NCBI RefSeq assembly: GCF_030406325.1
Contig: NZ_JAUEQY010000005.1
Location: 248,001-312,000 of the forward strand
Length of the DNA stretch: 64,000 nt
Source of the DNA: Actinomadura sp. DC4
Lineage (GTDB): Bacteria; Actinomycetota; Actinomycetes; Streptosporangiales; Streptosporangiaceae
Direction: 5' to 3'
Notes under the pieces: model-generated
Told to the model about the DNA's origin: nothing
Databases searched by the model: none
What the model saw: only the letters and a program-made list of their open reading frames with translations
Made by a program: the position numbers and the translations under genes
In this document: one piece after another, positions 1 to 64,000 of the stretch
Numbering within the stretch: the first letter of the stretch is position 1
Layout of the letters: every line of letters starts with the position of its first letter

Positions 1-1
1 C

Positions 2-3000
2 GAGGGGCTCGGCCTCGTGCTCCTCGAACGCCTCTCCGACGCGCGTCGCAACGGCCATCCCGTGCTCGCCCTCCTCCGCGGCTCGGCGATGAACTCCGAC
101 GGCGCCTCCAACGGCCTGACCGCCCCGAACGGCCCGTCGCAGCGGCGCGTGATCGGCCAGGCCCTGGCCGGCGCGGGCCTGACCCCAGGCGACATCGACG
201 CGGTCGAGGCGCACGGCACCGGCACCACGCTCGGCGACCCGATCGAGGCGACCGCGCTGCTGGAGGTCTTCGGCGCCGGCCGTACGGAGGACCGGCCGCT
301 GTGGCTGGGCTCGATCAAGTCGAACATCGGCCACACCCAGTTCGCCGCCGGCGCGGCCGGGGTGATCAAGATGGTGATGGCCTTCCGGCACGGCCTGCTG
401 CCCAAGACACTGCACGCCGAGACGCCCTCGCCGCACGTCGACTGGTCCGCCGCGCCCGTACGGCTCCTGACCGAGCCGGTGCCGTGGGAGGCGAACGGGC
501 GTCCGCGCCGGGCCGGGGTGTCCTCCTTCGGCATCAGCGGCACGAACGCGCACGTCATCCTGGAAGCGCCGCCCGCCGAGCCCGGTGCCTCGATTGAGGC
601 CGGCGCCGGCGGTCCCCTGCCGTGGGTGCTGTCCGCCGCGACCCCGGCGGCGCTGCGCGACCAGGCCGCCCGCCTGCTCGCGCACCTGGACGAGCACCCC
701 GACCTGCGTCCCGCCGACGTCGGCCACACGCTGGCGACGGCACGGGCTTCGCTGGAGCACCGCGCGGCGGTCGTGGCCGCCGACGCCGAGGGCCTCCGCG
801 CCGGGCTCGGCACGCTCGCGGCGGACGACGCCGCGGACTCCGTCGTCACCGGCGTCGCCGTGGACGCCGACCGGGTGGTGTTCGTCTTCCCCGGCCAGGG
901 CGCGCAGTGGAAGGGCATGGCGGTCGAGCTGCTCGACTCCGCGCCCGTGTTCGCCGGGCGGATGCGCGAGTGCGACGAGGTCCTGCGGTCGATGGCGGAC
1001 TGGTCGCTGCTCTCCGTTCTGCGCGGCGAACCCGGCGCGCCCGATATGGACCTCATCGAGATCGTCCAGCCGGTCCTGTTCGCGGTGATGGTGTCGCTGG
1101 CCGAGCTGTGGCGCTCCTATGGCGTACGGCCCGCGGCCGTGGTCGGCAGCTCGCAGGGCGAGGTCGCGGCGGCGTGCGTCGCGGGCGCGCTGTCCCTCGG
1201 CGACGCGATGCGGATCATCGTCGTAAGGAGCCTGCTGTTCGCCGAGACGCTCGTCGGCAACGGCGCGGTGGCCTCGGTGGTGCTCCCGGCCGCCGAGGTG
1301 GAGGCCCGCCTGGCCCCGTACGAGGACAGGCTCGGGCTGGCCGGGCGCAACGGGCCAAGGCTGGTCTCGGTCGCCGGAGAGCAGGCCGCGCTGGAGGAGT
1401 TCACCGCCGCCTGCGCGGCCGACGGCGTACGGGCCCGGATCGTGCCCTCGACCGTCGCGTCGCACTGCGCCCAGGTCGACCCGCTGCGCGAGCGGCTGCT
1501 CTCCTCGCTCGGCGAGGTACGGGCCCGGTCCACGGACGTGCCGTTCTACTCGACGGTGACCGGCACGCTGATCGACACGGCCGAGCTCGGCACGGACTAC
1601 TGGTTCTGGAACGCACGCGAGCCGGTCGACTTCGAGGGCGCGGTGCGCGCGCTGCTCGCCGACGGCTACCAGGCGTTCGTCGAGCCGAGCGCCCATCCCA
1701 TCCTGGCCATGGCCGTGGCGCAGGTCGCCGACGACGCCGGGGCGCGGGTCTGCGCCGTGGGCTCGCTGCGCCGGGGCGAGGGCGGGCTGGACCGGTTCCT
1801 GGTCTCTCTCGCCGAGGCGCACGTGCAGGGCGTGGCCCTCGACTGGGCGGCGGTCTTCGCCGGCCACAGCCCTCGTCGCGTCGCGCTGCCGACCTACGCC
1901 TTCCAGCGGCGCCGCTACTGGCTGTCGAGCGCGCGCCTCACGACCGCGCCCGCGCCCGCGTTTGTGGAGGAGCCGGCGGAGGACCTCACCGGGCTGCCCG
2001 ATGCCGAAGGCACGCGCGCCCTGGTCCGCCGGCACGCGGCGGCCGTCCTCGGCTACGAGTCCGAGGACGAGGTGCCGGACGAGCGGGCGTTCAAGGAGCT
2101 CGGCCTGGACTCGATGACCGCCGTACGGCTCCGCGACCGGCTGGCCGCCGCGACCGGCCGGCGGCTGCCCGCGACCGCCGTCTTCGACCACCCGACCGTC
2201 GAGGCGCTCGCCCGGCACCTGCTCGGCGAGGACGCCCCCGCCGCGGCCGTCCCGGAGGCGCTTGCGACCGACGAGCCCATTGCGATCGTGTCGATGACCT
2301 GCCGCTTCCCCGGTGGCGTGTCCTCGCCGGAGGACCTGTGGCGGCTCGTCGCCGAGGGCCGCAGCGCGGTCACGCCGTTCCCCGAGGACCGCGGCTGGGA
2401 CCTGGAGGCGATCTACGACCCCGAGCCGGGCCGTCCGGGCAAGTCCTACGTGCGGGAGAGCGGGTTCCTCGACGGGGTCGACCTGTTCGACGCCGACTTC
2501 TTCGGCATCAGCCCGCGCGAGGCGCAGGGCATGGACCCGCAGCAGCGGCTGCTGCTGCACTCGGCGTGGGAACTGCTCGAACGGGCCGGCCTGGACCCGG
2601 CGTCGCTGCGCGGCAGCCGTACGGGCGTGTTCGCGGCGACCAGCGGCCAGGACTACACCGCGCTGATGGCCGGGATGGACGGCGCCGACGACTTCCTGAT
2701 CACCGGCGGCTCGGCGAGCGTGCTGTCCGGGCGCATCGCGTACGCCTTCGGCCTGGAGGGGCCCGCGGTCACGGTCGACACGGCCTGCTCGTCCTCGCTG
2801 GTCGCGCTGCACCTGGCCTGCCAGTCGCTGCGCCACGGCGAGTGCTCCCTGGCGCTCGCGGGCGGTGCGGCGATCCTCGCGACCCCGGCCGCGTTCGTCG
2901 CCTTCAGCCGCCAGCGCGGCCTGGCGCCCGACGGGCGATGCAAGCCGTTCGCAGCCGCCGCGGACGGCACGGCGTGGTCGGAGGGGGTCGGCCTGCTGCT

Positions 3001-6000
3001 GCTCGAACGCCTCTCCGACGCCGAGCGCAACGGCCATCAGGTGCACGCCGTGATCCGCGGCTCGGCGATCAACTCCGACGGCGCCTCCAACGGGCTGTCC
3101 GCTCCCAGCGGCCCCGCGCAGCAGCGGGTGATCCGCGCCGCGCTGGCGAGCGCCGGGCTCTCCGCTCGCGAGGTGGACGTCGTCGAGGCGCACGGCACCG
3201 GGACCCGGCTGGGCGACCCGATCGAGGCGCACGCGCTGCTGGCCACGTACGGGCAGGACCGCGAGGGGCCGCTCTGGCTGGGGTCGCTGAAGTCCAACAT
3301 CGGGCACACGCAGGGCGTCTCGGGGCTGGCCGGCGTGGTCAAGATGGTGATGGCGATGCGGAACGGGGTGCTGCCGCGCACCCTCAACGTGGACGCGCCG
3401 TCGCCGGACGTCGACTGGTCCGCCGGCGACGTCCGGCTCCTCACCTCGGAGGTGCCCTGGGAGGCGAACGGCCACCCGCGCCGCGCGGGCGTCTCCTCGT
3501 TCGGCGTCAGCGGTACGAACGCGCACGTCATCGTCGAGCAACCGCCGGTTCTCCCCCCGCCCTCGCCGGCCTCGCCGGGCGAGGGGCCGGTGCCGTGGAC
3601 GCTGTCGGCCAAGACCGAGGAGGCGCTGCGCGCCCAGGCCGCCCGGCTGCGTTCGCACGTGTCCTCGGAGCGTCCGGCGGACGTGGGGTTCTCACTGGCG
3701 ACCACGCGGTCCTCGTTGGCGCATCGCGCGGTGCTGGTCGGGTCCGCTCAGGAGTCGTTCCGGCGCGGGCTGGACGCGCTCGCGCTCGGCGGGTCCCACC
3801 CCGGCCTGGTCCGTGGAGTGGCGCGGCGGCCGGGCGGGCTGGCGCTCCTGTTCGCCGGGCAGGGGGCGCAGCGGGCGGGCATGGGACACGAGCTGTACGA
3901 CACCTACTCGGTGTTCGCGACGGCGTTCGACGAGGCGTGCGCGGCCGTCGACGCCCACCTCGACGAACCGGTACGCGACGTCGTCTTCGCCGCCGGCGAG
4001 TCACTGTCCCGGACGGTGTTCGCCCAGGCGAGCCTGTTCGCGTACGAGGTCGCGTCGTACCGGCTGCTGCGGTCGTTCGGGCTGCGCCCCGGCCACCTGC
4101 TGGGCCACTCGATCGGCGAACTCGCCGCCGCGCACGTGTCCGGCGTGCTGTCGCTGGAGGACGCGGGCACGCTGGTCGCGGCGCGCGGCCGGCTGATGCA
4201 GGCGCTGCCGCCCGGCGGGGCGATGGTGGCCCTGGCGGTGTCGGAGGAGGAGACGGTCGCGTCGCTGGTCCCGGGCGTGGCGCTCGCCGCCGTCAACGGC
4301 CCGGCGGCCACGGTGATCTCCGGTCCGGAGGACGCGGTGCTGAGCCTCGCCTCGGAATGGAGCGCGCGGGGGCGGCGCACGAAACGGCTGCCGGTCGGCC
4401 ACGCCTTCCACTCACCCGCGATGGACCCGATGCTGGCGGCTTTCGGCGAGGTCGCCGAGGGTCTGACGTTCGCCGCACCGCGCATCCCGATCGTGTCGAA
4501 CGTCACCGGTGACCTGGCCACCGAGGAACAGCTCCGCTCGCCCGCGTACTGGGTGGACCACGTCCGCCGGTCGGTGCGCTTTCTCTCCGGCGTACGGTGC
4601 CTGGCCGACCAGGGCGTACGGAACTTCCTGGACGTCGGCCCGGACGGGGCGCTGGCCGCGGCGACGCGGGAGTGCCTGGACGGCGCCCTGCCCGCGGACA
4701 CCTCGACCGTGTTCGCGCCGGTGTCCCGCCGCGACCGGCCGGAGAACGAGACGCTGCTCACGGCACTGGGCCGCCTGCACGCGCGGGGCGTCGAGGTCGA
4801 CTGGACCCCGGTCTTCTCCCGCCACCGGCCACGCCGGGTCGACCTGCCGACCTACGCCTTCCAGCCGAAGAGCTACTGGCTCCGTACGCCGGCCGCCGCA
4901 TCGGCTTCCGCATCGGCCACCGCGTCTGCCTCCGTACCGGCCACCAGGCCGCCCGCCGTGCCGGCCAACGTCCCAGCTCCGGCCTCCACCTCCGCTTCGA
5001 CCCCACCCCCCGCCACCACCCGGGGCAGCGCTTCCGGCCTGGGCGGCGCCGCCACCCCGGGCCGACCTTCCGCCCCCGCGCCTACCTCGGCTCCCGCTCC
5101 CACCTGTGCTCCCCCCGCCCTCCCCACCTCCGCCGAGGCGGGGCCGCCGGACGCCGCGCGCCGGGACCTGGCCGGCCTCTCCCCGAAGGAGCGTCGGGCC
5201 GAGCTGCTGGGCCTGGTCTCCACCCACGTGGCCGCCGTACTCGGGCACGAGACCGCCGGCGGCCTGGACGCCGACCGGGCGTTCACGGAGCTGGGCTTCG
5301 ACTCCCTCACCGCCTCCGAGCTGGCCGAACGGCTCGGCACCGCCGTCGGGCGGCGGCTGCCGACGGTCGCCGTGTTCGACCACCGCACCTCGGCGGAGCT
5401 GGCCGCCCACCTCGACACGCTCGTGCTGACCGAGGCCGTCACCCAGCAGGGGGAGCCCGCGATCGGCGGCGGGTTCAGCGCGATGTTCGGGCGGGCCATC
5501 GAGCTGGGCAAGTCCAACGAGTTCATGGACTTCCTGGACGTGGCGTCCCGCTTCCGCCGCGACTTCACCGCCGAGACCGACCTCCCGCCCGAGGAGCCGG
5601 TACGCGTCACGAACGGCGACCGGGCGCCCGCGATCGTGTGCGTCCCGGGCTTCATCGGGATGCCGGGCCCGCAGCAGTTCACGAGGTTCGCCGCGAGTTT
5701 CCGCGACGAGCACGAGGTGTCGGTGCTCAGGCATCCCGGTTTCGTCGCGGGGGAGCCGCTGCCCGCCGACATAGACGCCGCCGTACGGCTGCACGCGCGG
5801 ACCCTGCTGTCCCGGTACGGCGAGACGCCGTTCGTACTGGTCGGGCTCTCCTCGGGCGGCCTGGTGGCGCAGACGCTGGCGGCGCATCTGGAGGGCCTCG
5901 GCGTCACCCCGGCCGGGGTGGTGCTGCTCGACACGTTCGGCCCGCACCTGGACCACATCGTCGAGGACCTGATCCCGGAGTTCGCGTCCCGCCTGTACGA

Positions 6001-6280
6001 CGCCCACGTGGAGATGGGCTACGGGGCCGAGGACGACTGGCTGACCGCGATGGGGCGCTATGTGGCGTTCCCGTGGAAGGTCCACGACCTCGCGGCGCCG
6101 ATCCTCATGCTCCGGGCGACCGAGCCGCTGGTCGAGTGGACCCGCGACGACGACTGGCGTACGAGCTGGCACGACGCCGAGACCACGGTGGACGTACCCG
6201 GCGACCACTTCAGCATGATGGGCGAGCACGCGGACACCACCGCGCGAGCGGTACGTGACTGGCTCCGCCGCCTCTTCTAA
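2..6280 (+). CDS. type I modular polyketide synthase, final two modules with thioesterase (5' partial)
   Basis: The reading frame is open from base 2, so the gene starts before the window. Domains in order, residues counted from base 2: C-terminal part of a ketosynthase (HGTGT and SNIGHTQ motifs, 1-190); acyltransferase (FPGQGAQ 295, active-site context GSSQGE near 381, VASH near 484); ACP (LGLDS near 704); complete KS (DTACSSS near 926); second AT (FAGQGAQ 1283, GHSIG 1367, HAFH 1467); a Pro/Ala/Ser/Thr-rich linker about 1630-1720; ACP (LGFDS near 1766); thioesterase (GLSSGG near 1947, GDHF near 2066). No KR, DH or ER fits between either AT and its ACP. HAFH is the malonyl signature; VASH resembles the methylmalonyl YASH class. 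The enzyme should perform the last two extensions, leave both beta-keto groups and release the chain. Odd point: the first AT has Ser where GHSQG usually has His. Confidence 0.97.
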
Positions 6281-6300
6281 TGATCGAAAGGAAGATCGAA

Positions 6301-7479
6301 ATGGAACCAGTGACGATGCCGACCGAACGGACCACCCCGTTCGACCCGCCCGAGGAACTCCGCCGGCTTCGCGAGCAGAACCCGGTGACACCCCTCCGCT
6401 ATCCGGACGGCCACATCGGCTGGCTGGTCACGGGGCACGCCGCGGCCCGTACGGTGCTGTCCGACCCGGCGTTCAGCGCCCGCCTCGAACTCAAACGCCT
6501 GCCCGTGGGGCCGCCCGCCGACCCGGACCAGGTGCAGCCGGCTCCTCCGGGCTACTTCCTGGCGATGGACCCCCCGGACCACACGCGCTACCGCCGCCTC
6601 CTGGGCGGCCGTTTCACCCCACGCCGCATGCGGGCCCTCGAGTCGGGCATCGAGGCGATCATCACGGACCAGCTGGACGAGATGGAAAAACTCGGCGCCC
6701 CCGCCGACCTGGTGGAACGCTTCGCCCTCCCGGTGCCGTCACGGGTGATGTGCGAGCTGCTGGGCGTCCCGTACGAGGACCGCGCCCATTTCCAGAGCAT
6801 CTCCGGGGCCTTGATGGGCTTCGACGTGGCGAAGATGCAGGAGGCGTACGTCGGGATCAACGAGTACCTGTACGGCCTGGTCCAGCGCAAACGCGCCGAG
6901 ACCACCGACGACCTCCTCGGCGAGCTGGTCGCGCAGACCGACCTGGACGACGTGGAACTCACGAGCATCGGCTTCCTGCTGCTGATCGCCGGTTTCGAGA
7001 CCAGCGCGAACATGCTCGGCATCGGCACGTTCGCCCTGCTGACCGCCCCGGACCAGCTCGCCGCGGTGCGCGCCGACCCGGACCTGATGCCGGACGCGGT
7101 GGAGGAACTGCTGCGCTACCTGGCGATCCCGCAGTACGGCCTGACCCGTACGGCCGTGAAGGACGTGGAGGTGGAAGGCCAGACGATCAGGGAAGGCGAG
7201 GTGGTGACGGTGTCGATCCCGGCCGCCAACCGCGACCCGAAACGCTATCCGGACCCGGACCGCCTGGACGTGACCCGTTCGGCCACGGGCCACGTGACGT
7301 TCGGCCACGGCATCCACCAGTGCATCGGCCAGGCGCTGGCAATGCTGGAAATGCGCCTCGGCTTCACCGCCCTGTTCGACCGCTTCCCGAACCTGCGGCT
7401 GGCCGTCCCGGCCGAGGAGGTCGAGATGCGAGCGGCCAGCCAGATCTACGGGGTGCACAGCCTGCCCGTCGAGTGGTGA
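6301..7479 (+). CDS. cytochrome P450, polyketide tailoring candidate
   Basis: A 392-residue soluble bacterial P450. The heme-ligand loop FGHGIHQCIG places the cysteine at residue 341, and the I-helix oxygen-activation motif reads AGFETS near 230, with Glu in place of the common Asp. An ATG at 6280 overlaps the PKS stop (TAATG), but the ATG at 6301 has AAAGGAAG at a good distance, so 6301 is preferred; either way the gene is coupled to the PKS. It probably oxidises the released polyketide. It needs a ferredoxin and reductase, and none is encoded nearby. Family assignment is firm; the substrate is inferred from context. Confidence 0.95.
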   Translation: MEPVTMPTERTTPFDPPEELRRLREQNPVTPLRYPDGHIGWLVTGHAAARTVLSDPAFSARLELKRLPVGPPADPDQVQPAPPGYFLAMDPPDHTRYRRLLGGRFTPRRMRALESGIEAIITDQLDEMEKLGAPADLVERFALPVPSRVMCELLGVPYEDRAHFQSISGALMGFDVAKMQEAYVGINEYLYGLVQRKRAETTDDLLGELVAQTDLDDVELTSIGFLLLIAGFETSANMLGIGTFALLTAPDQLAAVRADPDLMPDAVEELLRYLAIPQYGLTRTAVKDVEVEGQTIREGEVVTVSIPAANRDPKRYPDPDRLDVTRSATGHVTFGHGIHQCIGQALAMLEMRLGFTALFDRFPNLRLAVPAEEVEMRAASQIYGVHSLPVEW

Positions 7480-7569
7480 GCCTCGGGTCGGCCGTGATTG
7501 TCAGTGGTGATCAGTAGTCTGTGCCTGCGTTGGAGACCGGTCTGAGCACCTCATGAGGTCCGCGGCTCA

Positions 7570-7639
7570 AGGAGGGTGGGTACGGAACCATTCCCGGATA
7601 CGTCCCGGAATCGGCAGAATCCCACAACCCCACCCTCCT
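7570..7639. terminator. large inverted repeat between convergent genes
   Basis: AGGAGGGTGGG at 7570-7580 pairs exactly with CCCACCCTCCT at 7629-7639. The 48-base loop contains a weaker TTCCCGGA/TCCCGGAA pairing. It lies between the 3' end of the P450 and the 3' end of the opposing gene at 7686, so a bidirectional terminator is the natural reading. There is no clear T-run. Confidence 0.5.
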
Positions 7640-7685
7640 GCCGCAGCACGCCCGGGAAGACCCTGACGGCCCATCTTCACAGTCT

Positions 7686-8327
7686 CTAGCAGAAGACGAT
7701 CGCCGCTCCGGTCTTGATCGAGTGCTTCGCCGCGTTGATGAGCTGCAGGCAGATGTAGGACTCGGTGGCGTAGCGCTGCCAGCCCTCGCCGTTCGGCGTT
7801 TCCGCGTCTGTGGCCGCGGAGACCTCGTCCGACCCGGGATCGAGGTCTTCAGGCAGACCGAGGGCGGCGGCGATGGCGCGGGCCTCCGCCAGCAGGCGTA
7901 CCGACGACCCGAGGTAGGCCCCCGTCAGGCGTTCGTCGATGATGACCTCCTCGAAGTCGACCGGCACGTAGTAGCCCTCGCAGTCGGAGTGGTGGACCAG
8001 GTGGTCGAATCCGCCCGCCGTGTCACCTGGCACTTCCAGGTAGGCGTCCTCGAGCAACGGGTCTTTCGTCGCGCTCTGCCCGTTCAACGGCTCGGGCAGG
8101 CTCCCGGTCTCCACCAGGTGAACGGCGAGGCGCCGTACGGTGTGCAACGAGGAATAGCCCCAGAAGTCCAACCATTCGGCCTTCTGCCCGTCGGGCTCAG
8201 GCTCGGTCCACGGCCCGGCTCCGGCTTCTTCGAGCAGCTCCCGAATCACCACGAGGTCCTCGCGGACCACATCGGAGTCTTCATCCTCAGCGTCGGCCAG
8301 AATGCCGACGACCACGTCCAGTCCCAT
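7686..8327 (-). CDS. hypothetical protein, acidic, possible immunity-type protein
   Basis: A 213-residue acidic protein with no signal peptide or membrane segment, and no enzyme motif I can name. It starts MGLDVVVGILAD and has a conserved-looking core (HHSDCEGYYVPVDFEEVII) and a C-terminal helix ending GAAIVFC. Proteins that open this way are common as single-copy cytosolic hypotheticals in actinomycetes. It ends 37 bases after the SUKH-like gene to its right in the same direction, so the two are probably co-transcribed. SUKH proteins are often immunity proteins, so an immunity role here is possible, but that rests on proximity only. Confidence 0.75.
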   Translation of the reverse strand: MGLDVVVGILADAEDEDSDVVREDLVVIRELLEEAGAGPWTEPEPDGQKAEWLDFWGYSSLHTVRRLAVHLVETGSLPEPLNGQSATKDPLLEDAYLEVPGDTAGGFDHLVHHSDCEGYYVPVDFEEVIIDERLTGAYLGSSVRLLAEARAIAAALGLPEDLDPGSDEVSAATDAETPNGEGWQRYATESYICLQLINAAKHSIKTGAAIVFC

Positions 8328-8364
8328 GACCCGGCATGCTGCCAGCGCGGTACGACAAGTCCGC

Positions 8365-8820
8365 CTACAGCTTCAACGCCGACGCGAACTCGGGAAAAGT
8401 CGGCGCCACGGTCCGCCAAGCGCACCGCGTCGGATCCGTCCAGAAGTCGCTGCCGACCACCCGAGGCTCCTCACCGCGATAGTCCAAGGCGATCGCCACA
8501 TCATCCCCGGGCACCCGATTGACCGCGATGAGGACAGCGCGTTCGGCGTCGAGCCATGGGAGTTCGACCGGGCCGGCGGAGCCGCGAGCCGTACGGAACA
8601 GCCGGGACAGCGCCCTGTCGTCGGCGAACAGATCCAAGGACCGCGACTCCCGGCGCATCTGCCGAACATCGGGCAAGAAGTCGAGCGGCTCGGGGAACCA
8701 CGGCGACACCTCGTGCAGCCTCTCGTCTCCAGGATGCATCCAACGACCCTCGGCCAGCAGCTCAAGGAGAAGGATCGGCAAGGGGAGTCCACGGACGTGG
8801 GACTCGGATTCAAGGTCCAC
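8365..8820 (-). CDS. SMI1/KNR4 (SUKH)-like protein
   Basis: A 151-residue protein. Its second half (AVLIAVNRVPGDDVAIALDY, then a WTD-containing strand and a final FASAL helix) matches the SUKH fold: acidic beta-sheet core followed by a closing helix. The frame is open much further upstream, but family-like sequence begins at about 8820, so I place the start at the GTG there; the ribosome-binding site is weak and the start is uncertain. SUKH proteins act as immunity proteins to nuclease toxins or as general protein-interaction modules. No toxin gene is adjacent. Confidence 0.7.
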   Translation of the reverse strand: MDLESESHVRGLPLPILLLELLAEGRWMHPGDERLHEVSPWFPEPLDFLPDVRQMRRESRSLDLFADDRALSRLFRTARGSAGPVELPWLDAERAVLIAVNRVPGDDVAIALDYRGEEPRVVGSDFWTDPTRCAWRTVAPTFPEFASALKL

Positions 8821-8939
8821 ATACGGAGACTGACAGAAGCGGCGAGACGGCCCGATGGAACGCTCGTCACAGACGGGTGAAGGCGCGGCGGTACGCGCTC
8901 CGCGCTCAGAGAGGGCGGCGCGGTCCTCGCCGAGATGAC

Positions 8940-9527
8940 CTAACGCCCGGTGGGCTTGGCGCGTACGTGCAGGCGTTCGCCCTGGGGGCCGAACAGGCTC
9001 AGGAACTCCACCGGTTCGGCGTCCGCGTTCACCATCGCGTGCGGGATGTGCGTGTCGAACTCGGCGGCCTCCCCCGCGGTCAGGACCAGGTCGTGCTCTC
9101 CCAGAAGCAACCGCAGCCGGCCGGACAGGACGTACAGCCACTCGTATCCCTCGTGAGCGCGCTGGTCCGGCTTGGCGAGCGGGGCGTTGCCGCCGGGCAG
9201 GATCTGCTTGTACGCGCGCAGCGCGCCGAGCTGGTTCGTCAGCGGGATGTACGTCACGCCGCAGCGCGTGAACGGGCGCGCGTGGATGCGGGGATCGCCG
9301 GTCGCGGGCGCGCCGACGAGCTCGTCGAGCTGTACGCCGTGCGCCTTGGCCAGCGGAAGCAGGAGTTCGAGCGTCGGCTTGCGCTGACCGGCCTCCAGCC
9401 GGGACAGCGTGCTCAGCGAGATGCCGGTCATCTCGCTGAGCCGGGCGAGCGTCGTGCCGTGCTCCCGGCGCAGCGCCTTCAGCCTCGGCCCGACTCCGGT
9501 CAGCACGCTCGCGATGTCCTCGCTCAT
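8940..9527 (-). CDS. XRE-family regulator with C-terminal cupin domain
   Basis: 195 residues. Residues 12-67 are a Cro/CI helix-turn-helix (RLSEMTGISLSTLSRLEAGQ), and residues about 105-185 are a cupin barrel (YEWLYVLSGRLRLLLGEHDL, then EAAEFDTHIPHA). This is the MerR/SutR-like class of one-component regulators in which a small ligand or metal binds the cupin. It is divergent from the flavoprotein at 9593; the 65-base gap holds palindromes, so that gene is its likely target, with autoregulation. An upstream in-frame ATG at 9563 would add twelve residues that lie inside the putative operator, so 9527 is preferred. Confidence 0.9.
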   Translation of the reverse strand: MSEDIASVLTGVGPRLKALRREHGTTLARLSEMTGISLSTLSRLEAGQRKPTLELLLPLAKAHGVQLDELVGAPATGDPRIHARPFTRCGVTYIPLTNQLGALRAYKQILPGGNAPLAKPDQRAHEGYEWLYVLSGRLRLLLGEHDLVLTAGEAAEFDTHIPHAMVNADAEPVEFLSLFGPQGERLHVRAKPTGR

Positions 9528-9535
9528 TCTTGTAT

Positions 9536-9564
9536 TTGCCACTATGGCAAGAAGGTTTGTCAAA
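9536..9564. promoter_or_regulatory. palindromes in the XRE/flavoprotein divergent promoter
   Basis: TTGCC-actat-GGCAA (9536-9550) and TTTGTCAAA (9556-9564) are perfect inverted repeats in the 65 bases between the divergent starts. On the minus strand the second one contains a consensus TTGACA -35 hexamer. They are candidate binding sites for the XRE-cupin regulator; regulation is inferred from position only. Confidence 0.5.
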
Positions 9565-9592
9565 TCTACGACCTCTGCCGCACCATCGCCGC

Positions 9593-10588
9593 ATGACAGC
9601 GAAGACGCACTACGAAGTCGTGATCATCGGCGGTGGCGCGGCCGGCCTGAGCGGCGCGCTCACCCTCTCCCGCGCCCGCCGCGAGGTCCTGGTGATCGAC
9701 GCCGGCCGGCCGCGTAACGCCCCGGCCGGACACGTCCACACATACCTCTCCAACGAGGGCATCCCACCCGCCGAGCTCCTCGCCAACGGCCGCCGGGAGG
9801 TGACCGGGTACGGCGGCGAGATCGTCACCGGTACGGTGACCGCGGTCGAGCGTACGGACGAGGGGTTCCGCGTCGCGCTCGGCGACGGCACCACCGTCAC
9901 GGCGGACCGCCTCCTGGTCACCACCGGGCTCGTCGACGAACTTCCGGACGTTCCCGGCCTCGATGAGCGCTGGGGGCGCGACGTCCTGCACTGCCCGTAC
10001 TGCCACGGCTGGGAGGTACGCGACCAGGCGATCGTCGTCCTGGCCACCGGGCCGATGGCCGTCCACCAGGCCCTGCTCTGGCGGCAGTGGAGCAAGGACA
10101 TCACGCTCCTCACCGCGGAACCCCTGGAAGACGACACCCGGCTCGCCGCCCGCGAGATCCGGATCGCGGTGGGACGGGCGACCTGCCTGGAAATCGTGGA
10201 AGACCGGCTCACCGGCGTACGGCTCGACACCGGCGACGTGGTCCCGTGCGACGCCCTGACGACGACCACCCGCCTGACCGCCCGCGCCGAGCTGCTCGCC
10301 GGCCTCGGCCTGGAGCCGACGGAGCAGCGGATGGGCGAGCACGTGGTCGGCACCTACATCGCCGCGGACCCGTTGGGTGCGACGGAGGCCCCCGGAGTGT
10401 GGGTGGCCGGAAACGTGGCCGCCCCGTTCGACCAGGTCATCGGCTCGGCCGCCGCGGGCGTACGGGCCGGGGCCGCCATCAACGCCGACCTCATCGCCGA
10501 GGAGACCCGGCGTGCCGTCGCGGAGAGGGAACAGGCGCTGAGCCGGGAACCCCAGGACGCGCGGTACGGCGAGGAAGACGCGCGATGA
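9593..10588 (+). CDS. NAD(P)/FAD-dependent oxidoreductase, thioredoxin-reductase-like
   Basis: 331 residues. The N-terminal FAD Rossmann motif is IIGGGAAGLSGALTLSRA, and the mid-protein redox pair CPYC (HCPYCHGWE near residue 128) sits where thioredoxin reductases carry CxxC. The closing FAD motif is GVWVAGNVAAPFDQVIGSAA. This subfamily is widespread in actinomycetes beside XRE-cupin regulators; the electron acceptor is unknown. The C-terminal 16 residues (LSREPQDARYGEEDAR) do not belong to the fold: they are a copy of the repeat that leads into the methyltransferase at 10808. The stop overlaps the next ATG as ATGA. Confidence 0.92.
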   Translation: MTAKTHYEVVIIGGGAAGLSGALTLSRARREVLVIDAGRPRNAPAGHVHTYLSNEGIPPAELLANGRREVTGYGGEIVTGTVTAVERTDEGFRVALGDGTTVTADRLLVTTGLVDELPDVPGLDERWGRDVLHCPYCHGWEVRDQAIVVLATGPMAVHQALLWRQWSKDITLLTAEPLEDDTRLAAREIRIAVGRATCLEIVEDRLTGVRLDTGDVVPCDALTTTTRLTARAELLAGLGLEPTEQRMGEHVVGTYIAADPLGATEAPGVWVAGNVAAPFDQVIGSAAAGVRAGAAINADLIAEETRRAVAEREQALSREPQDARYGEEDAR

Positions 10589-10807
10589 GCCGGAGCAGCG
10601 GGACGCGCGGTCCGGCGAACGGACGCGCGATGCGCGGCGGGCATGGACGCCCGGTACGGCAAGGGAGACGCGCGCGGCGAACAGCGACCGCGATACCGCG
10701 AAGGAAGCCCGCGATGAGTCGGCGACCGTGGGACGCGCGGTACCGCGAAGGAGACGCATCATGATCCAGCGACCGTGGGACCTGCGACAGCGCGAAGGAA
10801 GCCCGCG
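10538..10807 (+). repeat. tandem array of about 47-bp units copied from the methyltransferase 5' end
   Basis: Six units precede the true methyltransferase start, beginning at 10538, 10585, 10630, 10675, 10714 and 10761 (lengths 47, 45, 45, 39, 47, 47). Each resembles the start of the gene at 10808: ATGAGYC, then codons for P/L-W-D-A-R-Y-R-E, then a purine-rich GAAGGAAG-like stretch. The last two full units keep a ribosome-binding site, an ATG and an overlapping ATGA junction. The first unit has become the C-terminus of the upstream flavoprotein. Units 2-4 are diverged and unit 4 is shortened. Confidence 0.9.
10585..10764 (+). CDS. repeat-derived mini-ORF 1, 59 codons
   Basis: It begins at the ATG that overlaps the flavoprotein stop (ATGA at 10585-10588) and runs through four repeat units to a TGA at 10762-10764 that overlaps the next ATG. 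The N-terminal part is very Arg/Ala/Gly-rich, as expected of a diverged repeat. The last 16 codons (from the internal ATG at 10714, preceded by GAAGGAAG) encode MSRRPWDARYREGDAS, close to the methyltransferase N-terminus. It may serve only to carry ribosomes forward by coupling. Whether a stable peptide is made is unknown. Confidence 0.45.
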   Translation: MSRSSGTRGPANGRAMRGGHGRPVRQGRRARRTATAIPRRKPAMSRRPWDARYREGDAS

Positions 10808-10811
10808 ATGA
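10761..10811 (+). CDS. repeat-derived mini-ORF 2, 16 residues
   Basis: It encodes MIQRPWDLRQREGSPR. The ATG overlaps the stop of the preceding mini-ORF, and its TGA (10809-10811) overlaps the methyltransferase ATG at 10808, so both ends are ATGA junctions. GAAGGAAG near its 3' end is the ribosome-binding site for the methyltransferase. A coupling leader is the likely role; a peptide function is unsupported. Confidence 0.45.
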   Translation: MIQRPWDLRQREGSPR

Positions 10812-11419
10812 GCCAGGAGCTGTGGGACGCGCGGTACCGCGAGAGCGACCGCGTCTGGAGCGGACGTCCCAACGACGCACTGGTCCGCGAGGTGGCCGCC
10901 CTGACCCCGGGCAGCGCCCTCGACCTGGGCTGCGGCGAGGGCGGCGACGCGATCTGGCTCGCTGGAAAGGGCTGGCGCGTGACCGCGGTCGACATCTCCG
11001 CCGTCGCCCTCGAACGCGCCGCCCGCCACGCCGCCACCGAGGGCGTCGCCGGCCGCATCGACTGGCAGCGGCACGACCTCGCCACCTCGTTCCCCGCCGG
11101 CGAGTACGACCTGGTCTCGGCCCATTTCCTGCATTCCCCCGGCGAACTCCCGCGAGAGGAGATCCTGCGCACGGCGGCCGACGCCGTCGCACGCGGCGGA
11201 GTCCTCCTGATCGTCGGCCACGCGGGCCTCCCGCCGTGGGAGGAGCACGCCCACGGCGACGTGCACCTGCCGACGCCTCAAGAAGTGCTGGAAGACCTGG
11301 CTCTCCCCGAAGGAGAGTGGGAGGTCCAGGTCGCCGAAGAGCACGAACGCACCCAGACCGCTCCCGACGGGCAGACCGTCACCCGTACCGACAACACCCT
11401 CAGGCTCCGACGCCTCTGA
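10808..11419 (+). CDS. class I SAM-dependent methyltransferase
   Basis: 203 residues. SAM-binding motif I is ALDLGCGEGGDAIWLA near residue 37, followed by VDIS (motif II acidic residue) and a hydrophobic strand YDLVSAHFLHS. The family-typical N-terminus LWDARYRESDRVWSG is the source of the upstream repeats, which supports the start at 10808 with GAAGGAAG before it. It resembles TehB/thiopurine-type small-molecule methyltransferases; the substrate is unknown. It is the last gene of a coupled unit with the flavoprotein, which suggests a shared detoxification or redox role (inference). Confidence 0.9.
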   Translation: MSQELWDARYRESDRVWSGRPNDALVREVAALTPGSALDLGCGEGGDAIWLAGKGWRVTAVDISAVALERAARHAATEGVAGRIDWQRHDLATSFPAGEYDLVSAHFLHSPGELPREEILRTAADAVARGGVLLIVGHAGLPPWEEHAHGDVHLPTPQEVLEDLALPEGEWEVQVAEEHERTQTAPDGQTVTRTDNTLRLRRL

Positions 11420-11675
11420 AAGACGAGCGCGGTCCCGGGCGACCGGGACCCGCGCCCGCCACATGGTCGGCTCGCGTCCGACGGCCGGCCTCGATCCGCG
11501 AGCCTCCCCCGAGCTCGCGCTTCCCGTCCACGCGATCAGGAACGGCTTGCTGGAGGAACGCCCGGTGCCCCTCGAACGGGCCGCTCTCGCCCGCCTCATG
11601 GCCGCGAGTGCCGGGCTGAACCTGGAAGCGCCGGGGCCCCGTCGCCGGCGAGCGAGGCCCCGGCGCCGGGCCGGG

Positions 11676-12524
11676 TCAGGCGACGCTCTCCCCTCGCAGC
11701 ACGCGGATCAGCCCGGCGAAGCGCGGCTCCAGTTCCCCCGTGACGAGATCCCTCTCCGCCGAGCCGAGCCGCGGCAGGAGGTACTCGATCTCGGCCAGCG
11801 GTTCGGCGATCTGGCTGAGGATCTCGCTGATGTGCGGCCTGCGCGTGAAGCCGAGCAGAGCGATCAGTTCGTCGTCGACGGTCTCCAGGACCGCCTCCGG
11901 ACTCAGCCCGCGCGGGTGCGTCGCCGTCGCCGACACGTACGACAGGAACGCTCTGATCTCCGGCATCCCGGCCGCCTGCCGGCCGATGAGCCGCAGATCC
12001 TCGATGGCCGAAAGCGGCGGCAGGTGACCGCCGGCGGCGGCGAGTCTGGGGTTCCCCCGCGCCCAGCGGGCGAGGATACGGACCAGGGACTCGGCGGCGA
12101 CCCGCCGGTCGAGGTGTTCGCTCTCGTCGAGGCCGGCCAGCCACGCGTCACGGTACGGCCGGTAGCTCAGCACTTTCGTCTCGACAAGAACGTTGTCGCC
12201 GACCTTCCGCCGGCCCAGAGCCGCCGACAGCTCGGGCGTGAGCCGGCCGGCGAGCGAGTGCCGGGCACTCTGCCCGAACGTCGCGTACAGCGTGGACGAG
12301 GACCGTACGTCGATCAACCCGTGCAGGGCGGCGCGCTCCACTCGTACGGCCGCGAAGTCCGACTCCGGGGCCAGCGAGTCGAGAAACCGCAGAACCGCCC
12401 GGCAACACCGGAGCCGGGCCGACTCAGGCGTCCGTGTCCCGTCGAATCGCATCCCCCGGCCGGCCGAGTCGCGGCACCACCTGGCGACGACCGCCCCTTC
12501 AAGCTCCTGCGTCAGACGCAGCAT
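11676..12524 (-). CDS. hypothetical protein, helical
   Basis: A 282-residue protein that I do not recognise. It is Leu/Arg/Glu-rich and appears mostly helical, with no signal peptide, no membrane segment and no nucleotide-binding motif. Two stretches look conserved in character: a central VLVETKVLSYRPYRDAWLAG and a C-terminal EIEYLLPRLGSAERDLV. Codon usage matches its neighbours and no opposing frame has a recognisable product, so it is likely a real gene. It is isolated: the methyltransferase converges on it and the zinc-ribbon gene diverges from it. Confidence 0.65.
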   Translation of the reverse strand: MLRLTQELEGAVVARWCRDSAGRGMRFDGTRTPESARLRCCRAVLRFLDSLAPESDFAAVRVERAALHGLIDVRSSSTLYATFGQSARHSLAGRLTPELSAALGRRKVGDNVLVETKVLSYRPYRDAWLAGLDESEHLDRRVAAESLVRILARWARGNPRLAAAGGHLPPLSAIEDLRLIGRQAAGMPEIRAFLSYVSATATHPRGLSPEAVLETVDDELIALLGFTRRPHISEILSQIAEPLAEIEYLLPRLGSAERDLVTGELEPRFAGLIRVLRGESVA

Positions 12525-12842
12525 CGTCTTCCCCTCCGAATCCCCCTGGCTCTCCCATCGACCGTGACACCTGCGAGACGAGCCTCACGGTCTCCCCTCC
12601 ACCACAAGCACATCAGCGCGGCTGTCCGATAACCGGTCGACAGCCGGGCGAAACCGGGGCGTATCCGGGGCGGCGGTGTGGATCAGGCGGATGAATAACG
12701 GCACGAAACGCATTCCACTCTTCCATGGAATGCGCGGATATCGTGGAATCAATTTCCTTGGTAACAGAGGTCGATAAAGGTGCGATATCCGGACACGGGT
12801 TGACGCGCAATTCAAGCGCTGACGACGGGGAGGTCGGGCGCG
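12525..12842. other. intergenic, with inverted repeat at 12709-12734
   Basis: There is no convincing gene in these 318 bases. CGCATTCCA (12709-12717) and TGGAATGCG (12726-12734) form a perfect 9-bp inverted repeat with an 8-base spacer, and a third half-site TGGAAT follows at 12743-12748. The segment 12700-12800 is less GC-rich than its surroundings and lies upstream of the zinc-ribbon gene, so it may hold its promoter and an operator. Confidence 0.45.
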
Positions 12843-13001
12843 ATGCCGAATCTAAGATGCCAGAAGTGTGGAAAGTCACTGGTCACATGCCAGAGCTGCA
12901 AAGGAAGGCCAGGCCAGTCGATCTTTGGTGACCGGCACAGCTGCCGGGACTGCGACAACAGCGGCCTGGTGTGTCCGTCACACGGCGGCCACTGGAAGTA
13001 G
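12843..13001 (+). CDS. 52-residue cysteine-rich zinc-ribbon protein
   Basis: The peptide has eight cysteines in 52 residues: CQKCG, then CQSCKG, CRDCD and a final VCPSH, with additional histidines. Paired CxxC knuckles are the hallmark of zinc-ribbon or DnaJ-type cysteine-rich modules. GGGGAGG at 12827-12833 is a strong ribosome-binding site nine bases before the ATG. The spacing of the Cys pairs suggests two zinc sites. Such stand-alone mini zinc ribbons bind nucleic acid or a protein partner; no specific function can be given. It is too short for most gene-calling cut-offs. Confidence 0.75.
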   Translation: MPNLRCQKCGKSLVTCQSCKGRPGQSIFGDRHSCRDCDNSGLVCPSHGGHWK

Positions 13002-13036
13002 GAGATCGCGGCGGCACGCACCGAGCGCGGGAAAAA

Positions 13037-13079
13037 GCGGTGACGTGCGGGCTCGGTGCGGAGCCGCGCACGTCACCGC
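13037..13079 (-). terminator. rho-independent terminator of the exported-protein gene
   Basis: A perfect 13-bp stem, GCGGTGACGTGCG (13037-13049) with CGCACGTCACCGC (13067-13079), is followed on the minus strand by a run of five T (13032-13036). It begins 14 bases after the stop of the gene at 13093. Confidence 0.85.
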
Positions 13080-13092
13080 GGGAGGGGCAGGG

Positions 13093-13824
13093 TCAGCCGG
13101 TCACCGGCAGGTCGGTGGGGACCGGTATCGGCGCGGGTGCCTGCCCGGGCGGGGTGGTCGTCGGGGTCGGTGCGGGCGTGGTCGGCGGTGCCGGCGGCGT
13201 CTTCCCGCCCGCGGCGCAGGTGGCCGAGGAGATGTCGATCGTCTCGGCCTTGCCCGACGCGAGGGTCAGGTTCACCTCGACGGCCGTCACCGTAAGGCTG
13301 CCGTCGGCCCCCCTGACCTGCTTGTTCAGCACGACCGAGACGGTGCCGACGCCCCCGACCGGGACCGCGATGGTGCTGTTCGGCGCGGCGTCGGCCGCCA
13401 GCCGCCGGCCGGCGAGCGAGGCCTTCACCAGGTGCGACGAACCCTGGCCGTCGACGCACTTGGCCGTGATCAGGTGGGCGGACAGGGCGGCCCGGACGAC
13501 TCTCAGGTCCACGACGCTGGCCCGCGACCGCCCGGCCACGGCCGAGGTGTGCAGGACCTTCAGCTTCACGAGCGGGTTGGCCGGCAGTTCGGCCAGGCTC
13601 TTGTCGTGGGTGCCGGTCGCGGAGGAGACGGCGGGGATCTGCGGGACGTTGACCAGGCCGGTCGCGGACACGCCGAACGCCGAGGAGACACCTCCGGCCG
13701 GGCTCGCGGCGGCGGCGGAGGTCGCCGTCACGGCGGCCACGACGACGGCGGCGGGCACGACCGTGGCCGGTACGGCCAGCGCGCCGGCGACTGCGACGGA
13801 CTTGGTCAAAAGCTTCAAACGCAC
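13093..13824 (-). CDS. exported choice-of-anchor-like protein ending in LPVTG
   Basis: 243 residues. The Ala/Val-rich N-terminus (about residues 1-40) is a signal peptide ending near TSAAAA. The body is a beta-rich domain with two cysteines (KCVDG and TCAAG), in the style of the choice-of-anchor P family. A Pro/Thr linker then leads to a C-terminus that stops exactly at LPVTG. Sortase substrates normally continue with a hydrophobic segment and basic tail; here the stop codon follows LPVTG directly and the terminator lies just beyond. The protein is therefore probably secreted unless another anchoring mode exists. Confidence 0.8.
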   Translation of the reverse strand: MRLKLLTKSVAVAGALAVPATVVPAAVVVAAVTATSAAAASPAGGVSSAFGVSATGLVNVPQIPAVSSATGTHDKSLAELPANPLVKLKVLHTSAVAGRSRASVVDLRVVRAALSAHLITAKCVDGQGSSHLVKASLAGRRLAADAAPNSTIAVPVGGVGTVSVVLNKQVRGADGSLTVTAVEVNLTLASGKAETIDISSATCAAGGKTPPAPPTTPAPTPTTTPPGQAPAPIPVPTDLPVTG

Positions 13825-13865
13825 GATTTCGACTCCTGAAGGACGCGGGGTGGAGCGCTCGTCGA

Positions 13866-13906
13866 GGGTTCGCCAGGGGCGGCTTTACTGCGCCGCCCGC
13901 GAACCC
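13866..13906. terminator. GC-rich hairpin between two minus-strand genes
   Basis: GGGTTCG (13866-13872) pairs with CGAACCC (13900-13906), and inner GGCGGC/GCCGCC arms extend the stem. It lies downstream of the WYL regulator and upstream of the exported-protein gene. There is no T-run on the minus strand, so it may be a terminator or a 5' structure of the exported-protein mRNA. Confidence 0.35.
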
Positions 13907-13988
13907 TTTCGGAGAGTCATCTGCGTTCGTTGAGTACGCACGAGCGGCCGCTTCGGTTGCACGGCGGGCCCGACTTCCTCACGTGGCC

Positions 13989-14945
13989 TCAGGACCGGGC
14001 GTAGCGCGCCGCCAAGGCGCGGACCGTACCGGCGAGGCGTTCGCGCAGCTCAGGCGGGTCGAGAACCTCGACGTCCGCGCCCATCGCCAGGAACCTCCCG
14101 TGCGCGTGGTCGAGTGACTCGATCGGAAGCACCGCGCGTACCCACCCGTCCGGCTCCTCCACCCCGGTCGCGGCCAGGGCGCGAGCCGCCGCGCCCGTGA
14201 GGCGTGACGCGGCGGCCGGCGCCAGCCGTACGGCGGCCTCGTCCCGGTGCAGGCGCGCGTGGAAGTCCGCCTGGTAGCCCCGCCAGTAGCCCGCGAGGTC
14301 GAAGTCCTCCGGAGGATCGAAAACCTCCTCCAGCACGGTGATCTCCAGGATCTGGTCGACCCGGTACGTCCGCGGCCCCGGCCCCGCGACGACGTACCAG
14401 CGGCCCGCCTTCAGCACGAGCCCGTACGGCTCCAGCCGCCGGTCGACGTCGGTCGGCTCCTTCCAGCGGCGGTAGCGCACGTCGGCCACCCTGCTGTTCC
14501 ACACCGCGTCGGCGACCTGGGGCAGGTGGCGTACGTCGTCGTCCGGGGCGTACCAGCCGGGCGCGTCGAGGTGGAAGCGTCCGCGCATCCGGTCGGCTTG
14601 GGCCCGCAGGCCGGGCGGGAGCGCGGCGCGCAGCTTGAGCTGGGCGGCCGCGAGCGCGGAGCCGAGCCCGAGCTCGCCGGCGGGCCCTGGCAGGCCGGAC
14701 AGGAACAGCGCCTCGGCCTCGGGCGCACTCAGCCCGGTGAGCCGGGTGCGGTAGCCCGCGAGCAGCTCGTATCCACCGGCATGCCCGGCCTCCCCGTACA
14801 GCGGGACGCCCGCCGCGTGCAGCGCCTCGATGTCGCGGTAGACGGTGCGTACCGAGACCTCCAGTTCGGCGGCGAGCCGCGCGGCGGTCAGCCGTCCGCC
14901 GGTCTGGAGGAGCAGGAGGATGGACAGCAGCCGGCTCGACTTCAC
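13989..14945 (-). CDS. HTH-WYL family transcriptional regulator
   Basis: 318 residues. The N-terminal DeoR/HTH_11-type winged helix (LLLLQTGGRLTAARLAAELE, then VRTVYRDIEALHAAG) is followed by a WYL domain near 130-230 (VRYRRWKEP, LKAGRWYVVAG) and a C-terminal WCX-type extension. WYL domains sense nucleic acids or small ligands. I choose the GTG at 14945 because it begins the family N-terminus (KSSRLLSIL). It is divergent, across 39 bases, from the gene at 14985, which is its likely target. Confidence 0.93.
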   Translation of the reverse strand: MKSSRLLSILLLLQTGGRLTAARLAAELEVSVRTVYRDIEALHAAGVPLYGEAGHAGGYELLAGYRTRLTGLSAPEAEALFLSGLPGPAGELGLGSALAAAQLKLRAALPPGLRAQADRMRGRFHLDAPGWYAPDDDVRHLPQVADAVWNSRVADVRYRRWKEPTDVDRRLEPYGLVLKAGRWYVVAGPGPRTYRVDQILEITVLEEVFDPPEDFDLAGYWRGYQADFHARLHRDEAAVRLAPAAASRLTGAAARALAATGVEEPDGWVRAVLPIESLDHAHGRFLAMGADVEVLDPPELRERLAGTVRALAARYARS

Positions 14946-14984
14946 TGACACAAGATGGCAGTGGAGCGGCCGTACGGTCCAGCC

Positions 14985-15509
14985 ATGACATTCGCCGAGA
15001 AGCTGCTGCGCGTGCACCCGCCGATCGAGGTGGGCGGGCGCCGGATCAAGCGTTACCACGTGACCGCCGACCCGGCGGGCATCGAGCCGGAGGTGGAGGA
15101 GGCCGCGTACGCGATCTTGCCGAAGCTGCTGCCCGAGCCCGACGGGACGCCCCCGGCCGCCTTCGTCGTCCTGCACCGGGGCACGGACGACGGCGCCTAC
15201 CTCAACGCGTACAGCTGGGCGTGGGACAACGCGCTGCGTTTCCGTGCGGCGGCGGCCGGCCAGCCCGTGCTCGGCTGCCCGGACGGCGACTCGACGCACT
15301 TCACGGTCCTGGAGGAGAACTTCATCGGCTGCGTCTGGGAGCTCCCGCCGATCATCCACGAGCGTGACGCCTGGGTACGCCACATGCTCGCGCCCGACCG
15401 GCCCGACCTGAACGCGTACCTCGCCGACTCACTCCCCGAAGGCACCACGGGAGGCCGTTGGCAAGCGCAATCTGGGAGGTGCCCCAGCGGCGACGGCTCT
15501 CTAACGTAA
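14985..15509 (+). CDS. conserved hypothetical protein, target of the WYL regulator
   Basis: 174 residues, soluble, beginning MTFAEKLLRVHPPIEVGGRR. The sequence is rich in aromatic residues and short strands (FVVLHRGTDDGAYLNAYSWAW), with no signal peptide and no catalytic motif I recognise. Proteins of this kind are often paired divergently with WYL or HTH_11 regulators in actinomycetes. The last 15-20 residues (after SLPEGTT) are of lower complexity and may be an extension gained by loss of an original stop. Confidence 0.75.
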   Translation: MTFAEKLLRVHPPIEVGGRRIKRYHVTADPAGIEPEVEEAAYAILPKLLPEPDGTPPAAFVVLHRGTDDGAYLNAYSWAWDNALRFRAAAAGQPVLGCPDGDSTHFTVLEENFIGCVWELPPIIHERDAWVRHMLAPDRPDLNAYLADSLPEGTTGGRWQAQSGRCPSGDGSLT

Positions 15510-15552
15510 CGGGACATCACACCGTTATCGATTGCCGTTTGCGAGGTCTGTC

Positions 15553-16476
15553 ATGGCCGCCGTGGTCGACTCGGTCCCCTCCTCCCGCTCCTCCGTCGTC
15601 GGCCGGCGCAGCGCCTGGGCGCTCGCAGGCGCGAGCGTCGTCGGCGGTCTCTTACTCGCCGTCATCTGGTCGTCCTACCTCGTCGACGACTCCATCGGCC
15701 AGAACGTGGCCGACGGCGTGCTGCGGCACAGCGCCGAGACCAGCGCCATCGGGGGTACGACCGGCGCGGCGATCTTCGCGTTCGTCTCCGGTTTCGCCGG
15801 GACGTTCACGGCCTGCAACTTCGCGGTGTTCGGCGCGCTGCCTCAGGTCACCGGCGCCGAACGCAGCCGGTGGACCGCGCCGCTGGCCACGCTGGGCTGG
15901 ATCGTCGGCGGCATGCTGGCGGTCTCGGTCGCGTACGGCTTCGTCGGGGTGCTGATCGGCTCCGACCTGCCGCAACTGTCCACCCGCGTGATCGGCAACG
16001 GGATGCCGGAACGGCTGCTGCAGTCGGTGGTGGCGTTCGGCGTGATCGGCCTGATCTTCGTCTTCCTGGGCCTGGGATCGCTCGGCCTGATCCCCGATCC
16101 CCTGGCGGCACGGCCGCGCGCCCGGTCCCTGGTGCTGGGCGCGCTCATCGGCGGATTCCTCATCGGCCGGCCGTACCCGCTCTTCCACAAGCTCGCCGAC
16201 TGGGCGGTGGCGACGCACAACCCGTTCGCCGGGGCGCTGACCTTCGGCCTGCAGTCGCTGGGAAACATCCTGGTCGTGGGCCTGCTCGGTTTCCTGATGG
16301 CGGTTCTGGGCGGCGGCGCCCTCGGCCGGTGGATCGCCGCCCGGCCCCGCCGCGCCAGTGCCATGGCCGGCGTCGCTCTCCTGGCTCTGGGCGCCTTCCT
16401 GGTCATCTACTGGGACGTACGCCTGCCGGCCGCCTTCGGCTACGGCTGGTTCCCGACCATGCCGTGGAACAACTGA
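15553..16476 (+). CDS. multi-pass membrane protein, weakly CcdA/DsbD-like
   Basis: 307 residues with about seven hydrophobic segments. The segment SGFAGTFTACNFAVFGALP recalls the first helix pair of CcdA/DsbD-type thiol transporters, where a cysteine sits by a helix break, but the second cysteine of that family is not evident. The ATG at 15553 is preferred to the TTG at 15532 because GAGG lies at 15543-15546. A short inverted repeat TAACGG/CCGTTA (15507-15512, 15522-15527) precedes it. Its stop is one base from that of the convergent ROK gene. Transport function is unproven. Confidence 0.8.
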   Translation: MAAVVDSVPSSRSSVVGRRSAWALAGASVVGGLLLAVIWSSYLVDDSIGQNVADGVLRHSAETSAIGGTTGAAIFAFVSGFAGTFTACNFAVFGALPQVTGAERSRWTAPLATLGWIVGGMLAVSVAYGFVGVLIGSDLPQLSTRVIGNGMPERLLQSVVAFGVIGLIFVFLGLGSLGLIPDPLAARPRARSLVLGALIGGFLIGRPYPLFHKLADWAVATHNPFAGALTFGLQSLGNILVVGLLGFLMAVLGGGALGRWIAARPRRASAMAGVALLALGAFLVIYWDVRLPAAFGYGWFPTMPWNN

Positions 16477-16477
16477 C

Positions 16478-17989
16478 TCACTGATGCCGGGCCAGGGCGA
16501 CGGCCGCCGCCGCTCTGGCCTCGACCTCGCCGGACAGCGGCTTGGCGATGAGCTCGCAGTCGGTGCCGGTGGTCGGGAAGGTGTACTGGTCGCGGGCGTC
16601 GCGTACGGAGTCGAGGAACAGGTCCGACGCGTGGGTGCCCGGGCTGCCGACCAGCCCCTGCGGGCCGTACAGGATGACCTTTTCGGGGTTGGTCAGGTTG
16701 AGCAGCATCGACAGGGCACGGCCCAGCGCGCGGCCGGCCCGCTCGACGGCCGCCGTCGCGGCCCCGTCCTTCTCGTTCGCCAGCGTCAGCACCGCGTCCA
16801 GGTCGGAGACGGAAAGGCCACTCTCCTGGGCGATGCCGATGATGGCGGGCGCGCTCGCCACGGTCTCCAGGCACCCCTTGTTGCCGCACTGGCAGGCGCG
16901 TCCGGGCTGCTCCACGACGACGTGGCCGATCTCGCCGGCGGCCGAACGGGCGCCGTGGGAGATGCGCCCGTGGGCGATGAGGCCGCTGCCGATGCCCTCG
17001 CCGAGGATGACGGTGGCGAAGCACTCGGTGTCGCGGCCGTCGCCGAACGACCGCTCGTACTGCGCCAGCGCGTTGGCGTCGTTCTCGATCACGGTCGGCA
17101 GGTCGGTGGCGTCCTCGATCATCCCGGCCAGTGACGCGCCGGTCAGCGGGACCTCCGGTTCGTGGTTGGGCGCGAAGACCACGCGGCCACTCTCCGGGAT
17201 CACGTGGCCGCCGACCTGCACGCCGATGACGGAGGCCTCGGCGTCGGCGTCCGGGACGCCCTTCAGCAGGTGGTTGACGAAGTCCGCCACCTCGGTGGCC
17301 GTGGTCATCGAGTCGAGCAGCGGCGGCAGCTCCTGCTCGAGGCAGGTCATGACCCGCGCCCGGCGGTCGGTCACCACACCGACGAGCCGGTGGGGCAGGA
17401 CCACGACACCGACGCCGAGAGCCGCCGTGGTCGGCGGCGCGGGCGCGGCCTTGGTCAGCAGGCCGGAACTCTCGGCGTACTGGCGTCCGCGCGGGGTCGC
17501 GTCCCAGATGTTGTGGCGCCACTCCTTGCGCCGCATGACGACGCCGGCGGCGAGCAGCCGGCGTCCGACCCGGCTCACCTCGGTCTCGTCCGCCTCGATG
17601 CGTGCGGCGATCTCCTGGTTGGACAGCCCCGGCCGCTGGATGACGGCGACGAGAAACCGGGCCGCGTGACCGCTGGGCACGAGGGCGAGCTGCAGCCGGG
17701 AGGGCAGCCGCCGCAGCGCCCACTGGGTGACGTCCAGCAACCCCTGGAGCCGGCCGCGGAACTCCGGAGCCTGCTGCTCGTGGTTGCGATAGAGCCACTG
17801 CAGGCCGTCGTGCGCCTCCGCGAGGGCGATCTCGTCCGCGTCCAGGGACGCGTCGGTGATCAGCATGCCGAGGGTGTTGAGCTGCCGGTCGGCGCCGTCC
17901 GGACTGTCCTCCAAGACCTTGATCAGGCGCTCGACCTCGGCACGGCGGTCACCGGCCTGGCCATGACGACTGTCGCTTGGAGCGCTCAT
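16478..17989 (-). CDS. ROK-family transcriptional regulator
   Basis: 503 residues. An N-terminal helical region is followed by a winged helix (about 115-190: QRPGLSNQEIAARIEADETE) and then a ROK kinase-like domain. The ROK zinc site is intact as GHVVVEQPGRACQCGNKGCLE (one His, three Cys), and the ATP/sugar-binding segment ILGEGIGSGLIAHG is present. Such proteins repress sugar-uptake genes and respond to the sugar or its phosphate. The long N-terminal helical extension is unusual. No sugar transporter lies next to it, so the target is not evident. Confidence 0.9.
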   Translation of the reverse strand: MSAPSDSRHGQAGDRRAEVERLIKVLEDSPDGADRQLNTLGMLITDASLDADEIALAEAHDGLQWLYRNHEQQAPEFRGRLQGLLDVTQWALRRLPSRLQLALVPSGHAARFLVAVIQRPGLSNQEIAARIEADETEVSRVGRRLLAAGVVMRRKEWRHNIWDATPRGRQYAESSGLLTKAAPAPPTTAALGVGVVVLPHRLVGVVTDRRARVMTCLEQELPPLLDSMTTATEVADFVNHLLKGVPDADAEASVIGVQVGGHVIPESGRVVFAPNHEPEVPLTGASLAGMIEDATDLPTVIENDANALAQYERSFGDGRDTECFATVILGEGIGSGLIAHGRISHGARSAAGEIGHVVVEQPGRACQCGNKGCLETVASAPAIIGIAQESGLSVSDLDAVLTLANEKDGAATAAVERAGRALGRALSMLLNLTNPEKVILYGPQGLVGSPGTHASDLFLDSVRDARDQYTFPTTGTDCELIAKPLSGEVEARAAAAVALARHQ

Positions 17990-18197
17990 CGCACACCTCG
18001 GGTTGCAGAGCCATCGGGTCCACCCATGGTGCGTCGACGTCAAGTGAATGTCAAGTGACGATCCTCACCTTTACCGCAAAGGATCAGAGCGGACGCCATA
18101 ACGGTGGTCGAACGGCCTCTGTGGCAAACCGCATCGTTTGCTAACTACTCACGGGTTACCATGCAATACCGTACGTCTTAATCTGCCCTAGGATCAC

Positions 18198-19627
18198 ATG
18201 AACGACTTCGTCCGATCCATCTACTCGGTCGATCCTGCTGATCTGTTCGTACAGCTCTATGACGCGCTCCCCGAATCATTGTTCCGTGGGTGGGATCCCA
18301 TGGCCTGGAGTCGCGACCCCAAGGTCAAGAAGCTGGCGAACGAGGTGTACGACGAACTCTCCGACTCCGGGCGCGTCGCCGAGGCGACGGTGGGGCGGAT
18401 AATCAAGGAACCGGCCGACTATCGGGGCATGTTCACCGTCCTTCGCGGGATCGACGCGGCCCTCGCCGACGTCAGCCCTTTCAGCGGCGCCTTTTCCCAC
18501 GGAAATCTGACCTACCTGGCGGCGCGGTACGCCGAGACCGGGAGCTTCGCCTCCGGGAAGATCGACGGTGGCGCGCTGCTGCCGCGGTGCGCCTACCCGG
18601 GCGTGCCCTCCCGCAAGAAGGCGAAGGGCGAGTTCTTCAGCGTGCACCGCGTGCCCGCCGACTGGTGGGGCACCGAGGTCCGCCAGCAGGTGATCGACCC
18701 GGCCCACGACGTGCACTTCCCCGCCGAGGAGCCGATCCCGGTCGGCTGCGCCCCCGTGCTGGGCAACTTCGCCGATATCGACATCGACTTCATCGAACGC
18801 CATGGCCAGACGGTCTATCGCCTCGCGCCGGCCGATTCGCAGCGGCTTCGCGAACGGATCAGCGCGATCCTCAGAAGGCTCGACGAAAGCGGTGCGCGCA
18901 TCGGCGTGATGCCCGAAGGGACACTGTCGAACGGCCTGCTCGACTACTGGCGGTCGGAGGCGCGCCGTACGGCGACGAGAAAGGCGTCACTGCGCTGGAT
19001 CCTGATCGGCAGCGGGCCGGTGGGCAGCGACGATCCGCCGCACAACCGCGCCGTTCTGATGGACCGCCGTACGGGCGACATCATCATGACGCAGGACAAG
19101 CTGCGCAACTTCACGCTGGTGGAGAAGCAGATCGTCAGCTGGGGCATCCCCGGCGCGCCGAAGGGCAGGTCCGCGGAGGAGTACATCCAGCAGGGCGCCG
19201 CCGTCAACGTCCTGGAGTCCTCCCTCGGCCGGCTCGCGATCCTCATCTGCGAGGACTTCCCCAAGTCGGTGAACTGGGAGCGCGAGCTGATCGCCTGCGG
19301 GGTCTCCCACATGCTGGTGCCGATCTTCTCCAAGCCGATCATGCGGTACCGCTGGGAGCAGATCGCCGCCGAACGCGCGACCAGCCTGCTCGGCACCTGG
19401 ATCGTCGTCTCCAACAGCCTCGTCGTCAAAGGCCCGGCCGGCGGCCCCCCGACCTCTACAGCTGCCTGGTCATGGGGCCGATCGACCCCGAGCGCGGGAC
19501 GTACGACTTCTCGGTGGAGTTCGGCCACGCCGCGACGGCCGACGGGGTGGGGCTGACCCAGAACGGCGTGCTTCCCGAGATCGCTCCGGGAGTGCTCGAC
19601 CCCGCCTGGTCAGGCGACCGTCCCTGA
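18198..19627 (+). pseudogene. nitrilase-superfamily amidohydrolase, frameshifted near its 3' end
   Basis: The first frame (18198 on) encodes about 210 residues of N-terminal extension and then a carbon-nitrogen hydrolase domain with the catalytic Glu (MPEGTLS), Lys (TQDKLRNF) and Cys (LICEDF). Near 19447 a run of six C shifts the frame: the original frame ends at 19556 with unrelated residues, while the +1 frame continues as DLYSCLVMGPIDPERGTYDF to the stop at 19627. One additional C would restore a 476-residue protein. It is either a true one-base deletion that alters the C-terminus or a homopolymer sequencing error. All three catalytic residues precede the shift. Confidence 0.85.
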
Positions 19628-20398
19628 CACCCGGAACTCCACCGGGCTGATGACCGGACCGGCCGGGGTCTTCACGATGGGATACCCGTCGTCCGCCCCG
19701 TCCGGGACCATCGCCCTGATCTCGTTGTCCGAGACGACCTCCGCCACCGCCTCGGCGCGGCCGAAGGCGACCGCCAGGGCGGAGGCGAGGCCGACCCCCC
19801 GCAGCGTCACGACGGTGCCGGCCGTGCCCTCGGCGGGCAGCACCGAGACCACACGCGCGGGCAGGGCCTGGTCCCGGCCCGCCGCGGCCGGGGCCAGCAG
19901 GGTGGCGAAGACCGTGCGCAGCTTCTCCGAGGTCTCCTGGGAGAACATCCCGACCAGGGCGGCCACGGCGGCCATGCCGTACGGGTTGACGTCGGAGGAC
20001 TGGGCGACCGAGCTGGTCAGGCCGCCGCGCAGCACCAGGTAGACCACGAGGCCCAGCACCGCGCCGACGAACGGCAGCGAGACGTACATCAGCAGCCAGC
20101 TCCGGCGCAGCGCGCGGTTGCCGACATACCAGTACAGCGATCGGAGCGAGTGGATGAGCGCCCCCAGCGCGCCCGCCACCGCGACGATCACGAACAGCCG
20201 GGTCTCCAGCGACATCCGCGCGGCGCGGCCGAACAGGCGCACGGCACCGTTTCCCGCCGTACGCGACGTCGGCGGCGGCGGCCACACCGCGATGAGGACG
20301 TAGATCAGCAGCAGCGTCACCAGGAGGGTGACCGCGATGACGATGAGGACGTCGCGTGTCTTCGCGTGCTGCCTCCCCACGGGGGATTCACCGGCCAC
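19610..20398 (-). CDS. membrane protein with C-terminal IPT/TIG domain
   Basis: 262 residues. There are three hydrophobic segments: residues about 17-38, 66-84 (VIVAVAGALGALIHSL) and 103-123. A soluble C-terminal part from about 175 (ARVVSVLPAEGTAGTVVTLRGVG) has the opening pattern of an IPT/TIG immunoglobulin-like domain. Topology suggests the Ig-like domain follows the third helix. The 3' end overlaps the convergent nitrilase reading frame by 18 bases. Partner and function are unknown. Confidence 0.8.
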   Translation of the reverse strand: MAGESPVGRQHAKTRDVLIVIAVTLLVTLLLIYVLIAVWPPPPTSRTAGNGAVRLFGRAARMSLETRLFVIVAVAGALGALIHSLRSLYWYVGNRALRRSWLLMYVSLPFVGAVLGLVVYLVLRGGLTSSVAQSSDVNPYGMAAVAALVGMFSQETSEKLRTVFATLLAPAAAGRDQALPARVVSVLPAEGTAGTVVTLRGVGLASALAVAFGRAEAVAEVVSDNEIRAMVPDGADDGYPIVKTPAGPVISPVEFRVSGTVA

Positions 20399-20440
20399 AC
20401 TCGTGACATCGGAGGTACGTACCGTTATGTTTCGGTCCGC

Positions 20441-21424
20441 TCATGACCCACCGTCCCGCCGCCGGTGGATGCGGCGGACGTGTCGCGGGCCGTACGGCGG
20501 GAGATCGGCCGGACGGACAGGGGTTCCCCCGCGCCCGCGCTGCGGCAGCCAGACCCACGCCAGGCAGTAGGTCTCCTTGACCGAGACGACCACGGGCGCG
20601 AAGACCTCGGGGTCGATGAGACCCGGGCCGGCGAGGATGACCTCCTGGTAGAGGTAGTCCGAGACGACCACGATCCAGTCACCACCGCTGGCGGCGAACT
20701 CGGACTTCACGCTCGGCGCGTCCACCATCCGGAACAGGTGGATGACCTGCGACCCGGTCGCGCCGTGGCTGTCGAACCGGACGTACCCGGCGTGTACCGC
20801 GATGCGCAGCCGGAGCCGGGCGGCGGAGCTCGCCGTCCGGTTGTGCGTACGGAGGGCGGCGCGGACCTGGAAGATCAGCGGGTCGAGGAGGGACAGGACG
20901 CTGACGTCGGGCGGGGCGATCAGGACGAGACCGTCGCCCCGGTCCTCGACGTGGCAGGCGTCCCAGGGCACGCCACTGGCGGTGCAGGCGGCCTTGGCGA
21001 TCCGGTAGACGGCTTCGCGCAGGAAGACCTGCACTTCGGAGTCCCGCCGGCCGAACTCGGCGATATCGATGGTGATCATGCCGCAGTGCGTCGGATCGGT
21101 GACGCGTGTCGGCGACTCAAAGGTCGGGCTGTCCGTCATGTCACACCTTTGTGCCGGGCGGGAGCCGGAAGCGGTCCCGCCGTTGTGGTCGTCGGCCCAG
21201 AAGTCGACGAGCTGGTCGGCGGTGAGCTCGTGCAGCAGTGGCGGCTGGTCCAGCCGGCGGCCGGTGGTCAGCATCCACGTGGCCGTGAGAGCCATACCGA
21301 TGATCGTTTCGCTCGCGGACCGCGGGCCGACGGGGGTCTCGGGCGGCTGCGGCCGGCCCGTGCCCTCCCCGCTCGGCCCGTACGGCACCGGGGCGGTGCC
21401 GGTTCGGGTGAGCGGAGGACGCAT
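20441..21424 (-). CDS. class III nucleotidyl-cyclase-like protein, degenerate (paralogue 1)
   Basis: The core from about residue 115 (MITIDIAEFGRRD, then HVEDRGDGLVLIAPP and RLRIAVHAGYVRFD) follows the beta-alpha-beta pattern of class III cyclase domains. The metal/base-binding residues are not all present, so activity is doubtful. An N-terminal segment has a short hydrophobic stretch and TADQLVDFWADD. The ATG at 21424 gives 327 residues; an internal ATG at 21139 has a better ribosome-binding site (AAAGG) and gives 232, so the upstream part might be a separate or fused leader. Two relatives lie at 36263 and 39523. Confidence 0.75.
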   Translation of the reverse strand: MRPPLTRTGTAPVPYGPSGEGTGRPQPPETPVGPRSASETIIGMALTATWMLTTGRRLDQPPLLHELTADQLVDFWADDHNGGTASGSRPAQRCDMTDSPTFESPTRVTDPTHCGMITIDIAEFGRRDSEVQVFLREAVYRIAKAACTASGVPWDACHVEDRGDGLVLIAPPDVSVLSLLDPLIFQVRAALRTHNRTASSAARLRLRIAVHAGYVRFDSHGATGSQVIHLFRMVDAPSVKSEFAASGGDWIVVVSDYLYQEVILAGPGLIDPEVFAPVVVSVKETYCLAWVWLPQRGRGGTPVRPADLPPYGPRHVRRIHRRRDGGS

Positions 21425-21647
21425 CGGGCTCTCTCGTTTCCTGAGGTTTCGTCGGAATCGGACGACCGCAACCGCCCACCGGCACCTTCTCCCGCCATTC
21501 ACCGCTTCGTCGGCAGATCGCGCAGATCGGAACGGACGAAGTGCAGGTCAGAGCGATCAAGTACGGAGCAGAACGGTCCGGGACGAAAGCGACTCCCGGA
21601 TGGATGGCTCTATCGCGGCCGTGATCCGGCCGGGCCGGAAATGACGC

Positions 21648-22547
21648 TCAGGGGCGCTTCGGCGCCGGGTCGGTTCCTCCGCGGTTCGCGGCCCTGATCG
21701 CCTCCGCGACCCCGCTCAGGCCGCGCTCGGCCAACAGGATCGCCGCGAGCTCCACGGTGCCCAGGTGCGAGCAGCACCCCGCCGCACACCCGTAGAAGAC
21801 GACGGCCGCCTCGACGTCGCCGCGGTCGGCCGCCGCCGCGCCCAGCTCGCAGGCATGTTCGCCGATGGTCGTGGTGTAAGTGGGCTCCATGCCGGCCTCG
21901 AGCAGGGCGAGCGCCGGCTTGTGGCCGATCGTCCCCGGCCCCATCAGCAGGGAGGCGGCCACCTCTCGGTGGTCGGTGGTGGCGGCGAGCACGACGGCCA
22001 CCCGGTAGGCGACGTCCGGGTCTCCGCTCCCCAACCCGGCCAGCAGCGCCCGCCCGTACGGTCCCAGGCTCTTCATGTACGCGGCCTCGGCGGGCGTCAG
22101 CGTGAAGCCCGGCATCGCCGTCTCCTCCGCGGGCCCGTTGGCCGGAGGCGGGAACGAGAGCACGTCGCCGGTGGGCGTCTCGGGCGTCGTATCCGGCGCG
22201 GAGGCGCTGCCGGCGGCCTCCTCGGCCGCCGCCAGCTTCGCCTGCCATGAGGCCAGGCTCTCCGGCCCCGGCTCGGCCGTGAACTTCCCCACCTTCCAGG
22301 CGTACTGCTCGCAGGACAGGACGAACGAGGCGAGCCACGCCGCGGTGGGGAGGTTCACGCGGCGGCCGTTGAGCGTCTCGGACAGGGCCGTGGTCGAGAG
22401 TTCCGGCAGGTCACGCTCTTCGGGAAGCTGCTTCTTGGAGATGGCGGCCAGCTCGCCGAACGACGGGGACCCGCACTGCTTCTGGAACGCCCTCAGGTCG
22501 GCGAGGAAGCTCGCCTTCGCAGGGTTGACTGGAAGCTTTCGTGTCAT
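21648..22547 (-). CDS. helical regulator-like protein with N-terminal HTH-like domain
   Basis: 299 residues. Residues about 10-95 resemble the N-terminal HTH-like module found on many actinomycete signalling proteins (FLADLRAFQKQCGSPSFGEL, then STTALSETLNGRRVNLPTA). After a low-complexity Ala/Pro/Thr linker comes a helical C-terminal half with alternating Ala-rich helices, TPR-like in character. There is no membrane segment. It is probably cytosolic and protein-interacting. The start ATG follows GGGAAATGAC. The exact role is unknown. Confidence 0.7.
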   Translation of the reverse strand: MTRKLPVNPAKASFLADLRAFQKQCGSPSFGELAAISKKQLPEERDLPELSTTALSETLNGRRVNLPTAAWLASFVLSCEQYAWKVGKFTAEPGPESLASWQAKLAAAEEAAGSASAPDTTPETPTGDVLSFPPPANGPAEETAMPGFTLTPAEAAYMKSLGPYGRALLAGLGSGDPDVAYRVAVVLAATTDHREVAASLLMGPGTIGHKPALALLEAGMEPTYTTTIGEHACELGAAAADRGDVEAAVVFYGCAAGCCSHLGTVELAAILLAERGLSGVAEAIRAANRGGTDPAPKRP

Positions 22548-22857
22548 TTCCCGCCACTCTCGTTGCCCGGCTTAACGGCGGTTCGCCCATCTTGGGGCTA
22601 ATGCTGCACTAGTACGGGTTGCTCCGTCTCGGGGTGATCAGTTTCGACAGTCCTTACTTGTACGGCACCGTTCTGGATCGTTCCTTTATGTGGGAAAAGC
22701 CAGCTCATGTGGTGTCCTGGTGAGTTCTGAGCGGCCTTGTGCAGTGGTCGGACATGCTTACTCGGCAGTAACCGAAACAGATTCAGCTAAGGGGATGTCA
22801 AGTGACCGCCCGGCGGGTGGACGGGGTTCCGCAAAGAACGCGCCCGGCCCGTACGCC
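22548..22857. other. intergenic, no gene seen
   Basis: These 310 bases separate two minus-strand genes. Scr1-type regulators are often followed by a DUF397 gene; I looked for one on the minus strand after 22858 and did not find the family pattern. The segment is less GC-rich than its surroundings, consistent with promoters for the gene at 22547. Confidence 0.4.
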
Positions 22858-23730
22858 TCACAGCTCCCGGATGATCCGCCGGAGGATGCCGGGAGTGGCG
22901 GACGGGCGCTCGGCCTGCGTGGCCAGGCGGTTCATGATGTCCCGGTAGTAGTCCGGGTCGCCGTTCCTGTCCGGGTACACCGCGCTGCTGAGCTGCTCGA
23001 GATAGACGACGTCGGGGAGCTCGGGCTCGGGCAGGCGCAGCAGGGTGATGGGCCCGCCCGCGGCGGCGTGGCCGGCCGCGTTGAACGGCAGCAGCTGGAT
23101 CGTGACATGCGGCAGCTCGGAGAGGTCGATGAGGCGCTGGAGCTGGGCGAACATGACCGCCGCGCCGCCGATCGGCCGCCGCAGGGCCGCCTCGTCGATC
23201 ACGACCCAGAGGTACGGCGGCCGCGGACGCCGCAGGATGTCCTGCCGGTGCATCCGGAGCGCGAGGCGGCGCTCGACCTCCGGCTCCGGGCGGTGGTGGT
23301 GGCCGAGCCGGATCACCGCGCGGGCGTACTCCGTGGTCTGCAGCAGCCCGGGGACGAACTGCACCTCGTACGTGCGGATGACGCCGGCGGCCTGTTCGAG
23401 GCCGAGGTAGGCCTCGAACCAGTGGGGCACGACGTCGTCGTAGGCGTGCCACCACCCGCGGGCGTTCGCCTGCCGGGCCAGGCCGAGGAGGGTCGCGCGT
23501 TCGGCGTGGTCCGTGACGCCGTACAGGTCGTACAGGTCGACCACGTCGCGCAGCCGGAACCCGGTCCGGCCCAGCTCGAGCTGGCGGATCGTGGCGTGCG
23601 ACGCCCGGATCGCCTCGCCCGCGCGTTCGAGGCTGATGTTGCGGGCCTCACGCAACCGCCGGAGCATGACCCCCAGGACCATGCGCGTCGCCGTCGGCCC
23701 GACCGGCCTTTCGTGCAGCGCGTCGGTCAT
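22858..23730 (-). CDS. Scr1-family XRE regulator with DUF5753 domain
   Basis: 290 residues. The N-terminal Cro/CI helix-turn-helix (LREARNISLERAGEAIRASH, then IRQLELGRTGFR) is followed by the DUF5753 domain, marked by WFEAYLGLEQAAGVIRTYE, FVPGLLQTTEYARA and LWVVIDEAALRR. This family is expanded in sporulating actinomycetes and usually partners a small DUF397 protein, which is absent here. It lies 28 bases after the SAM methyltransferase and in the same direction, so the two are probably one operon. Confidence 0.95.
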   Translation of the reverse strand: MTDALHERPVGPTATRMVLGVMLRRLREARNISLERAGEAIRASHATIRQLELGRTGFRLRDVVDLYDLYGVTDHAERATLLGLARQANARGWWHAYDDVVPHWFEAYLGLEQAAGVIRTYEVQFVPGLLQTTEYARAVIRLGHHHRPEPEVERRLALRMHRQDILRRPRPPYLWVVIDEAALRRPIGGAAVMFAQLQRLIDLSELPHVTIQLLPFNAAGHAAAGGPITLLRLPEPELPDVVYLEQLSSAVYPDRNGDPDYYRDIMNRLATQAERPSATPGILRRIIREL

Positions 23731-23758
23731 GCCGGCCTCACCGTGAGGGGACGGTAGA

Positions 23759-24577
23759 TCACGGTTTCCGGCCGACGGCACAGAACAGGTCCATCTCCTC
23801 GGGCTCGCCGTCCAGCGTGGCCTCGGGCCGCCATCGCGTGCAGGAGACCACGCCGGGCTCCACGAGTTCGAGGCGATGGAAGAGGGCGGCGATCTGCTGC
23901 GGCGTGCGGTGGATGCCGGGCGGTGTGCCGAACTCGTTCCAGTGCCGGATGGCCTCGGCCATCCTCTCGCCGGTGACCGCGATCGTCGGATGGGCGATGG
24001 CGAGATAACTGCCGGGCGGCACGGCGTCGACATATTGGTCGATGACGGACTGCGCCTCGTCATCGTCGACGATATGCCAGAGAACGCCGAGCATGGTGAT
24101 GGCGATCGGCCGGGAGAAGTCGAGTGTGCGCTGTGCCGCGTTCACGATGGCGGCGGGTTCGTGCATGTCGATATCGATGTAGTCGGTCGCGCCTTCGGGA
24201 GTGCTGGTCAGCAGGGCGCGGGCGTGCGCGAGCACAAGGGGGTCGTTGTCGACGTAGACGATGCGCGACTCGGGCGCCACACGCTGGGCGACCTCGTGGG
24301 TGTTGTCGACCGTGGGCAGGCCGGTGCCGATGTCGAGGAACTGCCGGATCCCCTCCTCCGTGGCCAGGTAGCGCACCGCGCGTCCGAGGAACGCCCGGTC
24401 CATGCGGGCATGCTCGACGATGTCGGGGAACATCTCCGCGATGCGATCGCCGACCTCGCGGTCGACGGGGTAGTTCTCCTTGCCGCCCAGCCAGTAGTCC
24501 CAGACCCGTGCTGAGTGGGACACGGTGGTGTCGATCTCGGGGGAGGATTGCAGGCCGTGTGAGGGCTCCTGGGTCAC
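23759..24577 (-). CDS. SAM-dependent methyltransferase, DUF574 (Methyltransf_19) family
   Basis: 272 residues. Diagnostic features are the opening SARVWDYWLGGKENYPVDR, motif I as QFLDIGTGLPTVDNTHEVA, and VYVDNDPLVLAHARALL for the SAM-ribose acidic residue. The GTG at 24577 is preceded by GGGAG on the minus strand and begins the family N-terminus. These enzymes are abundant in actinomycetes and frequently sit beside Scr1-type regulators, as here. The methyl acceptor is unknown. Confidence 0.95.
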   Translation of the reverse strand: MTQEPSHGLQSSPEIDTTVSHSARVWDYWLGGKENYPVDREVGDRIAEMFPDIVEHARMDRAFLGRAVRYLATEEGIRQFLDIGTGLPTVDNTHEVAQRVAPESRIVYVDNDPLVLAHARALLTSTPEGATDYIDIDMHEPAAIVNAAQRTLDFSRPIAITMLGVLWHIVDDDEAQSVIDQYVDAVPPGSYLAIAHPTIAVTGERMAEAIRHWNEFGTPPGIHRTPQQIAALFHRLELVEPGVVSCTRWRPEATLDGEPEEMDLFCAVGRKP

Positions 24578-24881
24578 GAAGGAACATCTCCCAAGATGAG
24601 TCTTTCCGCCGTTCCCGCACAACCTATACGCAGCCGTACGAGAGCCGGGCACGATGTCCTCTAGTGGCTATTTGCGACTCCCTATGCCGGATGTCCGCTG
24701 AAAAAGATGAAATCGTCCCGCACGCCGAACCACACCAAGCGAGACGGCCGGCCCGGCGGCCATGAACCCGGGGTTGGGGCTGACCGCAAATAGGTGACTT
24801 TCGGCAGGTCACTCAGGAAGGCTCACGGGGGTCCGGGGACGATAAGACGGACAGCAACTCCGGCGACGGCAAGAAGAATCC
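24578..24881. other. intergenic, with coding debris joined to the downstream pseudogene
   Basis: There is no intact gene. In the last 100 bases a short plus-strand frame reads into GDDKTDSNSGDGKKNP and stops at 24883-24885, overlapping the GTG at 24882. The Asp/Lys/Ser/Gly-rich tail and coupling to a PCMT-like gene resemble the precursor-peptide arrangement of ATP-grasp-type RiPP loci, but no complete precursor with a start codon remains. Confidence 0.35.
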
Positions 24882-25687
24882 GTGACCGACCGGCGGGCTC
24901 TCGCGGATCGGCTCGCCGACCGGCTCGCCGCGCAGGACGAGTTGCATGATTCGCGGTGGCGGGAGGCGTTGCACGCCATACCTCGGCGTCTGTTCGTCCC
25001 GCCGGTCGCCTGGGCGAATCCGGACGGGCCGGCCCCGGCTACCCGGTCGACCGGGCGGCCGACGAGGACGGCTGGTGGGACGCGGCCTACTCCGACGCCT
25101 CCCTGATCACCCGGCTGTACGGCGGGACCGGTGACGTCACGACCGGCGAGGGCCTCGCGTCCTCCTCGTGCTCGGCGCCGGGTGTCGTCGTGACGTTTCT
25201 GGAAGAGCTCCGGCTGGAGGAGACGCGTGGGTCGAGCAGACGCGTCCGGGTGGGGCCATCGCCGTGCCGTTCTCGCCCGGTCATGGGTACGGCTGGCTGG
25301 CGCGGCTCCATGTGACGGGCGACGGTTCGGCGGTGGGCCGGTTCCCGAGCCGGGCCGGCTACATGATGATGCGCTCGCAGCGGCCGGTGCCCGCGCGGCG
25401 TTCGACTTCGTTCACGGTACGGCCGAGGAGACGCTCACGCGGCTGGAACCGCGCCGTCTCGTCGCGGACTCCGACGCGCGGATCTGGCGATCGCGGCGAT
25501 GGTGCCGAGCGTGCAGACCCGGCTCTACCACGGCGAGGGCGACGAGGCGGTTGAGCGCACGTTCTGAGGGCTGGAGCGCGGCACCCGTACGGGCTCGTGG
25601 GCATCGGTGGACCACGTACCGGGCCGGGACGCCTACGTCGTCCAGCAGTACGGCGACCTCGCGCTGACGCCAGAGACAGCGGAGTGA
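24882..25687 (+). pseudogene. degraded PCMT-like methyltransferase of a peptide-maturation system
   Basis: Pieces of one protein appear in successive frames of the same strand. The N-terminus (RLAAQDELHDSRWREALHAI, then PRRLFVPP) is followed after a frameshift by AAYSDASLITRLYGG and SSSCSAPGVVVTFLEEL. The SAM-binding core is missing. Then come RPGGAIAVPF, GWLARLHVTGDGSAVGRF and a C-terminal AYVVQQYGDLAL segment, with further shifts and an internal stop. The order matches protein-L-isoaspartate-methyltransferase-like enzymes that accompany ATP-grasp RiPP or FxLD-lanthipeptide genes. It cannot encode an active enzyme. Confidence 0.8.
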
Positions 25688-25724
25688 CCACTCACTCCAC
25701 CTTGACGGAGTGAACACTCACTCC
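25681..25724. promoter_or_regulatory. two direct copies of an 18-bp operator before the TetR gene
   Basis: GGAGTGACCACTCACTCC (25681-25698) and GGAGTGAACACTCACTCC (25707-25724) differ at one base and start 26 bases apart. Each contains the dyad GAGTG-NN-CACTC. They end 14 bases before the TetR start, and the first overlaps the stop of the pseudogene. Autoregulation by TetR is the likely role. Confidence 0.8.
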
Positions 25725-25738
25725 GTACGCTCGGCGGT

Positions 25739-26359
25739 ATGAGCGAACCCACCACCCGGCGACGCGCGCCGGGAATGAGCACCGAACAGCGCCGGGAGAT
25801 GATCGTCGCCGCGGCGCTGCCCCTGGTGGCGGAGTACGGCGCCGCCGTGACCACCAGCCGGGTCGCGCGGGCCGCCGGCATCGGCGAGGCCACCATCTTC
25901 CGCGCCTTCACCGACAAGGAGGAGCTCCTGGACGCCTGCATGGCCGAGGCGGTCCGCCCGGACCACGCCGTACGGGAGATCGCCTCCGTCCCGCTCGACC
26001 AGCCGCTGGACGGCCGCCTGGCCGAGGCCGCCGACGCCCTGAGCGCCTATCTCGCCCGCATGGGCACGCTGGCCGGTGCGCTGCACGCGTCCGGCCACCG
26101 GTCGCGCCCCGGCGCCCAGCAACAGCGTCCCCCGGCCACAAGCCGCGAGGAGTCGGCCGCGGTGATCCGTGCGGCCGTCGCGGAGCTGTTCGACCCGGAC
26201 CAGGACGCGTTGCGGCTCCCGCCGGAGGAGGCCGCGTCGATCTTCCTGGGGCTCCTGTTCTCCCGCGCGCGCGGCGAGGAGCCGGGCGGGCCGAGCACTC
26301 AGCGTCTCGTGGAGGTCTTCCTCCACGGCGCCCTCGCGGCCGAAGGAGCCGGCGCGTGA
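25739..26359 (+). CDS. TetR/AcrR-family transcriptional regulator
   Basis: 206 residues. The N-terminal DNA-binding helices are canonical (VTTSRVARAAGIGEATIFRA, then FTDKEELLDACM). The C-terminal ligand-binding domain is Ala-rich and helical. The two 18-bp repeats immediately upstream are its probable operators. Its stop overlaps the GTG of the VOC gene (GTGA), so both are translated from one message. It likely represses its own operon and responds to a substrate of the VOC enzyme (inference). Confidence 0.93.
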   Translation: MSEPTTRRRAPGMSTEQRREMIVAAALPLVAEYGAAVTTSRVARAAGIGEATIFRAFTDKEELLDACMAEAVRPDHAVREIASVPLDQPLDGRLAEAADALSAYLARMGTLAGALHASGHRSRPGAQQQRPPATSREESAAVIRAAVAELFDPDQDALRLPPEEAASIFLGLLFSRARGEEPGGPSTQRLVEVFLHGALAAEGAGA

Positions 26360-26730
26360 CCGTCACCCTCAACCACACGATCGTCACCGCGCCGGACAAC
26401 GTCGAGGCCGCGCGCTTCTTCGCCCAGGTCATGGGCCTGGAGTGCCTGCCGCCGGCCGGCGCGCACGGGCACTTCGCCCCGGTGAGGGTGAACGAGCAGC
26501 TCACCGTCGACTTCATGACCGTCGAGGAGCCGGCCGGCCACCATCTGGCGTTCGACGTCGATCCGGAGACCTTCGACCGGATCCTCGCCCGCGTCCGTGA
26601 GCTGGACGTGCCCTTCGGCAACAGCCCTCGCACGCCCGCCAACGGCCGCGTCGACCATCCGCTCTGCCCGCGCGCTCTGTTCTTCGCCGACGCGGCCCGC
26701 AACCTCTATGAGGTCATGTCCCCGGCCTGA
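26356..26730 (+). CDS. VOC-superfamily (glyoxalase/dioxygenase-fold) protein
   Basis: 124 residues with two beta-alpha-beta-beta-beta halves. The first contains LNHTIVTAPDNVEAARFFAQ with a His in the first metal-ligand position; the second contains HHLAFDVDPETFDRIL and ends ALFFADAARNLYEVMSPA, with a Glu in the usual last metal-ligand position. It is probably a small metalloenzyme or a binding/resistance protein. The GTG start overlaps the TetR stop, and the stop lies four bases from the convergent aldo-keto reductase. Confidence 0.9.
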   Translation: MTVTLNHTIVTAPDNVEAARFFAQVMGLECLPPAGAHGHFAPVRVNEQLTVDFMTVEEPAGHHLAFDVDPETFDRILARVRELDVPFGNSPRTPANGRVDHPLCPRALFFADAARNLYEVMSPA

Positions 26731-26734
26731 CGGC

Positions 26735-27595
26735 TCAGACGAACAGCGGCTCGGCCGCCGACCGCTCGGCCAGCGCGCTCATCGCCTGTTCGTCCGGGGT
26801 GGTGGTGTGACGCGCGGCGGCGTCGAGCACGCGGGGCAGCAGGCCGACGTCGCCGACGCTGTTGACGAAGACCCCGGGACGGCTCAGCGCCCACCAGACG
26901 GCCAGGTCGATGTCGCCCTTCTCCTGCAGCGGTTCGTACCAGGTCGACCGGGTGTGCGGGCGGTCGCGCCAGTGGCGCAGCGCGATCGACTTGATGGTCT
27001 GGACCGCGACCTGCCGCTCCTGGCAGGTCGCGTACAGCGCGTCGAAGTGTTCCGCGTAGTAGGGGTTCCGCATGGTCACGTAGTTGTACGGCAGGAGCAC
27101 CGAGTCGAAGTCGAACCGCTCCAGGCTGCGCCGGTGGGTGGCGGCGATCTGCGCGCCGTGACCCGTCACCCCGATCGCGCGTACGAGGCCCTGCTCGCGC
27201 GCCTCGATCGCGGCCTCCAGCGCGCCGCCGGGGCTCAGCGCGACGTCCCACTCGATCGGGTCGGCGAGGTTGTGGAGCTGCAGCAGGTCGACGTGGTCGA
27301 CGCCCAGCCGCTCCAGCGACCGGTGCAGCTCCTCGCGGGCCGCGGCCGCCGTACGCTCCCCGGTCTTGGTGGCGAGGAAGAAGCGGTCCGGCTCGCGGGC
27401 CAGCAGCGGCTTGAGTCGTACCTCGGCCTCGCCGTAGGAGGCGGCGACGTCGATGTGGTTCACGCCGTACTCGAGAAGGACATCGAAGGTCTCGTCGGCG
27501 ACCCGCTGGGGCACCTCGGCGAGCGCCGCCGCGCCGAAGATCACCCGCGTGCTCTCGTGGCCGGTGCGCCCGAACTCGGCGGTCTCGATCGTCAT
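26735..27595 (-). CDS. aldo/keto reductase
   Basis: 286 residues forming a TIM-barrel oxidoreductase. The catalytic tetrad can be placed: Asp and Tyr in [10 protein letters not shown], Lys in [10 protein letters not shown], His in [10 protein letters not shown]. The start is the ATG at 27595 ([18 protein letters not shown]); an upstream GTG would add only three residues. It should reduce a carbonyl with NADPH in the cytosol. The C-terminal region ([16 protein letters not shown]) resembles bacterial AKR subfamily members annotated as L-galactose or general stress dehydrogenases. The substrate cannot be named. Confidence 0.93.
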
Positions 27596-28314
27596 GCGAA
27601 CCAACTTACGCTCGCCCTGCGCCGTTCAGCGGTCACGCGTCCGTCTCGGCGTGAGCCGCGGCGGTGAAGGTCACCTCGGCGCAGCGCGCTCCCTGCGCCG
27701 CCTCGTCCGCGCAGAACTCCACGACGATCCCGCAGAGCACCGTACGAATCAACCTGATATCCGATACCGACGGGCATTCTGTGGCCTTCTCGGTGGCGCG
27801 GTAGACGCAAGGAGACCGTCAAATATTGCAACCCCGCAACGGATGGCACATTGCCCGTTGTTTACTCCGAATGGTGCCCACATGGACCGCAGCGGGCAAG
27901 ATATTTTTAAATCACCCGGCAAGTCGGAGGCTATTTTACGTACCTCGATCGGGTCTAACGAACGCCACGGGGCACGGTGTTAATGTTGCGTTCGATCAGC
28001 ATCGGGGTGCGACGTTTCTGAAATCACCGGCCACACGGAGGGTGTGTGAAGCGGCAACGGCTGAAGGTGTGGATGACGACACTTGTCGTCGGTAACGATC
28101 GCCGCCTGAGCCTCGTGCGCTTCGCCCCCATTATCGCCGGGATCCGGCCTATTTCCGCCTCGTCCCCGAGAATCCTCATTCACCAGAACTCCGAGCGGTG
28201 ATCCACATCGCCGGTTGTGCGCCCTGGGAGGCGGCGCGGATCGCGCGCCGCCGTATCACCGGGCGCGAACCTCCCATATTACCAGTGAATAAAATCAACA
28301 CCCTTGGGGGAGAC
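27596..28314. other. long, relatively AT-rich intergenic region upstream of the chaplin-like gene
   Basis: No intact gene is supported in these 719 bases. On the minus strand 27633-27780 encodes a short coding-like stretch (IRTVLCGIVVEFCADEAAQG) without a convincing start. On the plus strand an imperfect direct repeat, AAATCACCCGGCAAGTCGGAGG (27910-27931) and AAATCACCGGCCACACGGAGG (28021-28041), and an inverted pair CGAACGC/GCGTTCG (27959-27965, 27987-27993) occur in a segment much richer in A and T than the rest. They suggest a complex promoter for the gene at 28315. Confidence 0.45.
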
Positions 28315-29082
28315 ATGCATAAATGGACTGTTCGCGCCGCCCGGATGGCGTTGGTCGCGGCCGCTATTACGGCGGCCGGTGCCGGCATCGCCAATGCGGA
28401 TGACACGTCGGGCGACTACAGCATTCTCGGCGGCAACCAGTTCTTCATTCCGATCACGGCCCCGATCGGAATTTACGGCAACAGCGTCAACCTGCTGAGC
28501 GGCTTCCGTGAGGCGCGGCTCGCGTCCGTCCCCACGGACGACTCGAACCCGACGCAGATGGACATCTGCGGCAACGCCATCTCCAACGCGAACGGCATCG
28601 GCACAGCCTCGTGCAAGGGCGCGGCCAGCGTCGGTGGCCAGGGCGAGATCGCCGCCCCGGCCCCGCCGGCCCCGATCCCGGCCCCGGCCCCGGCCATCGC
28701 CGAGGCGTCCAACGCCGCGGTCGGTGCACCGACGGCCGCGGTCGGTGCGCCGATCGCCGCGATCGGCGCAGCGGGCAAGCCGGTCGCCGTCGCCGCCGAG
28801 GCTCCGGCGGTGAAGCCCGAGGTGGCACCTGAGGTGGCGCCCGTGGAGGCACCGGCCGAAGCTCCGGCGGCCGTGCCCGCCGAGGCTCCGGCCGCCACTC
28901 CGGTGGTGGAGATGAGCACCTCCGGTGACAACAGCGTGCTCGGCGGCAACCAGGTGGAGGCTCCGGTGAACACGCCGGTCCGGATCTGCGGCAACGCCGG
29001 CGCCCTCGGCGGTACGGCCACCGCGGCCTGCGAAGGGTCGGCGTCGAGCGGGTGGCTCGGCAACCGTGCGGTCCGTCCGTAA
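28315..29082 (+). CDS. chaplin-like secreted protein with two chaplin-type modules
   Basis: 255 residues. A signal peptide (MHKWTVRAARMALVAAAITA, cleaved after GIANA) is followed by a module with ILGGNQFFIPITAPIGIYGN and ICGNAISN...SCKG. A long Ala/Pro/Val/Glu-rich linker (about 115-205) leads to a second module with VLGGNQVEAPVNTPVRICGN and a closing Cys. GGNQ...P-N-P-ICGN-C is the chaplin pattern: a beta-forming segment with two cysteines. In the first module the usual Cys of ICGN is Tyr (GIYGN). There is no sortase signal. GGGGGAG precedes the ATG. Chaplins coat aerial hyphae; the precise role here is inferred. Confidence 0.8.
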   Translation: MHKWTVRAARMALVAAAITAAGAGIANADDTSGDYSILGGNQFFIPITAPIGIYGNSVNLLSGFREARLASVPTDDSNPTQMDICGNAISNANGIGTASCKGAASVGGQGEIAAPAPPAPIPAPAPAIAEASNAAVGAPTAAVGAPIAAIGAAGKPVAVAAEAPAVKPEVAPEVAPVEAPAEAPAAVPAEAPAATPVVEMSTSGDNSVLGGNQVEAPVNTPVRICGNAGALGGTATAACEGSASSGWLGNRAVRP

Positions 29083-29140
29083 CGGTCCGCTCGGCCGAAG
29101 CTGACGACCAGGAAATTCCTCGACGTCCAGCGAATCATCC

Positions 29141-29173
29141 GTCCGCCCGCCCGGGAGAACCGGGCGGGCGGAC
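29141..29173 (+). terminator. strong hairpin downstream of the chaplin-like gene
   Basis: A perfect 14-bp stem, GTCCGCCCGCCCGG (29141-29154) with CCGGGCGGGCGGAC (29160-29173) and a 5-base loop, lies 59 bases after the stop. There is no long T-run, so it may stabilise the 3' end or act with the next hairpin. Confidence 0.7.
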
Positions 29174-29212
29174 GCTCTTCTGCCAGGCGTGCCGGCCCCG
29201 GAATCGGTGTCG

Positions 29213-29240
29213 AAGGGCGACCGCGAGGTCGCCCTTTTTC
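29213..29240 (+). terminator. rho-independent terminator
   Basis: AAGGGCGACC (29213-29222), loop GCGA, GGTCGCCCTT (29227-29236), then a T-rich run ending in TTTCGTTTT. This is the classical form, second in a tandem after the hairpin at 29141. Confidence 0.9.
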
Positions 29241-29588
29241 GTTTTCGGGCCACGGGACACCTCCGCGGGGCGGGGCCAGACGGTGTCAAATCCCGATCTC
29301 TCCCGTTCACCCGCCATGAATCCGGTCGCGGGCGGCTATCTCGTCCCGTGTTGTCGATTCTCGTGGCTGAGACGATGAAATTACATCGTATCCCTTGCAC
29401 TTTCTGTGCGGTGGCATTGGGGTTTATAAGGTCATCGATATACCCCTGCTTTACTTTGGCGTAATGGCCTTGAATTTAAATCACGATGGCGAGTCTTGCG
29501 GCGAAAAGAGGCGATGATACGAGGCCTGGGGGACGGGGTATCTGCTGATGCGAAGAAAGGCTCACACGCACCCTTTGGAGGTCAGTAG
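29241..29588. other. intergenic, AT-rich promoter region of the NlpC/P60 gene
   Basis: These 348 bases contain no gene. The part from 29370 to 29490 is the most AT-rich of the locus and probably holds the promoter. A transcript beginning there would have a leader of about 100 bases. I looked for the conserved core of a c-di-AMP (ydaO) riboswitch, which often precedes such hydrolases in actinomycetes, and could not recognise it. Confidence 0.4.
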
Positions 29589-30653
29589 ATGGATTCGGTG
29601 GACCAGGCGAAGTCGCAAGCCTGGAGTCTCTGGGCCAAATTGGCTGCTCCAGTGTTACTGCGTTGTCCTGTCCTGGGCATCAGCGCCGTGCTGGTCGTCG
29701 CGACGCCACTCGCCGCGTCGGCCCGTACGCTGCCACGCTCTCAAGAATTCACCTCAGCCGTACCAACGCAGCGGCGGTTGCACGTGCTGCATTCCTACGA
29801 GCGTTATCTGGCCCGGATGCGGGTCCAGAGCGCCAAGGCGGGGCGGGCCGTGCGGTTCGCCTACCGGCAGATCGGCAAGCCCTACCAGTGGGGCGGCGCC
29901 GGGCCGCGTACCTACGACTGCTCCGGTCTGGTGATGGCCGCCTGGCGGCAGGCCGGCCTCCGGCTGCCGCACCGCGCGGACCTCCAGCACCGGATGATCC
30001 ACAGGAAGGTGGGTCTCAACCATCTTCGCCCGGGAGACCTCGTGTTCTTCTCGGGCGACCACCACGTCGGCATCTATGTCGGCCGCCGCCGGTTCCTTCA
30101 CGCGCCGCACACCGGCGCCCGGGTCCAGCAGGGCACTCTGTCCGGCTGGCGGCTCCGGACGTTCGCCGGGGCGGCGCGTCCCGGGGCACCCACGTACCAC
30201 TCATGGCCGCACTGGGTCCGTACACTCGCCGGTCACGCGGACGAGCACGCGTCACATCGCCCGCACGGCCACGTGGCGGTCCCGGAGATCACCTGGCCGG
30301 ACGACGCAGCGGCCCCGCCGGACATCGAGCCCGGCGACCAGGACTCGGACGTGTATCCGGAACAGCCGCCGGTGGAGACCCCGCCGGCCGCCGAACCGGA
30401 GCGGAGGCCGATCACCCTGCCGATCCCGCTCATCGCGGCGCGGCACCGGGGACGGCACCAGCCCGAGCCGCCGCCGGGCGATCACGGAGGTCCCAGGCCG
30501 CGTCCACACTGGCCGCGGTCGTCGGTGCAGCAGCAGAACGACGAACAGCGGTTCGACCGCGACTTCGACGGCCGAGGCGATGACGACGGCGGTGACCTGG
30601 GCGACGCCGGAGACGGCCTCGACCTGCGGTCGCTCCTCGGAGACGCGCCATGA
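29589..30653 (+). CDS. secreted NlpC/P60 peptidoglycan endopeptidase
   Basis: 354 residues. A hydrophobic N-terminal segment (about 29-46, ending PLAASARTL) is a signal peptide or anchor. The NlpC/P60 domain spans about 80-190: catalytic Cys in YDCSGLVMAAWRQAG, His in DHHVGIYVG, and a polar third residue in the HAPHTG loop. It should cut stem peptides between D-Glu and the diamino acid. The C-terminal 160 residues are Pro/Glu/His/Asp-rich and probably disordered, with no recognised cell-wall-binding domain. TTGGAGG precedes the ATG. Confidence 0.93.
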   Translation: MDSVDQAKSQAWSLWAKLAAPVLLRCPVLGISAVLVVATPLAASARTLPRSQEFTSAVPTQRRLHVLHSYERYLARMRVQSAKAGRAVRFAYRQIGKPYQWGGAGPRTYDCSGLVMAAWRQAGLRLPHRADLQHRMIHRKVGLNHLRPGDLVFFSGDHHVGIYVGRRRFLHAPHTGARVQQGTLSGWRLRTFAGAARPGAPTYHSWPHWVRTLAGHADEHASHRPHGHVAVPEITWPDDAAAPPDIEPGDQDSDVYPEQPPVETPPAAEPERRPITLPIPLIAARHRGRHQPEPPPGDHGGPRPRPHWPRSSVQQQNDEQRFDRDFDGRGDDDGGDLGDAGDGLDLRSLLGDAP

Positions 30654-30778
30654 TTCCGCTCGTCCTGCCGCGTTGACCCGCGAATAACGGCCGGGATCGG
30701 ACATCCTCGTGTTTATGGATTGATGTAAATCCGCTGGGGAAAATTCCGATCAAGCCGTTATTGGCGGGGGCGGGGGAG

Positions 30779-31573
30779 ATGGCCATAGACGTGCGTTGTC
30801 CGGGGTCGCCACGATCGGCGCCCCGGACAACGGCCTGTCCGGCCGGCGCCCCATCGGTCCACGGAGAGGGCCACTTACCGGCGCGTCGTGCCCGGTTCAC
30901 GGCCTTCCGCGCCGTGACCGTGCACGTCGCCCGCCTCCTCCTGACCGGCGTCGGCATGATCATCGTGTGCTGGGCGTTCGGCGCTCTCGCCGAGGCGCAC
31001 GCCGACGCCTTCCGGCCCCGCAACGCGGCGTCTCCGCAGGCCAGAGCCCCGCATCCGCCGTCCGGGTACCGTGCCTTGAGAAGCGTCCGCGTGGCCGCCG
31101 CACGGCCCACCGTCGTACGACCGGCCCGCACCCCGCGCGACACGCTCAGGAGAGAGCGTGTTTCGGCGGAGCGGCGCGACCAGGGCTGCCACTCGCGCCG
31201 GGCCGCTCTCCCGCCGCCGCACCGCCGTTTTTCCGTCGTCCCGCACGCGCCCAAGGCCTCGCCGGCCGTACGAGGTCATCCGGACCGCCCGCCCGCCGGC
31301 CGGGCGACACGACCGCCGCCGCCCATGAAGGCGACCGGCGCCATCACGCACACTCCGCGGCCGCGCGTCGCGCGCCCGGTCCTGATCACCCCGATGCCCT
31401 TCCCGAGCTCCGGTTCCGGGGAGAACGACTGCTCCGCGGGCAAGTCCTCATCGGGTACGGACGCCGCGCCGCGCCTCGCCCTGCCGGCTTCCGGGATCTG
31501 GACCGTCACGGCACAGCCGACCGTCACGGCCAGCCGCATTATCGCCGACAAACCGTCCTTCTCCCCTGACTAA
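30779..31573 (+). CDS. hypothetical exported or membrane-anchored basic protein
   Basis: 264 residues in this model. One hydrophobic segment (VARLLLTGVGMIIVCWAFGA) ends in an AEAHAD signal-peptidase-like site. A long Arg/Pro/Ala-rich region follows, then a C-terminal part with small and hydroxylated residues (TAQPTVTASRIIADKPSFSP). The start is uncertain: the ATG at 30779 has a G-rich sequence before it, but the GTG at 30914 would put the hydrophobic segment at the N-terminus as a signal peptide. The gene lies among cell-envelope genes. It could instead be non-coding; no homologue is recognised. Confidence 0.45.
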   Translation: MAIDVRCPGSPRSAPRTTACPAGAPSVHGEGHLPARRARFTAFRAVTVHVARLLLTGVGMIIVCWAFGALAEAHADAFRPRNAASPQARAPHPPSGYRALRSVRVAAARPTVVRPARTPRDTLRRERVSAERRDQGCHSRRAALPPPHRRFSVVPHAPKASPAVRGHPDRPPAGRATRPPPPMKATGAITHTPRPRVARPVLITPMPFPSSGSGENDCSAGKSSSGTDAAPRLALPASGIWTVTAQPTVTASRIIADKPSFSPD

Positions 31574-31668
31574 CGCGTAGTCGCGCCGGTACCGCCTCGT
31601 AGCCGGCACACCCCAGTGCCTTCCGTGGAGCGGGAGCTGTTCGATCAGTACACAAGGGGGAACGACTC

Positions 31669-32274
31669 GTGATCCGTACGCTCGTCGCCGAGCACGTGCA
31701 TCTGCTGCGCATCGGTCTTGTCGCCTATCTCACCCGCGAACCTGGGATCGATGTGGTCGCCGAGCTCGACGAAGGCGGCGGGCTCGTCACGGCCGCCGCC
31801 GAAACCTCGCCCGAGGTCGCCGTCATCGACGTCGACCTGCCGCCCGCCGGAGGCGCCGCCGTGGCCACCGAGCTGCGGGAGACGCTTCCGGACTGCGCCG
31901 CGGTGATGCTCGTCGGCTCGGGCGACTCCGGCGGCCTCAGCCGCGCCCTGGCCGTCCAGCCGCTCGGCCTGATCACCAGGGAGGCGCCCGTCGACCTGCT
32001 CACCTGGTGCGTCCGCCGGGTGGCGGCCGGCCGGCGTGTGGTCGACCCGGACCTGGCCCGTACGGCACGGGCCATCAACGAGAATCCGCTGACCCCCCGT
32101 GAGCAGGAGGTCCTGCGGATCGCGGCCGACGGCGCGACGACCGACGAGATCGCCGCGCTGCTGTCGGTGAGCGCGAAGACGGTGCGCAACCACCTGTCCC
32201 GCGCCTTCGTCCGGATCGGGGCGCGCAACCGGCTGGACGCCATCCGCATCGCGAACGAGCACGAATGGCTCTGA
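31669..32274 (+). CDS. LuxR/NarL-type response regulator with atypical receiver
   Basis: 201 residues. The C-terminal LuxR helix-turn-helix is canonical (LTPREQEVLRIAADGATTDE, then LLSVSAKTVRNHLSRA). The receiver keeps an Asp at the phosphorylation position (VAVIDVDLPPAGG), but the usual acidic pair at the N-terminus is Glu-His (LVAEHVHLLR) and the conserved Lys is missing (GLITREAP). Phosphorylation by a kinase is therefore doubtful. The GTG at 31669 has AAGGGGG before it. No kinase gene is adjacent; it converges on the cyanophycin operon. Confidence 0.92.
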   Translation: MIRTLVAEHVHLLRIGLVAYLTREPGIDVVAELDEGGGLVTAAAETSPEVAVIDVDLPPAGGAAVATELRETLPDCAAVMLVGSGDSGGLSRALAVQPLGLITREAPVDLLTWCVRRVAAGRRVVDPDLARTARAINENPLTPREQEVLRIAADGATTDEIAALLSVSAKTVRNHLSRAFVRIGARNRLDAIRIANEHEWL

Positions 32275-32322
32275 CCCGCGGCCGGCCCGCGCGCCTCGCC
32301 GGAGGCCGCGGGCCGGCGCGGC

Positions 32323-34962
32323 TCACCGGGCCGGCGTGGCGCCGAGCGTCTGCAGGAGGTCGGCGACGGGCTGCAGCTTCTCGTACAGCAGCAGCAGGGG
32401 CTCGCCGGGCACGGCGAGGCCGAGCGCGATGCCGACGGCGTCCTTCAGATCGCCCGCGGTATGGATCCGTACGTCCGGCCGCGTCTCGGTGAGACCGTCG
32501 ATGATGAGCCGGGTCATCTCACCGGACCTTCGCCCGCGCAGGTCCTCGTCCTCGTACACGACCACGCGGTCGAAACACCGGGCGACCTCGCGCGCCGTGT
32601 CCATCACGAGGTCGTCGCACCGGTCGCCGGGCAGCGTGACCGCCGCGACGCCCTCGCGCCCCCACACGCGGCGCAGGAGCCCGCCGACGGCCGCGACCGC
32701 CGCGGGATTGTGCGCGTAGTCCACCACGACCGGGGTCTCCTCGATGCGAAAGGAGCAGCCACGCCCGGGGTTGCACCGATGCGGCTCAAAGGTCCGCAGG
32801 CCACTCGTCACCAGGCTCGCCGGCACGCCGAGCGCCCGCGCCGCCGCGGCGGCGGCCAGCGCGTTCGCGATCATGTAGTCGGCCCGCCCGCCGAACGATC
32901 CGGCGACCTCGCCGACGGGCAACAGCGCGCTCCTGCGGCGGCCCTCCGCCTCGACCAGCCAGCCGTCGTCGGTGAAGTAGGCGACGCCGTTCGCGCGCAG
33001 GTGCCGTTCGATGACGGGGTTGGCGGCGGACTGGGCGAAGTAGCGGATGACCGGTTTGCGCCTGAGTACGGCCGGGCGCGCGGCGAACTCCACGACGCGC
33101 GGGTCGTCCGCGTTGAGCACGACGTGCCCGCCGACCCGGATCTCCTCGGCCACGAGGGCCTTGATCTCGACCAGGTCGTCCACGTCGACGATGTCGTCGA
33201 CGCCGAGGTGGTCGTTGGTGATGTTGGTGATGATCGCGACGTCGGCCCGGTCGTAGCCGAGCCCGCGCCGTACGATGCCGCCGCGCGCGGCCTCCAGCAC
33301 GGCCGTCTCCACCGTGCGGTTGCCCAGCACCATCTGCGCCGACCGGGGACCGGAGGCGTCGGCCTTGTACATCAGGTCGTCGCCCACGTAGACGCCCTCG
33401 GTCGTGCACATGCCGACGCGCCGGCCGTCCTGGCCGAGCAGGTGCGCGGCCAGACGCACGGTCGTGGTCTTGCCGTTCGTGCCGGTGACGGTGACGAGCG
33501 GCACCCGGGCCGTCACGCCCGGCGGGTACATCTGGTCGATGATCTCGGCCGCGACGTCGCGCGACCGCCCCTCGTACGGCGCGAGGTGCATGCGCAGGCC
33601 CGGCGAGGCGTTCACCTCGATCACCCCGATGCCTCCGGCGTCCGGCGGCACGGGCGCGCCGATGTCGGGAAGCCGCAGGTCGATGCCGCAGACGTCGAGC
33701 CCGACCGTCGCCGCGACGCGGCGGCACAGCAGTACGACGTCCGGGTGGACGCGGTCGGTGACGTCCCTGCTCGTGCCGCCGGTGGACAGGTTGGCGTTCC
33801 GGCGCAGCGGGACGACCTCGCCGGCCGCCGGCACGCTGCCCGGATGCAGGTCATGGCGGCCGAGGTGGGCGAGCTCGGTGTCGCCGAGCGCGAGCCGGGT
33901 CAGCGGGCGGTCGTGGCCCTCACCGCGCGTCGGGTCGGCGTTGGCGACCGCGACGAGCTCGGCGATGGTCGAGTGCCCGTCGCCGGTCACTCGCGCCGGG
34001 CTCAGCTCGGCGGCGGCCACGACCTTGTCGCCGACCACGAGCACCCGGTGGTCGCGGCCGGGGACGTACGCCTCGACGAGGACGTCCTCGCACACGGTGG
34101 CGGCCTCGCGGAAGGCGGCGACCACCTCGGCGGGGTCCGCCAGCTCGATCGACACCTTCTCGCCGTGGTGGCCGGTCAGCGGCTTGACCACGACGGGCCC
34201 GCCGATGTCCTGGAACACCCCGACGGCCTCCTCGGCGGATCCCACGACGTAGCCGCTGGGCACCGGGAGACCGGCCTCCTCCAGCAGGCACTTGGTCAGC
34301 ATCTTGTCCGCCGCGGTCTCCATCCCGACCGCCGAGGTCCGGTCGGTCATCGCGGCCCAGACCATCCTGCGGTGGCATCCGTGCCCGAGCTGCAGGAGGT
34401 TCAGGTGGCCCATCCGGCGTACGGGGATGCCGCGCCGGCGCGCCGCGGTGGCCAGCGCCGCGGTGCTGACGCCGAGCCGGGTCTGCCCGTGCGTGGAGGC
34501 GAGGGCGGCCAGGTCCGCGGTCAGCACCGGGGTCCGGCCGGCCAGCACCTCGGTGACGGTCCGCATCCCGAGCCGGAGGAGGTCCTCGACCACCGAGGCC
34601 CCGGCCGGTTCGTCGCGCGGACACTCCAGGATGACGTCGTACCGGCCCGGCGCGCCCGCCCACACCGTACGGCCGAAGAACACCTCGCGGCCGATCATGG
34701 CGGACAGCTCGAGCGTGACGTGCTCGGTGACGTGCCCGAAGTAGGTGCCGCGGGCCATCGCGCCCAGGAAGCCGCCGGGGCGCCCGGCCGAGCAGTGATG
34801 CTGGGCCAGGCCCGGAAGCAGGGGCGCCAGTCGTTCGGCGAAGCCGGTGAAGTCCGTGGTCTCGCGCCCGGTGAGCTCCCCGAGCTCGATACGGGCGATC
34901 GCCACCGGCCGCGAGACGTAGAGATTCGGGCCACCGAGCCAGCGCAGATGGTCCAGGTGCAC
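32323..34962 (-). CDS. cphA: cyanophycin synthetase
   Basis: 879 residues with the full two-catalytic-domain architecture. An N-terminal domain of about 160 residues is followed by an ATP-grasp domain (VVVKPLTGHHGEKVSIELA near 240) that adds Asp, and a Mur-ligase-like domain (VTGTNGKTTTVRLAAHLL near 490; NITNDHLGVDDI) that adds Arg. Together they build multi-L-arginyl-poly-L-aspartate, a nitrogen reserve, without a ribosome. The length matches bacterial CphA. It starts three bases after the cyanophycinase stop, so the two form one operon. The assignment is secure; whether the cell accumulates granules is not shown by sequence. Confidence 0.97.
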   Translation of the reverse strand: MHLDHLRWLGGPNLYVSRPVAIARIELGELTGRETTDFTGFAERLAPLLPGLAQHHCSAGRPGGFLGAMARGTYFGHVTEHVTLELSAMIGREVFFGRTVWAGAPGRYDVILECPRDEPAGASVVEDLLRLGMRTVTEVLAGRTPVLTADLAALASTHGQTRLGVSTAALATAARRRGIPVRRMGHLNLLQLGHGCHRRMVWAAMTDRTSAVGMETAADKMLTKCLLEEAGLPVPSGYVVGSAEEAVGVFQDIGGPVVVKPLTGHHGEKVSIELADPAEVVAAFREAATVCEDVLVEAYVPGRDHRVLVVGDKVVAAAELSPARVTGDGHSTIAELVAVANADPTRGEGHDRPLTRLALGDTELAHLGRHDLHPGSVPAAGEVVPLRRNANLSTGGTSRDVTDRVHPDVVLLCRRVAATVGLDVCGIDLRLPDIGAPVPPDAGGIGVIEVNASPGLRMHLAPYEGRSRDVAAEIIDQMYPPGVTARVPLVTVTGTNGKTTTVRLAAHLLGQDGRRVGMCTTEGVYVGDDLMYKADASGPRSAQMVLGNRTVETAVLEAARGGIVRRGLGYDRADVAIITNITNDHLGVDDIVDVDDLVEIKALVAEEIRVGGHVVLNADDPRVVEFAARPAVLRRKPVIRYFAQSAANPVIERHLRANGVAYFTDDGWLVEAEGRRRSALLPVGEVAGSFGGRADYMIANALAAAAAARALGVPASLVTSGLRTFEPHRCNPGRGCSFRIEETPVVVDYAHNPAAVAAVGGLLRRVWGREGVAAVTLPGDRCDDLVMDTAREVARCFDRVVVYEDEDLRGRRSGEMTRLIIDGLTETRPDVRIHTAGDLKDAVGIALGLAVPGEPLLLLYEKLQPVADLLQTLGATPAR

Positions 34963-34965
34963 GGC

Positions 34966-35787
34966 TTACTCCTCTTCTTCCCGTGTTGGGCCGAACCACG
35001 GTTTGCGCTGCTCCAGGTCGAAACAGCAGCCGGCCGGAAGGAGATGCAGACGGACGTCGAACAGGGCCATCGGGTTGTTCGCGGCATGGGCGACCGTGGC
35101 CCGGTCGGCGTCCACGACGGTGACGACACCACTGCCGATCACCTCGAAATGGTCGCCGTCGACCACGATCGCGGTGTCCTCGTCGATCCCGACGCCGAGG
35201 TACTGCACGTCGAGGGCGATCCCGCTGAGAAGCCGGGGCAGCCGGCCCCGTTCGGCGAAGTGCATGTCGATCAGCACGTTGCCGAGCAGGTCCAGCCCCG
35301 GCCCGATCCGTACCGACGACGTCGTTACCGTCCGCCCGTCACCACCGAGGATCATCCAGCGGCCCAGCGCGGTGGCGCCCGCGCTCGTGCCGGCGATCAC
35401 CAGTCCGTCGCAATGGAGCCGGTGGTGCAGGAGGACGTTGGTCTTGGAACCGACGAGCATGCTGAGCCGCGACTGGTCGCCGCCGCTGATGAGCACGCCG
35501 GTCGCCTGTTCGAGCATGGTGAGCGACGCCGGGTCGTCGGCGGTCGTACGGCCGATGAGGCGCAGCTCAGTGATCGACGAGACGCCGAGGCGGCCGAACA
35601 CCAGGGAGTACTCGGCGGTGACCTCTTCGGGTACACCTGTCGCCGTGGTCACCACCACGATGCGCGACCGCTGTGCGCCGGAGAGGGCCACGAACTCCTC
35701 GAGCGGCCCGGTGCCGCAGGTGCGGTTCTCCCTGCCACCGATGACCAGGAGCCGGCCGGTGCCGTTCCCCTCCGTTATGTCGGTCAC
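34966..35787 (-). CDS. cphB: cyanophycinase
   Basis: 273 residues, an S51-family serine peptidase. The nucleophile Ser sits in GLVIAGTSAGATAL near residue 137, the N-terminal sheet reads RLLVIGGRENRTCGTG, and GVLISGGDQSRLS and YLGVGIDEDTAIVV are further family motifs. It releases beta-Asp-Arg dipeptides from cyanophycin. It is the first gene of the operon, three bases before cphA, so polymer synthesis and breakdown are expressed together. It appears intracellular, with no signal peptide. Confidence 0.96.
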   Translation of the reverse strand: MTDITEGNGTGRLLVIGGRENRTCGTGPLEEFVALSGAQRSRIVVVTTATGVPEEVTAEYSLVFGRLGVSSITELRLIGRTTADDPASLTMLEQATGVLISGGDQSRLSMLVGSKTNVLLHHRLHCDGLVIAGTSAGATALGRWMILGGDGRTVTTSSVRIGPGLDLLGNVLIDMHFAERGRLPRLLSGIALDVQYLGVGIDEDTAIVVDGDHFEVIGSGVVTVVDADRATVAHAANNPMALFDVRLHLLPAGCCFDLEQRKPWFGPTREEEE

Positions 35788-36262
35788 GACAGCTAGCTAC
35801 CCGATTGTCACGCCAAGTAGTCGCCGGTTGTGACAGCTCGGTCTTCTTGATCAATTGTCGTGGCTCGGGCGGTCATTCGCATCTGATGTTCGCATAAAGA
35901 AACCTGTGACATACCGGAGGGTATTTATAATCCAGAGCTGATTTTCTTACGGTGAACATGGGGCCGGAACGGGTTTGCCGCGACTGCTGATACCGGAGGG
36001 AATCTCGGCTGTGGCGTACAGCGTCGACGTCCTCCGCGCTGTCCGGGAGGCGACGACCGCCTTACTTCCGTGCACCGATCGGCCTTACCCCTGAACCGAC
36101 CTGCGGCTTCCTACGTCTAAGAGGCGCACGTTTCGTCATGACGCACGGGAGGCGCGGGGGGCGTAGGAGAAAAACAGACGCCATGGTCAACCTCTGAGAG
36201 GCACACTCACTCCGAAGTGGAGCGAATGAGGGCGGACGGCCCAGTTCGTTTTGGAGGTGTCC
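35788..36262. other. divergent intergenic region with TATAAT box
   Basis: These 475 bases lie between the starts of cphB and the cyclase-like gene. On the plus strand TATAAT occurs at 35926-35931 with TGTGAC upstream at 35905-35910 (15-base spacing). A tiny GTG frame at 36011 preceded by GGAGGG encodes about 26 residues; it is not a supported gene. Promoters for both flanking genes should be here. Confidence 0.45.
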
Positions 36263-36937
36263 ATGTCGTATACCAACGGTTTTGGCAATGGTCGGCTTAT
36301 GTATCGCCTTGTGGTGGCGGTCGATGTCGAGAAGTACAGCACGCGGGACGCACGCGAGCAGTTGAGGGCGCAGAAGGAGCTCCAGCGCATCCTCAACGTC
36401 GCCGCCCAGAACACCGGTCTTGACCAGCGCGAATGGTACGAACAGGTCAGCGGCGACGGTGAGCTGGTGGTCCTGCCCGAGGACGTGGACGTCTCCGTGG
36501 TGGTCGGCGACTTCACGTGCCAGCTCGAGACCATGCTCGCGGAGTTCAACCGGCGGGCGGTCACCGACACGCCCCTGCGGCTGCGGGTCGCGATGCACCA
36601 CGGCACGCTGACACCGGGCCCCTTCGGCCCCGCCGGCGACGCGCCGATCGTGGTCAGCCGGCTGCTGGACGCCAAACCCCTGCGCAAGCTCCTCACCGAC
36701 CAGCAGGAGCGCGACCTCGCGCTCATCGTCTCCCAGACCCTCTACCAAGACGTCGTCCGCACCGGCTTCTGCTCGCTCGACCCCGAAGAGTTCCAGCCCG
36801 TACGCGTGAACGCCAAAGGCATCCAGTACCACGGCTTCGTGCGCAACCAGGAAGAGCGGCGGATGGCCCCGGCGACCCTGCGCCGGGCCAGTGGGGGCGG
36901 CGCGGACCTCGTAGCGCTCCCCGGTGGCCTCGCCTGA
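36263..36937 (+). CDS. class III nucleotidyl-cyclase-like protein, degenerate (paralogue 2)
   Basis: 224 residues. The opening strand and helix (YRLVVAVDVEKYSTRDAREQ), the middle YEQVSGDGELVVLPEDVD and the later LRVAMHHGTL with SRLLDAKPLRKLL follow the class III cyclase fold. An Asp is present in the first metal position (VAVDVEKYS) and GDGE at the beta-hairpin. Other catalytic residues are not obvious, so a ligand-binding or regulatory role is as likely as cyclase activity. TTGGAGG precedes the ATG. It is shorter and more divergent than the relatives at 20441 and 39523. Confidence 0.8.
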   Translation: MSYTNGFGNGRLMYRLVVAVDVEKYSTRDAREQLRAQKELQRILNVAAQNTGLDQREWYEQVSGDGELVVLPEDVDVSVVVGDFTCQLETMLAEFNRRAVTDTPLRLRVAMHHGTLTPGPFGPAGDAPIVVSRLLDAKPLRKLLTDQQERDLALIVSQTLYQDVVRTGFCSLDPEEFQPVRVNAKGIQYHGFVRNQEERRMAPATLRRASGGGADLVALPGGLA

Positions 36938-37029
36938 TCCGTCCCCCCGCCACAGGCCTAGCCCCTCACGATTCCTCCACGACTGGGCCGGTCACCGCCC
37001 GCGCCATCCGGCGCGGGCGGTAGCCGCCC

Positions 37030-37425
37030 TCATCGGTAGGCGAAAAGCGCCTCGCCGAACCCGTCCGCGGCCGTGTACGAGCGGTACCGGCGTCCGACCT
37101 CCGAGATGCCGGAGCCGGCCCGCAGCCCGAGTTCGTCCGGGTCGGGCAGCGGACCGCCGCCGAGATGTACGGCACCGTCGAGAGCGGTGCGCACACCTGG
37201 AGATCCTGACCGGAAGAGACCGATGCGCCAGCCGGCCGACTCGTCCCAGACGAGGGCACGGGAGTCGGCGAGTACGACCGTGGCGTCGCGCGGATCGCTG
37301 GGGTCGAGCCAGCTCCGGTCGACGGCCAGTCCCTGCAGGACGAGAGCGCGCACGCTCCACATCACGTAGTTCCTGGTGACGTTGACGCGGGGAACCCGAT
37401 GAGGCGATGGTTCGCGATGATCCAT
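37030..37425 (-). CDS. DUF6292-like protein
   Basis: 131 residues. A helical N-terminal half (YVMWSVRALVLQGLAVDRSW) is followed by short strands ATVVLADSRALVWDESAGWR and VHLGGGPLPDPDELGLR, a pattern of the DUF6292 family, which is common in actinomycetes. It is soluble, with no signal peptide and no known function. The start at 37425 is the longest; the GTG fourteen codons later is also possible. The gene stands alone on the minus strand beside the GNAT/GntR pair. Confidence 0.7.
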   Translation of the reverse strand: MDHREPSPHRVPRVNVTRNYVMWSVRALVLQGLAVDRSWLDPSDPRDATVVLADSRALVWDESAGWRIGLFRSGSPGVRTALDGAVHLGGGPLPDPDELGLRAGSGISEVGRRYRSYTAADGFGEALFAYR

Positions 37426-37507
37426 AACGGCAAGGCACCTTTCTGGGGGCTTGCCACGAATTATGCTTCAAAAAGAGATGATCACCGCGACCTGATTCGG
37501 GCGCTGG

Positions 37508-38065
37508 CTATGTCTCCTCGAGGAAAGATGTGTCGGTCTTCGGCGCTGTGTCCGCACTCTTTTGAAAGAGTGCTCCGGACGGGTACTTCGGGTCGGCGCA
37601 GGTTCCGCACCGGATGAAGCCCTGTCTCCTGTAATAAGCGTGCAGGCCCTCATTGGTGGTCCAGACGTCGACGCGCACCCACTCCACCGGACGCGTCCGC
37701 AGCTCGCGCTGGACGGCCCAATCGATCATGACTCCACCGAGATCATGACCGGCGTACGCCCGGCCGACGACGAGTCGGTGCACGTAGACGGCGTCGCCCC
37801 TGCCACTCTTTCCCCATACGTGCGGGATCGGCTCCTGACAGATCGTCATCGTGGCCGCCGGCGCCCGCCCGTCCCAGACCAGCCAGGTCTCACCGCGTTC
37901 GAGGCCGGCGAGGACGCGTGCGTCGCGGTCGTTCCTCGTCGGCCACGGGTCGGCCCATTGGTCGGTTTTCTTGGCTCGCAACCAGTCTGAGGCCTCTTCG
38001 ATCAGATCGATCACAAGGGAGTGTTCGCCCGGCGTCGCGCGACGAATGGTGAAATTGGTGTTCAT
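37508..38065 (-). CDS. GNAT-family N-acetyltransferase
   Basis: 185 residues. The GNAT acetyl-CoA loop region is recognisable as VYVHRLVVGRAYAGHDLGGV (R/Q-x-x-G-x-A-like), followed by MIDWAVQREL and the late strand VRVDVWTTNEGLHAYYRRQG. It should transfer an acetyl or acyl group to an amine; the acceptor is unknown. It lies 30 bases downstream of the GntR gene on the same strand and probably shares its transcript, which suggests control by that regulator. Confidence 0.9.
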   Translation of the reverse strand: MNTNFTIRRATPGEHSLVIDLIEEASDWLRAKKTDQWADPWPTRNDRDARVLAGLERGETWLVWDGRAPAATMTICQEPIPHVWGKSGRGDAVYVHRLVVGRAYAGHDLGGVMIDWAVQRELRTRPVEWVRVDVWTTNEGLHAYYRRQGFIRCGTCADPKYPSGALFQKSADTAPKTDTSFLEET

Positions 38066-38095
38066 GGGATCCGAGTGCTTTATGGGAAAGGTGTT

Positions 38096-38866
38096 CTAGG
38101 GCACTTCACCGATCTTGTAGTTCAGCATGTTGCGGTCCGCCGGGTAGACGGTGACCGTGAAGCGGAGCGGCTCACCGCTTGTGGCGTAGGCCGTACGAGA
38201 CAGCTCGATCAGTGTGACGGCCGCCGTCTCCGGTAGGTCGAAGAAGAGTGACTCATCCCGGTCAGGCGGTCGTACGGTGATCTGGTCCTGATAGCCCGCC
38301 TGGACCAGCCCGAGCTCCTGCTCCAGGTATTTGACCACGCCTTCTTCGACGTCGACGGCGTCCACGAGGCGGTCGGCGCCCCTCGTGACGAAATCCATGG
38401 GATAGAACGACGTTTGCAGCGACCAGGGCTCGTCGTCGATGAACCGTTGCTGGTGACGGCTGACGACGCGAGCGCCCTCCTCGACGTGGAGCCACTCGGC
38501 CATCGACGCGGACGCCTTGCGGATCTCCACACGAGGGTCGGAGACGCTCGGACGACGGCCCTGGATCTTGGCGGCGGCGACGTAGGCGCTGCCCTCGTCT
38601 CCGCCCGGGCCAACACCGCGTGGCGGCGACAGTTCGACCTTGTAGGGCGTGATATCCCTGGTCACGAAGGTGCCACGTCCGGCATGGGTGACGACGAGCT
38701 GCCGTTGGATCAGCCACTTGAGTGCGTCGCGGACCGTGTTGCGCGAGGCGTGGTACTCGTCCTGCAACTCGAGTTCGGTCGGCAACTGAGTTCCAGGGGT
38801 GAGCTCTCCAGCCTCGATCTTCTTGATGAGGTCGTCCGCGATCGTGCGCCACTTGAACGTCGCCAT
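38096..38866 (-). CDS. GntR/HutC-family regulator with UTRA domain (paralogue A)
   Basis: 256 residues. The N-terminal winged helix (AGELTPGTQLPTELELQDEY, then SRNTVRDALKWL) is followed by a UTRA effector domain containing SRHQQRFIDDEPWSLQTSFY. GAGAGGTGATC before the ATG at 38866 decides the start over the GTG two codons upstream. The protein is strikingly similar throughout to the GntR protein at 43031, so the two are paralogues. It is the first gene of a two-gene unit with the GNAT enzyme. Confidence 0.95.
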   Translation of the reverse strand: MATFKWRTIADDLIKKIEAGELTPGTQLPTELELQDEYHASRNTVRDALKWLIQRQLVVTHAGRGTFVTRDITPYKVELSPPRGVGPGGDEGSAYVAAAKIQGRRPSVSDPRVEIRKASASMAEWLHVEEGARVVSRHQQRFIDDEPWSLQTSFYPMDFVTRGADRLVDAVDVEEGVVKYLEQELGLVQAGYQDQITVRPPDRDESLFFDLPETAAVTLIELSRTAYATSGEPLRFTVTVYPADRNMLNYKIGEVP

Positions 38867-39166
38867 GATCACCTCTCAGGCCGACGCTGAGGCGAATGTA
38901 TCCCCCTCAGCCGGTTGGGGTCACTCACTAGAACGGTACAGACACGCTAACTCATCCAAATGAGGTTAAAGATACTGGTTCATGGGGTATCAGATAACTG
39001 GTTGGGATGAGTCAGATCATACCAGAAACGATCATCGTGTCAGGCGACCGGTGCGTGTTCGGCCGGGCGTCACCGGCCTTCAGATCCTTCGGGGGCTTGA
39101 AGGCCACGTCAGGGGGCGGAGAAGAACCCGCACACAAGGTGCGGTGACGAGCGAGAGGGGAAGCTC
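38867..39166. other. divergent promoter region with repeated motifs
   Basis: These 300 bases lie between the GntR gene and the small membrane protein. ACTGGTT occurs twice, at 38974-38980 and 38997-39003. GATAC/GTATC form an inverted pair around 38971-38992, and ATACCAG follows at 39019-39025. These are candidate operators for the GntR protein. There is no gene. Confidence 0.4.
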
Positions 39167-39397
39167 GTGCACTGGTTCAACCCGGTAAGTCTCATCCTGT
39201 TGGTCGTCGCGGTCGTGGTCTTCGGCGCGGTCGTGGAAACGCTCTGGGAGTTCATCAGGTTCAGCGGCCGGGACCCGCTGACCGCGACGGCGCCGGACCA
39301 GCGTTCGGCTCGGGCGCGGCGGTGGGCGGGCGTCTACGTCCGGCGGCCGCAGCCCGAACGGCAGCCGTCCGCGCTGGACCACGAGCACGCCGCCTGA
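39167..39397 (+). CDS. small single-pass membrane protein
   Basis: 76 residues. A hydrophobic helix (LILLVVAVVVFGAVVETLWE, residues about 8-27) is followed by a basic, Arg-rich cytosolic tail. GAGAGGGGAAGCTC precedes the GTG. It lies 125 bases upstream of the third cyclase-like gene in the same direction and may be its membrane partner. The first cyclase-like gene at 20441 also has a short hydrophobic stretch in its N-terminal extension. Confidence 0.65.
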   Translation: MHWFNPVSLILLVVAVVVFGAVVETLWEFIRFSGRDPLTATAPDQRSARARRWAGVYVRRPQPERQPSALDHEHAA

Positions 39398-39522
39398 CCG
39401 GCACGCCGTACGTTCCTCGAAGGGGCCCTCACGATCGGCGGCGTCGCCGGTCGTGAGGGCGAGCGAGCCCAATCGAGCGGTCCCCGGGGGCGACCGCGAC
39501 CCGAGCGGAGGATCCGATCACA

Positions 39523-40305
39523 ATGGACGCTCCCTACAGCACATACGGGGAGGTCGGCGGGGCCCGGTCCGCCTCTTACTCACACGCCGCCGCGCTCGCC
39601 GACGTGGGCAAGGCGTTCGGCCGCCGGCTGTCCACGCGGCTCCATCGCCGCGTCGCCGCGCCGACCGTCGATGACCGGCTGCGGCAGTGCGCGGTGCTGG
39701 CCTTCGACGTCGTCGGGTTCGGGGACCGGCGGCGGGACGACGACGTGCAGCTCTACGTACGCGACGCGCTCTACCGGATCATCGAGCGGGCCTTCGGCTC
39801 CGTCGGTGCCCCCTGGCGGGCGTGTCACCGCGAAGACCGGGGTGACGGTGTCCTCGTCGTCGTCCCCGCCCACATCTCCACCGAACTGCTCATCTCACCC
39901 CTGGCCGAGCGCGTACGCGCCGGGCTGCGGCGGCACAACAAGCTGTCCAGCGAGGCGGCGCAGATCCGGTTGCGCATGGCGCTGCACGCCGGCCACGTCC
40001 ACTTCGACGCGTACGGGGTGGCCGGGCAGACGCTCGTCCACGCCTTCCGGCTGCTGGAGGCGCCGGCCTTCAAGTCCGCGTTCGCCGCGACGCCCTGCGA
40101 GCTCGGGTTCGTGGTGTCCGACCGGCTGTACGAGGACGTGATCCGGCACGGCCCCGGGTTGATCGACCCGGACCTGTACGACGCGATCAGCGTGTCGCTC
40201 AAGGAGACCGAGGCACGCGCCTGGGTGCACTTCCCGCCCGGCACCGTACGCCCGGCGCTGAACGCCTGGCCGCACGCCGTCGGGCCCGCCGCGGCGGGGG
40301 CGTGA
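39523..40305 (+). CDS. class III nucleotidyl-cyclase-like protein, degenerate (paralogue 3)
   Basis: 260 residues. After an N-terminal extension of about 55 residues the core reads CAVLAFDVVGFGDRRRDDDV, CHREDRGDGVLVVVPAH, IRLRMALHAGHVHFDAYGVA and FVVSDRLYEDVIRHGPGLID. The order and spacing match the gene at 20441 almost segment for segment, so these two are close paralogues and 36263 is more distant. The first metal-binding Asp (AFDVVGFG) is kept. The stop codon abuts that of the convergent sigma-factor gene (TGATCA). Confidence 0.82.
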   Translation: MDAPYSTYGEVGGARSASYSHAAALADVGKAFGRRLSTRLHRRVAAPTVDDRLRQCAVLAFDVVGFGDRRRDDDVQLYVRDALYRIIERAFGSVGAPWRACHREDRGDGVLVVVPAHISTELLISPLAERVRAGLRRHNKLSSEAAQIRLRMALHAGHVHFDAYGVAGQTLVHAFRLLEAPAFKSAFAATPCELGFVVSDRLYEDVIRHGPGLIDPDLYDAISVSLKETEARAWVHFPPGTVRPALNAWPHAVGPAAAGA

Positions 40306-41508
40306 TCACAGCACCGAGATGTCCCAGGCGACGCCCACCGGGACCACCGGGCCCGTACCCCCGCTCACCGTGATGGTGGCGGTGCCGGGCAGGGTGAGCA
40401 GCCCGCGGTTGAGCGTGACCTGGACCGTCACGTGGCCGTGCGCGCGGATGGTGCCCCCGGCGTTCATCAGGGTGACCTGCGGAGACGAGGTGGCGGCGGT
40501 CCAGGTGACCGGGCCGCCCTCGGCGGTGAGGATGATGGCCGCCATCGTCGTGTGGTCGCGGAAGCGGATCGAGGTGGGGCTGACCGCCAGCGCGCCCGTA
40601 CGCGGCCCCGGCCGCCGCGAGTGCGTCGGCGTCGGAGTGGGGGAGTTGACCGACTGCGGCGCGGTCGTCGGCCGCTGCTGGTCACGGCCGCCGCCCGGCT
40701 CGGGGTCCTGCGCGCCCTGCCGGCGAGTGTGCGCCGAGGGCGGCGTGGAGGTGTGCGGCCGGCCGCCGGGCCACTCGATGCTCGGCACCGGAAGGTTCGG
40801 GTCCATCAGCATGAGGGCCACGAGCGCGGTCGCCAGAGCGGTGAGCAGGCCGGCGCTCGTGAACGCCCAGCGCCGGGCCAGGTGCGAGGGGGCGTCCGGC
40901 TGGCGGGGCATGCCCTCGGGGGTCAGCGCGCCCCCGCGGGCGGCGATCTCGGCGCGGTACCCGGCCAGCTCCGGATCGGTCCCGGTGTGCTGCACGCGGT
41001 GGCGGAGCGCGGCCGGGATCACTGGGGCGGCCGCCTTGTCCAGGAACTCCTCGGCCTCCGGGACCTGGTCCTGCGCCCGCTTCAGGCGCGCCTCCGACCT
41101 GCGGAGGGAGACGCCGAGCGTCGTGGCGAGGTCCTCGCCGGTCAGGTCGTGCCGCAGGGCGAGGAACAGTGCCTCGCGCTGCAGGAAGTCGAGGCCGGCG
41201 AGCGGGTCGCCCTCGGCCGCCTCGTGCTGGAGTTTGCGCTGCATGCACCGCCGGCGCGCGGCGGCGTACAGCCAGGCGCGCAGTTTCGCGCGGTCACGCA
41301 TTCGCGGCGACCGGCGCGAGGCGTCGACGAACGTGTCGTGGATGACGTCCGCGGCGGCGCGGGAATCGTCCAGGAGCGCCATGCAGTAGTCGTACAGGCG
41401 CTCGGCGTAGACGTCGTAAAGAGTGGCGAGTACGTCGTCGTCACCGTCGTGCAGTCCCTTGACGAGACGTCGATCGGCGTCGGGGGCGTAGCGTGACCAC
41501 CTTGCCAT
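40306..41508 (-). CDS. ECF-like sigma factor fused to a transmembrane helix and exported beta domain
   Basis: 400 residues. Residues about 20-85 form sigma region 2 (DVLATLYDVYAERLYDYCMA, DVIHDTFVDASRR, KLRAWLYAAARRRC), and about 110-160 region 4 (LRHDLTGEDLATTLGVSLRR). One hydrophobic segment near 213-233 (FTSAGLLTALATALVALMLM) is followed by a Pro/Thr/Ser-rich stalk and a C-terminal beta-sandwich-like domain of about 95 residues (ALAVSPTSIRFRDHTT to the end) resembling a BACON/Ig-like module. The sigma part would be cytosolic and the C-terminal part outside. No separate anti-sigma gene is adjacent. Confidence 0.85.
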   Translation of the reverse strand: MARWSRYAPDADRRLVKGLHDGDDDVLATLYDVYAERLYDYCMALLDDSRAAADVIHDTFVDASRRSPRMRDRAKLRAWLYAAARRRCMQRKLQHEAAEGDPLAGLDFLQREALFLALRHDLTGEDLATTLGVSLRRSEARLKRAQDQVPEAEEFLDKAAAPVIPAALRHRVQHTGTDPELAGYRAEIAARGGALTPEGMPRQPDAPSHLARRWAFTSAGLLTALATALVALMLMDPNLPVPSIEWPGGRPHTSTPPSAHTRRQGAQDPEPGGGRDQQRPTTAPQSVNSPTPTPTHSRRPGPRTGALAVSPTSIRFRDHTTMAAIILTAEGGPVTWTAATSSPQVTLMNAGGTIRAHGHVTVQVTLNRGLLTLPGTATITVSGGTGPVVPVGVAWDISVL

Positions 41509-41653
41509 GTACGTGCTCCACGAATTGACCAGCGCGTCCTGCTTACCCCCTGACCCTAGGGGTTCGGGGCACCTCACCGTAAATGAAGCGAATGGCGCGA
41601 CATGTCCGGCTGCGGGTTTTGGTACGTCCGGTGACGGTGCAGGTAAGGACGAC

Positions 41654-41683
41654 GATGCCCCGTGCGGGTGCGCACGGGGCATC
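41654..41683. terminator. 13-bp perfect hairpin downstream of the GDPD gene
   Basis: GATGCCCCGTGCG (41654-41666), loop GGTG, CGCACGGGGCATC (41671-41683). It lies 54 bases past the stop of the minus-strand phosphodiesterase and upstream of the sigma-factor gene, so it probably ends the former's transcript. There is no T-run on that strand. Confidence 0.65.
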
Positions 41684-41736
41684 ATTTGACGGCGGACGTT
41701 ATAGAACCTTCGCCGTACGGTGATCGGCTCTGGACG

Positions 41737-42852
41737 TCACTCGAACACGCGCGTACGAGTCGAGACCGCCAAGGCCGAGTCGTCGGAGAAGATGCCGTCG
41801 ACGCCCAGCTTGTAGAACGCCTCGAGGAGCCGTGATGCGTCGCCCTCGGCGCGGGGGAAGTTCGGCGAGCTCGGGTTGCCCTCCTGGTACTCCACCGGCA
41901 GGAAGTAGTTCTCCGGCCGTACGGTCCAGGGGTGCACGGCGAGCCCGGCGCGGTGGGAGTCACGGACCAGCGTCGTGGGCTGTTGCGCGTGGTTGGTGGC
42001 GTCCACCGGAATGATCCGGGTAAGGGCCGGGCCGATGCCGTACGCGTACTTCGCGACCCACTTCAGCCCGGCGGGCGTGAGGAGATCGCTGTACGTGCGC
42101 GGGTCGTGGCCTGCCACGAAGTCGTACGGGGCGCCCTGCGCGTCGATGAGCTGGATCAGCTTGATGCTCGTCCTCTTACTGAGCGCCTGGAGGTTCGAGG
42201 TCTCGAAGGACTGGATGAAGACCTTGTCGTTCCGGCCCTTGAACCCGTACTGGCCGAGATCCTTGAGCAGTTCGTCCTCCAGGGGCAGCCCGATGCTCCG
42301 GAAGTAGGTCGGGTGCTTGGTCTCGGGGTAAACGCCCACGTGGTGGTCGCGTGCGATCTCCAGCACCTCGTCGAGGCTGGCGATCGGGTCGACCCCGTCG
42401 AACGCCGAGCTGCCCGCCCGCAGGTCCGGCAGCCGCTCCTTGAGCCGCAGCGTACGGAGCTGGGCGAAGGTGAAGTCCTCGGTGAACCAGTCGGTGCGCT
42501 GCACGCCGTCGATGGTCTTGGTCGTCTTGAGACTCGCGAACTCCGGGTGGTTCGCCACGTCCGTCGTGTCGTTCAGCCAGTTGTCGTGCCGCGCGACCAG
42601 GACGTGGTCCTTGGTGGTCACGACGTCCGGCTCTATGTAGTCGGCGCCCATCTCGATGGCGAGCTCGTAGGCGTGCCTGGACTCCTCGGGACGGTACTCG
42701 CTGGCGCCCCGGTGAGCGATCACGATCGGCAACCGCGTGCTCGGGCGCTCCGGCGCCGAGGCGGCGCCGCTCACCGTGGTGGAAGCGACGAGGGCGGAAC
42801 CGACCGCCGCGAGCGCGACCCCGCCGGCAAGCAAGCGTCGGGACAGTGACAT
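41737..42852 (-). CDS. secreted glycerophosphodiester phosphodiesterase
   Basis: 371 residues. The signal peptide is MSLSRRLLAGGVALAAVGSA followed by an ASTTVSGAASA cleavage region. The GDPD TIM barrel opens with LPIVIAHRGASEYRPEESRH (the His and Arg of HRG plus E) and continues with YIEPDVVTTKDHVLVARHD (metal and catalytic E-x-D and His). The closing DGIFSDDSALAV is typical. It hydrolyses glycerophosphodiesters to glycerol-3-phosphate outside the cell, useful for phosphate scavenging. AGGAGGTAGCTC precedes the ATG. It belongs to the GlpQ-like secreted group. Confidence 0.95.
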   Translation of the reverse strand: MSLSRRLLAGGVALAAVGSALVASTTVSGAASAPERPSTRLPIVIAHRGASEYRPEESRHAYELAIEMGADYIEPDVVTTKDHVLVARHDNWLNDTTDVANHPEFASLKTTKTIDGVQRTDWFTEDFTFAQLRTLRLKERLPDLRAGSSAFDGVDPIASLDEVLEIARDHHVGVYPETKHPTYFRSIGLPLEDELLKDLGQYGFKGRNDKVFIQSFETSNLQALSKRTSIKLIQLIDAQGAPYDFVAGHDPRTYSDLLTPAGLKWVAKYAYGIGPALTRIIPVDATNHAQQPTTLVRDSHRAGLAVHPWTVRPENYFLPVEYQEGNPSSPNFPRAEGDASRLLEAFYKLGVDGIFSDDSALAVSTRTRVFE

Positions 42853-43030
42853 GAGCTACCTCCTGGTTCGGGACGTGCGGAGGCTATGTCGCTTGAGTGA
42901 CGAATAGGAGACCTGATCCTTAAGGGAGGTAGGTCCGGAACCGGCCATGTGGTTGGCGCCTGTGACGTCTTGCATCCTGCCCTCCGGCCGCCCGGCCTAT
43001 CCATTTCGTCTGCGCCGTGTTGGGGGAACC

Positions 43031-43810
43031 GTGGCGGAAAGGCCGCTTTACCAGAGGATCGCCGAAGAACTGCGACTAAAGATCGAGACCGGTGAGCTGT
43101 CTCCTGGGTCGCTCGTCCCGCCCGAGTCGCAGCTGACGGTGGACTACAAGGCTTCGCGGAACACGATCAGAGAAGCCGTCCGATGGCTGAAGGATCTTGG
43201 CCTTGTGGACACACAGCCGGGCCGCGGGACCACAGTGATCTCCAAGCCCGTGCCGTTCGAGATCACGCTCACGCCCGACTCGGAGACGGGCTTCGGCGGA
43301 GGCGAGGGCGCGGCGTACATCGCGGAGGTCCAGGCGCAGAACCGCGTCGCCAGGGCCGGCTCGCCGAAGGTGGAGATCCACAAGGCGAAGGGCCGGATCG
43401 CCGAGGAGCTGGGGCTCGCGGTCGACGCCGAGGTCATCAGCCGGCACCAGCAGCGGTACATCGACGACACGCCCTGGTCCTTGCAGACGTCGTACTATCC
43501 GGTCGACTTCGTTGCCAGGGGTGCCACGCGGTTGCTTTCCGCCGACGACATCGAGGAAGGCACCGTCAGGTACATCGAGGGGGCGCTGGGGATCAAGCAG
43601 GCGTCCTACACCGACCGGATCACCGTACGGGCCCCTGACGTCAACGAGGTCGCCTTCTTCGATCTCCCGGCGAACGGCAGCGTCCCGGTCTTCCAGACGT
43701 ACCGGACCGCGAGGGACACTGAGGCTCGGCCGTTCCGACTCACCGTCAGCGTCTTCGCGGCAGACCGAAACGAGTTCCTGCTGAACGTCGACCTCACGGA
43801 CATGCCGTGA
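43031..43810 (+). CDS. GntR/HutC-family regulator with UTRA domain (paralogue B)
   Basis: 259 residues. The winged helix (TGELSPGSLVPPESQLTVDY, then SRNTIREAVRWL) and UTRA domain (SRHQQRYIDDTPWSLQTSYY; AAFFDLP-type end) parallel the gene at 38096 in order and sequence. The GTG at 43031 has TGGGGGAAC before it. It ends 63 bases before tRNA-Arg. GntR regulators next to tRNA genes are frequent in actinomycete integrative elements, but no integrase or replication gene is present here. Confidence 0.94.
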   Translation: MAERPLYQRIAEELRLKIETGELSPGSLVPPESQLTVDYKASRNTIREAVRWLKDLGLVDTQPGRGTTVISKPVPFEITLTPDSETGFGGGEGAAYIAEVQAQNRVARAGSPKVEIHKAKGRIAEELGLAVDAEVISRHQQRYIDDTPWSLQTSYYPVDFVARGATRLLSADDIEEGTVRYIEGALGIKQASYTDRITVRAPDVNEVAFFDLPANGSVPVFQTYRTARDTEARPFRLTVSVFAADRNEFLLNVDLTDMP

Positions 43811-43873
43811 TCGCGACGGTCTGACGACCGATTCGCGCAGTGCTGTGGAGTCCCGGTACACTCGTCCGAGCCA

Positions 43874-43946
43874 GCAGCCGTAGCTCAACGGATAGAGCAT
43901 CTGACTACGGATCAGAAGGTTGGGGGTTCGAATCCCTCCGGCTGCG
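43874..43946 (+). tRNA. tRNA-Arg (anticodon ACG)
   Basis: 73 bases. The acceptor stem GCAGCCG pairs with CGGCTGC. The D arm contains AGCTCAACGGATAGAGC, the anticodon loop is CTACGGA within an ATCTGA/TCAGAAG stem, and the T loop is GGTTCGAATCC. The discriminator base is G and the CCA end is not encoded. The anticodon ACG reads CGN arginine codons. Confidence 0.96.
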
Positions 43947-43954
43947 CAGGTCAA

Positions 43955-43987
43955 GGGCCTACCTCGATAACGAGGTAGGCCCTTTTT
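43955..43987 (+). terminator. rho-independent terminator of tRNA-Arg
   Basis: GGGCCTACCTCG (43955-43966), loop ATAA, CGAGGTAGGCCC (43971-43982), followed by TTTTT. The 12-bp perfect stem begins nine bases after the tRNA. Confidence 0.95.
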
Positions 43988-44079
43988 GACGGCAATGGGA
44001 CCCGCTGACGGGGACTGCAGTGTCATCGGGAGCTTCCCAAGGCTTGATCCACTCGAGCCGCGACCACGCCAAGTACTTG

Positions 44080-44517
44080 TCATAACCGGACCGCGAACGG
44101 AACTGCGGCGTGGAGTTCGGCGCGGATCCGCTCGTCGGCGGTCACGCGGGCGGGTCTTGCTCCCGGTGTACCGATAGCGCGTTCCTCGCCAGCGGTGAGC
44201 GTGACCTTCCAGCCGTCGTAACGAAACGTCGGTGGCCCGGGCCAGACGGTGCATCTGCTCTTCACACCGGAGGATCGTCTCGGGGGACAACAGGAGGGCA
44301 TCATAAGCCGCAAGGTGCCGGTGACCGTCACCGGTGAGCTCCTCATCGGCAACGATGTCGCGTACTCCCACATCCATGAGCGCTGCCTCGGCGGCGACCG
44401 GCCGACCCTGGGGCATCCAGTGCCGCGTCTGACGGCAGGCCGTGGCCTGATCATGCGACACAGCGCGCCTTCGAGGACCTCGCCGACCTCGTCTGACCGC
44501 ATAAGGGCCTCTTCCAT
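44080..44517 (-). pseudogene. decayed coding remnant downstream of tRNA-Arg
   Basis: Two protein-like pieces lie in different frames of the minus strand. One, about 44400-44230, reads DVGVRDIVADEELTGDGHRH and AAYDALLLSPETILRCEEQM. The other, about 44225-44080, reads YDGWKVTLTAGEERAIGTPG and ends VTADERIRAELHAAVPFAVRL. Joined by a frameshift they form one soluble, Glu/Arg/Ala-rich protein of about 110 residues with a natural stop. I cannot name the family. The rest of 43988-44656 shows no gene, so this interval looks like a site of insertion or loss next to the tRNA. Confidence 0.45.
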
Positions 44518-44656
44518 GCGGAGCGACCCCCTGGACGGGGCGCCACTGCGAACCTCCCACGCAGCGACAGGGAACGGGTGGCTTGGAGCCCTGGCTGCGG
44601 AGAGGGTAAACAGGGTGACCAGGCGCTGATGCTACGGGGGATGTGGAGCCGGCCCG

Positions 44657-45268
44657 ATGGAGTGGAGTACGGAGGACCTGCGGCTCATGGAGCCGCACGA
44701 GCGCGCTGCGTTGATGCGGGAACTGATCGAGCTGGCCGAGGAAGATCCGCTGGCTGATCCGGGTCGCCGCAAGAGGCGCCGGCTCTTCATCGCGCTGACG
44801 GTCGGGTCGTGTGTGTGGTTGGTTCCCTGGATCGTTTATCTGGCCTTCACACTGCCCGGGCACTACACGGCCGGTCAGTGGTCCGCGACGTGGACGGGCT
44901 TCGACATCGCCCTGCTGGCGGCGTTGGCCGGTAGCGCGCTGGCGATTCTGGGCAGGCGGCAGGTGGCGATCGTCGGCATGCTCATCACCTCCACGCTGCT
45001 GGTCTGCGACGCGTGGTTCGACGTCATGTTGTCCTGGGGTTCGGACGAGTTCCCGCTCAGTGTCGTGACCGCGCTGGGCTGCGAGCTTCCGCTGGCGGCG
45101 CTCTGCTTCCACGCAGCCCGCCGATTGATCCGCCTGACCATGCACGCGGTGTGGGTCCGCAGCGGCCTGACCGAGGCGGAGCCGTCACTGATCCGCATCC
45201 GGCTCTTCACACTCATCGAACCCCGGCTGGGCCGCCCGTCCGGACGAAATGCGGACCGGGAACCGTGA
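44657..45268 (+). CDS. four-helix membrane protein of unknown function
   Basis: 203 residues. A charged N-terminal helix (EDLRLMEPHERAALMRELIE) is followed by four hydrophobic segments (ALTVGSCVWLVPWIVYLAF, FDIALLAALAGSALAIL, VGMLITSTLLVCDAWFDVML, and the amphipathic VVTALGCELPLAALCFHAA), then a basic C-terminal tail. The pattern resembles actinomycete small membrane proteins with an N-terminal regulatory helix. There is no motif for transport or catalysis. It stands alone in its transcription direction. Confidence 0.75.
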   Translation: MEWSTEDLRLMEPHERAALMRELIELAEEDPLADPGRRKRRRLFIALTVGSCVWLVPWIVYLAFTLPGHYTAGQWSATWTGFDIALLAALAGSALAILGRRQVAIVGMLITSTLLVCDAWFDVMLSWGSDEFPLSVVTALGCELPLAALCFHAARRLIRLTMHAVWVRSGLTEAEPSLIRIRLFTLIEPRLGRPSGRNADREP

Positions 45269-45575
45269 GATGTCCGTGCCGCTCGCTAGGGTCATGCGGT
45301 GCGCGGTCGATACCGGGGCATCCAGCACGGCAGGACGGCAGCCTCCCTGACTCTGCACGAGGGTGGTCACGGCTCCACCGGGACCTAATCTGCGGCCAGG
45401 CTTAGCCGAGGGCCATGAAGAAGCTCGTCAGCACCGGCCGCGCGCAGCACCCTTCATGATCTCCAAGCCTCCGGCGGGGACCCTCAGCCGCACCAGCTCG
45501 CAGTACGCGCCACCGGCACGACCGCGGCCAATATTCGGTGGGGACGCGGCGGGCGAGCCAGGTAAGGTCACGGCC
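45269..45575. other. intergenic, no gene seen
   Basis: In these 307 bases no frame has a start, ribosome-binding site and protein-like sequence together. The promoter of the YqeY-like gene should lie in its last part. Confidence 0.4.
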
Positions 45576-45947
45576 GTGTCGAACGATGCGGCTCAGGCCC
45601 AGCCTCCCCCCTTGCGCCGCCGGTTGCGCGACGCGCTCGTCGTCGCGATGAAGAGACGCGATCGCGTCGCCGTCACCGTCTTGCGCTCGACGCTGGCCGC
45701 CATCGACAACGCGGAGGCCGTCGACGTCGCAGCGGGAAACGGGTCTTCGGCGATCGAGTCGTCTCCCGTCGGTATCGGTGTCGCCGAGGTCGAGCGGCGT
45801 GCTCTGTCCGACGAGGACATCGCCCAGATCGTACGTTCCGAAGTGGCGGAGCGTGAGGCCGCCGCGCTGGACTACGACCGTGCGGGGCGGCCGGAGCGCG
45901 CCGAAGCCCTGCGTGCTGAAGTAAGGGTGCTCTCATCCCACCTGTGA
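45576..45947 (+). CDS. GatB/YqeY-domain protein, short form
   Basis: 123 residues. The opening LRRRLRDALVVAMKRRDRVA and TVLRSTLAAIDNAEAV are the first helices of the YqeY fold; a variable Gly/Ser segment is followed by ALSDEDIAQIVRSEVAERE and YDRAGRPERAEALRAEVRVL. It lacks the C-terminal tRNA-binding half of full YqeY (about 150 residues), as in many actinobacterial versions. The GTG at 45576 starts the domain. It is probably involved with tRNA or aminoacyl-tRNA metabolism; the precise role is unsettled. Confidence 0.88.
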   Translation: MSNDAAQAQPPPLRRRLRDALVVAMKRRDRVAVTVLRSTLAAIDNAEAVDVAAGNGSSAIESSPVGIGVAEVERRALSDEDIAQIVRSEVAEREAAALDYDRAGRPERAEALRAEVRVLSSHL

Positions 45948-46057
45948 CGAGCACGCGTACGCTTCGGTCATCCAGGCTTTCCGAACGGTGAGAATCAGAG
46001 TCTCGGCCTCGGTTCGGATCCGGCGCGGCTCCCTGACCATCCCGGTACCGGCAATCA

Positions 46058-46750
46058 CTACGACCCGGCGCGCAACGCGTAGCCGAAGCCGCGGACCGTG
46101 TGGATCATCGGCGGGCCGGTCCGGTCGAGCTTCTTGCGGAGGTAGTAGACGTACGTCTCGACGACCTGCGCGTTGCCGTCGAAGTCGTAGTTCCAGACCA
46201 GGTCGAGAAGCTGTTCCTTGGACAGCACCTGGCCCGCGTGCTCCATCAGGCAGCGCAGCAGCCGGAACTCGGTCGGCGTGAGGGTGACCTGGTCGTCCGC
46301 GCGCCGGACCGTGCACGTGTCGACGTCGAGTTCGAGGTCGCCGACCCGCAGCCGGCGCGGCGCGTCCGGCGCGGCCCGGGTACGGCGCAGCACCACCCGT
46401 ACGCGAGCGTGGAGTTCCTGCAGGCTGAACGGCTTGGTGATGTAGTCGTCGCCGCCGGAGGAAAGGCCGGTGAGCTTGTCCTCCAACGTACGGCGTGCGG
46501 TCAGGAAGATGATCGGCGGCGCCTGGCCGAGAGCCTGTAGCCGGTCGCACACCCGGAAGCCGTCGATGTCGGGCAGCGAGACGTCCAGCACGATGAGGTC
46601 CGGGCGGAACGCCTCCGCCCGGGCCAGCGCCGACCGGCCGTCCGCCGCCGTCGCCACCTCATAGCCCTGGTAGCGCAGGCCGGTCGCGACCAGGTCGCGG
46701 ATGTTCTCCTCGTCGTCCACCACGAGCACCCGCGCCGAAGATGTCACCAC
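46058..46750 (-). CDS. OmpR/PhoB-family response regulator
   Basis: 230 residues. The receiver has the acidic pair (VLVVDDEENIRD), the phosphorylated Asp in DLIVLDVSLPDIDGF and the Lys in YITKPFS. The C-terminal winged helix contains LTPTEFRLLRCLMEHAGQVL and VVETYVYYLRKKLD. All key residues are intact. It is divergent from the histidine kinase at 46829 with a 78-base gap. A 16-bp motif in that gap recurs before the exporter operon, so this regulator probably controls both. There are two adjacent GTG starts at 46750 and 46747. Confidence 0.96.
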   Translation of the reverse strand: MVTSSARVLVVDDEENIRDLVATGLRYQGYEVATAADGRSALARAEAFRPDLIVLDVSLPDIDGFRVCDRLQALGQAPPIIFLTARRTLEDKLTGLSSGGDDYITKPFSLQELHARVRVVLRRTRAAPDAPRRLRVGDLELDVDTCTVRRADDQVTLTPTEFRLLRCLMEHAGQVLSKEQLLDLVWNYDFDGNAQVVETYVYYLRKKLDRTGPPMIHTVRGFGYALRAGS

Positions 46751-46789
46751 CCGGCCATCGTGACCCGATCACGGGACTGCCGCACCTTT

Positions 46790-46805
46790 TCTGACTGGAT
46801 TATGA
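46790..46805. promoter_or_regulatory. candidate response-regulator site, copy 1
   Basis: TCTGACTGGATTATGA, located 23 bases before the kinase start and 39 bases before the regulator start. It matches copy 2 at 48242-48257 at 15 of 16 positions. It contains half-repeats CTGA/ATGA 11 bases apart, the spacing typical of OmpR-family direct repeats. Confidence 0.6.
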
Positions 46806-46828
46806 GCCGGTGAAGCGACCATGGGGGT

Positions 46829-48268
46829 ATGTCGCTACGGTTGCGCATTCTCGCCGGACTCGTCGGCCTGCTCGTCCTCGGCCTCGCCGCCTTCGGCGTG
46901 GGCATCAGCAGGCTGATGAGGGGCAACCTGGAGAACCAGCTCGACCAGCAGCTGGCGGTGGTGGCGAGCGTCGTGAGGCAGGTCCTCGCCACCGACAAGG
47001 ACCAGCACGACCTGGACCGGCTCTTCGAGCTCCCAGCCCGGCAGAAGGTGGATCCCGGCGTCGTGGGCATCCTCCCGCGGAAGTCTCCCGACATGGCGGC
47101 CTTCCCGCCCGGCCTGGTCATCGAGGTCCGCAGCGAGAACGGCACCCTGCTCGACCGCCAGGCGCTCGCCTCCAAGGTGAGGGTGGACCGGCCGGAACTC
47201 TCCGCCCCGCGCCCCGTCGGCGTCCCAAGGGACCGAGTCGCCATGAAGGACCAGGGTGACTACCGGACGCTGACGATGACCATGAACGAGGGCGACACCC
47301 CGGTGTCGGTGACACTGGCGATCCGGACCGCCCCGGTGGATGAGTTCCTGCAACAGCTCACCGTCGTCGAGTTCGTCCTCGGCACGATCATCGTGGTGAT
47401 CGGAGCCGGGCTCGCGCTGGTCGTGGCACGTCTCACCGCACGCCCGCTCGCCCGGATCGCGGCCACCGCCGACGCCATCTCCGGCGGCGACCTCACCCGT
47501 CGGGTGCCCGACAAGAACCCCAGGACCGAGGTGGGCCGGGTCGGGCTGGCGCTGAACGCCATGCTCGCCGACATCCAGCGGTACGTCGGCCGGCTCGTGG
47601 AGTCCGAACAGCGGATGCGGCGGTTCCTCGGCGACGCCTCGCACGAACTGGCCACGCCGCTCACCTCCATCCGCGGGTACGCCGAGCTCTTCCGCAGCGG
47701 GGCCCGGGACCGGCCGGAGGACCTGGCCCGGGCGATGAGCCGGATCGAGGCCGAGGCGGCCCGGATGACCTGGCTGGTGGAAGAGCTGCTGCTGCTCGCG
47801 GAGCTGGACGAGGGCCGTCGGCTGCGCCCGACGCGGGTCGATCTCGCGACGATCGCCGCCGACGCGGTGGACGACGCCCGGCTCGCGGCTCCGGACCGGA
47901 CCATCGAGCTGGAGGCCACCGCCGGCGTGTACGTGCACGGCGAGGAGAACCGGCTCCGGCAGGTCGCCGCGAACCTGCTGTCCAACGCCTGCCGGCACAC
48001 CCCGCCGGGCACGCCGATCACGGTCACCGTCGCGCCGGGCGTGATCGAGGTGGCGGACGAGGGGCCGGGCATGGACGCCGTACGGGCCGCGCGCGTCTTC
48101 GACCGCTTCTACGGCGACGGCTCGGGACTGGGCCTGGCGATCGTCGCCTCGATCGTGGCCGCCCACGGTGGCACGATCGAGGTCGTCAGTACGCCCGGAG
48201 AGGGTGCGCGGTTCCGGGTCGAGCTGCCATCCGTACGGGAGTCTGACTGGATTCTGACCGAAAGCTGA
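46829..48268 (+). CDS. sensor histidine kinase
   Basis: 479 residues. TM1 lies about 7-27, an extracytoplasmic sensor of about 150 residues follows, TM2 lies about 183-205 and a HAMP domain about 206-258 (ARLTARPLARIAATADAISG). The H-box is GDASHELATPLTSIRGYAEL with the phosphorylated His near 272; Ala replaces the usual Arg of SHELRTPL. The ATP-binding domain has N-box NRLRQVAANLLSNACRH, DEGPGM and GSGLGLAIV, which looks intact. It pairs with the divergent OmpR-type regulator and lies just before the lipoprotein/exporter operon. The signal is unknown. Confidence 0.96.
   Translation: MSLRLRILAGLVGLLVLGLAAFGVGISRLMRGNLENQLDQQLAVVASVVRQVLATDKDQHDLDRLFELPARQKVDPGVVGILPRKSPDMAAFPPGLVIEVRSENGTLLDRQALASKVRVDRPELSAPRPVGVPRDRVAMKDQGDYRTLTMTMNEGDTPVSVTLAIRTAPVDEFLQQLTVVEFVLGTIIVVIGAGLALVVARLTARPLARIAATADAISGGDLTRRVPDKNPRTEVGRVGLALNAMLADIQRYVGRLVESEQRMRRFLGDASHELATPLTSIRGYAELFRSGARDRPEDLARAMSRIEAEAARMTWLVEELLLLAELDEGRRLRPTRVDLATIAADAVDDARLAAPDRTIELEATAGVYVHGEENRLRQVAANLLSNACRHTPPGTPITVTVAPGVIEVADEGPGMDAVRAARVFDRFYGDGSGLGLAIVASIVAAHGGTIEVVSTPGEGARFRVELPSVRESDWILTES
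48242..48257. promoter_or_regulatory. candidate response-regulator site, copy 2
   Basis: TCTGACTGGATTCTGA overlaps the last codons of the kinase (SDWIL) and ends 46 bases before the lipoprotein start. It matches the copy in the kinase promoter at 15 of 16 positions, with CTGA half-repeats 11 bases apart. Confidence 0.6.
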
Positions 48269-48303
48269 GCCCGTCCCGAGCCCCGCATCCGAGGCTCACC
48301 GGC

Positions 48304-48816
48304 ATGCGAATCCTTCATCTGACCACCGCCGCCGTGCTGGTGGCCGGCGCCGCCACCGCCTGCGGCTCGGGTGGTTCCGGGCCGGCGGTGTCCAGCTCTC
48401 CGACGCTCAGCACGGCCGCCAAGGAGGCCAAGGCCCGCCAGTTCGTCGAATGCGCCCGCAAGAACGGCATCCCCAACGTCGCCGATCCCAAGGTGGGCTC
48501 GGACGGCGACATCGACATCAGCCCGCCGCCCGGCCTCACGAAGCAGAGTCCGATCGTGCAGAAGGTCATGAAGATCTGCGGCAAGTACATGGACGGCGTC
48601 CTCACCCACGAGAACGAGGACCCCAGTGCCGGGTACGACAAGGCGCTCAAGGTGGCGGCCTGCGTCCGGCAGCACGGTGTGCCGAACTTCCCGGACCCGT
48701 CCCCGCCGACCGGGAGCGGGGACCAGAAGATCCGCCTCGGGAAGGGGCTGAACAAGCAAGCCATCGACAAGGCGATGCGAGCCTGCGGCGTCACGCCCCA
48801 GCCGAAGAGCGACTAG
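48304..48816 (+). CDS. lipoprotein with duplicated Cys motif
   Basis: 170 residues. The lipoprotein signal peptide ends in VAGAATACGSGG (lipobox with Cys near residue 20). The mature part carries an internal duplication: QFVECARKNGIPNVADP and AACVRQHGVPNFPDP, each followed by a Cys (KICGKYM, MRACGVTP), giving two probable disulfides. It is probably the exposed sensor or substrate-binding partner of the exporter that follows three bases later. The family is common at the head of MacB-type operons in actinomycetes. Confidence 0.9.
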   Translation: MRILHLTTAAVLVAGAATACGSGGSGPAVSSSPTLSTAAKEAKARQFVECARKNGIPNVADPKVGSDGDIDISPPPGLTKQSPIVQKVMKICGKYMDGVLTHENEDPSAGYDKALKVAACVRQHGVPNFPDPSPPTGSGDQKIRLGKGLNKQAIDKAMRACGVTPQPKSD

Positions 48817-48819
48817 CCC

Positions 48820-49905
48820 ATGAAGCGCCTCTGGATCTTTCTCACCGCCGTGGGCGGCCTCGCCGCCATCGCCGCCGGCGCCCTGTGGACCGCCGGGTCC
48901 GGGCCCTCCGCCACGGCCTCCTCCACCCCGTCGGCCGGCACCACGACCGCCACGGTCACCCGTACCGACCTCGTCGAGACCGACCAGGAGCAGGGCACGC
49001 TCGGCTTCGCCGGGGCCCGTACGCTCCAGTCGTCGGCGGCCGGCATCCTCACCGCCGAGTCCGCCGAGGGCGCCACCGTCACCCGTGATCAGGCGCTGTA
49101 CGGCGTCGGCCTGCACCCGGTCCGGCTCTTCTACGGCACCGTTCCGCTGTCGCGCACCCTCGCCCTGGGCGTCTCGGCCGGCAAGGACGTCAAGCAACTG
49201 GAGCGGAACCTGCGCACCCTGGGGTACGACCCGTACCGCGGCATGACCATCGACGATCACTTCTCCGCCGCGACCGCGACGGCCGTCGAGCGCTGGCAGA
49301 AGGCGCACGGGCAGACCAGGACAGGGCAGGTCACGCTGGCCGACCTGGTGTTCCTGCCGGGCGCCGTCCGGATCGGCACCCAGCACGCCAAGCCCGGTGA
49401 CCGGGTCGGACCGGGCGCCAAGCTCGTCGACATCACCGGCACCACCCGCATCGCGACCGTGAAGCTGCCCGCGGACAGCGACCTCGCGCACGCCGGGGAC
49501 AAGGTCACCGTCGGACTGCCCGACGGCACCGAGACGCCCGGCGTGATCACCCGGGTCGGCACCACCGCGACCAGTTCCTCCAGCTCGGAGGAGGGCGGTT
49601 CCGGTTCCGGTGACGACGCCAAGGTCGCGGTGACCGTACGGCTCACGAAGCCGAAGGCCACCGGCGGCCTGGACCAGGCCCCGGTCACCGTCGACTTCAC
49701 TCGTCAGCGCGCGCGGAACGTCCTCGCCGTTCCGGTCACCGCGCTCGTCACCCTCTCCACCGGCGGGTACGCCGTGGACGTCGCGGGTGGCGGGCGGGTC
49801 GCGGTCAAGACCGGCATGTTCGCCACCGACGGCGCGGGCACCGGCCAGGTGGAGATCTCCGGCCCGGGCATCAGCGAGGGCCTCCGGGTGGTGGTCCCGC
49901 AGTGA
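48820..49905 (+). CDS. exporter adaptor (HlyD/MacA-like) with peptidoglycan-binding domain
   Basis: 361 residues. An N-terminal signal anchor (LWIFLTAVGGLAAIAAGALW) is followed by a barrel-sandwich start (TVTRTDLVETDQEQGTLGFA), an inserted PG_binding_1-like three-helix domain near 125-165 (VKQLERNLRTLGYDPYRGMT, then ATAVERWQKAHG), and beta-barrel and membrane-proximal parts (ALVTLSTGGYAVDV). A Ser/Gly/Glu-rich spacer lies near 245-265. It would link the permease to the cell wall. The stop overlaps the ATPase GTG. Confidence 0.9.
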   Translation: MKRLWIFLTAVGGLAAIAAGALWTAGSGPSATASSTPSAGTTTATVTRTDLVETDQEQGTLGFAGARTLQSSAAGILTAESAEGATVTRDQALYGVGLHPVRLFYGTVPLSRTLALGVSAGKDVKQLERNLRTLGYDPYRGMTIDDHFSAATATAVERWQKAHGQTRTGQVTLADLVFLPGAVRIGTQHAKPGDRVGPGAKLVDITGTTRIATVKLPADSDLAHAGDKVTVGLPDGTETPGVITRVGTTATSSSSSEEGGSGSGDDAKVAVTVRLTKPKATGGLDQAPVTVDFTRQRARNVLAVPVTALVTLSTGGYAVDVAGGGRVAVKTGMFATDGAGTGQVEISGPGISEGLRVVVPQ

Positions 49906-50573
49906 GCCCGGTCATCGAGCTCCACGACGTGCACAAGACCTATCCGGGGCCGGTCGAGGTGCTGCACGGCATCGACCTGACCATCGAACGCGACGAGCAG
50001 GTGGCGATCGTCGGCCCGTCCGGCTCCGGCAAGTCCACGCTGCTCAACCTCATCGGCATCCTCGACCGCCCGACCTCCGGCACGCTCGTCGTGAACGGCC
50101 AGGACACCGCCGCGTTGACCGACCGCCGGCTCGCCGGGCTGCGCGCCGCCACCATCGGCTTCGTGTTCCAGCAGTTCTTCCTGCTCGACTACCGCACGGC
50201 GCTGGACAACGTCGCCGACGGCCTCCTCTACACCGCCACCCCGCTGCGCGAACGCCGCCGCCGGGCCGCCGAGGTCCTGGACCGGGTCGGCCTCGGCAGC
50301 CGGGCCGGGCACCGCCCGCCCCAGCTGTCCGGCGGCGAACGCCAGCGCGTCGCCATCGCCCGCGCCCTCGTCGGCCGGCCCGCCCTCGTACTGGCCGACG
50401 AGCCCACCGGCGCCCTCGACACCGCGAACGGCGCCGCCGTCCTCGAACTTCTCGGCGAACTGCACGACGACCGGACCACTCTCATCGTCATCACCCACGA
50501 CCCCAGCGTCGCCGCAGCCATGGACCGTGAGATCCACATCCGCGACGGCCGCATCCACCCGGAGCCGACATGA
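49902..50573 (+). CDS. ABC transporter ATPase, MacB/LolD type
   Basis: 223 residues. Walker A is GPSGSGKST near residue 39, the Q-loop lies in VFQQFFLLDYRT, the signature is QLSGGERQRVAIARAL and Walker B with the catalytic Glu is ALVLADEPTGALDT; the H-loop His is in VITHDPSVA. All are intact. The domain is of the MacB/LolD/FtsE class. GTG 49902 overlaps the adaptor stop and the stop overlaps the permease ATG (ATGA), so adaptor, ATPase and permease are made together. Confidence 0.97.
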   Translation: MSPVIELHDVHKTYPGPVEVLHGIDLTIERDEQVAIVGPSGSGKSTLLNLIGILDRPTSGTLVVNGQDTAALTDRRLAGLRAATIGFVFQQFFLLDYRTALDNVADGLLYTATPLRERRRRAAEVLDRVGLGSRAGHRPPQLSGGERQRVAIARALVGRPALVLADEPTGALDTANGAAVLELLGELHDDRTTLIVITHDPSVAAAMDREIHIRDGRIHPEPT

Positions 50574-51754
50574 GAACCAGCCGACTCGCCCCCGCCGACC
50601 TGGTCCGCGTCTCGCTCCTCGGCATCGGCGCCCGTAAGCTCCGGGCCGCCCTCTCCGTCCTCGGCATCGCCATCGGCATCGCCGCCATCGTCTGCGTCCT
50701 GGGCATCTCCGAGTCCAGCGCGGCCGGCCTCCAGCACGAACTCGACCGGCTCGGCACCAACCTGCTCACCGTCCAGCCCGGCCAGAGCCTCACCGGCGAC
50801 CAGTCCACCCTCCCGCTGTCCGCCGAACAGACCCTCACCAAGGCCCCGTACGTCCAGCAGGTGTCCGGCATCGCCCCGGTCTCGGGCACGGTCCTGCGCA
50901 ACGAGCGCATCGGCTCCATCATCACCGGCGGCATCAGCATCAAGGCGGCCCGCCCCAACCTGCCCTCCGCCCTGCGCGGCCGCGTCGCCCAGGGAGTGTT
51001 CCTCAACGCCGCCACCAGCAACTACCCCGTCACCGTCCTCGGCGCGGTGGCCGCCCAGCGCCTCGGCATCACCACCCTGCGCCCCGACACCGCGGTACGC
51101 GTCGGCGACCGGACCTTCACGGTCGTCGGCGTCCTCGCCCCCATCGAACTGGCCCCCGACATCGACCGCTCCGCCCTCATCGGCTTCGCCGAGGCCGAGC
51201 GTTCCTTCCGGATCGACGGCTCGGCCTCCACCGTCTACCTGCGTACGGACCCGTCCCATGTCGGGGAGGCCGCCAAGACCCTCGCCGCCGCGGCCAGTCC
51301 CGCCCATCCGGACCTGGTCAGTGTCAGCCAGCCCTCGGCCGCCTTGAGCGCCCGGCTCGCCGCCAAGAAGACCATCAACAGCCTGTTGCTCGGCCTCGGC
51401 GCCGTGGCCGTCCTGGTCGGCGCGATCGGCATCGCGAACGTCATGGTCATCTCGGTGCTCGAACGCCGAAGCGAGATCGGCCTGCGGCGTGCCCTGGGGG
51501 CGGCCCGGCGGCACATCGCGGGCCAGTTCATCGGAGAGTCCCTGGTCCTGGCACTTCTCGGCGGCCTTGCCGGCTGTGCCCTCGGCACCTTGGTCACGGT
51601 CGGCTACGCCCAGTACAAACACCTGGAGGCCGTCATCCCGGCCACGGCCCTGCCCCTCGGCCTGGCCGGCACGTTGATCATCGGCACCCTCGCCGGCCTG
51701 TACCCGGCCGCCCGCGCCGCCCGCCTTTCCCCCACCCAAGCCCTGGCCAGATGA
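50570..51754 (+). CDS. ABC transporter permease, MacB/FtsX type
   Basis: 394 residues. There is one N-terminal membrane helix (LRAALSVLGIAIGIAAIVCVL), a large MacB-type periplasmic domain (about 50-265) and three C-terminal helices with FtsX-type sequence (VLVGAIGIANVMVISVLERR, SEIGLRRALGAARRHI, and GLAGTLIIGTLAGLYPAARA). Such systems use ATP to move or sense extracytoplasmic molecules by mechanotransmission. Antimicrobial-peptide or cell-envelope stress response is the usual role when coupled to a two-component system. Confidence 0.95.
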   Translation: MRTSRLAPADLVRVSLLGIGARKLRAALSVLGIAIGIAAIVCVLGISESSAAGLQHELDRLGTNLLTVQPGQSLTGDQSTLPLSAEQTLTKAPYVQQVSGIAPVSGTVLRNERIGSIITGGISIKAARPNLPSALRGRVAQGVFLNAATSNYPVTVLGAVAAQRLGITTLRPDTAVRVGDRTFTVVGVLAPIELAPDIDRSALIGFAEAERSFRIDGSASTVYLRTDPSHVGEAAKTLAAAASPAHPDLVSVSQPSAALSARLAAKKTINSLLLGLGAVAVLVGAIGIANVMVISVLERRSEIGLRRALGAARRHIAGQFIGESLVLALLGGLAGCALGTLVTVGYAQYKHLEAVIPATALPLGLAGTLIIGTLAGLYPAARAARLSPTQALAR

Positions 51755-51782
51755 CGTGGTCGGAACGCTGGGCGTCCGGCTC

Positions 51783-52016
51783 CTACGTCTGATCACCTCG
51801 CCGCTCGTAGTCGGACAGGTCGGCGTTCAACGCGGCCAGCTGGCCCTCGATGGAGGCGCGCTGAAGTTCCAGCACATAGGCGTCCTGGTCGTGCGGGTCG
51901 AATTCGCCCCCGGCGCCTGCCGGCATCTTGTCGTCGCGAACCAACCGGTCAAGTCCCCTGGCGAGCAGTTCCCGCTGCCGTAGCGTGGACTGATGCTCGT
52001 CATCATTTTGAATCAT
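51783..52016 (-). CDS. small coiled-coil partner of the papain/NTase protein
   Basis: 77 residues, strongly charged. The C-terminal half (YVLELQRASIEGQLAALNAD) has coiled-coil heptad spacing; the N-terminal part (STLRQRELLARGLDRLVRDD) is helical. Its ATG at 52016 lies inside the last codons of the large gene that ends at 52003 (14-base overlap), so it is translated after it from one message. Small coiled-coil proteins overlapping a larger effector-like gene are often immunity or antitoxin partners. This is inference from arrangement. Confidence 0.7.
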   Translation of the reverse strand: MIQNDDEHQSTLRQRELLARGLDRLVRDDKMPAGAGGEFDPHDQDAYVLELQRASIEGQLAALNADLSDYERRGDQT

Positions 52017-54324
52017 GAGACACCTCGGGTAGCCAGTTCGCCGGCACCATCACGGTGACCTCGATGCATGACCGGCGACCATCGGCGTCTACGACGCAGT
52101 TCGCGCTGGAAAGCCATTCGAGGCCGTCGTGTCCGACGTCGATGTGCGGCCCGATCGTTTCGACCGCCGCTGCCGACTGGAGCCAGTCGATTCCATGCCG
52201 CACGCGGGGCACGGGCATTCTCTCGGGCTCGATGGATCTGACCGGAATCTCGTCGGCGTCGCGCAGGGCGCGTAGCGGGCCGACGCGAACCGACTCGACT
52301 CCCTCTTGTGGGGTCAGGTACAGCGCGTCGTTGTGGATGTGCGTTCGATAGGCGGGCAGCTCGGTTCCCGTGTGGCGCCGCCTCAGCGCTTGGACCAGGA
52401 CATCGCCATTGGCAACGAGCCCGACCCAGCCGCTGTCGGCACGCAACACCACCACGCGTGATGTTTCGTCGACGTTGACGAAGTCGGAACCGTGCCTCCT
52501 CCACCCGGTCACCGATATCCGTACCCCGTCCGGCAGAACAATCCCACCGGTGGCATCGACCACGTACCCGAAGGACCCTTGGGAGGCCCCCAGGGCAGGC
52601 ATTCCGGCGGCCTGTGCCGGGGAGAACGAACGCTCGAACAGCCAAGAAGGCGCGGCGGCCTTCCCCGGCCGATCGGGGGCATCGAGTGGATCGTCGTGCA
52701 GCTCCCGCGTCACCAGCGATGGCATCGCCTCGCCCGACAAGCGCCGCCGCCAGTCGAACCACGAACCACGCTCGGTGACCTCGACCACGATCGGATGACC
52801 CACCGGCCACCGCAACGCCACCGGATCGTCTCCACGTGCCGCACCTGGAACCCAGCCCCGCCTCTGCCAGCGCGGAGCGGGCACGACGACGGCCGGCGCC
52901 CAAACGACCTGCGGATGGGCGACCGGCATATGCACCACCTGCGGATGTACCACCACCGGCATGGGCACGACCTGCGGATGTATCACCGGCATGGGTACGA
53001 ACTGCGGGTGTGCCACCGGCGGAGGAGGCTGCGCGGCGACCCTCCGGGACGGAAGGGGCGGCAGCGTTCTCAGATCGAGGCGAACGACTCCCTTCCGGCC
53101 CCCCGTCCTGTCTCGCTGGAAGAATTTGCGGAGTGTGCCGTTGGAGTCCACCAGCAACTCGCCACCATATTTTGCCTTCTGCTCTTCACGGCCGGTTCTG
53201 AGATCCTCCGGGTCTCGCAACACGGGATCGACCGCGGCCAGGTTGACACCGCGAGGCTCCCAAGCGCCGTCGTAGTCATTCGGATGATTTTTCGCGGTGA
53301 CGAAACTCCCGTCGAGCCACAGATGCATCAGGCCGGCGTAGTACAGGTTCGTCGCCGCCGCGTGCAATCCCGCGAGTAGGGCGTTTCGATGCGGCGTCCC
53401 ACCGAATCGCCGCGCGACGGTGGACCACGACGCGCGATATTCCCCCGGAGGCAGTTTACCGTTGCGCTGGAAAGGCGGGATCCAGTCTTTGCGCCAGAGC
53501 GCGGCGACACGACTCAGATTGATGATCCCGGCGATACGAGGGTCGAAGGGATCGGTGAGGGCATCTACGACCGAGCCCGACCGGCCACCGGGGAGAGGTT
53601 CGCGCGGTTGCCCGATGACACCGTCAGGGCCGATGGTCAGGGCACGCGCGCCGATGAGTGCGGGCATGGCGGTCTCGACCTCATCCGGCCGGGGCGCGGG
53701 AGCCACCTCCACGTCGTCGGCCGAACGAGGGTCGATAATCTGCACACCCTCGACCGTGTCGATGAGCGCGACGGCGTGCCGGTGGCCACCTGGTCGCCCG
53801 AGCACGACGATTACCGTTCCGCCGGCGGGCACCTGATGGGTCAACGTGCGCCATGAGGTGGCCTCTCCCCATTGGTCCGCGGGCACGTTCAGGTGTCGTC
53901 GTCCGACAGCCGATCCGATCAGCAGGTCATCGGCCCACGAGTTTCGGTGGACGCCCCCCGGGAACAGCCGCCGTATCAATTCGCTGATCATGATCAGACA
54001 CACCTGGAACTCATCGCCAGGCAGTTGCCGACCGAATTCCTTCACATCACCGATCAGCCGATTCAGCTCAGGTAGAGAACGGCCGGCTCCGTCCGGGGTG
54101 AATCGCACGAGACCATCGGAACCGGTGATCACGCGGCCGGGCGCGGCCTGCACGCACATGGTGTCGCCACCGATGCGGCACCGGACGGATTCACGCCACC
54201 CGTCGAAATCATGAGCCAAGCCATCCTCCTCCAGCGATGTCTTCCGCGTATCGTCGGTCGGCCGACTCGAGGTCGCCGGGGACGCGACGGTGGGACATGC
54301 CCGGCTCAGCAGACCTTCGCGCAT
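52003..54324 (-). CDS. papain-like (glutamine-deamidase-type) plus DUF6932-like nucleotidyltransferase fusion
   Basis: 773 residues. A papain-like domain about 85-210 has candidate catalytic Cys109 (DEFQVCLIMISELIRRLFPG), His183 (GGHRHAVALIDT) and Asp198 (IIDPRS), as in toxin glutamine-deamidase/PTG-type domains. Residues 281-420 match a DUF6932-like nucleotidyltransferase fold: LDGSF at 337-341 and D350/D352 (NDYDGAW) give the GS-x-DxD pattern, then KAKYGGEL and KGVVRLDL. Residues 437-475 are repeats of HPQVV-PMPV. A C-terminal 280-residue beta-rich part is unrecognised. There is no signal peptide. The start at 54324 is uncertain. Confidence 0.75.
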   Translation of the reverse strand: MREGLLSRACPTVASPATSSRPTDDTRKTSLEEDGLAHDFDGWRESVRCRIGGDTMCVQAAPGRVITGSDGLVRFTPDGAGRSLPELNRLIGDVKEFGRQLPGDEFQVCLIMISELIRRLFPGGVHRNSWADDLLIGSAVGRRHLNVPADQWGEATSWRTLTHQVPAGGTVIVVLGRPGGHRHAVALIDTVEGVQIIDPRSADDVEVAPAPRPDEVETAMPALIGARALTIGPDGVIGQPREPLPGGRSGSVVDALTDPFDPRIAGIINLSRVAALWRKDWIPPFQRNGKLPPGEYRASWSTVARRFGGTPHRNALLAGLHAAATNLYYAGLMHLWLDGSFVTAKNHPNDYDGAWEPRGVNLAAVDPVLRDPEDLRTGREEQKAKYGGELLVDSNGTLRKFFQRDRTGGRKGVVRLDLRTLPPLPSRRVAAQPPPPVAHPQFVPMPVIHPQVVPMPVVVHPQVVHMPVAHPQVVWAPAVVVPAPRWQRRGWVPGAARGDDPVALRWPVGHPIVVEVTERGSWFDWRRRLSGEAMPSLVTRELHDDPLDAPDRPGKAAAPSWLFERSFSPAQAAGMPALGASQGSFGYVVDATGGIVLPDGVRISVTGWRRHGSDFVNVDETSRVVVLRADSGWVGLVANGDVLVQALRRRHTGTELPAYRTHIHNDALYLTPQEGVESVRVGPLRALRDADEIPVRSIEPERMPVPRVRHGIDWLQSAAAVETIGPHIDVGHDGLEWLSSANCVVDADGRRSCIEVTVMVPANWLPEVSHDSK

Positions 54325-54665
54325 GATCAGTAGCGTAGAGCGGAAGCTTCTGTCTCACTTGTTCCGGGAGTGGCGAGGGGTGGTTTCCGCCACGTCACGG
54401 CGACCGTACCGACCCATCGACGGAGGTGACCGGTCATGAGGTCACGGTCGATCCCGGTCTCGTCGTTCGGCCCACACCGGTACAGCGCGGCTGTGGCAGC
54501 GGGTCATGGCCTGATCTGTGGTCTTCACGTCCACATAAGCCCCGATCGGGCGGGTGGCCGGGTTGTTGGACTCCCAAGTAGGTGCTGAGCGCGCCTGCTT
54601 CAACGCCCGCATCGTTCGGAAGAGGCACCCATGCGAAGCATCCACACTCCGCCGGAGAGTGCGCG
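54325..54665. other. divergent intergenic region, no gene seen
   Basis: These 341 bases lie between the large fusion gene and the MFS gene. The minus strand has open frames near 54434-54682, but their products are low-complexity and they overlap the MFS start region, so I do not call them. Promoters for both flanking genes are expected here. Confidence 0.4.
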
Positions 54666-55865
54666 ATGACCTCACCCCTCACGACCGCGCCGCCGAAGAC
54701 GACATCGCCCTACCTGGTCGCGCTCGGACTCGCGGCAGGGCCCGTCGTGGCGCTCGGGTTCACCCGTTTCGCATACGCGCTGCTGCTGCCCTCCATGCGT
54801 GACCAGCTGGGGTGGAACTACGCCGCCGCCGGCGGGATGAACACCGCCAACGCGGCCGGGTACATCATCGGGGCGGCCACCGCCGCCTGGTGGGCGCGGC
54901 GGTTCGGTGCCCGCGCGGCCTTCGCCTGGGGCATGGTGGTCAGCGCCGTCGCACTGCTCGCCTCCGGGGTGACGGGTGAGTTCGCGGCTCTGGGGATCTT
55001 CCGGTTCGTCGGAGGGATCAGCACCGCGGTCACCTTCGTCATCGGGTCGGCGCTGGCCACGCGCGTGCCCAAGGACGGCCCCCGGTCCGCGGTCCTCGTG
55101 GCCCTCTACATGGCCGGGGTCGGCATGGGCGTGGCGGCCTCCGGTGTCGTCATCCCCGCCGCTCTCACCGCGTGGGGCGTCTCCGGCTGGCACGAGGGCT
55201 GGGTTCTGCTGGGAGTCCTCGCCCTGCTCGCCACCGGGCCGGCCGTCTGGGCGTCGCGGCGCGTTCCGGAGCAGGCCGCGGGCCTCGCGGCCGGTCCGCG
55301 GCCCAGGCTGACGTTTCTCGCGCCGACCTTCGGCTGGTACGTCCTGTTCGGCGCCGGCTACGTGTCGTACATGACCTTCATCGTCGCCCTGCTGCACAAC
55401 CAGGGCATGAAGACCTGGAGCGTCGCCGCGTTCTTCATCGTCCTGGGCGCCGCGTCGGCGGCCGGCACCCTGCTCGTGTGGGGACGGGTGATCGGGCGGC
55501 TCCGCGGCGGCCTGGCCTACGTCCTGGTGTCGGTGGTCGTCCTGATCGGCGTCCTGCCGGTCCTGCTGTGGCACGGCATGGGGGCGGCCATCTCGTCGGC
55601 GGTGATCTTCGGGGGTGCCTTCATGGCCGGCCCGACCGCCGTCACCGTCAACGCCCGCCGCGTGCTGCCCTCGTACGCCTGGACGTCCGGGATCGCCCTG
55701 CTGACCGTGGCCTTCAGCGTCGGCCAGGCCATCGGCCCCTTGCTGTCCGGCCTCCTGTCGGACTCCGCGGGCGGTATCTCCCACGGCCTGTGGCTGTCGG
55801 TCCTCCTGCTCGCCCTCTCCGCAGGCGCCGCACTGGCCCAGCGCGAGCACCCGCCGGCGGCCTGA
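54666..55865 (+). CDS. MFS transporter, YbfB/YjiJ family
   Basis: 399 residues with twelve hydrophobic segments. The opening LVALGLAAGPVVALGFTRFA and YALLLPSMRDQLGWNYAAAG are typical of the YbfB/YjiJ family. The MFS A-loop between helices 2 and 3 is WWARRFGARAAF, and the C-terminal half retains GRVIGRLRGGLAY. It is probably a proton-linked exporter or importer; the substrate is unknown. The ATG at 54666 is chosen over an upstream GTG because family similarity begins there. It precedes the GlxA-like regulator by 51 bases in the same direction. Confidence 0.93.
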   Translation: MTSPLTTAPPKTTSPYLVALGLAAGPVVALGFTRFAYALLLPSMRDQLGWNYAAAGGMNTANAAGYIIGAATAAWWARRFGARAAFAWGMVVSAVALLASGVTGEFAALGIFRFVGGISTAVTFVIGSALATRVPKDGPRSAVLVALYMAGVGMGVAASGVVIPAALTAWGVSGWHEGWVLLGVLALLATGPAVWASRRVPEQAAGLAAGPRPRLTFLAPTFGWYVLFGAGYVSYMTFIVALLHNQGMKTWSVAAFFIVLGAASAAGTLLVWGRVIGRLRGGLAYVLVSVVVLIGVLPVLLWHGMGAAISSAVIFGGAFMAGPTAVTVNARRVLPSYAWTSGIALLTVAFSVGQAIGPLLSGLLSDSAGGISHGLWLSVLLLALSAGAALAQREHPPAA

Positions 55866-55916
55866 GCTCACCGGCTCACCTACCATCGAATGGCAGGCCA
55901 CGGCCCTGAGGGAGCG

Positions 55917-56924
55917 ATGACACACAGACCAGCCGGTACGGCGACACTCACGGTGACGATCTTCATCTACCCGGGGGTGCGGCTGATGAGCGTGACCGGC
56001 CCGGTCGACGTGTTCGCGGCGGCGAACGAGTTCGGCGCCCACTACCGGCTGCGGATGGTCTCCGCCGACGGAGCCGAGGTGACGACCTCGTCGGGGACCC
56101 GCCTCAGCGCCGACATGTCCGTCGACGACGTGCAGGACGCCGGTGACATCCTGATCGTCCCCGGCGGCCCGGAGTGGGACACGCTGATCAAGGACGACGA
56201 GCTGCTGGAGACCGTACGAAAGCTGGACGGGACCGCGGATCGTACGGCGTCGGTGTGCACGGGCGCGTTCCTCCTGGCGGCGGCCGGTCTGCTGGACGGC
56301 CGCCGGGCGGCGACGCACTGGCGGCACGTACGGCAACTCGCGCTGCGCTTCCCCGGCGTCCATGTCGAGCCGGACGCGATCTTCGTCCAGGACGGCAGGA
56401 TCATGACGTCGGCCGGGGCCAGCGCCGGCATCGACCTCTCTCTGGCGCTCGTCGAGGAGCACTACGGGGCCGAGGTGGCCCGTGCGGTGGCCAAGGAGAT
56501 GGTCGTGTTCATGCAACGGCCCGGCGGGCAGTCCCAGTTCAGCGTCCGCGCGCGTGCCTCGCACCCGCGGCAGGAGATGCTCCGCCGCGTGCTCGACGCC
56601 GTCGCCGAGAACCCCGACGACAACCACACGCTGGCCGCCATGGCACGCAGAGCCGGCGTCAGCGCCCGCCACATGACCCGCCTCTTCTCCGAGGAGATCG
56701 GTACGACCCCGGCCCGCTATGTCGAACAGGTTCGCCTCGAAGCCGCGCAGGCGCTGCTGGAGAGCGGCGACGACCCGATGGCCGTGGTCGCGCGCCGTAC
56801 GGGCTTCGGCTCCGCCGAGTCGTTGCGCCGGGCGTTCGTCCGGAATCTGGGCGTCACACCGGGCACCTTCCGGGCGAGCTTCCGCACCACCGGAGCGGAA
56901 GAGGACGTTCCGGCGCCCGCCTGA
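55917..56924 (+). CDS. GlxA-type regulator: DJ-1/PfpI domain plus AraC helix-turn-helix
   Basis: 335 residues. Residues about 8-185 form a DJ-1/PfpI class I glutamine-amidotransferase-like domain (VTIFIYPGVRLMSVTGPVDV; the nucleophile-elbow Cys is present in TASVCTGAFLLAAAG). Residues about 235-325 are an AraC-type double helix-turn-helix (MARRAGVSARHMTRLFSEEI; RLEAAQALLESGDDPMAVVA). Such regulators often activate metabolic or stress genes. The ATG at 55917 follows GAGGGAG. It probably controls the MFS gene next to it (inference). Its stop is 14 bases from the convergent DXS gene. Confidence 0.95.
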   Translation: MTHRPAGTATLTVTIFIYPGVRLMSVTGPVDVFAAANEFGAHYRLRMVSADGAEVTTSSGTRLSADMSVDDVQDAGDILIVPGGPEWDTLIKDDELLETVRKLDGTADRTASVCTGAFLLAAAGLLDGRRAATHWRHVRQLALRFPGVHVEPDAIFVQDGRIMTSAGASAGIDLSLALVEEHYGAEVARAVAKEMVVFMQRPGGQSQFSVRARASHPRQEMLRRVLDAVAENPDDNHTLAAMARRAGVSARHMTRLFSEEIGTTPARYVEQVRLEAAQALLESGDDPMAVVARRTGFGSAESLRRAFVRNLGVTPGTFRASFRTTGAEEDVPAPA

Positions 56925-56938
56925 CTCACGCGCCTGTC

Positions 56939-58657
56939 TTACGCGCCCGCAGCCAGCACCGCCTCGGCGACGGACTCCGCGCTCAGACCGGCCTCGGCCA
57001 GGATCTCCGCGCGCGTGCCCTGTTCGGGAAAGCCGTCGGCCACCCCCAGCACCCGGACGTCGGCGCGTACCCCGGCGTCGTGCAGCGACTGGACGAACGC
57101 CGCCCCGACGCCCCCGGCGCGCACGCCGTCCTCGACCGTGACCACCGCGGAGTGCCGCGCGGCCAGCCGGAGCAGTTCGGCGGGCAGCGGCTTGACCCAC
57201 CGCGGGTCGACCACCGTGGTGTCCACGCCCTGCCGGGCGCACTTCCGCGACGCCTCCAGCGCCACCTGGGCCATCACCCCGACCGCGATCACGAGGACCC
57301 CTCCGGACGACTCGCGCAACACGTCGACGCCACCGGTGCGGCGGAGGGCGGGCACGTCCGCGCCGACGGCACCTCGCGGGAACCGGACGACGGTGGGCGC
57401 GTCGTCGACGTCGATCGCCTCGCGCAAGGACTCGCGGAGTGTGGGCAGGTCGCGTGGCGCCGCGATGCGCAGCCCCGGCACCGGCTGGAGCAGGGCGAGA
57501 TCCCACAGACCGTTGTGGCTCGGGCCGTCGTCTCCGGTGACGCCCGCCCGGTCCACGACGAGGGTCGTGCCCAGCCGGTGCAGCGCGAGGTCCATCAGCA
57601 CCTGGTCGAGGGCCCGGTTGAGGAAGGTGCCGTAGAGCGCGACCACCGGATGCAGGCCCGCCATCGCGAGCCCGGCGGCCGACGCCACCGCATGCTGCTC
57701 GGCGATCCCGACGTCGAAGAACCGTGTCGGGTACGCCGCCGCGAACCCAGCCAGGCCCACGGATCCGGGCATGGCGGCGGTGATGGCGACCAGGTCCCGG
57801 CGCTCGGCGGCGAGGGAGACCATCTGGTCCCCGAAGGCGGCGGACCAGCCGAGCCCGCCGGAGCGCCGTGGCCGGCCGGTGAGCGGGTCGATCACCCCGA
57901 CCCCGTGGAGGTGATCCTCGTCGTCCTCCTCGGCCGGCCGGTAGCCGAGGCCCTTGCGCGTCACGCAGTGGACGATGACGGGAGCCCCGTACGCCTTGGC
58001 GCGCTCCAGCGCCTCTTCCAGGGCCGGGATGTCGTGCCCGTCGACCGGGCCCAGATACTCGACGCCCAGGAGCACGTGGGGAGCGAGGCGCCGCGCGGGG
58101 CCTCCCACGGTGGGGGCGTACGAGCGCCCGTTGTCGTTCACGACGATCACCACGGGGCGTTCGGGCGCCGCCGCGATGTTGTTGAGCGCCTCCCAGGCCA
58201 GCCCGCCCGTCAGGGCGCCGTCACCCACGATGGCCACGATGTGGCGGTCCGTCTCTCCGGACAGCGCGCGAGCCTTGGCCATGCCGTCCGCGTAGGAGAG
58301 CGCCGCCGACGCGTGGGAGTGCTCGATGTGATCGTGCGGGGACTCCGTACGGCTGGGATAGCCGGACAGGCCGCCGTGGCGCCGCAGCCCGGCGAACCGG
58401 CCGGCGCGACCAGTGACGATCTTGTGAACGTACGACTGGTGGCCGACGTCCCAGAGCAGGGTGTCGCGCGGCGAGTCGAAGGTCCGGTGCAGCGCCAGGG
58501 TCAGCTCGACCACACCGAGGTTCGGCCCGAGGTGCCCTCCCGTCTCCGCGACGTTCCGGATGAGGAAATCGCGGATCTCCCCGGCGAGCGCGGCCAGCTC
58601 CGGATGGCCGAGACGCCGCAGGTCGGCCGGCTCGTTGAGGTCTTCCAGCAGGGTCAC
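56939..58657 (-). CDS. 1-deoxy-D-xylulose-5-phosphate synthase, shortened form
   Basis: 572 residues. Thiamine-diphosphate motifs are intact: [30 protein letters not shown] and the transketolase pyrimidine domain [17 protein letters not shown] with [15 protein letters not shown]. It condenses pyruvate and glyceraldehyde-3-phosphate for the MEP isoprenoid route. Typical DXS has about 620-650 residues; here the segment between the NDN loop and YLGPVDGHD is about 50 residues shorter ([20 protein letters not shown] runs directly on). It is 25 bases downstream of the E1 gene and probably in its operon. A second, housekeeping copy may exist elsewhere. Confidence 0.93.
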
Positions 58658-58682
58658 GTGTCGTCTCTCCTCGCCGAACGCG

Positions 58683-61364
58683 TCAGGCGAAGGCGTCGCG
58701 TACGAGGCCCCGCTGCTCGGCGGCGTGCCGGTGCGCGGACCCGACGGCCGGCGCGGAGGCGTCCGGGCGGCTCACCCGGGCGACCACACCCGCCGCCATC
58801 GAGCCCACGCGCGGGCCGACGAACGTCCACGCCCCCTGGTTGGCCGGCTCCTCCTGGACCCAGCGAACCTCGGCGTGGTCCGGATGACGGCGCAGCTCCC
58901 GGTGGAGCTCGTCCCCGGGGAAGGGGTACAGGCGCTCCAGCCGGACGATGGCCGTGTCGGTCACACCCGCCTCGCGCCGGTACGCGTCCAGGTCGTAGAA
59001 GACCTTGCCCGAGCAGAGCAGCACCCGTCTGACGCGAGAAGGGTCGCACGTGCCGTCCGGTATGACGGCACGGAAACCTCCCGTGGTGAACTCCTCCAAC
59101 GTGGACGTGGCCGCCTTGAGCCGCAACATCGACTTGGGGGTGAAGACCACCAGCGGGCGGCGCGAGCCCCCGAGCGCCTGCTGCCGGAGCAGATGGAAGT
59201 AGTTGCCCGGGAGCGAGGGCATGGCGATGGTCATGTTGTCCTGGGCGCACAGCTGGAGGAACCGCTCGATCCGGCCCGAGGAGTGGTCCGGACCCTGCCC
59301 TTCCAGGCCGTGCGGCAGCAGCAGCGTGACCCCGGAACGCTGTCCCCACTTCTGCTCCGACGAGGAGATGTACTCGTCGACGACCGTCTGGGCGCCGTTG
59401 GCGAAGTCGCCGAACTGCGCCTCCCACAGGACCAGGGCGTCAGGGCGGGCGAGCGAGTAGCCGTACTCGAACGCCACCGCCGCGAGTTCGGACAGCGACG
59501 AGTCGTACGGAGAGAAGGCCGCCGGTCCGAGGGCGTTCAGCGGGACGTACTCCGCACCGGTGGTGCGGTCGGTGAGCACGGCGTGCCGCTGGCCGAACGT
59601 ACCGCGGCGCGAGTCCTGCCCGGCCAGCCGTACGGGCACCCCGTCCAGCAGCAGAGAGCCGATCGCCAGGGTCTCCCCGGTCGCCCAGTCCACCTTTCCG
59701 GTGTCCGGCATCGCGACGCGGCGTTGAAGCTGCGGCAGCACCCGAGGATGGACGGCGAACCCCGGCGGCAGCACGGACTGCGTCGCCAGGACGTGCCGGG
59801 CGGTCACCTCGCTGATCGCCGTACGGGCCGCGCTCGGGGAGGCGACGGAGACCTCGCCCGTCGATGGGGGCGGTTCCCGGGTCTCGGCGAACGCCCGCTC
59901 CAGCCGATCGCGGTAGTCCCGGCGGGCGAACTCGACGTCTTTCTCCCCGATGTCGCCCTGGCGCAGCAGCGTTTCCGCGTACAGCTCGCGTACCGAGGAC
60001 TTGGCCGCGATGCGCTCGTACATGGCGGGCTGGGTGATGGAGGGGTCGTCGACCTCGCTGTGGCCGTGGCGCCGGTAACACACCAGGTCGATGACCACGT
60101 CCTTGTGGAACGCCTGGCGGTACTCGAACGCCGCGTGCGCCACCTGTACCACCGCTTCCGGGTCGTCGCCGTTGACGTGGAAGATCGGGGCCTCGACGGT
60201 ACGGGCGACGTCGGTCGCGTAGGTGCTGGACCGGCCGCTTGCGGGCGCCGTGGTGAAGCCGAGCTGGTTGTTGACGACCACGTGGACGGTCCCGCCGGTG
60301 CGGTAGCCCTCCAGCTGTGACACGTTGAGCGTCTCGGCCACCACGCCCTGCCCGGCGAAGGCGGCGTCGCCGTGGACCACGACCGGGAGTACGGCGAAGG
60401 GCGCCGCCGTCAGGTCCTGCTTGGCCCGTACGACGCCTTCGGCCACCGGACCCACGATCTCCAGGTGGGACGGGTTGGCCACGACGGAGACGGCGATCGA
60501 GCGCCCGTCCTCGGCGCGGAACACCCCGTCCGCACCGAGGTGGTACTTCACGTCGCCGGAGCCGTGGATCGACCGGATGTCGGCCGCGTCCTCGAACTCG
60601 TGGAACATCTGGGCGTAGGACTTGCCGACGATGTTGGCGAGGACGTTGAGCCGGCCGCGGTGCGCCATGCCGATGACGGCCTCCGGCAGGCCGTCCCCGA
60701 TGGCGCGGTGGAGCAACGCGTCGAGGAGGACGATGGCCGACTCCCCGCCTTCGAGGGAGTAGCGCTTGTGCCCCACGTACTTGACGTGGAGGAACGTCTC
60801 GAAGGCCTCCGCGGCGCCCAGCCGGTACAGGATCCGCTGCTGCTCGGCCTGCGTGAACCGCGGCCGGGGGGCTTCGACGCGCTGCTGAATCCACGAACGC
60901 TCGCGCGCGTCGCGGATGTGCATGTACTCGACGCTGACGGTCCGGCAGTAGGCGTCCTGAAGCGTGGTGAGTACGTCCCGCAGCCTGGCCCTGGTCTTCC
61001 CGGCGAAGCCGGCGACGGCGAACTCGCGGTCCAGGTCCTCGTCGACGAGGCCGTGGGCGTGGATGCCGAGGTCCGGATGAAGGGGCGGCCGCTCCGACGC
61101 GAGGGGATCGGTCGCGGCGCTCAGATGCCCGCGTACACGATAGGCGTGGATCAGCCCGGCCAGGCGTACGGCCTTGTCGGCGTCGTCCTGCTGCGGGGGC
61201 GCGTCGGCCGGCGCCTCGGTGGCCGTGGCGAAGAAGTCCCGCCACACCTGGTCCACGGAGTCCGGATCGTCGAGATAGCGCTGATGCTGTTCCTCCACGA
61301 GCCAGCTGTGGAGGCCGAACTCCGACACGTGCGACGGCTCCAGGCCGCTGCGCGATCGTGACAT
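58683..61364 (-). CDS. 2-oxoglutarate dehydrogenase E1 component, not fused to E2
   Basis: 893 residues. The N-terminal helical segment ([20 protein letters not shown]) is followed by thiamine-diphosphate motifs: [32 protein letters not shown] with NNQLGFTT, and the C-terminal transketolase half with [20 protein letters not shown]. It decarboxylates 2-oxoglutarate and hands succinyl to E2. Actinobacterial OdhA/Kgd proteins of about 1,230 residues carry an E2-like succinyltransferase domain at the N-terminus; this one does not, resembling E. coli SucA. No E2 or E3 gene is nearby. The start at 61364 ([20 protein letters not shown]) fits the family. Confidence 0.93.
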
Positions 61365-61494
61365 CACGGCGTAAAACGCCTTCTTTCCCTGTTGCGAACA
61401 GTCGGGGCGACGCCGGTGCCTTCGTACGGCCGGTCGCCGTCGTGTTCTTTGAACGTACGGCGACGCGGAGGGCATCGCGGCAGCTCAACTGGTC

Positions 61495-62064
61495 ATGAAA
61501 GCGGCACATCCGGACATCTGCTTTCGAGAGCCTGTATGTCTGGATGGACACCACCAGGAGAGACACCGTGCGGACCGAGGGCGGCAAGCGCCTGACGCGA
61601 ATTCCCCCTGGGACGAGATCGTCACCGGGCTGTGGATGGGCGGCCACTTCTGGGATCAGACCGGAAGCCGGCAGCCTGCCATCGTCGGCAGCGATTTCGA
61701 CCTGGTCATCAGCCTCTACCAGCGCGACGGCCACGGCCCGGCCCCAGGAGTGGAGCACCACTACGCCGAGACCCCGGACGGGCCGCTGAACCCGGACCAG
61801 ATCGAGTCGATCTGCCGCTTGGCGGACCTCGCCGCGGAGGCCGTCGGCGACGGCCGTCGTGTCCTGATCCGCTGCCATTCCGGCTACAACCGCTCCGGCC
61901 TGGTCGTCGCGCAGGCTCTCGTCACGATGGGCCACGCCGCCGAAGATGCGATCTTCCTGATCCGCTACCGCCGGTCCAAGTGGGCGTTGAACAACCCTCT
62001 GTTCGTCGACTATCTCACCAGCGGACTGGACGTTGCGAGACTGCTCACGGGCCTGGAGACATGA
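61495..62064 (+). CDS. dual-specificity/tyrosine phosphatase-like protein
   Basis: 189 residues in this model. The CX5R active-site loop reads RCHSGYNRSGLVVAQAL, and a general-acid Asp is plausible in TPDGPLNPDQIES. The sequence from PWDEIVTGLWMGGH is protein-phosphatase-like. The N-terminal 40 residues in this frame are unconvincing. A GTG at 61569 with CAGGAGAG before it starts another frame encoding RTEGGKRLT, which would join the domain only through a one-base shift near 61600. The true start or a small frameshift is therefore unsettled. Confidence 0.8.
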   Translation: MKAAHPDICFREPVCLDGHHQERHRADRGRQAPDANSPWDEIVTGLWMGGHFWDQTGSRQPAIVGSDFDLVISLYQRDGHGPAPGVEHHYAETPDGPLNPDQIESICRLADLAAEAVGDGRRVLIRCHSGYNRSGLVVAQALVTMGHAAEDAIFLIRYRRSKWALNNPLFVDYLTSGLDVARLLTGLET

Positions 62065-62149
62065 GGCGCCCGTCGTATCGGAGTAAAACGTTGGATATCG
62101 GGGATCTTCCGCTCGCACCGAACCGAGCGCGACCGAAGGAGTGAGTGGG

Positions 62150-62323
62150 ATGGGATTGTTCGACCGTTTGAAGCGAAAGGACCGCACGAACCGAACGCCG
62201 ACCGGACGGGAGCGCCGCGCCGCCGAGCGCACCGCCCAGGCCGAGGCCAAACTGCGAGAGACCGAAGAGAAGATCCACGAACTCGCGGACGAGGCCCGCT
62301 CCGACCTCCACAAACCCGCCTGA
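62150..62323 (+). CDS. small highly charged helical protein
   Basis: 57 residues, Lys/Arg/Glu-rich, with heptad-like helix from about 20 to 50 (RRAAERTAQAEAKLRETEEK). It begins MGLFDRLKRKDR, a possible membrane-associating amphipathic start. GAAGGAG (62135-62141) lies eight bases before the ATG. It follows the phosphatase by 85 bases in the same direction. It is a plausible small structural or regulatory protein of unknown role. Confidence 0.65.
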   Translation: MGLFDRLKRKDRTNRTPTGRERRAAERTAQAEAKLRETEEKIHELADEARSDLHKPA

Positions 62324-62699
62324 CCTCGACGAACTCGCCTTACCTCGGCGCAGTCGCGCCCTGCCTGAAGACCAGGCGGAGGCCGGCTGAGACGGTTTGT
62401 CCCGTGACGGAGCCTCAACGCGTCTTGGGAAAGGCTTTTTCTGGATCTCCCCAGCGCCTTCGGCCTGATCTGAGGACCAGGTCACGTGGTCATCTGGGCG
62501 GACGAGCCGGGGCCCGGCCATCAGCAGGTCTCTAGCCCAGGATGCGGGCCGGGTCAGCGCCGGGAGAAAAGTCGGCGAGTTCGCTGGGATCGCGGTCGGT
62601 GGCCGTGTCTTCCGCCCAGCCGACCGCATGGGTCACCACGTAGTCCCGTTCCCTGCCGGTCTTCTGTGCTCAGCCACTCCCGCGCACGCATGGGCCGGA
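62324..62699. other. intergenic with a short coding remnant
   Basis: There is no intact gene. On the minus strand about 62640-62533 reads THAVGWAEDTATDRDPSELA and stops at a natural TAG, which looks like the 3' end of a lost gene because no start or ribosome-binding site precedes it. Confidence 0.4.
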
Positions 62700-64000
62700 T
62701 CATGCCACTGCCTTGTGGCCGTTGAGGCTCGGAGGGCCGAACCAGCGGTGCAGTGCCGTCTCCAGGCCAGGGCCGCCGGCCCAGGCCACGTAGCCGTCAG
62801 GGCGGACCAACCGGGGGTCTCCGCCGTCGCGGACTTCGACGCGGTCCGTCCAGCCCTCCGGCGCGGGTGCGCCGATGAGGACGGCGCGGCCGTCCAGGGC
62901 GGCCGGGACGTCCACGGCGCGGCCGGACACCTCCGGGTAGGTGATCCCGATGCCCGACAGTTCCAGCGCGACGGCGTGGCGGGCCTCCGGGACGGCCAGC
63001 AGCCCCGTCACGATCTCCCGGACGGCCGAAGCGTCGGGGTCCGGCACACCGAGTACCGCCTGCGCTCGGGTGCTCAGCAGTACACGGGCGGCGATCGGAT
63101 GGCGCTCGTCGTGATAGCTGTCGAGCAACCCCGAAGGCGCATGCCCCCGGACCTGCGCGGCCAGTTTCCAGCCGAGGTTCACCGCGTCCTGCAGGCCCAG
63201 ATTCAGCCCCTGGCCGCCGACCGGGAGGTGGACGTGCGCCGCGTCGCCCGCGAAGAGCACGCGGCCGTGGCGGTACCGCTGCAGCTGCCGGGCCGCGTCG
63301 CCGAACCTCGAAGCCCACAGCACCTCGCCCACCTCGATGCCCGGTCCGTGCGCGGCGGTCAGCCCCCTCTGCAGCTCCCCGGCCGTAACGGGCGCGTCCC
63401 GGCCCAGCCGCTGCTGCTCCTCCCCGAAGATGATCACGCGGTGGCGTCCGCCCGACAGCGGCAGCAGGAATCCCGACGTCGACGACGGCAGCTGCCATTC
63501 GTCCGCGAGCCCGGCCGGTTCGCCCGCGAGGCGAAGGTCGGCGACGACCAGCGAGACCCGCGCCGACGTGCCCGGGAACGCCGCGCCCAGCAGCGTACGG
63601 ACCGTGCTGTGGCCACCGTCGGCCGCGACCAGCCAGCCCGCCCGGTGGTCGCGTCCGCCCGCCGTGACGGTGACGCCCTCGCCGTCCTGTGACACGGCGG
63701 TGACGGCCGCGCCGCGCAGCACCGGAGTACGTAGCCGCGCCTCGATCGCCGCCGCTATGTGCGCCTGTTCGATGCCGAGCTGGTACGGGAAGCGCGTCGG
63801 CAGGTCGGTGTAGTCGATCGGGACGCCCGAGAAGTGCCCGGCGGGCACGCGCGCCTCGGCGTACGGCTCGATCGCCTCCAGCAGGCCGCGGTCCGCCAGC
63901 ACCTCGACCGAGCGGGGCTGCACGGCGAGGGCCTTCGACTGCGCGGTCGGCCGGGCGTCGCGTTCCAGGACCAGGACGTCGAGGCCCGCCCGCTCCAGCT
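62700..64000 (-). CDS. FAD-dependent aromatic hydroxylase (PHBH fold), 5' partial
   Basis: The frame remains open at the window edge, where the sequence reads LDVLVLERDARPTAQSKALA, the beta-strand after the N-terminal GxGxxG motif, which lies outside. The DG motif region and second FAD motif are clear (GRVLFAGDAAHVHLPVGGQG, then NLGLQDAVNLGWKLA). The C-terminal thioredoxin-like domain typical of the RdmE/PgaE class is present (RAVLIGAPAPEGW). It hydroxylates an aromatic or polyketide substrate with NAD(P)H and O2. It is about 55 kb from the PKS end and its own pathway may continue beyond the window. Confidence 0.95.
   Translation of the reverse strand, partial: LERAGLDVLVLERDARPTAQSKALAVQPRSVEVLADRGLLEAIEPYAEARVPAGHFSGVPIDYTDLPTRFPYQLGIEQAHIAAAIEARLRTPVLRGAAVTAVSQDGEGVTVTAGGRDHRAGWLVAADGGHSTVRTLLGAAFPGTSARVSLVVADLRLAGEPAGLADEWQLPSSTSGFLLPLSGGRHRVIIFGEEQQRLGRDAPVTAGELQRGLTAAHGPGIEVGEVLWASRFGDAARQLQRYRHGRVLFAGDAAHVHLPVGGQGLNLGLQDAVNLGWKLAAQVRGHAPSGLLDSYHDERHPIAARVLLSTRAQAVLGVPDPDASAVREIVTGLLAVPEARHAVALELSGIGITYPEVSGRAVDVPAALDGRAVLIGAPAPEGWTDRVEVRDGGDPRLVRPDGYVAWAGGPGLETALHRWFGPPSLNGHKAVA

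Follow-up and report, generated by a model that had tools for sequence, protein, structure and literature searches.

In the window, a 64,000-nt stretch of a contig from the soil actinobacterium Actinomadura sp. DC4, the junction between the genes of an HlmI/DepH-like flavoprotein and a class I methyltransferase carries a tandem array whose units copy the ATGA junction of this gene pair. We hold it probable, at roughly 0.6, that the array is a tandem duplication of the junction which the reading frames permitted and the cell tolerated, and along which ribosomes would re-initiate stepwise. The features of the region are as follows.

9593..10588, plus strand: flavoprotein gene, 331 aa, Pyr_redox_2, CPYC motif, HlmI/DepH-like dithiol oxidase family (family and PDB sequence matches)
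10538..10585, plus strand: probable oldest unit and former methyltransferase start (CTGAGCC), now the last 16 flavoprotein codons, in the methyltransferase frame (alignment, moderate support)
10555..10842, plus strand: tandem array, period about 47 nt, 6.4 copies; ATG or former ATG at 10538, 10585, 10630, about 10672 (lost), 10714, 10761 and 10808
10571..10577, plus strand: Shine-Dalgarno-like GAGGAAG before 10585, -6.5 kcal/mol
10585..10764, plus strand: mini-ORF 1, 59 aa; its start overlaps the flavoprotein stop (ATGA) and its stop overlaps ATG 10761
10643..10717, plus strand: alternative mini-ORF, 24 aa, closing on ATG 10714 (ATGA); weak Shine-Dalgarno at its start (-2.0)
10701..10707, plus strand: Shine-Dalgarno-like AAGGAAG before 10714, -6.5 kcal/mol
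10714..10764, plus strand: internal in-frame start of mini-ORF 1, with a 16-aa product MSRRPWDARYREGDAS (open reading frame)
10748..10753, plus strand: Shine-Dalgarno-like AAGGAG before 10761, -9.6 kcal/mol
10761..10811, plus strand: mini-ORF 2, 16 aa; its start overlaps the mini-ORF 1 stop and its stop overlaps the methyltransferase ATG 10808 by 4 nt
10795..10801, plus strand: Shine-Dalgarno-like AAGGAAG before 10808, -6.5 kcal/mol
10808..11419, plus strand: class I SAM methyltransferase gene, 203 aa (family and PDB sequence matches)

The array and its reading frames

TRF detected the array at 10555-10842 with a period of 47, 6.4 copies and a score of 194, and reported the same region also as a row of 94-nt period with a score of 220. 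The best of 500 dinucleotide shuffles of positions 10300-11100 (801 bases) scored 83, and any row with a period of at least 20 and a score of at least 30 appeared in 23 of the 500. The ATG or former-ATG positions read CTGA at 10538, ATGA at 10585 and ATGC at 10630; the unit at about 10672 has lost its ATG, and positions 10714, 10761 and 10808 again read ATGA. The spacings from ATG to ATG along the array are 47, 45, 84 (two shortened units), 47 and 47, and identity among the internal units is 68-79% for the first three and 66-78% for the last three. The initial annotation had described six units of about 47 bases before the methyltransferase, each with a ribosome-binding-site-like stretch, ATGAGYC and codons for W-D-A-R-Y-R-E. 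The array proved real, with about six diverged units, but the spacings of 45 and 84 mean that they are not all of 47 nt or of a length of 2 modulo 3. Similarly, Shine-Dalgarno-like stretches were found before 10585, 10714, 10761 and 10808, whereas ATGA is absent from two of the six units (10630 and about 10672), and W-D-A-R-Y-R-E is intact solely in the 10731 unit and in the methyltransferase gene itself, the other units reading DARYGEE or WDLRQRE or being frame-shifted.

The stop of the flavoprotein gene (TGA, 10586-10588) overlaps ATG 10585, and the stop/start overlap (ATGA) that characterizes termination-reinitiation pairs is present at 10585, 10761 and 10808. A chain running from the flavoprotein through mini-ORFs to the methyltransferase, as first proposed, is thus borne out at these three overlaps, but not at 10714, which is an in-frame start inside the 59-aa ORF with no frame of its own. 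A Shine-Dalgarno energy of -6 or lower was also obtained at 14.8% of 3000 random positions, and two relatives in the genus have stronger Shine-Dalgarno stretches than the array, with energies of -11.4 and -11.7.

The flavoprotein matched Pyr_redox_2 with an E value of 1.2e-21, and the CPYC in its translation corresponds to the CXXC of the TrxB-like family. Its best solved relatives were 4ntd (E 3.6e-71), DepH (4nte/4jn9, 2e-44) and GliT (4ntc, 1.6e-22), with 3fbs, an unnamed oxidoreductase, ranking second overall (8.6e-50). The entry 4ntd is labelled as a thioredoxin reductase in the structure listing; we take it to be HlmI. For the methyltransferase, the best solved relative was Slr1183 (1.4e-13), with weaker matches to thiol methyltransferases (7.1e-7) and to a TPMT model (7.7e-9). 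HlmI, DepH and GliT are described as dithiol oxidases for disulfide natural products (PMC3826145, PMC11317636), and a holomycin producer without hlmI is reported to form S-methylated intermediates (PMC3826145). In view of this effect of losing hlmI, an oxidase paired with an S-methyltransferase, as in the window, would make sense for the detoxification of dithiols. The flavoprotein of the window, for which dithiol oxidation is putative and read from the sequence, differs from HlmI, DepH and GliT by its pairing, often as a fusion, with a methyltransferase. An XRE-cupin regulator gene (8940-9527, minus strand) lies divergent from the flavoprotein gene.

The junction in relatives and the proposed origin

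We classified the junctions of 46 flavoprotein-methyltransferase pairs, the window included, all of them loci with an upstream flavoprotein. Twelve locus names had been left out beforehand, comprising ten copies of others, L015 with a decayed flavoprotein and L018 with a distant, far-lying one. The two genes formed one fused frame in 28 pairs, were spaced without overlap in 10, were counted as a -4 overlap in 7 and were separated by the array in one; among the seven overlaps, those of L036, L088 and L089 rest on a GTG although a later ATG is the likelier start, and that of L115 has two ATGs, while the label of L118 is unsure owing to a stop at the W codon. These states were scattered on the tree, with at least 15 changes as compared with a mean of 16.6 after shuffling, a value as low being reached in 28 of 200 shuffles. 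The window, G003, G006 (both ATGA) and G004 (a fused ORF) formed one set of four rows with an SH-aLRT of 98 in a quick tree, a value that supports the set and not the branching inside it. The ATGA junctions of G003 and G006 have no array. Among the seven other members of the genus, the remaining ones were more remote: G007 has a fused pair and G001 an unfused, more distant one, G005 has its best flavoprotein and methyltransferase matches on separate contigs, and G002 has no close flavoprotein.

Some further observations were made at these loci. A fused flavoprotein-methyltransferase frame is common across Actinomycetota (L004, L007, L014, L025, L030 and others, 28/46), and such frequent fusion suggests a combined dithiol oxidase and S-methyltransferase. 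In L118 (Streptomyces carminius) the conserved W codon of the methyltransferase is replaced by TAG; either this gene may be broken or its sequence may have been read wrong. In L015 (G011), the flavoprotein match ahead of the methyltransferase covers just query residues 7-42, a short piece that represents a decayed partner gene.

The old junction can be aligned with the C-terminal 16 codons of the flavoprotein (10538-10585), in which CTGAGCC replaces the ATGAGCC of the methyltransferase gene's own start. The likeness of positions 10508-10554 to the other units is just 49-55%, which weakens the case for this copy, although 10514-10579 are 68% identical to a unit pair. As compared with G006 and G003, 8 or 5 nt, respectively, are missing before the old stop of the flavoprotein, as judged from one alignment of four sequences. 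Such a loss places the flavoprotein in the methyltransferase frame through the first copy, as in the natural fusions, until the TGA of the next copy. The proposal that the first copy has become the last 16 residues of the flavoprotein was thus borne out with moderate support, and together with the likeness of the units to the start of the methyltransferase gene this alignment supports an origin of the array from that gene's own start.

To explore the frame arithmetic of such an origin in silico, we simulated the duplication of every 30-65-nt segment across the natural ATGA of G006 (L005) and G003 (L002). Duplications of a length of 2 modulo 3 gave a coupled chain with one mini-ORF in 487/498 cases for L005 and 482/498 for L002 (969/996 in total), as compared with 0/486 for each locus (0/972) when the length was 1 modulo 3. 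In duplications of 0 modulo 3 (474 for each locus) both ATGs fall in one frame by arithmetic, and these were labelled as N-terminal extensions from length alone. Gain or loss of each of the window's four inter-ATG segments in turn left the chain intact every time (8/8), the number of mini-ORFs then being one to three. Both the expectation that a duplication of 2 modulo 3 re-creates the stop-start coupling and the expectation that this coupling survives changes in copy number therefore held in the simulations. Since the rule follows from the code alone, selection is not needed for it, and a founding duplication is 2 modulo 3 by chance in about one case in three.

We therefore propose the following course of events, in which the ancestral state, re-initiation in the cell and tolerance rather than selection are what we infer. 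The ancestral junction would have been an ordinary -4 overlap (ATGA) of the flavoprotein and methyltransferase genes, as in G003 and G006. A 47-nt segment across it would have been duplicated in tandem and then multiplied, and each intact copy (47 being 2 modulo 3) would have become a mini-cistron, with its ATG at the stop of the previous frame and the next Shine-Dalgarno stretch in its last codons, closed by the TGA of the next copy. A terminating ribosome may then re-initiate stepwise, through the flavoprotein, the 59-aa ORF, the 16-aa ORF and finally the methyltransferase. Since neither the proteins nor their coupling are lost through it, the duplication would have been tolerated, and the copy number would be free to change without breaking either gene. 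With later divergence, two copies would have lost their ATGA, and the first copy would have been absorbed into the C-terminus of the flavoprotein after a small deletion shifted the latter into the methyltransferase frame. The array was seen in one genome, and neither its spread nor a change in copy number was observed. As a seed for the duplication, we also considered microhomology between the last flavoprotein codons and the first methyltransferase codons, which lie 47 nt apart in G006; this candidate was rejected, as the self-matches were no better than chance (893/1000 shuffles as good for L005 and 221/1000 for L002).

Selection and the rival readings

The initial annotation had suggested that the array could tune downstream expression or emit short peptides. 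Neither found support, as no sound selection test was significant. Over all six units, the Shine-Dalgarno and ATGA columns were not conserved above the other columns (p 0.34). In the four ATGA-bearing units, the Shine-Dalgarno columns were 0.83 identical as compared with 0.64 elsewhere, with a p value of 0.098 (6 of 33 blocks as good). An apparent selection signal of p 0.01 (13/1482 blocks) was rejected as circular, since the units had been chosen for their ATGA; it is the test without those columns that gave 0.098. As a selected control device the array is unproven, and tuning is possible. The specific proposal that the copy number of the units sets the methyltransferase:flavoprotein ratio draws on the Shine-Dalgarno difference and on the chain being kept in 8/8 simulated copy-number changes. 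We regard it as doubtful, in view of the non-significance of that difference, the circularity of its stronger version and the result that no second genome with the array was seen among 102 other junctions and in a pattern search of 341 family genomes. A still weaker case can be made for functional short peptides. Open frames of 59, 24 and 16 aa exist, but the unit peptide is not kept, WDARYRE being whole in one internal unit and frame-shifted or changed in the others, and the array is absent from the 102 other junctions, making this reading very improbable.

A plainer alternative is that the array is a decaying duplication and nothing else, with mini-ORFs that are hardly translated and a methyltransferase that starts alone at 10808, where it has a Shine-Dalgarno stretch of its own. 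In a rough simulation of neutral decay, with perfect and independent units and assumed non-zero rates, the full chain was kept in 12-25% of runs with the flavoprotein in its observed frame, and in 23-37% with the flavoprotein entering from any frame; retention of ATGA in at least four of six units has a probability of 0.158 under independent loss. These values, the six-unit conservation result and the 10/46 pairs that are spaced without overlap all agree with such a relic. Against it stand the unbroken chain of -4 overlaps, with a Shine-Dalgarno-like stretch at every step, and the coupling reported from measurements on several overlaps in E. coli, with bioBF apparently an exception (PMC6728339). 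We consider this alternative rather unlikely, although it deserves more weight than any of the other rivals. The array might instead be a DNA or RNA control element, such as a repeated operator, an internal promoter or a structured leader. The perfect 12-nt palindrome CGCGGTACCGCG occurs in it twice, at 10736 and 10830, and for senX3-regX3, a region that bears MIRUs (mycobacterial interspersed repetitive units), the ability to drive regX3 alone is reported (PMC4213456), so that such a repeat could hold a promoter. However, the palindrome consists of the A-R-Y-R-E codons and is imperfect in the remaining units, the RNA fold had a z-score of 0.27 (58/100 shuffles as stable), the single Rfam row was for a miRNA family, with an E value of 0.56 and a score far short of the gathering one, and a scan limited to sigma-70-type promoters and terminators found no match of either kind. 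A control element of this sort therefore appears as improbable as functional peptides. We prefer the tolerated duplication with stepwise re-initiation set out above.

Known coupled repeats and repeats at other loci

MIRUs lie at many loci of one genome, as their name also implies. A 2025 review describes them as apparently mobile elements whose insertion at start codons couples their own ORF at -4 nt to the gene that follows (PMC12548453). The MIRUs of senX3-regX3 are tandem units of 77 and 53 bp (PMC4213456), both of which are 2 modulo 3 by our arithmetic, and they vary in copy number, with two or three 77-bp repeats reported (PMC9392950). The initial belief that no class of this kind had been described was thus mistaken, as MIRUs are already on record as repeats with a -4-coupled ORF (PMC12548453) and a variable copy number (PMC9392950). 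The array of the window resembles them in having short tandem repeats between co-directed genes, with mini-ORF 10761-10811 overlapping ATG 10808 by 4 nt. Three of its spacings are 47 nt (2 modulo 3), and those of 45 and 84 belong to its decayed stretch. It differs in the source of its unit, which is the start of the downstream gene itself, and in its distribution, since a search of the 10.67-Mb assembly found it once, not dispersed or mobile at many loci. The array would work by the coupling logic of MIRUs, yet we do not file it as a MIRU.

Two further systems are comparable. Termination-reinitiation at ATGA is described for -4 overlaps with a Shine-Dalgarno inside the upstream frame (PMC6728339). 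Such pairs have one overlap and two genes, whereas the window has three overlaps chained through two mini-ORFs, with a coupling that is predicted from the letters. In bicistronic designs and upstream non-functional ORF boosters, a short upstream ORF with an internal RBS near its stop is reported to raise translation of the gene (PMC13255528); these are engineered and single, whereas the array is natural, serial and made by duplication. Among the matches listed in a literature search, no paper treated genes with a tandemly duplicated ATGA start of their own as a class. The array offers a clear natural example of how a duplication, owing to its length modulo 3, can leave two genes and the coupling between them intact, and it suggests a way for MIRU-like coupled repeats to begin at an unremarkable gene junction. 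Since relatives have this junction fused, overlapping or spaced, the case also bears on the origin of bacterial gene fusions and splits. A bolder extension, which we think unlikely, is that tandem duplication of 2 modulo 3 across ATGA might quite generally turn fused genes into split ones, and reversibly so; a fusion holding ATGA at the old start would become two coupled cistrons, and further copies would form a heritable, copy-number-variable relay, in effect a home-made MIRU. In keeping with this reading, the flavoprotein frame of the window does run on into the first copy as in a fusion, and the next copy ends it. The practical weight of the array is modest unless its coupling or copy change proves to matter.

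We searched for such arrays elsewhere. TRF was run on 103 of 107 distinct methyltransferase junctions, the window included, after L069, L079, L110 and L140 had been dropped for too little upstream DNA; none of the 102 other junctions, in a sample in which over half of the 103 had no flavoprotein match upstream, carried such an array. One search of the window's own 10.67-Mb assembly gave a single convincing match to the array. A candidate second copy, L142 (E 6.7e-5), was rejected as a chance match inside an unrelated 939-aa ORF, and further matches had E values of 0.06 or worse. Of 341 family genomes, 37, including that of the window, had a match to a degenerate two-unit pattern, and about 47 had one to its reversed control, so the matches elsewhere are at chance level. 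No second array was recognised by its letters among the matches listed for this pattern, which is strict in codon choice.

A scan of 1.88 Mb of the same genome (94 stretches, about 18% of the assembly, window included) yielded 51 arrays with a period of at least 20 and a score of at least 80, the periods of which were 0 modulo 3 in 45 and 1 or 2 modulo 3 in three each. Pairs of xTGA one period apart with open frames on both sides were flagged in L201, L257 and L195, all 0 modulo 3; the window's own array (L250) was seen as the 94-nt row and went unflagged, as an array escapes the filter when its highest-scoring row has a multiple of the unit as its period, and the sample is not exhaustive. In 80 loci of relatives (0.50 Mb), 23 such arrays were found, 14 of 0, seven of 2 and two of 1 modulo 3, indicating that lengths of 2 modulo 3 are not rare as such; no flag was present among the two rows listed.

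At a score of at least 70, an array lay close upstream of the W codon in 7/103 loci (window included), as compared with 1/103 in 360 nt within the gene and 0/103 in its first 130 nt. The corresponding numbers were 12/103, 6/103 and 2/103 at a score of at least 50, and 15/103, 14/103 (whole control) and 6/103 at a score of at least 40; the apparent repeat-proneness of the junction thus depends on a cut-off picked after the rows were seen. The other six arrays scoring at least 70 have periods of 12, 18, 18, 18, 30 and 27/18, all 0 modulo 3, and five of the six lie in open frames as linkers or N-termini; L094 lies in a fused frame. A lower-scoring exception to this trend is L015, with a period of 14. 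Coding repeats at this junction thus keep the frame, and the 47-nt unit of the window is the single strong case of 2 modulo 3. In L023, the start of a related methyltransferase itself, ATGAGCACCACCGAT, is duplicated in tandem over 15 nt and in frame (MSTTDMSTTD; copies at 1462 and 1477, reverse strand), and this is the 0 modulo 3 counterpart of the window's case.

Two minor observations were made elsewhere in the window. A 30-nt repeat with 3.8 copies at 52904-53023, within the minus-strand ORF 52003-54324, encodes HPQVVPMPV-like repeats and looks like an ordinary coding repeat. At 6278-6282, a polyketide synthase-like ORF (17-6280) and a P450-like ORF (6280-7479), both named by eye, share one base (TAATG).
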